This document shows positions 1 through 26,149 of a DNA stretch of 26,149 nucleotides, piece by piece. The stretch lies in IMG/VR virus record IMGVR_UViG_3300030109_002408, positions 1-26,149 of that record, one strand, 5' to 3'. Position 1 is the stretch's first letter. The number at the start of each line of letters is the position of its first letter. The DNA is from a virus. The notes beneath the pieces were generated by a model, which was given only the letters and a program-made list of their open reading frames with translations, ran no database searches and was not told where the DNA came from. Position numbers and translations under genes: made by a program.

Positions 1-120
1 TAAACCACCAACTGCGGATAGTAAAGGTGTTCTTTGACCACCAACTTTAAACAATTCACCAGTAAAGTTATTAATGTTTTGTGCATAAATCGTATTATTA
101 GTTAACGATATATTTGCCAT
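1..120 (-). CDS. Major capsid protein, N-terminal 40 residues (runs off the window)
   Basis: The frame starts at an ATG whose complement ends at 120 and stays open to the window edge, so only 40 residues are visible. They include GELFKVGGQRTPLLSAVGGL, a stretch typical of the N-terminus of HK97-fold capsid proteins in which the segment before the first strand ends in TPxLSxxGG. It directly follows a scaffold-like gene on the same transcript, the usual scaffold-capsid order. A clear ribosome binding site (AGGAGA) lies about 7 bases before the ATG, stronger than at most genes here, as expected for the most abundant virion protein. It is read from the promoter at 816-842. The identification rests on position plus the short N-terminal match; the rest of the protein is needed to confirm it. 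Confidence 0.78.
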   Translation of the reverse strand, partial: MANISLTNNTIYAQNINNFTGELFKVGGQRTPLLSAVGGL

Positions 121-135
121 TTTAATTTCTCCTAT

Positions 136-172
136 AAATTGTCTTAATTTTTACTTATTTTTTTGACAATTT
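136..172 (-). promoter_or_regulatory. Intercistronic hairpin between scaffold and capsid genes
   Basis: An 8-bp perfect inverted repeat (AAATTGTC at 136-143, GACAATTT at 165-172) with a 21-nt AT-rich loop lies in the short gap between the scaffold stop and the capsid start, just before the capsid ribosome binding site. There is no T-run in either useful direction to make it a good terminator. It may mark an mRNA processing or stability site that lets capsid be made in excess of scaffold. This role is inference. Confidence 0.45.
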
Positions 173-185
173 AGAAGATAATTTA

Positions 186-635
186 CTATTGTGTTTTTTT
201 ATCTTCCTCTATAGCAGCAAGTTTGGCAGCGATTGAATTTCGTACGTTGCCTGATTTTTCTATTTCTCGAATCTGTCCTACAACATCTTCGTCATAAATA
301 TCTACAACTGAATTTTTTTGAATATTACTTAAGCGTTCTTGACTTTTTTCTGTACTTTGTACAGTGTCTTGTATTCCGTCTTGTTGCCCAAATGCTACTC
401 CAAATTCTTCAGATGCGTATGATTGGATTCCTTCTATAGTCAAATCACCTTCGTACATCATGTCAACTGCTTTACCAACTCCCTTTGAGGTATCAAGACC
501 TGCTTTACTAAAAACGTCAGTTCTTTCTTTAGCCTCAAAATCAGCTACCTTCTTAGATAAGAGTTCATTTTCTTCCCTCATAGCTTTCCAGTTTTTTTCG
601 CTGTCGTTGCTTTGTGAGTTTTGCTCATCTGCCAT
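186..635 (-). CDS. Scaffolding protein (probable)
   Basis: This 149-aa acidic, hydrophilic protein lies immediately before the capsid gene. The N-terminal 20 residues are Asn/Ser/Glu-rich and followed by a coiled-coil-like helix (residues about 16-40, NWKAMREENELLSKKVADFE). A middle part contains AGLDTSKGVGKAVDMMYEGD and then a segment on the pattern TxEGIxxYAxEEFGV; I recall this arrangement from capsid scaffold proteins of actinobacterial and other tailed phages. Length and composition fit a core scaffold that is removed from the prohead. No protease domain is visible in it, and none elsewhere in the window. The ATG at 635 is preceded by AAGGA about 9-10 bases away. It is the first gene behind the promoter at 816-842 and its structured leader. 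Confidence 0.75.
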   Translation of the reverse strand: MADEQNSQSNDSEKNWKAMREENELLSKKVADFEAKERTDVFSKAGLDTSKGVGKAVDMMYEGDLTIEGIQSYASEEFGVAFGQQDGIQDTVQSTEKSQERLSNIQKNSVVDIYDEDVVGQIREIEKSGNVRNSIAAKLAAIEEDKKTQ

Positions 636-809
636 ATTTAATTGTCCTTACTTCATACGTTATTTTTACGAGAGGTGTATGAGTTACCTCTGAGTGTTTC
701 CACTCTTTTTTTTACTCTACTTTTTTTATTTGACAGGTCTTGTTAGTAGGCATCAAGACCGAATACAAAACAGAAGTCATATTATCCTGCAGACTTACAA
801 ACGCAGCTT
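636..809 (-). promoter_or_regulatory. Structured 5' leader of the scaffold-capsid transcript
   Basis: About 170 nt of non-coding sequence separate the promoter at 816-842 from the scaffold start. Read on the minus strand it forms three successive hairpins. The first has a 7-bp stem (736-742 with 754-760, loop 11 nt). The second has a 5-bp stem with a GAAA tetraloop (692-696 with 701-705). The third has a 6-bp stem (671-676 with 686-691, loop 9 nt). The second and third abut, which would allow stacking. An A-rich single-stranded stretch (707-732) lies between the first and second. The tetraloop is of GNRA type only on the minus strand, the transcribed strand. A role in mRNA stability or translation of capsid genes is likely but unproven. 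Confidence 0.55.
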
Positions 810-815
810 GTAATT

Positions 816-842
816 ATTATAACATAAATTTTGATTGTGCAA
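816..842 (-). promoter_or_regulatory. Promoter for scaffold and capsid genes
   Basis: On the minus strand TTGCAC (837-842) and a perfect TATAAT (816-821) are 15 bases apart, with a TG one base before the -10 hexamer (extended -10). The stretch TTTATGTTATAATAA is nearly identical to the one in the promoter at 21572-21598, with the same spacing. It begins exactly after the stop codon of the 429-aa gene, in the only sizeable gap of the structural block, so it gives the capsid genes their own transcript. Start of transcription would be near 809. Confidence 0.7.
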
Positions 843-2132
843 CTATTGTTCTATAAGACCTGTTACTTGTCCTGCTCTATTTGTTGCTGCACCTAATATT
901 GCTGCACTTTCAGCACGATTTTGATTTATAACATTTTGTAATTCTCTAAGTTGTTGTGCATCACCTAGCTGTGTAGCCTCTACATAATCTGCTACGCCAA
1001 TATTGTCTCTACCTTGTGATAAAGCTGCTGTTTGTATTCCTGGTAAAGTTAATGCAGCCTCTCCAAAACCTTTCCTAGCACCTTCTTGTGTTAGACCTTG
1101 TGCTGTTAATGACTGTGCAACTTGTGCAGTTACGCTACCAAATCCTGCAGCCTCAGCCTCACCTATAACTTGTGATGCTCGTATCTGCCCTTCAAGTATT
1201 TTTGTAGCTACATTAGGTGATACAAACATTGCAAATATAGATTCATCAGGTAAATCAATACCAAAGTTATCCAAATATGCTTGTTTAACTTGCGGTATAT
1301 TGTTTACTACACCTTCATACCCTGCATCTAATCTTTGTGAAAACTCTAATGGAGATACATCACCACTGATAGCTTGTACAATATCATCACCAAATTCGTT
1401 AGGATTTAAATTAAATTTACGTACACTTGCTTTCATGTTATCTATAGCAGCAACGTATTCTTGTTCTGTCATACGAAGTGACCCATCATCTCTTTTTATA
1501 CCAGGATATATCTCTACCATTATTGGGTCTGCTCTCATCTCTGCAAGTGCTAATCTTTCGTTTCCTGACTCTGCATATTTATTTAAAAATAACCTAACTA
1601 ATCTATCGTCAAGATATGGATATAAACCTTTTGCTTGTTCAAACGTAGATGGTCCTGTTCTAACAGTTTCTTGCACCTGTGACTGTGTAGCATATTGTCC
1701 TAATAAGCTATTTAATGCATCTAAATCAAATCCACCACCTTTTGGTGGAGGTGCTTCTGATAGTACAAATCCTGCATTTCTTGCAGCTTGTTCTTGTTCA
1801 GGATTATCTACAGATATAAAATCACCTACACTATTAAATAATATTTTTGGATAACCTGTAACAACAACTACTTCTTCTACTTCTTCTTCTACTACTTCTT
1901 CTTCTACTACTTCTTCTACTGGTTCATCTATATCATCTACACCACCTACAATTCCACTTGAATTTAATACATCTGAATATTTTTCTGCATTAAATTGTGC
2001 AGCAGCAATAGAACTAGATTCCATTAATAATTTTTCTGCTGCAGCTCTAGTTTTTGGACCTATAAGACCATCTGCTACAACACCTAGTTCTCTTTGTAAC
2101 TCTCTTATTTCTTCTGTTGTTAAACCTTCCAT
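843..2132 (-). CDS. Virion protein with N-terminal peptidoglycan-binding domain
   Basis: This is a 429-aa protein. Residues about 5-36 (pattern IRxLQxELGVxxDGxIGPKTRxA) match the short helical peptidoglycan-binding domain (PG_binding_1 type) found in phage and bacterial wall-lytic proteins. Residues about 66-92 are a low-complexity acidic run of Val and Glu, encoded by near-repeats of CTT and CTA triplets on the plus strand (about 1860-1920), and probably form a flexible linker. The remaining 330 residues are unrecognised, helix-rich and Gln/Ala-rich near the C-terminus. No catalytic lysin motif is visible. The start overlaps the preceding stop in a TAATG. It is the last gene before the capsid promoter. 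A role in wall attachment or genome entry, with the transglycosylase-like protein at 7385-8692, is inferred. Confidence 0.7.
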   Translation of the reverse strand: MEGLTTEEIRELQRELGVVADGLIGPKTRAAAEKLLMESSSIAAAQFNAEKYSDVLNSSGIVGGVDDIDEPVEEVVEEEVVEEEVEEVVVVTGYPKILFNSVGDFISVDNPEQEQAARNAGFVLSEAPPPKGGGFDLDALNSLLGQYATQSQVQETVRTGPSTFEQAKGLYPYLDDRLVRLFLNKYAESGNERLALAEMRADPIMVEIYPGIKRDDGSLRMTEQEYVAAIDNMKASVRKFNLNPNEFGDDIVQAISGDVSPLEFSQRLDAGYEGVVNNIPQVKQAYLDNFGIDLPDESIFAMFVSPNVATKILEGQIRASQVIGEAEAAGFGSVTAQVAQSLTAQGLTQEGARKGFGEAALTLPGIQTAALSQGRDNIGVADYVEATQLGDAQQLRELQNVINQNRAESAAILGAATNRAGQVTGLIEQ

Positions 2133-3352
2133 TACCTACCTACCAAACTTTGTCCTGTAAATACACCTGATATATCTTGTTTAAACGCACCAGTCATAGC
2201 ACCTAAAACTGTGTCCTGGTATGTTGGGTCGTCCTCAAACTTCTTTCTTAACTCTCCTGCAAACAATGTCATATCGCCACCGACTGATTGTGAAATAATA
2301 TCTATATCTTTTTTATCTGTATTTGATAATACAGCTTTGCCTAATACTCTTTGTGCAGTTCTATACAATGGTTGTGACCATAACTTATGTTGACTACCTG
2401 CATAATTAGGAAACATTTTATCATGTGCGGCTTGTAATTGGTCCATAATAATTTCTCTGTTTGCTGTAACTCCTTCACCTGCTGAACCATCAGCACGTAA
2501 CATTGCAGCATATTGTTCTATAACTCCGTTGCTTTCAAATGCAACTGCTGCATCTACACCTAAATATTGTGATACTAAATTTTTTGCGTCAGCTTTACCT
2601 GATTGTGTAGGATTTATTCTATCTACATAACCGACATAATCTTGATTCATAGCACTTGTACCACCTGCCATAGATAATCTATATGGGTCAATAAGATACG
2701 ATAATGTATTTGCTGCCTCAGCAGAATCTATTTTGCCTTGTGCAACTTCTGATGCAAGTTGTCTAAGTAGGTCATCTAATCCATCACCTGATAATCCTAG
2801 TTGTGCAGTTTGTAATTTTAATGCTGTATAGTTTGCTTTTACTTGTTCTGCAGCTTTTGTAGGATTTGTATATACAAGTCTTATCCAATCTCTTTCTTTA
2901 TCAGAATGGTCTTTAAACCATGTAAGAGTTTCTAAATAAGGTGATATATCCTCACCAGTTATAGCACCATAAGCAAACAACTGCTGTACTTCATCATCTT
3001 TGTACCATTCTTTACCAAAAACTGTTGCTTTCTTTTCTAAATCATTTTCAATATTTTCTAATATAAAATCTACATCTGTTGATGGACTTTCAGGGTCTAT
3101 CTGTGATAAGTCTGATAAATTAAACATTGGGAAAAATGCATAACCATATTTGTCAGTATATTCTTGTAATGTATACTCTGTTGATTGTTCTAATGCACCT
3201 TCTGCAAAACTCTGTGGTAAATCTATTGATACAACTAAAGGTAAAACATTACCGCTTGTAGCTGTATAGTTATATACTGCATAATATTCACCATTAATTT
3301 GGATTAACTCATCAGGAGTTTGTAGGTTACTACCTTGTTTAAATATAGCCAT
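2132..3352 (-). CDS. Hypothetical virion-block protein, 406 aa
   Basis: I do not recognise this protein. The N-terminal 55 residues look like beta strands (QINGEYYAVYNYTATSGNVL), followed by a long helix-rich, acidic region with no cysteine pattern, signal peptide or membrane segment. Start and stop are both in TAATG overlaps with the 1288-aa gene before it and the 429-aa gene after it, so it is translationally coupled to them. Its place among large structural genes suggests a minor virion or ejection component. Nothing in the sequence gives a more exact role. Confidence 0.7.
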   Translation of the reverse strand: MAIFKQGSNLQTPDELIQINGEYYAVYNYTATSGNVLPLVVSIDLPQSFAEGALEQSTEYTLQEYTDKYGYAFFPMFNLSDLSQIDPESPSTDVDFILENIENDLEKKATVFGKEWYKDDEVQQLFAYGAITGEDISPYLETLTWFKDHSDKERDWIRLVYTNPTKAAEQVKANYTALKLQTAQLGLSGDGLDDLLRQLASEVAQGKIDSAEAANTLSYLIDPYRLSMAGGTSAMNQDYVGYVDRINPTQSGKADAKNLVSQYLGVDAAVAFESNGVIEQYAAMLRADGSAGEGVTANREIIMDQLQAAHDKMFPNYAGSQHKLWSQPLYRTAQRVLGKAVLSNTDKKDIDIISQSVGGDMTLFAGELRKKFEDDPTYQDTVLGAMTGAFKQDISGVFTGQSLVGR

Positions 3353-6300
3353 TATCTGTTGTACACCTCATTTGCAAGTTTAAATGTCCTATTTGCAATT
3401 ACATTTGCCTCAGGTACATTGTTTAAGTACCCTGTAAATACTTTATCATAATCAACATTGTTTTGCATTTGTTCAAGTTTTACGTTTCCAGGTATAGGCG
3501 AGTAATAAATATCGTCCATAGTGTCAAAGTTTTCCTCTAAATCATCCTCAAATATTTGACCTTCTGATTGTTGTCTAAGATTATTTAGCGTAAAACTCCA
3601 TATTTCATTTGACAATAGTTCAGCAGGTGACCTATCTCCTGCACGTTCTAAAGCCTCTAAAAACTGTGGACCATAATCCTGCCAAAAAGTTTCTTCAACT
3701 ATTTGTTTTTCCCACTCTTCACCATTTTTAAGTGTTTCATTTCTTTGTTGTATTACATTGTATAACTCAGGTATTTGTTGTCCTGCTGATAAAAGTAAGT
3801 TACCTATTTCATACAATGCCCAAACTTTAGCTGTAAAAGCAGCAGCAGCTCCAAGACCTACAGCACCTGCGGCTAAAGCAGCCTGTTGTGCTTTTGCAAA
3901 TGCCTTTGATATTATTGTCTCTCCAATGTCAATAGTTTTCCAAGCTGTTCCTAATGCCTTACCTGTTTTTGTTTTAGTAAAACTTCTACCTAATTGTCTT
4001 ATTGTAGATATATCAGGACTAGAACCTACAGGAACTCTTGTAGCATTGTGAGGTGGTCCATAATAACCAATATCTCCTGTTGTTGTTGTACTACCTAATG
4101 TATAAGGTGCAAAAACTAAATCTAAATTATCTAAATCAAAAGCTCTTCTACCTACATCATCTATCCTGTATATAATATTTGATGGGTGTGAATTTGCACG
4201 ATAAAAATATGCCTCAGAAAGGTCTGTGTCAGTTTGTATTTTGGACATGTAATTTTGAAAAACACCATTTGATAAATCTTTAGATGGTATTCTCAATTCA
4301 ACATTATCTACTTCTAAATCTGTTGTAGATATAATCCTATTGTTTTTTAATTCAAAACTTTCTTGTGGATTTAAAAGTTCTATTGGTTGTTTGTGTATTT
4401 TTCGTAAAATTGGTACATTACCTTCTGTAGTAGAATCAAAAACTTCTATTTCAAAATTAGCAATAGACAATTCATCTGTGTATTTTTCTAATGCATCAAG
4501 TAACTTGTTTAAATCTTCTGTATTCTTAATCATACTCATATCGTTAAATACAACATTTGTATAAAAAGTTTGTGGTGACCTTGTTAAAAAATTTCTTGGT
4601 TCGTTTGATTTATCTATTGTTTGTTGCAACTCACGTAATTGTTGTATTGCTGATTCTCTAGTAGGAACTAAATTTTTTGTTACATCAAAATTATAATTCA
4701 TATCACCATTAGAAGTAATACCCATAGTTTCTGCTACACGCCATGTAGGTGTTACTATATTTGTTGGTCCAGTTGGATTGTAAACTACATCTACAAATTC
4801 TTCTAATGAAGCTGAAAATGCAATATTGATATTACGAATTTCACTTGGTGTATTATTATTATTATTATTAAAAAATACTCCGTCTATAACAAAATTATCT
4901 TCACTAGGAATTACATGATATACACTATAAGTTGTTTTAATTTCATTAACAGATGTGTCAAAATATGCTGTTCCTATTTCTATTGCATGTGTTTGTGAAC
5001 TTACTCTACCTACATACTCAACATCTAATGCAATTAATTCGTTTTGACTATCTAAATACATTGTATCTCTCATGTTTGTTGTAAGTCTATGCCTAAACTC
5101 ATCTGATATAAATGGTCTGTTATTAGGAGTCATTGAATCTTGACCTTGACCACTATAAGTAAAATTATCAAGTATTTTATTTAATTGTGTTGCTTGTCCT
5201 GCAACATTAACATTTAACTCAGCAAAAACATTATTACGATTTACAAATGCACCTACATAATCATCACTATAATCTATATTCGTATCCATGTATTGATTTA
5301 AATTGTAAGTCATATCTGTAAAATTAGTATCAAACTGGCTTACTAAATTACGAGTAGTAACGTTACCATCTGCAGTGTATGGAGATAGTGTAGATGGTGT
5401 ATCTGTTACTGGTTGTAATCCCTCAGTAAAGAAAAATTCGTTTACTTGTTCTAAAGATAAATCACTTCTTTGTTCTAAATTAATAACTCCACCATCAATA
5501 TTTTCAAATCCTGTTTCTTGTAATTGTTCTATAAATTTATAAGGTAAAGCAGTAGCATCTGTGCCAATGTTTGTTTTTTGTTTAAACTCAAACAAATCTT
5601 TTTCTTCTGCAGTTATCGTTTCAGGATTTATACCTGTAAAATTTTGTAAATAATCTGAACTTAAAAAAGTTTTTATGATGTGTTTTTTACCTGCATCTGT
5701 TTGTGCGTATCTATTAATAGAATTAAGGGTTTCTTCGTTAAGTATATATTTAGTTGGATTATCTCTTGAATATCCAATAGCACCATCAAAACCTATATCA
5801 ACACCAAAAATAGCTTGTGTTACCATATCTACATCAGCAACCTCAGGGACGTTATACATTCTAATTAATGCTCTATGTCTTTCTGAATCTAAAATGTTTG
5901 GATATTTTTTATTTTTTTTGGCTCTTGGGTTATCTATACGGTCAGGTGAACCATAAATATTACCTTTAATACCACTTGTACTTACTCTAAAATCAGGACG
6001 TATATTTACTTTGGCTAAAGAGTTATTTGTTGTAGGTCTTGTAGGGTCAGGATACCTAATCATACCTGTACCTGAATCTATTTCCTCAGCACCACTTTTA
6101 AATATAAAACCACCCAGTTGATAAAATTTAGCAACCTGTGCGTTGGCAGGTGAATTTGTTAGTGTTACATTAGCCAAATCTGCTGTTCGTAACATACCTA
6201 AAAACCAATTTGTAACACTTTTTTTTAATGCTGCATTTTTTATCATTGAAAAATCTCCACCTCTTTTAACTACAAAATTATTTAATTCTTTGTTATAAGA

Positions 6301-7218
6301 ATAATAAGGGTCAGGAAAAAAACCCTCTACACGATTAGGGTTAGTATCTAAAATACTATGTTGAATATCTAGTCTTCCTTGTACGTTACTAATATTACCC
6401 ACAAATTCAGGTGAATAATTTGTTCCTCGTGTATGTTCATAAATTAAAGATACAGGTATTTTTTCTCCATCTATTTCTGTAAACAAACCTATTGTGTAAC
6501 CTGGATTTCTTATTAATTTACGCATACCATCTACTGGGTCTTGTTGTATTTTAGAAAAATATTTTGCTACTCCACCTTTATATATTCTTTTTGTTGTACC
6601 ATTTCTACCTCCTCCTACTACTTCATTTGATATACTTGCACTTCGTAATATTGCATTTGATATAGGATTATTAAATAAATCTTTTAAAACTATTTTTAAA
6701 TTTTCTGCGTCTTTTGCACTTTTAGTAAACAATGGTCCACCTGGATATAATGGTTGTAAATTAATATCATCAATTAGACCTCCACTTATATTTTTTAAAT
6801 TTTCTTTATACGTTGTTAAAAATTTTTGTTTTTGGACATCTATACTATCAGGTAAATATACATATTCAACTAATGGATTTGGTGCATCATAAGTTGCAGG
6901 AATATCGTTTCGTGCAATTTGTTTTACTGCACCTTTATCACCAACAGTATCTTCTTTTAATAATCCTGATATTTCATCTTGACGACCTTTAACAACTATT
7001 GCAAATCCATTATCTACAAACTCGTTTATCATATCTTTAAATTTTCTTATATCAGTTTGAGAAATATTGTCTATAAATAAATCTTCAAAAGTTATTTGCC
7101 AATTTTCATAAAACTTGTTTTGAATATGTTGTGTACCAGTTATTCGTCCAATTAAATCTGAATCAGATGCCAAATAATTAGACTCGTATTTATCAACTAA
7201 TTCATCAAATGTAGCCAT
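3352..7218 (-). CDS. Large virion (ejection-type) protein with DnaQ-like segment, 1288 aa
   Basis: This giant protein probably travels in the particle. Residues 235-380 have weak GNAT acetyltransferase character, ending in a segment like the GNAT C-terminus (NSPANAQVAKFYQLGGF). Residues about 728-755 read IALDVEYVG...HAIEIGTAYFD, close to the first motif of DnaQ/DEDD 3'-5' exonucleases (acidic pair D732, E734). Residues 886-896 (YTNVVFNDMSM) fit the second motif with D893. A third motif (HxxxxD or YxxxD) is not obvious, so activity is uncertain. An Asn run (784-789) lies inside this domain. Near residues 1110-1140 an Ala-rich hydrophobic stretch could insert in a membrane. Start and stop are TAATG overlaps. 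It is consistent with an internal or ejection protein; the enzyme calls are tentative. Confidence 0.75.
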   Translation of the reverse strand: MATFDELVDKYESNYLASDSDLIGRITGTQHIQNKFYENWQITFEDLFIDNISQTDIRKFKDMINEFVDNGFAIVVKGRQDEISGLLKEDTVGDKGAVKQIARNDIPATYDAPNPLVEYVYLPDSIDVQKQKFLTTYKENLKNISGGLIDDINLQPLYPGGPLFTKSAKDAENLKIVLKDLFNNPISNAILRSASISNEVVGGGRNGTTKRIYKGGVAKYFSKIQQDPVDGMRKLIRNPGYTIGLFTEIDGEKIPVSLIYEHTRGTNYSPEFVGNISNVQGRLDIQHSILDTNPNRVEGFFPDPYYSYNKELNNFVVKRGGDFSMIKNAALKKSVTNWFLGMLRTADLANVTLTNSPANAQVAKFYQLGGFIFKSGAEEIDSGTGMIRYPDPTRPTTNNSLAKVNIRPDFRVSTSGIKGNIYGSPDRIDNPRAKKNKKYPNILDSERHRALIRMYNVPEVADVDMVTQAIFGVDIGFDGAIGYSRDNPTKYILNEETLNSINRYAQTDAGKKHIIKTFLSSDYLQNFTGINPETITAEEKDLFEFKQKTNIGTDATALPYKFIEQLQETGFENIDGGVINLEQRSDLSLEQVNEFFFTEGLQPVTDTPSTLSPYTADGNVTTRNLVSQFDTNFTDMTYNLNQYMDTNIDYSDDYVGAFVNRNNVFAELNVNVAGQATQLNKILDNFTYSGQGQDSMTPNNRPFISDEFRHRLTTNMRDTMYLDSQNELIALDVEYVGRVSSQTHAIEIGTAYFDTSVNEIKTTYSVYHVIPSEDNFVIDGVFFNNNNNNTPSEIRNINIAFSASLEEFVDVVYNPTGPTNIVTPTWRVAETMGITSNGDMNYNFDVTKNLVPTRESAIQQLRELQQTIDKSNEPRNFLTRSPQTFYTNVVFNDMSMIKNTEDLNKLLDALEKYTDELSIANFEIEVFDSTTEGNVPILRKIHKQPIELLNPQESFELKNNRIISTTDLEVDNVELRIPSKDLSNGVFQNYMSKIQTDTDLSEAYFYRANSHPSNIIYRIDDVGRRAFDLDNLDLVFAPYTLGSTTTTGDIGYYGPPHNATRVPVGSSPDISTIRQLGRSFTKTKTGKALGTAWKTIDIGETIISKAFAKAQQAALAAGAVGLGAAAAFTAKVWALYEIGNLLLSAGQQIPELYNVIQQRNETLKNGEEWEKQIVEETFWQDYGPQFLEALERAGDRSPAELLSNEIWSFTLNNLRQQSEGQIFEDDLEENFDTMDDIYYSPIPGNVKLEQMQNNVDYDKVFTGYLNNVPEANVIANRTFKLANEVYNR
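4851..4870. repeat. ATT trinucleotide microsatellite inside the 1288-aa gene
   Basis: A run of about six ATT units on the plus strand encodes six consecutive Asn residues (784-789) on the minus strand. It sits in an apparent loop of the DnaQ-like segment, between its first and second motifs. Such a run is prone to slippage, so length differences in whole codons between relatives are expected. Confidence 0.85.
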
Positions 7219-7385
7219 TATATAAATACAGTCATACGAATAAACAAAGTCAAGTCATCATCATAATCAGGTTGTTTTCTTTCTTCATCAATATCGACAC
7301 CAAGTGTATCCCAAAGAATTACACCATCTTTGACATATTCTTTTAGTTGTGGGTTGTCATCTAAATACTCTTGTAAACCATCCAC
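7218..7385 (-). CDS. Small acidic protein, 55 aa, GTG start
   Basis: This small gene fills the gap between the transglycosylase-like gene and the 1288-aa gene. The frame starts with GTG, whose first base is the last base of the upstream TAG stop, and its TAA overlaps the ATG of the next gene. Both junctions are the 1-nt overlap style used throughout this operon, which is the main evidence that it is real. The product is acidic (many Asp in the second half, DYDDDLTLFIRM) and soluble. No domain is recognised. It might be a chaperone or linker for one of its large neighbours, but that is a guess. Confidence 0.65.
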   Translation of the reverse strand: MDGLQEYLDDNPQLKEYVKDGVILWDTLGVDIDEERKQPDYDDDLTLFIRMTVFI

Positions 7386-8692
7386 TATCTACCACCTAGA
7401 AAATCCCTAGCATTATTTATTAAATCATTTTGTAACTCAGGTTTTCCACCTGGTTTTACGTTACCTTTTTTTATTCTTAGTATTTTTTCTATATTATTTA
7501 AAAATGTATCTGACGCTTTAGGACCATCAACTTGCATTTGACTTTGTGGTCTTTGCTCAAATCTTGTATTCGGTGTAGTCATAGGTATTTCTATACCATC
7601 TTCTATAGGTATAAAATTATGTGAAGTATTAAATAAATATCTATAAACAGAATTTAATTGACTAAGAGGTTCAGCATCTTTGCTATTTAAAAATTGCTGA
7701 TAAAAATATGTTTTGTTACCTCTTACTCTTTCATTTGCTTGATTACCATTTATTATCTCACCAGTTCTTACATCATAGAAAACATCATCTTTTTTAAAAA
7801 CATTGTCCTTTATATTATCTACAATGTTTTGTCCATCATCTTGCATATAAATACCTTTTATGGTCGTATTGTATGCTATATATTTATGTATATTTTCTGC
7901 ATATAATTTAACAACTTGTGCATCTGATAATTCAGATATATTTACATCTTCTAATAATTTTTTATGTTGATTATTAATATTATTCCCTGTAGTTAAATTA
8001 ACACTTCTACCTTGTTTGAAAATATAATCTTCTTGATTATTAAACACACTACCTTTTTGTGCTTGTTGTAAAAAACCTCTCATACTTTTTGCAGATAGTA
8101 TGTCTGTAACAACAGGTGCTTGTGGTGTTTGTTGTGATAAATCTGCAACTGTAGGTTCATCAGGTATTGGTGTAGCATTACCTTCTGCATCAAAAGTTCT
8201 TGTTGGTATTTCTACAAGACCTGCATCATAATTTTTACCTGCTTCTACAAATGGACCTGTTCCTGATTGTATGCCAAAATTATCATTCATAGCTGTACTC
8301 CAGTTGTCTATACCTTTTCTTTCACCAATATCATAGTTTGCAATAATTACTGCTGCTATTGCATTTAATCCAGGGTCATCTAAAGCCTCGTCTAAATTAT
8401 CAAAACTATCAAAAATATCAAATTCTCTAAGAACACTTCTCCAGTTTGTTTCTCCACGTATCTGCCATGGACCTCTTGATGTTCCTGCATCACCTGGTGT
8501 GTTCTTTGCCATACCATCAGTTGTATTGTCACCTGTTCTATGCTCTGCCAAAGCAATACCTATAAGTTTTTGTAAATCTTCTTCATTGTTTGGATTTAAA
8601 AATTTATCTCCAGTCTTATACTCAAACTCTTGACCATCTAAATATTGTTTTGCATATTGTAAAAATTGATAAAGTTGTTGTGCGTTATACAT
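7385..8692 (-). CDS. Lytic transglycosylase / lysozyme-like virion protein, 435 aa
   Basis: Residues about 40-135 have the layout of a soluble lytic transglycosylase (lysozyme fold). A helix carries the candidate catalytic Glu (IGIALAEHRTG, E50), followed by SRGPWQI (72-78, the SxGxxQI motif), a segment LDDPGLNAIAAVIIAN matching the LxDPxxNxxAA element, and GIDNWSTA (127-134), the usual GxxxWSxY-like end. Such enzymes cleave the glycan backbone of peptidoglycan. The remaining 300 residues are unrecognised and hydrophilic, more than in a plain endolysin, and there is no signal peptide. Within a block of virion genes it is most likely a particle-borne wall-opening enzyme used at genome entry rather than the lysis endolysin. 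Start and stop overlap their neighbours (TAATG and TAGTG). Confidence 0.75.
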   Translation of the reverse strand: MYNAQQLYQFLQYAKQYLDGQEFEYKTGDKFLNPNNEEDLQKLIGIALAEHRTGDNTTDGMAKNTPGDAGTSRGPWQIRGETNWRSVLREFDIFDSFDNLDEALDDPGLNAIAAVIIANYDIGERKGIDNWSTAMNDNFGIQSGTGPFVEAGKNYDAGLVEIPTRTFDAEGNATPIPDEPTVADLSQQTPQAPVVTDILSAKSMRGFLQQAQKGSVFNNQEDYIFKQGRSVNLTTGNNINNQHKKLLEDVNISELSDAQVVKLYAENIHKYIAYNTTIKGIYMQDDGQNIVDNIKDNVFKKDDVFYDVRTGEIINGNQANERVRGNKTYFYQQFLNSKDAEPLSQLNSVYRYLFNTSHNFIPIEDGIEIPMTTPNTRFEQRPQSQMQVDGPKASDTFLNNIEKILRIKKGNVKPGGKPELQNDLINNARDFLGGR

Positions 8693-10134
8693 TAAAAGTT
8701 CTCCTCAAATGTCATAAAGTTTTTCTTAAATGCTGCAGCTTGTGCAGTTCTAGCAATTATTTCTTTAGAGGCATCTATTCTTCCTGCCTCTCGCTCTTCT
8801 ACAATTTTTCCAAGTTCAAATTCTACATCTATAGAAGGTAATAAAGGTTGTCCTAATATATCTCTTGCCTCTTCAGTCGTTGGTAATGATACACCAAAAC
8901 CACCATATGTGTATGGTCCGATATTTGTTGTAGTATCATATGTTGTACCAAGCTGAAGAATCTCTGTAAAGCTAGGTTTATTATTTTGTATTTCATATTC
9001 TCTAGCAGCAGCCTGTGATTGTAAATTTGAAAATACAGCACCATATGTTGCATAATCGGCAGCAGTTGGATTTATACCTGCCTCAATAAAAGCATTATCT
9101 ACTGCTGATTTTATTTGTGCCTCATTTGGTGGTACAACCTCTCCTGTATATCCTTGTCTTTCAAATTCATCTAAAAGATTTACTTTGTCTGAAATACCTT
9201 TTTGAAATTCTATAAATGGTTTTAGTTGTCCATACAATGTACCTGCATTTTTGTCTATATAATTTAAATTAGGAAAATTTGCAGAAAATTCATTTGCCCT
9301 TGTCATTAATGCTGCAACAAAATCAACTTCTGCACCTCGTGCTGTAGTATCTATAAATCCAGGTTCAAAATCAAAAGATGATAAATCTAAACCTGCACCT
9401 GCTAAATCTTGTTGTATTTCAAATATTTTATCTTGACTTAGACCTTCAAACAATGCAGATGCAGCACCTATTCTAAATATAGGTTTTAATGGTTCACCAT
9501 TGTATTTTTTTGTTTCTCCTGTAGTTACATCAACATACTCATCTAATTCGTTTATAGCTGTATTTGGTCCTACGTAATAATCTTTAGACCTAAAAAAGAA
9601 CTCTCCTGTTTCTTGGTCTTGTGTTTTTGCAGGTTTTGCAACAACACCTAATATTTTTGGATTATCAAAAGTATATGTAACTGTATCTGTTGAAGAAGTA
9701 TTCCAATCAAGAATATCTGTATAAATAGTTTGTGCTACTGAATTATCAGCTAACGCACTGTAAGTTATATTTTGTTGACTTGTTCCTGGTAAACCTAAAG
9801 TAGATTCAGTTGGTTTTAATTCTTGTGCTAAATATCCTTCTAATGCATTAAAGTATGCTTCTAAATCAGATGGATTTAATAAATCTTCTCTATAAGGTAT
9901 AAGATTGTCACCAAAAGCAAAACCAATATCACCTTCTCCTGGTAAACCTAATAAATAATTTAATGAATAATCTTCTGCTGATACTTCACCATCTTCTCTT
10001 TCTATGCGAATAGGTATAAATATTCTTTTATTTATTTCTGATATAAAAGATGCAAAGTCAGCAGGATAGTTTTTACTATCATCTAAAGAATCTAAGTAAT
10101 CTTCTATTTGATTTTTTGATTTCTCTGTTGTCAC
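8692..10134 (-). CDS. Hypothetical virion-block protein, 480 aa, GTG start
   Basis: I do not recognise this protein. It begins with GTG at 10134, inside a GTGA overlap with the stop of the 2001-aa gene and preceded by AGAAGG seven bases upstream, so the non-ATG start is well supported. The product is acidic and soluble with a mixed helix/strand composition; Gly/Pro-containing segments occur around residues 65-75 and 385-430. There are no cysteine clusters, membrane segments or catalytic motifs. Its 3' end overlaps the transglycosylase-like gene in a TAATG. Co-translation with the large proteins makes a minor structural or ejection role likely. Confidence 0.7.
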   Translation of the reverse strand: MTTEKSKNQIEDYLDSLDDSKNYPADFASFISEINKRIFIPIRIEREDGEVSAEDYSLNYLLGLPGEGDIGFAFGDNLIPYREDLLNPSDLEAYFNALEGYLAQELKPTESTLGLPGTSQQNITYSALADNSVAQTIYTDILDWNTSSTDTVTYTFDNPKILGVVAKPAKTQDQETGEFFFRSKDYYVGPNTAINELDEYVDVTTGETKKYNGEPLKPIFRIGAASALFEGLSQDKIFEIQQDLAGAGLDLSSFDFEPGFIDTTARGAEVDFVAALMTRANEFSANFPNLNYIDKNAGTLYGQLKPFIEFQKGISDKVNLLDEFERQGYTGEVVPPNEAQIKSAVDNAFIEAGINPTAADYATYGAVFSNLQSQAAAREYEIQNNKPSFTEILQLGTTYDTTTNIGPYTYGGFGVSLPTTEEARDILGQPLLPSIDVEFELGKIVEEREAGRIDASKEIIARTAQAAAFKKNFMTFEENF

Positions 10135-13100
10135 TTCAAATACCTTCTATTATCTAATTCTTTCCAAAAACTTCCTAAGTATATACTAATCCATTCCGTA
10201 TCTTCATTTTGCAATGCAAGTTCTCTTGCATATGCGTCAAGCTCAGTCCTAATGTCAGCTATCTCAGGGCTTGTACCACTTAGTGTAGCAGCAGTTTTAC
10301 CCTGTATTCCACCTTTCTTAATCCTTACACCTCTAAATTCACCACCATTAAGTACAACATCTACAGCTCTGTCATACTCTTCTATAAATTTTTCTAGTAT
10401 TGGATATTCAGGTGTAGCAGCTAATAATGGTTCATTTTTCCAATCTCTTAGTTCTAATATAACTTGATATTTATCTGCCTGTTCTACAGCATCACCAAGA
10501 CGACCATAGGATATAACCCCATACTCTTGTTCTTTTTCGGCTCTAATAGACGAATAGCTTTCTTTTCTTGCTGCTGATGTTAATGTCTTATCATTGTTTA
10601 ATTCTTCTTTTATATTCTCTAATTCAAATTGTAGAAGAGATTGTTTAGTAGCTCTTTCAAATGCAGTAGGGTCTAGCACTTCACCACCTGCCATAAATGC
10701 AGGTAAAGAAAACTCATCATCTACTTTGTCAGGGAACAAGTAGATTGCTGTATATGGTTTTCTTTCTAATAATTCTTTGTTTTCTGTTTTTTGCCAAAAT
10801 GCATACGATTCTTTTTTTACAGGAAATCTACCTTTTTTAACTGTAGATGATTGTCTAAGTGGTATAGGATTTAAACCAAAACGTTGTATAAATTGTTGTG
10901 ATGTTACATAGTAATCATACTGATTAGCCTCTAACATTTGCTGATACTTTTGACCTAATACTTGCATAGTCCACCAAGCACCGTTCTTATCTTTTATTTC
11001 ATATCTAGGTTGTATAGATGTAGGAAATGCAAAAGATGATAGACCTCTAATTAACCAATGTGTTGCTGCTGCTCTTTCAGCCTCTTGCATTGCAAGTTTT
11101 ACACTCTGTTCATCATCAGGTGTCCATTTACCTGCGTAATAATATAATGTAAACAAATCCATAACAGTTTTAGAATATGACGCATTTATTTCTTCTGATG
11201 CATTTTGTGTTAATGGAATTGCTTTAAAAAATCCTTTTGCCCATGCAGGTAACTCATTTACAAAATTTAATCTTCCACCTGGTTGTTCAAAGTTACCAAG
11301 TATAAAATCAGAAATGTATTTAGGTGCAGTTGCTATTTTTGTTAATATTTTAAATGGAAATGTAACAATAGGACCAAAACCTGGTGAAAAACCATTTGCA
11401 GATATTAAGTTAAGTCCTTCTAAAAATCCATAAGGTCTTACACGTACACCTTCATCTTCTAATTCAGAACCTAATAATCCTGATTGCAATGGTTTAAAAC
11501 CAAATGCACCAGGTAAAGCTGTAAGTCCAAATGATGCTACATGCATAACATCTACGTAATTAAATAACAATTCACCTGTTACTGGGTCAGATGTAAAAAA
11601 TGCATTGTCTGTATCCCAAGGTTTTGCTTCTTTACCTGTATCTACAGCTATTCTTGTTCTGTTAAACTTTTGTGGATTTTCTGCAAGTAGTTTACCCCAA
11701 GTCTTTATAACCTCTTGCCATATCTCAGGAAATGGTACATATGATGCCATTACATCAGATAAGACATGTCTATTAGAACTTGCATATAATAAATTTCTAA
11801 CTTCTTCCATAGACTTGTATTTCAACAATGTTTCTGCTTGTTCAAGACTTGTAATTGTATTTTCTTCAGATGGTAACTTAGATTTTTTAACTAGATTTTT
11901 ATATAAATCACTACCATCAATCCATGTTTTTGCACCAACTACAAACTGTTCTTTTACCTCTTGTGTCATATAAGGCATTATTTCATCAGCTAATGTGTAA
12001 AAAGACCATCTAAAAAATGGGTCACGATTTAAATAATCTGATGGTCTTGTAAGCCAAAAATTGTAACCTCTTTGTAACATATCATCCCATTTTTTAACAG
12101 TTGTATCTGTAGTTGCTCCTCCTATAGTTAATGAGGGATTATTATTAAAAGCAATATTTTCAGGACCTAATTGTAATTCTACTAAATCTTGTTCAAATAC
12201 TTTTTCTAATTTATTATAAAATTTTGCAATATATTTTTCACCGCTTGAATTTATAGCAAATTTTTGTGATAATTCTACATAATCTTCACCATCTATAAAT
12301 CCACCATTAGCTATAAAATTACGTATTGTTTGACCACCACTACCAAATATATCAGATTCGTAATCAGGATATTCTAATCCAACAATTTCTCTTGCATCAC
12401 GCTCTGATATTTCTTGACCACCTCTTAATATTTTTTTATTAGCACCTGCTAATCTAGCAATTTCATACTCTGTTGCTTTCATATAAGAAAGTAATTTGTC
12501 ATCATTATTTAGAACAGCACGAACGTCAGGGTCATCACTTCTCTTTATAAGGTCTTGTATATATTTTTTACCTTGTGTATTGTTTTTAAAAAAATCAAAT
12601 GCTTTATCTGCACCATCTCTAGCTACAATAACAAATAAAGGGTCTTTTGATTTGTTTAGTATTTCATGGAAAAATCCTCTGTAATAATCAGGATTTATTT
12701 CTGTAGTACCTGGTAAATATTTATTAACCATAATGTAAAAATCTGCTGCAGCATTTCTTGAACGACCTTGTGGTCTCAATGCTTTTGCTAAAGTAGAATT
12801 TGCCATTGTTTCGACATAGTATCTATCTGTGTTAAAAAATGAACCTGATGGTGCAGCATTTGCATAACCACCTTTTTTCTGTACAATTTTTTTAGCAACT
12901 TCAAAATTTTGTTCAAAAACATATTCCATAATTTGTTTGTTTACAACAGATTCAAAATTTGTATTATCTATACGTGCATCAGCTTGTGGATAAACTCTTA
13001 TTTCGTAAACATCTTCTAATTCTTTTGCAACATTTTTTATAGGATGTCCTGGTGGTAATTCAGCAAACAAATCTTTTCTTATATAAATTTTTGGTGTATG

Positions 13101-16100
13101 TGCTTTTATAGCTATAGACAATGCATTTTTAAGTCCTCTATCAAAATCTGCACCTGTATTTAACGTCATACTTACATTCATAATTAAGCTAGATTCTGCT
13201 GTTTGTATTGTTATATTATGATTTTTTTTAGCTAGTTGTTGTTGTATTTCAGGATTAGTTGTATAACTTTGTATAGCTTGTCTCATCTCATCATTGTTTG
13301 TTACGTCAAACACTTGCTTATATAATTTATTTGGAATAACACTTATGTTTCCTGGTACAACATTTGTTAAATTTACAAAAGGTAAAACACTTGGTATATC
13401 TCTTAATTCAATATTATTTGTTAATGTTTGTGCAGCACGTAAATTGTAAGGTTGTGTGCCTAAAGGTTTAAGTTGTCCAACAATTTCATCATAAGCAAAT
13501 GTTGTAGCATCTTTACCATCAATAGCATATTGTAAAAACGAATCACCAACTTGTCCTGACATGTTTGTATTAAGACGTAATGTTTTTATTATTTGTTGTA
13601 TTTCATTATATTGTAAGTTTGCAATATCTTTTTGCATAAACTCTGTTCCTAGCAATTCTGCTACTTCATCTATTTCATCACTTAATATTTTTGTAGCAAA
13701 TAACTGTTCTCCTAATCCACCAGTTAATTCAACAATAGTTGGGTCATTTTTTGTAATTAATTTTTGTGGTTTTGATTTCATTGATGCAAGTAATAATGGA
13801 TGTGTAAATACATTTGGTCCACCGTAAAAAGCAATACGTAAAGCCTCTTCTCCTGGCACTCTTGTTGCTAATGCAGGTCTAATCATCCATAATGGTTTTG
13901 CTACCCTTTGCATAAAAAAATCATCATATAAAGATACAAAAAAATTTGGTGGTGCTAATGATTTTTTATTTCTTTTAAAATTTTGTTTCATTGTTGTTTT
14001 AGGAACTTTTAATTGTTCTAATATTTTTTCTGTTGTTCCACGTTTAGGGTCATTCCATGTTTTAGATATGTATTTATTTAATTTACTATCGCTTGGTCCT
14101 ACTAATCTTCTTAAATCAGAAAAAGCAGTACCTAATTCTTTATAGTCAACTAATGGAACAAAGTTTTCTGTAAACTGTCCTAATGAAAAGGCGGTAGGAA
14201 CTGCAATTCTTGATGAACTTACTATTTCATCATCTACTATTTCTCGTGTTACATCATCAAATTTTGTACCAGGAAATGCTAATGGTTTGCCATCACTGTC
14301 ATACATGTACTTTCTTTTTTCTGATATTTCATTATTTACAAAAGTAAATACTTGGTCTATAAGTTTTTCTTCACCTACTAAATCAGGATTTTCTTTTATT
14401 ATTTCTTTACCTAAACGTTTGTTTAGTTTCATAACAATAGTTTCTATATCACGTTGTGTTGTTGCATCTAACAACTGTTGCGTAAAATCATCTCTTATTT
14501 TTGACGATTGTTTTGCAGTCACAAGTATTGCATCTATGTTATCTATTGTTTCATTTAAATAACTTATTGATGCAAATCTACTAGGTGCTAAATCAAACAA
14601 TCTTGTAACTTTTTGTGGTAGTGCATTTTTTAATGTACCACCAATCCCAATCAAACCTCTAAATGGGTCATCTTTACTAGATAACAAACCACCTATAGCT
14701 TTTCTAAGTGGTGCAATATCAGTAGATGCACCTGCAAATTTTTTAGCTATTTGATTAGACAACTCTGCTACAACAGATTGTCTCATAGGTAGTTTTGTAA
14801 TAGGAGTTTGTGTTGCAGCTCTTGCAAGGTCATCACCTATAACAGCACCTGTGTATGGTGCAGTAGTAATAGCAGACAAATCACCATTTTTTAAAAGTGT
14901 TGTCAAAACTTCTTTCATAGATTCTTTGTTTTTTATTTTTGTAAATAAATCTAATATACGTACATCAACTTGTCTAAGTGTTGGTATATCACGTAATCTA
15001 GCTATAGAATCGTTTAACACCATAGCCTCTACAAATTTATCACCCCATTTAGAGTTCATAACTTGCTCTGCTGTTTTACCAAATGTTAATCTTCTTGATT
15101 CTTTACCTTGTTTAGTTGGTTTAAAAGTATTTAATGCTCGTGTCAAAAATGCTGCATCATCTGTGTATTGTGCAACTTCTGTAGCAGTTACAATTTTTCT
15201 ACCTGCAGTTTTTATACCTGCACCATAACCAAGTAACAAGTTTATTGGGTCTGCACCTAATCTAAATGCACCATCAATTATTGTTGATGCTAATGCATAT
15301 TGTATGTCACCTTCTTGTGAAAATTGTGCAGCTACAACACGACCAGGAGATATAGGTATTTTTTCACCTGACTTAGTAACATAATTAAATTGATACTCGT
15401 CTCTCTCAAACTCTTCTGTTATAGGTCTGCCATAAGTTTCAGCAGCTATGTTATATGCCTCTGTAGGACTTTTACCTAACTTTATCTGTTTTACATATAC
15501 GTCAGTATCTTCTAACGCAATAGAGTTAGGTAATAATCCCACACCTAAGTTAAGTGGTTTACCTGCTTGTATTTCTCCTAATGCTCTTTTAAATTCTGTT
15601 TCACCATAAGCATCTTTTGCCTCATTATATTTTTGATTAAATTCACTACCTAATGTTGTTTTTCTTATTTGTTCTGTAAGTTCATCACCAGGAACTAAAC
15701 CTGACAAAGTATTACCAATAACAGCTTTTGTAAGTGATGTATCTGTTGCTTGTGCTGCTACTACAGATGCTTTAAAGTTTTTAGATATATTTTGAAATGC
15801 AGAATCCATAGCCAAAAATCCAAGTTGTGTTCCTCGTTTCAATGGATTTACATTTGTTTTTATATTTATCCTTTGTTTTTTCTCCATAGCTTTTTCTTGC
15901 TTTTGTGCAAGTTCTAAAAGCATTGAGTCATCAGATTGCACACCTGACAATGCTGTGTAAACAACAAGTCTTTTATCTAAAGTAGGATATGTCTTAGATA
16001 TGTCCACCATATTCTGTGCAAGTTCAGGTGTAATAGACCTTTCAAACTGTGCTATCTCGTTTTTGTTTTGTGTTGTTTTTTCTGCTAATCCATCTACAAA

Positions 16101-16136
16101 CGTTGATGGTAAATAAAATGTTGGTCTGTAATCCAT
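10131..16136 (-). CDS. Giant virion / ejection protein, 2001 aa
   Basis: This is the largest gene of the window, about 6 kb. The product is mostly hydrophilic and helix-rich, with several moderately hydrophobic stretches (around residues 280-305 and about 1570-1640, LGSELEDEGVRVRPYGFLEG and the following Gly/Phe-rich part). There are no obvious tape-measure heptads or repeats. The C-terminal 350 residues carry a segment YDYYVTSQQFIQRFGLNPIP followed by acidic/basic helices. I know no enzyme signature in it. Giant soluble proteins beside a portal, next to a lytic transglycosylase, are typical of internal or ejected proteins of podovirus-like phages, the role I infer. The ATG at 16136 is preceded by AGGGTGAT. 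The stop overlaps the GTG start of the 480-aa gene. Confidence 0.75.
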   Translation of the reverse strand: MDYRPTFYLPSTFVDGLAEKTTQNKNEIAQFERSITPELAQNMVDISKTYPTLDKRLVVYTALSGVQSDDSMLLELAQKQEKAMEKKQRINIKTNVNPLKRGTQLGFLAMDSAFQNISKNFKASVVAAQATDTSLTKAVIGNTLSGLVPGDELTEQIRKTTLGSEFNQKYNEAKDAYGETEFKRALGEIQAGKPLNLGVGLLPNSIALEDTDVYVKQIKLGKSPTEAYNIAAETYGRPITEEFERDEYQFNYVTKSGEKIPISPGRVVAAQFSQEGDIQYALASTIIDGAFRLGADPINLLLGYGAGIKTAGRKIVTATEVAQYTDDAAFLTRALNTFKPTKQGKESRRLTFGKTAEQVMNSKWGDKFVEAMVLNDSIARLRDIPTLRQVDVRILDLFTKIKNKESMKEVLTTLLKNGDLSAITTAPYTGAVIGDDLARAATQTPITKLPMRQSVVAELSNQIAKKFAGASTDIAPLRKAIGGLLSSKDDPFRGLIGIGGTLKNALPQKVTRLFDLAPSRFASISYLNETIDNIDAILVTAKQSSKIRDDFTQQLLDATTQRDIETIVMKLNKRLGKEIIKENPDLVGEEKLIDQVFTFVNNEISEKRKYMYDSDGKPLAFPGTKFDDVTREIVDDEIVSSSRIAVPTAFSLGQFTENFVPLVDYKELGTAFSDLRRLVGPSDSKLNKYISKTWNDPKRGTTEKILEQLKVPKTTMKQNFKRNKKSLAPPNFFVSLYDDFFMQRVAKPLWMIRPALATRVPGEEALRIAFYGGPNVFTHPLLLASMKSKPQKLITKNDPTIVELTGGLGEQLFATKILSDEIDEVAELLGTEFMQKDIANLQYNEIQQIIKTLRLNTNMSGQVGDSFLQYAIDGKDATTFAYDEIVGQLKPLGTQPYNLRAAQTLTNNIELRDIPSVLPFVNLTNVVPGNISVIPNKLYKQVFDVTNNDEMRQAIQSYTTNPEIQQQLAKKNHNITIQTAESSLIMNVSMTLNTGADFDRGLKNALSIAIKAHTPKIYIRKDLFAELPPGHPIKNVAKELEDVYEIRVYPQADARIDNTNFESVVNKQIMEYVFEQNFEVAKKIVQKKGGYANAAPSGSFFNTDRYYVETMANSTLAKALRPQGRSRNAAADFYIMVNKYLPGTTEINPDYYRGFFHEILNKSKDPLFVIVARDGADKAFDFFKNNTQGKKYIQDLIKRSDDPDVRAVLNNDDKLLSYMKATEYEIARLAGANKKILRGGQEISERDAREIVGLEYPDYESDIFGSGGQTIRNFIANGGFIDGEDYVELSQKFAINSSGEKYIAKFYNKLEKVFEQDLVELQLGPENIAFNNNPSLTIGGATTDTTVKKWDDMLQRGYNFWLTRPSDYLNRDPFFRWSFYTLADEIMPYMTQEVKEQFVVGAKTWIDGSDLYKNLVKKSKLPSEENTITSLEQAETLLKYKSMEEVRNLLYASSNRHVLSDVMASYVPFPEIWQEVIKTWGKLLAENPQKFNRTRIAVDTGKEAKPWDTDNAFFTSDPVTGELLFNYVDVMHVASFGLTALPGAFGFKPLQSGLLGSELEDEGVRVRPYGFLEGLNLISANGFSPGFGPIVTFPFKILTKIATAPKYISDFILGNFEQPGGRLNFVNELPAWAKGFFKAIPLTQNASEEINASYSKTVMDLFTLYYYAGKWTPDDEQSVKLAMQEAERAAATHWLIRGLSSFAFPTSIQPRYEIKDKNGAWWTMQVLGQKYQQMLEANQYDYYVTSQQFIQRFGLNPIPLRQSSTVKKGRFPVKKESYAFWQKTENKELLERKPYTAIYLFPDKVDDEFSLPAFMAGGEVLDPTAFERATKQSLLQFELENIKEELNNDKTLTSAARKESYSSIRAEKEQEYGVISYGRLGDAVEQADKYQVILELRDWKNEPLLAATPEYPILEKFIEEYDRAVDVVLNGGEFRGVRIKKGGIQGKTAATLSGTSPEIADIRTELDAYARELALQNEDTEWISIYLGSFWKELDNRRYLK

Positions 16137-16137
16137 A

Positions 16138-16551
16138 TCACCCTATATCGTTGTCTGCTTCAAGCAGCTCGTCAAATATTGGGTCATTAAATACTCTTTT
16201 TGCAGCAATTAAAAAATTGTTTACTGTATCTGTAGCAAAAGGTGTAGCACCATTATCACCTGCACCAAATGGTATTCCTGATGTTATAGGTTCACTTGGT
16301 TTGTTTGTAGGTGCAGATAAGTTTATAGGTGATGCAGGTATCATAGGTTGCCTTGGTTGATTTGGTAGTGGTTCTTCAGCTACTGGTGATATTGCACCTG
16401 CTTGATTATCTAATGCTGTGCTTTGTCCTGTTGGGTCACCTTCTTTTCTAGGAGGTGCAACAATATCTGCAAAAGCACCTGATTGTGTTAAATCAGTTGC
16501 TTCTTCTAATGCTCTATTTTTTCTACCTCTGTTAAATTTTCCATTAGCCAT
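16138..16551 (-). CDS. Small Pro/Ala-rich protein, 137 aa
   Basis: The N-terminus is strongly basic (KFNRGRKNR at residues 4-12). The middle, about residues 30-105, is low in complexity and rich in Pro, Ala, Gly, Ser and Thr, as in disordered linkers. The last 30 residues form an acidic amphipathic helix (NFLIAAKRVFNDPIFDELLE). It lies between portal and the giant gene, overlapping the preceding small gene by 8 nt. The basic head, disordered middle and helical tail suggest an adaptor peptide or packaged protein. There is no family match I can name. Confidence 0.65.
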   Translation of the reverse strand: MANGKFNRGRKNRALEEATDLTQSGAFADIVAPPRKEGDPTGQSTALDNQAGAISPVAEEPLPNQPRQPMIPASPINLSAPTNKPSEPITSGIPFGAGDNGATPFATDTVNNFLIAAKRVFNDPIFDELLEADNDIG

Positions 16552-16747
16552 ATAAATCTTTTCCTAAATCAGGGTTGTATTCAAAAGAAAATGCAAAGTT
16601 TATAAATATTTCAGGATGTGGTGTAGGTATTGTAATATATTGTGTCATTAAAACTTTATCAGTTTCAATACCAGTAAATACATCATCATCCCAATCTTCA
16701 TTGTTTATCATGTCAAAAAATTTACTTAATACTTCTTGTTCATCCAT
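16544..16747 (-). CDS. Small acidic protein after portal, 67 aa
   Basis: The 67-aa acidic product (residues 1-25 rich in Asp/Glu) has a beta-strand-like second half (VLMTQYITIPTPHPEIFINF). Its start overlaps the portal stop by 8 nt (ATGGATGA) and its stop overlaps the next start by 8 nt, so it is embedded in the operon and very likely translated. No domain is recognised. The position is one where head-completion or head-tail connector subunits can occur, but it is much shorter than a normal connector. Confidence 0.6.
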   Translation of the reverse strand: MDEQEVLSKFFDMINNEDWDDDVFTGIETDKVLMTQYITIPTPHPEIFINFAFSFEYNPDLGKDLYG

Positions 16748-18515
16748 CAGGTGGTCCTTGTTGTGGTTGTTGTCCTAAAGCTCCTAACACTTGTTCTATA
16801 CCAGGTAATCCACCTCCAGGTCCTCCAGGTATCTGTGGACCTCCTTGTCCTAACATTGCTAGTTCTTCTGCAGATGGTTCATCACCTTCAGGTGTAAAAT
16901 ATTTATCTAATATTGCAGACATATTTTGTGGATTTTTTCTAATTTCTATAGCAGCCATTGTAGCTTTAGAGTCACCTTGTGCGGCTTGTGCCATAAGACT
17001 CTCAAACAATACTGTCTCTGCTCTTTCTGCACTTATACGTTGTTGTATTTTAGTAATGTTATCTAATCCATCCATGTTTTCTTGTAATGTCTGTGTATCA
17101 ATAATTCCTTGTTGTTTAAGTTGTAAACCTGTAATAATTTTTTGTGGCTCATCAAATCCTGCCATAACACCATACACTCTTCGTGTTGTATAAAATTCTT
17201 TTATGTCTGATGTTGGTACATAAGTTTCTTTGTAAGCTGTTCCTTTGTGATAACCTGCTATAGGTTTTCTTACACCAGGAAACATTGCCTCATCATATTC
17301 AAGTCTTTTTGCATCTAGTTCTTGTAATGCATCAGATAATATTGTTTGATATTCTCTTACATGCAATGACGCAGATTGACCAAGTTCTTCTAATCCTCTA
17401 CCAGTAACAAATGAGTTAGGACTTTGTCCGTCATCTGATACAGGATAAGCTGCACCTAATCGTAAGTGTCTTTCTAATCTATCTACTTGTTGAAATAACT
17501 GATACGGTAAATTATTTACAGGTTTTGATACTTGTGAACCAGGGGCAAGGTAGTTAACAGCAAACCTACCTTTTCTGTATTTCCCTGATTCAATTTCACC
17601 AACAATGTTTGTTTCAGTAAATACTGCATCTTCCATAGCAATAGTTCCTAAGATGTTTATTTTTGCCATGTTTGCCATTAGACCTGTAATGTGTTGGAAT
17701 TGACTTTGTAGTTGGTCAAAACTATATCTTTTTGCTATTACAAAACAAGGTCCTGACTTTAATGGGTTTTCCATAAAGTCAATAATTTTTCTGTTTTCAG
17801 GTAAAAATACATAAGTTCCTTCTGCATCTTTATACTCAACAACAATTTTTCCGTCACCATTAGAACCTGCCCAGTTGTTAAATCTATCACCATAGTCCAT
17901 CATTACGCCATATGGTGATGGTTGTTCCTCATCAGGTTTTTCGTAAATAAATTTTTTAGCATCAGGATATTGTTCTGCGAGTATCTTGTGCGGAACTCTA
18001 GTAATTATTGCTAACTCTTTAGGTTGTTGGTCGTTACCAAAATAACCAGGGTAACAAGTAAAAGGGTCACGTATCTCTGCATATGGATATGGGTTACCAT
18101 CTTTGTCTCTTTTGTGTGATATTGTCCAAACAACAAAACCATAACCAGGTAACCATCTACCTACTTGTGGTAATTGCATACCTAGTTTTTGATATTTATC
18201 GTATGCCATAACAATACGTTCTAATTTTTCAGATTTTTTCTTTGCTCTTTCAGAATCTTTTTCGTTTAATATATCTACTTTTAAATCAGGACTTCTACCT
18301 AATTTTTGTGCAAATCTTTCTAATGCAGTTAAAAATAAATTGGGTGCAGGTAATTCGTGGTATTCAACATTTATTGTATTACCTAGTAATGCTTTTACAG
18401 CAGACTCTCCACCATTCATAATATCTCTTATACGCGACCTATCGATTATTGAGTCCTTATTTAAAAGTCTTAAATAATCTATTCTGTCGTATAATGTATC
18501 GCTATCTAATGGCAT
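16740..18515 (-). CDS. Portal protein
   Basis: This 591-aa protein follows the large terminase directly (stop and start adjacent), the classic packaging order. The sequence has the portal layout: an N-terminal helical part, then the wing/clip region with WLPGYGFVVWTISHKRDKDG (residues about 123-142) and YAEIRDPFTCYPGYFG, typical of portals of large podovirus-like and actinobacterial phages. A long stem/crown helix region follows (PQKIITGLQLKQQGIID, residues about 456-472). A disordered Gly/Pro/Gln tail of about 35 residues ends it. It forms the dodecameric ring through which DNA enters and leaves the head and to which terminase docks. Length is normal for the family. Confidence 0.85.
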   Translation of the reverse strand: MPLDSDTLYDRIDYLRLLNKDSIIDRSRIRDIMNGGESAVKALLGNTINVEYHELPAPNLFLTALERFAQKLGRSPDLKVDILNEKDSERAKKKSEKLERIVMAYDKYQKLGMQLPQVGRWLPGYGFVVWTISHKRDKDGNPYPYAEIRDPFTCYPGYFGNDQQPKELAIITRVPHKILAEQYPDAKKFIYEKPDEEQPSPYGVMMDYGDRFNNWAGSNGDGKIVVEYKDAEGTYVFLPENRKIIDFMENPLKSGPCFVIAKRYSFDQLQSQFQHITGLMANMAKINILGTIAMEDAVFTETNIVGEIESGKYRKGRFAVNYLAPGSQVSKPVNNLPYQLFQQVDRLERHLRLGAAYPVSDDGQSPNSFVTGRGLEELGQSASLHVREYQTILSDALQELDAKRLEYDEAMFPGVRKPIAGYHKGTAYKETYVPTSDIKEFYTTRRVYGVMAGFDEPQKIITGLQLKQQGIIDTQTLQENMDGLDNITKIQQRISAERAETVLFESLMAQAAQGDSKATMAAIEIRKNPQNMSAILDKYFTPEGDEPSAEELAMLGQGGPQIPGGPGGGLPGIEQVLGALGQQPQQGPPDG

Positions 18516-20432
18516 TTATCTCCAACTATCTAAGTCCATGTTACTAGGTTCGTACCCTTCAAAGCTAGGACTATAATCGTACCCTAATTCAGCAAAACGT
18601 TCTTTCTGCATACGTCTTATTGCTCTCATAGGAAACCAACTAGCCATAACTATATCAGTCTTTGTACCTATTGTTTTACTTTTAGTTTTTGCAGAACTAA
18701 AATAAACCAACTGACTTGTATATAAGTTTACCTTTTCTTGTGCCTCAAATCCAAGATATGGCAAAGAAATTTTATTATCAGCAAACATTGGTCTCATAGC
18801 TGTAACACCAAACAAAGGGTCAAATTTATTATTATGTGTTTCGTGTCCTTCCAAAAATATACCATGTGTTGATGCAAACTCTCTAATACTTACATCTTGT
18901 CGTATTGCTTTTTGGAAACCATTTTCTTCTATAACCCAATGTGCTAAATTATATTTTAACCACCATTCTTTAATAATGCTTAATGCTTGTGGTATACCAC
19001 CACCTAGACTGTTGTTCATATCTACCATATGTAATTTATTATTTTCTGTATCAAAAGCCCAAAGAAAAGCTGCTTGATAACCTGTAGATGCAGGGTCTAG
19101 TCCTGCTACTAATCTTGTTCCTGGAGGCACTTGTCCTATGTCTCTACTTTGATTTCTACATTGTTCTATTTCTATTCTGTCAAACAATGCAAGTCCTTCA
19201 GGCATTGCAACGTTTAGATAAACCATTTCGTATATAGCTCTACCACCTGTAGTTTCTGCTGCTCGTCTCCTGTCCATTAACCATTTGTAAGTTCTTTTAG
19301 AACCCCACAACATACAATCCATATGTTCTGAATCTTCAGGTAATGTACAAGCTGTATCATGTGCTTCTTCTATTGTTGTAGTCCAACTATCGTTATCTGA
19401 TAAGTGTGAATATAAATCGTCATAGTGTTGTCTTGAACCTATAACTACCATTGCAGTGTGTTCCTCTTTACGACTTGATAATGTTGTAGTCCACCAATTT
19501 CTAGTGTTTTCTCTACTTGATGGTTGCATTGTAGAACTGTGGTCCTCAATGTCATCTGCAATAATTATGTCACAGTCTCTTGATAGAATCTTACCACCAC
19601 GTCCAAGACCTACCATAGTAGGACTCTTAATACCAGTAACGGTTCTTGTACCAACTGTAAAACCATTTTGTGACCAAGACTTACCTGTACGTGATGTAGG
19701 TTTAAACTTTTCTCCTGGTCCACATATTTCTTCTATAAGTAACTCATTACTTTCTAGTTGGTCTAATACAGAACCAACAGCATTTTTTGCTATCTCTTCG
19801 TTACCACCTACCCATAAAATACGTATGTTAGGAGTTTTACAAATAAGCCATACAGCAAAATGTATTAACAAATCTGTTTTACCATGACGAGGTGGCGACA
19901 ATATCATATGTTGTCCTCCTGTGTCTATAGCATTCATTATTTCTTCAATCCATTTTTTGTGAAACTCAGGTGTCTCATATGCGTCACCTGTCTCTGTCAT
20001 AAAATATCTATCTCTAAAATTTGTAAAATCTTGTAAACTTTTTTCTGCAACTTGTGGTAGTGACCATTTTTCTTTTTGTTTTTCTATTTTTAAATCTTCT
20101 ACATATGCAGAAAAAGCCATAGATACTGCACCTACTGTAGTTTCTAAAATAGATGCAACATTTTTAATTGTATTTTTTTCTTCTAGTATTTCTTTTGCTA
20201 GTCCTGATTCAACTATATCGTTATAAACTTTACCTCTACGTGATTGCACATTTGTTTTTTGACTAGGTATATTTAACTCGTCATCTTCTTGTTTCCACTC
20301 TACACCTGCTTTTCTAGCACGTTTTTTTTGCATATTGATTCTGTTATAACATCTGTCACTACAGTATTTTTTTCTACCTTTAGGTAATGGTCTATGGCAT
20401 CCACCTGCATAACATAATTTATTTTGCGACAT
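18516..20432 (-). CDS. terL: Terminase large subunit with N-terminal zinc-binding and HTH extension
   Basis: This DNA-packaging ATPase and nuclease has 638 aa. Residues 7-28 hold a Cys4 set (C7, C12, C24, C28), followed by a basic helix (QKKRARKAG) and, at about 70-112, a helix-turn-helix-like segment. The ATPase begins near 150: Walker A SPPRHGKTD (179-187), Walker B DIIIADD (288-294), and a motif like MVVIGSRQHYDD (328-339). The RNase H-like nuclease starts with LVAGLDPAST (D446) and continues with WVIEENG (499-505) and a late Asp in TDIVMASW. The first 110 residues are extra compared with compact TerL proteins. No separate small terminase is seen, so this extension may take over DNA recognition (inference). 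The gene overlaps the zinc-ribbon gene upstream by 14 nt; portal follows at once. Confidence 0.93.
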   Translation of the reverse strand: MSQNKLCYAGGCHRPLPKGRKKYCSDRCYNRINMQKKRARKAGVEWKQEDDELNIPSQKTNVQSRRGKVYNDIVESGLAKEILEEKNTIKNVASILETTVGAVSMAFSAYVEDLKIEKQKEKWSLPQVAEKSLQDFTNFRDRYFMTETGDAYETPEFHKKWIEEIMNAIDTGGQHMILSPPRHGKTDLLIHFAVWLICKTPNIRILWVGGNEEIAKNAVGSVLDQLESNELLIEEICGPGEKFKPTSRTGKSWSQNGFTVGTRTVTGIKSPTMVGLGRGGKILSRDCDIIIADDIEDHSSTMQPSSRENTRNWWTTTLSSRKEEHTAMVVIGSRQHYDDLYSHLSDNDSWTTTIEEAHDTACTLPEDSEHMDCMLWGSKRTYKWLMDRRRAAETTGGRAIYEMVYLNVAMPEGLALFDRIEIEQCRNQSRDIGQVPPGTRLVAGLDPASTGYQAAFLWAFDTENNKLHMVDMNNSLGGGIPQALSIIKEWWLKYNLAHWVIEENGFQKAIRQDVSIREFASTHGIFLEGHETHNNKFDPLFGVTAMRPMFADNKISLPYLGFEAQEKVNLYTSQLVYFSSAKTKSKTIGTKTDIVMASWFPMRAIRRMQKERFAELGYDYSPSFEGYEPSNMDLDSWR

Positions 20433-20517
20433 AACTTTTACATTCTTTGTTTTTACATTTCATATCATTCTTTGGTAACAATTTTTCTCCACACCTCGGA
20501 CATCCAATAGGTATCAA
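20419..20517 (-). CDS. Mini zinc-ribbon protein, 32 aa, probable TTG start
   Basis: This short frame encodes CPRCGEKLLPK...MKCKNKEC, two CxxC-like pairs (C6, C9, C21, C26) 11 residues apart, the layout of a zinc ribbon. There is no ATG at the N-terminus; TTG at 20517 is the only usual start, placed just behind the stop of the 43-aa gene, without a strong ribosome binding site. The frame ends inside terL, overlapping it by 14 nt. The Cys spacing and the exact fit between neighbours make it likely to be real despite its size. Its role is unknown. It might bind DNA or RNA, or partner the zinc-binding head of TerL. Confidence 0.55.
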   Translation of the reverse strand: MIPIGCPRCGEKLLPKNDMKCKNKECKSYVAK

Positions 20518-20518
20518 A

Positions 20519-20650
20519 TTATTTTTTAGGTAATACTTTTATTTTGCCGTTTTTAGTTCTTGCGTATCTATTTTTTTTAGTTTCCATGCTAGGTATCAAA
20601 GTACCACTGTATCTTTTACCACCCCATGTCCAATAAACTGTTTTTCCCAT
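20519..20650 (-). CDS. Small basic protein, 43 aa
   Basis: The product begins GKTVYWTWGGKRYSGTLIPS and ends in a Lys/Arg-rich tail. The N-terminal half looks like a small beta structure with aromatic residues and could be an SH3-like or nucleic-acid-binding hairpin. The start overlaps the stop of the 54-aa gene in TAATG. It belongs to a run of seven tiny coupled genes ahead of terL. I do not recognise the family. High positive charge suggests binding to DNA, possibly in the packaged head. Confidence 0.6.
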   Translation of the reverse strand: MGKTVYWTWGGKRYSGTLIPSMETKKNRYARTKNGKIKVLPKK

Positions 20651-20814
20651 TATTTTTTTGCTCTACGTTTTGCTTTATTTTTTTTACTATTAGGAAATCC
20701 TGCTTTCATGTCTGCATACGCTTTTGGAGATATAGTAGATTTTTTCTTTGACCTACTTGTTCCTGCTTTTTTCCTTTTATTTATGTTATGATATAAACCT
20801 TTTTTGGCTGCCAT
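20650..20814 (-). CDS. Small very basic protein (KKGLYxNIxxR type), 54 aa
   Basis: The sequence starts AAKKGLYHNINKRKKAGTSR and continues with STISPKAYADMKAGFP before a Lys/Arg-rich end; nearly half the residues are charged. I recall the pattern KKGLYxNIxxRRKAGTSR...SxxAYxxMKxGFP from many small proteins of marine tailed phages, where it is a conserved protein of unknown function. It overlaps the genes on both sides (TAATG each side). Composition suggests a DNA-binding or virion-packaged peptide, but no experiment known to me gives the function. Confidence 0.7.
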   Translation of the reverse strand: MAAKKGLYHNINKRKKAGTSRSKKKSTISPKAYADMKAGFPNSKKNKAKRRAKK

Positions 20815-20996
20815 TATGTTCCTACTTTCTTTTGTGCATTTACGTGTGCCTTACTAAAAGAGTTTCCTCTTATCATAGAATTATACATATATTTTATATG
20901 TTTTTTAGTATGATGAGTAGAATGTTTCTTCATAGCTTTTTGTTGACTAGAACTTAACTTTGTTATATCAACGCCTTTTATTTTTACAATTTTCAT
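20814..20996 (-). CDS. Small His/Lys-rich helical protein, 60 aa
   Basis: The central part reads LSSSQQKAMKKHSTHHTKKH, followed by MYNSMIRGNSFSKAHVNAQK. This matches a small conserved protein I recall from marine phages (QxxAMxxHxxHHTxKHxxxMxxxMxxGxSFxxAHxxAxxxVG). It is predicted to be almost all helix, with four His in a helical spacing that could bind metal. The start lies 3 nt behind the stop of the 85-aa gene and the stop overlaps the next ATG. Function unknown. Conservation near the packaging genes hints at a structural or DNA-associated role. Confidence 0.7.
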   Translation of the reverse strand: MKIVKIKGVDITKLSSSQQKAMKKHSTHHTKKHIKYMYNSMIRGNSFSKAHVNAQKKVGT

Positions 20997-20999
20997 TTT

Positions 21000-21257
21000 T
21001 TACCACATTTTGCAGGACCAATACCTAGCAGTTGTTTTATCCTTAGCTGTATCACATTTGTGTCTAGCTCTAAAAGATTTACGTGCTGCAGGATTGTCCT
21101 TTCTTATTTCCATGTTTGGGTCTCCAAACATTACTTTTTTTACTTTACCATTATCGTTTACATAAACTTTAAATTTTTTTCTACCATGACCAGGTTCGCC
21201 TTTGCTTATCCTAGATGGTTTGTTTAATGTAACTGATTTACCTTGGTACTTAGCCAT
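21000..21257 (-). CDS. Conserved small phage protein ending in ARYWSCKMW, 85 aa
   Basis: The protein has a beta-rich basic first half (KKFKVYVNDNGKVKKVMFGD, residues 27-46) and a conserved second half with FRARHKCDT (62-70) and ARYWSCKMW (77-85). H66, C68 and C82 are possible metal ligands. I recall the pattern FxVYVxxxxKVKKVxFGDPNMxIxxDxPxxRxSFRARHxCDT...ARYWSCxxW from cyanophages and other marine phages, where it is a short conserved protein without an assigned function. ATG at 21257 overlaps the preceding stop. It is the longest of the small-gene run ahead of terL. Confidence 0.78.
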   Translation of the reverse strand: MAKYQGKSVTLNKPSRISKGEPGHGRKKFKVYVNDNGKVKKVMFGDPNMEIRKDNPAARKSFRARHKCDTAKDKTTARYWSCKMW

Positions 21258-21370
21258 TAGATAATTTTAGATTTTCTTTTACTATCTCTTAATTTTTTAA
21301 AATCAGCACCAGTAATCTTGTCAAATGGCGGTGCTTGTTTTGCTATCTTTTTTTGTTTAGGTGACAGCAT
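21257..21370 (-). CDS. Small basic protein (LSPKQKKIA type), 37 aa
   Basis: The product starts LSPKQKKIAKQAPPFDKITG and goes on with ADFKKLRDSKRKSKII. A pattern LxPKQKxIAxxAPPxxKITGADFxxL is familiar to me from small proteins in marine phages next to the ARYWSC-type gene. Its ATG shares a base with the stop of the 14-aa gene before it and its stop shares a base with the ATG of the 85-aa gene, so it is part of the coupled chain. Function unknown; basic and probably partly disordered. Confidence 0.65.
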   Translation of the reverse strand: MLSPKQKKIAKQAPPFDKITGADFKKLRDSKRKSKII

Positions 21371-21414
21371 TAGTAACCCATTCTTTTTTTCTTTTTCTTT
21401 TTCTTTCCTGGCAT
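21370..21414 (-). CDS. Micro-protein of 14 aa, Lys-rich, first gene of the structural operon
   Basis: A strong ribosome binding site AAAGGAGG lies five bases before an ATG that opens only 14 codons: MPGKKKKKKKRMGY. The stop overlaps the start of the 37-aa gene. The excellent Shine-Dalgarno and TAATG junction argue that it is translated, either as a true basic peptide or as a leader that loads ribosomes for the coupled downstream genes. I recall longer relatives beginning MPGKKKKK in marine phages, so this could be a shortened version. Confidence 0.55.
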   Translation of the reverse strand: MPGKKKKKKKRMGY

Positions 21415-21565
21415 CTTGCCTCCTTTATATAAATATATCATAGCAGGTGTGAAAAAATTTTTTTTAAACGACTAACCCTCACTTGCGTGAGGGCTTTACC
21501 GTTACGATAATAGTCGTCAATCAGAAAGGAAAATGCAATGAATAAAGAATTATTTGTTGCATCCT
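21415..21565 (-). promoter_or_regulatory. Structured leader of the structural operon
   Basis: From the promoter at 21572-21598 to the first start codon there are about 150 nt. On the minus strand they hold a weak 6-bp hairpin (ATGCAA/TTGCAT). A nested structure follows: outer stem 21468-21474 with 21511-21517 (7 bp) and inner stem 21476-21482 with 21487-21493 (7 bp), capped by GCAA, a GNRA tetraloop only on this strand. After it come eight A and six T (21452-21465). The T-run is short and preceded by A, so it is a poor terminator but could act as an attenuator. Confidence 0.5.
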
Positions 21566-21571
21566 GGTTTT

Positions 21572-21598
21572 AGTATAACATAAACTTGTAATTGTAAA
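21572..21598 (-). promoter_or_regulatory. Promoter for the structural (terL-portal-virion) operon
   Basis: On the minus strand TTTACA (21593-21598) and TATACT (21572-21577) are separated by 15 bases, with TG one base before the -10 (extended -10). TTTATGTTATACTAA differs by one base from the same stretch in the promoter at 816-842, with equal spacing to the -35. This repetition at the only two long minus-strand gaps in the structural region is the main evidence. Start of transcription near 21565. Confidence 0.68.
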
Positions 21599-21839
21599 GA
21601 ACTTATGGTAGATTGATTTCACAATCAGAGAGTTCTTCCTGCTTTTAGAAAAGGATTCTTGATAAAACATCAATAAAGTGGACTAGCAGGACCATGTTAA
21701 CTAGGGTCACAGCCTATTACTTCATAATATAAAATAAGTCATAAACAGATTTGTTATCGGTTGGGAGGGATGACACAGGGTGAGATGTACTTCAAATGTT
21801 TACTTTACTTGACTAACACTGACATAAAAGGTACACCAC

Positions 21840-21869
21840 TATATATAGTACCACTACATCTAGTACCAC
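21840..21869. repeat. Tandem 15-bp repeat (TAGTACCAC type)
   Basis: Two adjacent 15-mers, TATATATAGTACCAC (21840-21854) and TACATCTAGTACCAC (21855-21869), match at 13 of 15 positions, and GGTAC just upstream pairs with GTACC in the first. The layout suggests a double operator site on one or two helical turns, about 270 bp upstream of the structural promoter. Confidence 0.6.
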
Positions 21870-21992
21870 AGTTAACAGCATATTTTTAGCGTGTATACAC
21901 ATTACAAAGCCGCCCCCTCGATTTAACCCTGCCATGCTTAATCCTGCTATACATTGTGCGTTTGTGCATGTAGACATGTTACGTTTTGCTAG

Positions 21993-22042
21993 ACATACTA
22001 TATGTTGTGTGTATAGTTTGTAGCACATACTACATATTGTGT
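21993..22042. repeat. Spaced 18-bp direct repeat (ACATACTAYATRTTGTGT)
   Basis: ACATACTATATGTTGTGT (21993-22010) recurs as ACATACTACATATTGTGT (22025-22042), 16 of 18 identical, start-to-start distance 32 bp (about three helical turns). Between them lies GTTTGTAGCACATA, a close copy of the left arm element of the RNA at 22615-22934. This looks like regulator or origin-binding sites. Confidence 0.55.
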
Positions 22043-22070
22043 ACCCTTTTGATTTAGATACAGGGGATAG

Positions 22071-22166
22071 TTAGTTAACTAAGGAGATGTGCCGAAGGTT
22101 GTTGAAGTTCCAGTAAATACTGGAGAGAATAGAGAAGGGAGATGCAAGTAAGGGAGAAACCTGCAT
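22071..22166 (-). CDS. Possible micro-protein, 31 aa
   Basis: A frame of 31 codons starts with ATG at 22166 shortly behind AGGAAGGA, a good ribosome binding site. The product is Ser/Leu/Ile-rich (SPLLASPFSILSSIYWNFNN) and moderately hydrophobic. The start lies 17 nt after the stop of the 48-aa gene. The same DNA contains inverted repeats (GATGCA/TGCATC and CCAGTA/TACTGG), so the segment could instead be structured leader RNA. No homologue is recognised. Low confidence. Confidence 0.3.
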   Translation of the reverse strand: MQVSPLLASPFSILSSIYWNFNNLRHISLVN

Positions 22167-22182
22167 CAATCCTTCCTGATTA

Positions 22183-22329
22183 TTATTGTTTAGCGTTCGC
22201 TAATTCAAGTACACGCGTTGGAATAACCACATGTTGGTTACACCAATCACAAGCGTGACCGTATGTGACTGGCTGTGCGTTGTGCCTGTCGTCAATCTCA
22301 CGAATCCGTGAGCCACAGATATTACACAT
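22183..22329 (-). CDS. Small Cys-pair (zinc-ribbon-like) protein, 48 aa
   Basis: The product has MCNICGSRIRE at its start and CDWCNQHVVIP at residues 27-37: two CxxC knuckles (C2, C5, C27, C30) with His at 16, 25 and 33, as in a small treble-clef or zinc ribbon. The paired Cys codons in a tiny frame, and the GACAGG just before the ATG, support a real gene. It follows the 47-aa gene at 53 nt and is probably co-transcribed from the promoter at 22547-22575. Its place in the control region suggests an early regulatory or host-takeover protein; the function is unknown. Confidence 0.65.
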   Translation of the reverse strand: MCNICGSRIREIDDRHNAQPVTYGHACDWCNQHVVIPTRVLELANAKQ

Positions 22330-22382
22330 TATGACCTGTCTTTCTTTCTTTTAAACATTTACCTGCCTTTCTGTATTACACA

Positions 22383-22526
22383 TTAGAAGTCTCTCTCTAA
22401 CGTTTCGGACTGTTCATTATATTCCCAATTTTCATTTATCCAAGGGGAAGTAAGTTTGTAAAGTTTACCGTGTTGGTCTTGTACAATCACATCCCATATT
22501 TCGTATTCTAATTTTTCTTCATTCAT
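22383..22526 (-). CDS. Small acidic protein, 47 aa
   Basis: The start has a strong ribosome binding site (AGAAAGGA) 6 bases upstream and a good promoter at 22547-22575 right behind it. The acidic product begins NEEKLEYEIWDVIVQDQHGK and has a small beta-strand core (YEIWDVIVQDQHGKLYKLTS) then a Trp/Glu-rich end. No family is recognised. It is the first gene leftward of the divergence point, so probably expressed early, possibly in a host-directed or regulatory role. Confidence 0.65.
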   Translation of the reverse strand: MNEEKLEYEIWDVIVQDQHGKLYKLTSPWINENWEYNEQSETLERDF

Positions 22527-22546
22527 AGTGTTTCCTTTCTGATTCA

Positions 22547-22575
22547 AGAATACCACAAATAAAAATATATGTAAA
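22547..22575 (-). promoter_or_regulatory. Leftward promoter of the 47/48-aa genes
   Basis: On the minus strand TTTACA (22570-22575) and TATTCT (22547-22552) are 17 bases apart, with TGG just before the -10 (extended -10). Transcription would start near 22540, a few bases before the ribosome binding site of the 47-aa gene. The -35 lies 3 bp from the -35 of the rightward promoter at 22579-22608, so the two may compete for polymerase. Confidence 0.65.
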
Positions 22576-22578
22576 CAT

Positions 22579-22608
22579 TTGTTGTTAAAATCTAGATATG
22601 TATATAAT
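22579..22608 (+). promoter_or_regulatory. Rightward promoter of the structured RNA
   Basis: TTGTTG (22579-22584) and a perfect TATAAT (22603-22608) are 18 bases apart. Transcription would begin near 22615, just before the first hairpin of the RNA. It lies back-to-back with the promoter at 22547-22575. Confidence 0.6.
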
Positions 22609-22665
22609 GAAATTGTTACTGGTCAGTAGGAGTATTTTACAGCCCTGTTTGGTACAACCGAACGC

Positions 22666-22841
22666 CAGTAGCTTGTAGCACATATGAAAGGTTGCTAGTT
22701 CATAACTAGCTAAGAACGAAACAACGAAATGCAGACCTCGTTCCATGTGTGTTACGAGCTACTGGTAGCTTGTAGCACATAGCATTGTGTAAACAGCTAA
22801 GACTTAATTGTGTAAGCCAACAACTGTGTGTTACGAGCTAC
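22666..22841 (+). repeat. Four-arm repeat L-R-L-R (TAGCTTGTAGCACA / TGTGTTACGAGCTA)
   Basis: The left element occurs from 22669 and 22766, the right element from 22749 and 22828. L and R are complementary over 14 positions when two G-U pairs are allowed. So A-left can pair with A-right or B-right, and B-left with B-right or A-right; the middle pair would form a hairpin with loop CTGG. A degenerate fifth copy (GTTTGTAGCACATA) is near 22016-22029. Confidence 0.8.
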
Positions 22842-22858
22842 ACAAGTAGCAATAGAAA

Positions 22859-22934
22859 GAGCTAGGTTAGTAACTTTCTTTCATGTAGTTATACGTACGC
22901 ATACCAAACTACTCTGACCTAGTTCTTTTTTTTT
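22859..22934 (+). terminator. Terminator-like stem at the end of the structured RNA
   Basis: GAGCTAGGTTAG (22859-22870) pairs with CTGACCTAGTTC (22914-22925) over 12 bp with two G-U, extended by A-T pairs, and is followed by nine T (22926-22934). The 43-nt loop holds its own 6-bp hairpin (GTAGTT/AACTAC). The loop is long for an intrinsic terminator, but the T-run directly behind the stem fits well. Confidence 0.6.
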
Positions 22935-22959
22935 ATTTATGTAGTTAAATGAGAAAGTA

Positions 22960-22968
22960 TGTTAATAT
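22960..22968 (+). promoter_or_regulatory. Possible extended -10 promoter of the rightward operon
   Basis: TG, one base, then TAATAT (22963-22968) follow the terminator-like T-run, and no good -35 is seen. It could restart transcription for the operon beginning at 22993. If it is not real, the operon depends on read-through of the structured RNA. Confidence 0.35.
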
Positions 22969-22992
22969 AGGATGTCAAATAGAAAGGACAAT

Positions 22993-23784
22993 ATGAGCAA
23001 GAAGATTCATGACTATCCAATGGATGATAATGATTGGTTCATAGAGGACAGCAACAATGTAGAGTGGAATCAAAGTTTTGTAGATAATACAAATTTTGTA
23101 CAAACTTCTTTAAACAAAAAGCATGTCAACGAACGAGCCGAGATTACATTTATTGGCGATAGTGTAATTGACTGTAAAGCATATACCAAGAGTGGTAAAG
23201 ATACTGTTGATTATTTCGCAGAAATTCACAGAAATAGCACTTACATGGCATTAATCAACAATCAAAGTAGAGATGGCGATACTATCTACGATTGTATTAA
23301 TAAACCAAATCAGGTCAACAAAGACACAAAACTTGTTGTTGTAAGTGCAGGTGGCAATGACTTGCTATCACTAATACAAATGATAAAGAACATTGAGGAC
23401 ACAAACCTTTTACACGGTATGTTACTTAGTGAGCTTGACAAATTGACGATTGCATACGAGACCATGTTACAGCAATGGAAACAGAAAAACAGAGATTTCC
23501 TACTGTTATCTGTGTACGAGGGAAACCTTGCATATAACCCACAAAGGTTTTATGGCTTTGACTACACAGCGAAAGCAATCGTCTCAATGTGGAACGATAG
23601 ATTATCACGCATTGCAAGAGACCATGACGAACGCAACTGGGGAACATATGATGTGCTTGACTTACGAGAGTTTATGTCAAGTCAATGTTATTACAATGAG
23701 ATTGAGCCTAACGATAGAGGAGCAAGACGCATTGCAAAACACATATCCAAGTATGTAGATTCTAATTATGCAGGTGGTTTGTAA
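22993..23784 (+). CDS. SGNH/GDSL hydrolase-like protein, 263 aa
   Basis: The SGNH blocks are recognisable: FIGDSVID (53-60, nucleophile S57), RDGDT (93-97, block II G95) and VVVSAGGNDLL (115-125, N122). The last block reads NEIEPNDRGARRIAKHI (235-251); in most of the family this is DxxHP, so the catalytic His is Glu here and the Asp is Asn. I recall subfamilies with an EP in this place, so it may still be an active esterase/deacylase or may have lost activity. There is no signal peptide. I chose ATG 22993 because AGAAAGGA lies 4-5 bases before it; an ATG at 22972 has no such site. It is the first gene of the rightward operon. A possible target is an acylated host polymer (guess). Confidence 0.72.
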   Translation: MSKKIHDYPMDDNDWFIEDSNNVEWNQSFVDNTNFVQTSLNKKHVNERAEITFIGDSVIDCKAYTKSGKDTVDYFAEIHRNSTYMALINNQSRDGDTIYDCINKPNQVNKDTKLVVVSAGGNDLLSLIQMIKNIEDTNLLHGMLLSELDKLTIAYETMLQQWKQKNRDFLLLSVYEGNLAYNPQRFYGFDYTAKAIVSMWNDRLSRIARDHDERNWGTYDVLDLREFMSSQCYYNEIEPNDRGARRIAKHISKYVDSNYAGGL

Positions 23785-23993
23785 TGGCTGTATATGAATA
23801 TGTAACATCTAATCCAAAACAAGATGAAAACATTTTGACGATTGAATTTACATTTCCAATATCAATAACAAAAGATAGAGCCATAAGAGAAATTGATAAA
23901 CTTACAGCAAAAGTTGATAATAATTCATATTTCTCTTTTACAAGTCACGAGCCAAAGTTTTTTGAAAAGAGTATGGAAACGGAGGAGGAATAA
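23784..23993 (+). CDS. Hypothetical protein, 69 aa
   Basis: The product starts AVYEYVTSNPKQDENILTIE, followed by FTFPISITKDRAIREIDKLT and an acidic C-terminus; a beta-beta-alpha layout is plausible. The ATG overlaps the stop of the SGNH gene (TAATG) and the stop overlaps the next ATG, and its 3' end contains the GGAGGAGG ribosome binding site for the next gene. I do not recognise a family. Confidence 0.65.
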   Translation: MAVYEYVTSNPKQDENILTIEFTFPISITKDRAIREIDKLTAKVDNNSYFSFTSHEPKFFEKSMETEEE

Positions 23994-24167
23994 TGGAAAT
24001 GTTTGAGTTTTATTTAGACAAACCAATTCCTGCAACTAAAAATAACATTATAACATATAGAGATATGAATTTTCATAATATTTGTATTGAAGATGTTAAG
24101 AAAGTTGAGGGTTGGGAATAATGGAAATGTTTGAGTTTTTTTTAGACAAACCGATTCCTGCAACTAA
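23987..24167 (+). repeat. Direct 53-bp repeat duplicating a ribosome binding/start region
   Basis: Segments 23987-24039 and 24115-24167 agree at 51 of 53 positions and each cover a TAATG junction and the first 16 codons of a gene. The offset of 128 nt equals one whole small gene less the shared base. Confidence 0.88.
23993..24121 (+). CDS. Small protein with duplicated head MEMFEFYLDKPIPATK, 42 aa
   Basis: The first 16 residues are those of the next gene except for Tyr7 in place of Phe; the remaining 26 (YRDMNFHNICIEDVKKVEGW and flanks) are unrelated to it. A very strong ribosome binding site GGAGGAGG precedes the ATG, which overlaps the upstream stop. It appears to be the product of a local duplication of the 5' end of the 93-aa gene, or a gene that shares an exchangeable N-terminal tag with it. 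It may be a relic after deletion of an HTH part, but the frame and coupling are intact. Confidence 0.6.
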   Translation: MEMFEFYLDKPIPATKNNIITYRDMNFHNICIEDVKKVEGWE

Positions 24168-24402
24168 GAGCAAGAAACAAAAAGTGTTGTGGATGTTAGA
24201 AATTGCAAGAGCCTCCAATAGAAAGATTAAATCTATGACTTTTGTATATGACTATAAGATACCAAGAATTAGTGGAACAATACACCAACTAAGACAAGAT
24301 GGACACGACATTTTATCTCACGATTTATCTAACGGTAGTTGCGAGTATGAATTAATTGCAACTGCAAAAGAAGTAGAAAGTATGAGGAGTTTAATTGAGT
24401 AA
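24121..24402 (+). CDS. Winged-helix DNA-binding protein, 93 aa
   Basis: After the shared head (residues 1-16) a compact helix-turn-helix domain follows: KVLWMLEIARASNRKI (21-36), then KIPRISGTIHQLRQDGHDIL (46-65, recognition helix and wing start) and a closing strand EYELIA (75-80). Phage proteins of this type are short regulators or replication accessory proteins; the pattern RISxxIHxLRxxGHxI is characteristic of that group. The start is taken at ATG 24121, which overlaps the previous stop, rather than TTG at 24112, because the duplicated gene starts at the same codon. Probably a transcription regulator of early genes. Confidence 0.7.
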   Translation: MEMFEFFLDKPIPATKSKKQKVLWMLEIARASNRKIKSMTFVYDYKIPRISGTIHQLRQDGHDILSHDLSNGSCEYELIATAKEVESMRSLIE

Positions 24403-24616
24403 GACAGGAAATAGTGAGCTTTACTATGACCGCATGGCAGACCACATTAACAATGAGGAAGATTATCTAACACAGAATCTACATGCAAACAGACGTAAAA
24501 GAACACTTGTAATAAATAACATGATTAAGGACGGATACAGCGTCATACAGATTGCAAAAAAGTTTGATGTATCAAGACAACGTATCTACAAGATAATGGA
24601 GGCAAACAATGATTGA
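24395..24616 (+). CDS. Helix-turn-helix protein with TTG start, 73 aa
   Basis: Residues about 38-68 (LVINNMIKDGYSVIQIAKKF then DVSRQRIYKIM) form a resolvase/homeodomain-like HTH. Residues 1-37 are polar. The TTG at 24395 lies five bases behind GAGGAG and overlaps the previous stop, so a TTG start fits better than the first internal ATG, 39 nt downstream with no comparable site. Two HTH genes in a row suggest a regulatory cassette. It may bind sites in the divergence region, but no direct link is visible. Confidence 0.7.
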   Translation: MSKTGNSELYYDRMADHINNEEDYLTQNLHANRRKRTLVINNMIKDGYSVIQIAKKFDVSRQRIYKIMEANND

Positions 24617-24749
24617 AATATTTACAGCAATACTTATACCAGTAGCTTATATAACTGGCAGAATTATTGGTCAAGAACAAACAAAGAAAAACTTTATGAG
24701 AGTTTATAAACAAAATCAAAGATTAATTAAGAAAGGAAAAGCACTGTAA
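24609..24749 (+). CDS. Small single-helix membrane protein, 46 aa
   Basis: The first 21 residues (IEIFTAILIPVAYITGRIIG after Met) form one hydrophobic helix; the rest is strongly basic (KKNFMRVYKQNQRLIKKGKA). By the positive-inside rule the tail should be cytoplasmic. The ATG follows GGAGG by six bases and overlaps the HTH gene by 8 nt; the stop overlaps the next ATG. The topology fits small phage membrane proteins (host-membrane effectors, holin-like or antiholin-like), but it is shorter than typical holins and lies in an early-type operon, so lysis is not a secure call. Confidence 0.65.
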   Translation: MIEIFTAILIPVAYITGRIIGQEQTKKNFMRVYKQNQRLIKKGKAL

Positions 24750-25657
24750 TGGCTAAATTTGATATAAGCAAATACGAAACAGTAGAAGAAAGACTAAAGA
24801 AATTTTGGGCAGACTATCCTAACGGACGTGTTTGGACTGAAGAAATTTATGTAAGCGAGGACGCAAAGACAGTAATCTTTAAAGCATTTGTTTATATAGA
24901 TAAAGAAGATATAAATCCTGTGTCAACTGGGATAGCAGAAGAAACAAAAGGACAAGGTAATACTTTTGTTAATACTACATCTCATGTAGAAAATTGTGAG
25001 ACATCTGCAATAGGTAGAGCTTTAGCTAATTGGATGTATCAAGGAAGTGATAAAGCAAGACCTAGCTTACAAGAAATGACAAAAACACAGGCTTACAAAG
25101 ACGACAAAGTAGAAGTTACAAAAGTTGATATGCGTAAGACAGAAAACAAAACTACAAAAGAAGAACAAGCAAAAATGGACAAAATCATTGATGAGATGGT
25201 AGCAGAACCAAGAACGCCTAAAGGTAAAAACAAAAAAAATGCAGACCAAATGTTACATGTAATGAAATCTGTTTGTAGTGATGATAAACAAATGAAAGAG
25301 ATACAGGCAACTGCATACGCCAAAGTTGTAGAGCAAGATGGATTTATGGAGGATGTAGAAAAATGGTCAAGCGATATGATGACAAGATTCTTAGATTTGT
25401 TTGAAGAACTTTACAAAGAGACAACAGGTAGTATAGATAACGTAGAAAAAGTATTTGATGTTGAGGGAGGTGATGACGTGAATTGGAAAGAAAATCCTGC
25501 AAGTGAAAAACAACTTAAATGGGTTAACGATATTGTATCAAAAGCAACAGACCAAAATGCAGAGTTTTTAGCAGAACTAAAAGAGATGTATGGTGATGGC
25601 AATATTAATGGCGAAGTAGCCTCCCAAATTATAGATAAATACAGTAATCAAGTCTAA
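24749..25657 (+). CDS. Phage recombination/replication-module protein (ENCETSAIGRAL type), 302 aa
   Basis: The N-terminal domain (about 1-110) reads FDISKYETVEERLKKFWADY, then beta strands, then SHVENCETSAIGRALANWM (78-96). That signature is common in actinobacterial and other tailed-phage proteins next to recombination or replication genes, which I recall as related to single-strand annealing proteins (Erf/Rad52-like); the link is not certain. A charged linker follows, then helices, and a C-terminal domain with ASEKQLKWVNDIVSKA and a helical end (about 250-300), also seen alone in phage proteins. Both ends are TAATG overlaps. The likely role is annealing or handling single-stranded DNA. Confidence 0.65.
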   Translation: MAKFDISKYETVEERLKKFWADYPNGRVWTEEIYVSEDAKTVIFKAFVYIDKEDINPVSTGIAEETKGQGNTFVNTTSHVENCETSAIGRALANWMYQGSDKARPSLQEMTKTQAYKDDKVEVTKVDMRKTENKTTKEEQAKMDKIIDEMVAEPRTPKGKNKKNADQMLHVMKSVCSDDKQMKEIQATAYAKVVEQDGFMEDVEKWSSDMMTRFLDLFEELYKETTGSIDNVEKVFDVEGGDDVNWKENPASEKQLKWVNDIVSKATDQNAEFLAELKEMYGDGNINGEVASQIIDKYSNQV

Positions 25658-25953
25658 TGACTGATGAATTAGAGCGTGTATCTTATAATGTAGAAAAGCT
25701 TATTGCAAAACTACAAAAAAGATACCCTGAGTATGATTTCTCTCAACCGATTAGACCTAATCGTGTACATAGGTGTGTTACAAAAAATGACAGACCTGGC
25801 GAATATGCTACTGACGTTGAGGGAAACGACTTTTGTATTAGACAATTTAAACAAACAAGAGACGACAACCCTTATGTTTATGAAATAAAAACTTGTTACG
25901 CAATACTTAGAACAAAACAACAAAAGGATGATATGAAGAATGGAGCATTTTAA
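25657..25953 (+). CDS. Hypothetical protein, 98 aa
   Basis: The N-terminal 25 residues are helical (LERVSYNVEKLIAKLQKRYP). The rest is mixed, with single cysteines at residues 40, 60 and 80, too scattered for a clear zinc site. The start and stop are TAATG overlaps with the neighbours. No family is recognised. Position after the annealing-type protein suggests a replication or recombination accessory role. Confidence 0.65.
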   Translation: MTDELERVSYNVEKLIAKLQKRYPEYDFSQPIRPNRVHRCVTKNDRPGEYATDVEGNDFCIRQFKQTRDDNPYVYEIKTCYAILRTKQQKDDMKNGAF

Positions 25954-26149
25954 TGGCAAAAAATATATTTGAAGAACCAAAACAACTTAAAAAGTGGGCT
26001 ATTGATTTAGCTAATGCATGTGGTGGACAAGAAGTTACACAGACAAGCATAAAATTAAATAAACATAGCGTACAAAAAGTAGATAAATTATTAGAGCAAT
26101 TCGCAGTAGATTACAATTTTCATATGCAAATGATGAACGAAGTTAGAGA
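25953..26149 (+). CDS. Hypothetical protein, N-terminal part (cut by the window end)
   Basis: ATG at 25953 overlaps the previous stop and the frame stays open for 65 codons to the window edge. Visible residues include FEEPKQLKKWAIDLANACGG and SIKLNKHSVQKVDKLLEQFA, an all-helical start with no signal peptide. Too little is visible to assign a function. Confidence 0.6.
   Translation, partial: MAKNIFEEPKQLKKWAIDLANACGGQEVTQTSIKLNKHSVQKVDKLLEQFAVDYNFHMQMMNEVR

Follow-up and report, generated by a model that had tools for sequence, protein, structure and literature searches.

The DNA analysed here (the window) covers 26,149 of the 29,170 bases of a virus record. Its minus strand carries structural genes, with terL and very long proteins, and a divergent set of plus-strand genes starts near 22.97 kb. 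The terL product is a PHROG 38 terminase that is at most 27% identical to those of phage isolates, so that the phage can be assigned to an uncultured clade. At the DNA level, phage isolates gave no significant match to the window, to the hairpin module described below or to the module-free form of the RNA.

The predicted RNA gene at 22615-22934

Positions 22615-22934 of the plus strand hold a modular non-coding RNA gene, as judged from its fold and its conserved ends. It is preceded by a promoter-like element (22579-22608) composed of TTGTTG (22579-22584), an 18-base spacer and TATAAT (22603-22608), which stops six bases 5' of the predicted start GTTACTGG. This element is aligned and conserved in the related contigs L123, L079, L202 and L204, and is also present in L237 and L265. 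The 3' end is an intrinsic terminator (22854-22934), with a 17-bp stem (22854-22870/22914-22930) and a T-run (22926-22934), the stem of which covaries in relatives (GAGCTAGG/CCTAGTTC versus GAGCCAGG/CCTGGTTC). Both the promoter and the T-run had been pointed out in a first-pass annotation of the DNA and are confirmed here. A GDSL-hydrolase gene, matched also in L058, L061, L079 and other loci, follows shortly after the terminator. With these predicted signals, the segment has the layout of a discrete RNA gene.

The minimum free energy of the plus strand of this segment is -118.1 kcal/mol, compared to -77.3 +/- 4.6 kcal/mol for shuffled sequences (z = -9.0, with 0 of 100 shuffles as good), while the minus strand reaches only z = -3.4. 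The structured plus-strand RNA proposed in the earlier reading is supported. Its description of the RNA as unnamed also stands; a search of the window against Rfam 15, including GOLLD, ROOL, riboswitches and IMES RNAs, returned no match at the gathering score. The same holds for 12 related loci (127 kb), and the best sub-threshold Rfam match scored 16.8 bits against a cut-off of 41.5. We found no description of such an RNA in the open-licence literature. That a structured plus-strand RNA is encoded here seems to us almost certain.

Four arms lie within the gene in the order left-right-left-right, as had been reported: the left arm GTAGCTTGTAGCACATA at 22668 and 22765, and the right arm TGTGTGTTACGAGCTAC at 22746 and 22825. 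Chance alone would give 0.06 matches. From these matches and the fold, two successive hairpins are predicted, in agreement with the first description. Module A (22666-22764) has a 21-bp helix (22666-22686/22744-22764), and module B (22765-22841) has an 18-bp helix (22765-22782/22824-22841) with cargo domain B between its strands. Each 14-nt arm pairing contains the two G-U pairs counted earlier, and each 17-nt left/right pairing contains three. In the minimum free energy fold of the window, the 3' joint AGTAGC (22845-22850) pairs with GTTACT at the 5' end (22615-22620); in L079, L237 and L265, the equivalent GTAGC pairs instead with a preceding GCTAC.

Further upstream, the minus strand at 21460-22085 holds a non-coding stretch of 500-620 bases that is about 75% conserved among terL relatives and includes a terminator-like hairpin near 21494-21475. 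The DNA of this stretch is conserved, yet covariation was found on neither strand, and we consider it a candidate origin, promoter region or second RNA. Within the conserved stretch, the plus strand carries a single left-arm-like half site, ATAGTTTGTAGCACATA (22013-22029), for which no partner arm was found.

Hairpin modules, cargo domains and core

An exact scan with the 17-base left arm retrieved at least 119 virus contigs, nearly all with a complementary right arm downstream on the same strand. The module loops comprise 140 distinct sequences in 81 clusters; a given loop turns up between different flanks, and a given pair of flanks can enclose different loops. When just the nine outermost bases of each arm were used as the query, 183 modules were obtained after strand resolution. 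Their inner helices are of about 45 distinct kinds, all of them paired, against 2 matches in shuffled sequence; this is direct compensatory evolution. Relatives thus display the compensatory changes that the first-pass annotation had proposed to look for, rather than arms preserved without them. The modules end in a standard, self-compatible joint, GTAGGTAGC...GCTATCTAT. On the chosen strand the arm pairs include 768 G-U against 30 A-C pairs, a count in which the strand choice itself used pairing; the orientation relative to terL provides an independent test. The left arm lies opposite terL in all 28 long contigs that have both, two of which carry a right-arm variant that matches the other strand too. 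None of the 183 modules overlaps an ORF of at least 80 aa, the next gene is co-directional for 164 of them, and about 30% end 10-30 bases upstream of a start codon.

Homogenisation of the arms within genomes was considered and rejected, the arms differing more within contigs than between contigs. A partner protein was not retained either, no neighbour being consistent: the commonest one is an AAA+-like ATPase (55 of 139 loci), in a comparison confounded by a reference group taken from elsewhere in the genome. This ATPase is seen in the early region of array-bearing loci, for example near 4531 in L040. As a separate observation, L008, L010, L084, L012 and L004 hold further hairpin types on the same joint, with CCCTTTCTGT-like sequence in their loops that is complementary to the ribosome-binding sites (AGAAAGG) found in these phages; CCTTTCT occurs in 7 of the 183 modules.

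The loop domains, or cargos, recur independently of the arms. Cargo A (22685-22745) comprises a hairpin (22694-22699/22705-22710), a helix (22689-22692/22735-22738) and a putative 3-bp pseudoknot (22716-22718/22739-22741), and recurs at other loci, in 19 unique sequences that sit on several kinds of closing helix. Hairpin and helix covary in the corresponding alignment (A2), which offers no such signal for the three pseudoknot pairs; these never vary and so prove nothing. Cargo B sits on the same arms in L017, L099 and L281 and on a different helix in L242. Three domains (D4, D5 and D9) occur both as cargo inside module hairpins and as linkers between hairpins, implying that the slots on both sides of the joint are interchangeable. 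A search for hidden tRNAs found none in the window nor in 29 loci. The reverse strand of L115 carries, near 1955-2035, a sequence resembling a tRNA, its ends matching and its T-arm reading GAGGGTTCAACTCCCTC, for which ARAGORN makes no call, and the cargos of L023 and L038 contain a T-arm-like GTTCAAATCC element.

Comparison of relatives at the same locus reveals the RNA gene with zero modules (L123, L202, L204), with one module (L079 and L237, with differing cargos, and L265, with cargo A) and, in the window, with two modules carrying cargos A and B. The three states share promoter, start and terminator, and four different cargos are found at this one locus. A second empty/filled pair is formed by L127, without a module, and L126, with a module whose insertion point is again immediately 3' of the core. 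In the window, L079, L237 and L265 the insertion is flanked on either side by GTAGC, where the empty form has a single GTAAC; a target duplication is absent in L126 versus L127. Modules have very probably been exchanged between phages.

The part that remains where modules are absent is the core (22615-22672), whose outer stem (22615-22623/22664-22672) encloses AGTA (22625-22628) opposite GAAC (22660-22663) and an apical loop with CCCTGTT (22643-22649). In its general layout, an outer stem of 9 bp is followed by AGUA facing GAA(A/C), two further pairs, a variable helix of 5 bp and a loop that contains the invariant CCCUGUU; we take the AGUA/GAA arrangement to resemble a sarcin-ricin or loop E motif. 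The core of the window scores 61.7 bits (E 7e-13) with the covariance model, the window being itself among the model's 32 sequences. In the underlying alignment (A1, 32 distinct sequences), 96.7% of cells are paired and 14 of the 16 pairs have changed on both sides; 0 of 500 shuffles reach any of the measures, and RNAalifold, unaided, yields the same structure. An independent scan, using a pattern that fixes mainly unpaired bases, gave 48 new unique matches, of which 33 form 8-9 of the nine outer-stem base pairs and the others 4-7, as chance predicts. Over the whole set there are 21 different outer stems. In each contig that is positive with the covariance model, among them 23 of the 42 module- or core-bearing contigs, there is exactly one core, always on the strand opposite terL where both are known. 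An antisense role of the CCCTGTT loop was considered and dropped, its complement AACAGGG not being enriched near start codons. The loop complement is also absent from E. coli 16S, 23S and 5S rRNA, and the one match in that region, in tRNA-Glu, is expected by chance.

Judged by these sequence comparisons, the RNA is built from a single-copy core and zero to several hairpin modules on its 3' side, with loop domains that are conserved, structured and portable. The terL family of the window (44-85% identical) is present in 28 of the 34 contigs that carry modules and in 27 of the 30 that carry a core. Conversely, modules are sporadic among terL relatives (4 of 26), and the covariance model detects the core in 9 of 26, indicating that not all of the clade depends on the RNA. 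A cellular genome collection contained one matching contig (L121), in the gammaproteobacterial MAG MED855. As L121 carries the same terL type along with a module, it is probably of phage origin, and its binning with the MAG gives a weak hint at the host. The clade is presumably mostly marine, judging from this MAG and from the sample numbers.

Alternative pairings and competing explanations

The first-pass annotation had proposed a bistable RNA whose arms could exchange partners. This swap fold (L1-R2 and R1-L2) can be drawn, yet the two local hairpins are favoured over it by 12.8 kcal/mol, and its probability is about 4e-9. The likeness of the arms comes from their membership of an exchangeable module family and not from any need of a single molecule to switch. 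What is left of the bistability is another possible choice, made by the joint. In the window, the joint CCAGUAGC (22665-22672) either closes the core with GUUACUGG (22615-22622) at -114.9 kcal/mol or extends hairpin A at -118.1 kcal/mol, a difference of 3.2 kcal/mol. According to the computed energies, joints can pair to the left (core) or to the right (cargo helix) within about 3 kcal/mol. The original observation is confirmed and was, in fact, too modest.

Such a choice is what a cis-acting bistable switch or attenuator would use: the joint would pair with either the cargo helix or the core/terminator stem, and binding to the cargo would in this way decide on termination before the downstream gene. 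The window's two joint pairings and the position of its terminator shortly before the GDSL-hydrolase gene are in line with this, as is L029, where CTATCTAG can form part of either the cargo helix or the terminator/core stem, in mutually exclusive states 2.6 kcal/mol apart; L061 has the same layout. In the one-module relatives L265, L237 and L079, the core-closed probability is about 0.6-1.0, which also suits a switch. In the window, however, a separate 5' arm (22854-22870) serves the terminator, so that module folding does not compete with it, and the swap fold is disfavoured. The cargo domains, moreover, change at a constant site, unlike a riboswitch aptamer, and we consider the switch unlikely. 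Long helices could instead be cut by RNase III, as processing or stability elements whose role would be to set genes apart or to free small RNAs from early transcripts. The modules are indeed all intergenic and nearly all co-directional with the next gene, and about 30% of them end 10-30 nt ahead of a start codon, but this rather unlikely reading leaves the conserved loop domains, the single-copy core and the stand-alone promoter-terminator gene of the window unexplained.

The hairpins might also be selfish, MITE-like mobile elements spreading between intergenic sites of phages, their arms serving as terminal inverted repeats. Compatible with this are the recurrence of identical arms in many contigs, the sporadic presence of modules, the clean empty sites and the GTAGC copies flanking the insertion, as against one GTAAC in the empty form. 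It is nevertheless improbable in view of the lack of a constant target duplication (the second pair shows none), the conserved, structured loops with compensatory changes and the strand fixed in 28 of 28 contigs. Unlike transposon ends, the arms are constant only in their outer nine bases, the inner parts varying freely while pairing is kept; an unsystematic look beside the hairpins noticed no transposase. Palindromic sites acting at the level of DNA, for protein binding, as an origin or in recombination, would account for the strong conservation of the arm sequences, seen in a sample that was itself fetched by exact match. That reading is already contradicted by the pairing data, given the paired inner helices of about 45 kinds and the G-U to A-C ratio, and the fixed strand and the far better fold of the plus strand add to this; we rate it as highly improbable.

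The explanation we favour, and hold to be probably right, is a discrete plus-strand non-coding RNA acting as a modular scaffold, probably transcribed early, in an uncultured phage clade. Recombination between identical joints would allow phages to gain, drop and exchange domains while the fold stays intact. Each loop domain may bind its own host or phage target, protein or RNA, although a scaffold specifically for target-binding domains is a tentative proposal. The RNA would then work like an accessory gene island written in RNA, and pairing of the joint with core or cargo helix could couple the state of the cargo to folding of the core. An RNA gene that evolves by domain shuffling might thereby supply combinatorial RNA effectors, for example decoys against host defence or machinery, expressed early, a possibility that we put at somewhat below an even chance.

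Relation to known elements and significance

The closest modular precedents are BOX elements and PeSLs. BOX elements of Streptococcus pneumoniae are composite repeats that lie between genes, form hairpins and vary in the number of their internal modules (boxA, boxB, boxC) (PMC3049150), a variability that the phage RNA shares. Compared by description and across different hosts, BOX is one kind of repeat with target duplications and is thought to be mobilised in trans (PMC3049150), whereas the phage RNA has many unrelated families of structured internal domains, a single-copy core and its own promoter and terminator. The promoter early stem-loop (PeSL) cassettes of T4-type phages (Arbiol 2010 and Comeau 2014, as cited in PMC4503421) are, in that secondary account, likewise repeated stem-loops of phage early regions linked with modular shuffling by recombination. 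As described there, PeSLs shuffle genes between promoter-terminator motifs, while the phage RNA shuffles RNA domains inside hairpins; the promoter and terminator of the window bound an RNA gene and not, as in the PeSLs of that account, a gene-to-gene junction cassette.

GOLLD and ROOL are large structured phage non-coding RNAs of unknown function, with GOLLD being conserved in its 3' part and less so in its 5' part (PMC12286853). The RNA described here is also a structured phage non-coding RNA, but at 144-320 nt it is much smaller, has discrete swappable modules and no Rfam match, and its window contains no tRNA genes. Integron gene cassettes with their attC sites are exchanged as units bounded by conserved palindromic ends. 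The modules resemble them in this cassette-like exchange, but contain no ORF, and their ends remain helices of the RNA. The novelty lies in the modular architecture; as a structured phage RNA of unassigned function, the molecule has known company in GOLLD and ROOL.

Domain shuffling is familiar in proteins; in the present case it is natural RNA domains that form portable cassettes, sharing a standard connector, and three states of one locus can be seen in close relatives. The comparison yields a catalogue of new structured RNA domains, and the joint offers a natural connector for RNA design. Uncultured phages are shown to carry unannotated RNA repertoires, and the idea that phages use swappable RNAs as host-takeover or counter-defence factors becomes directly testable.
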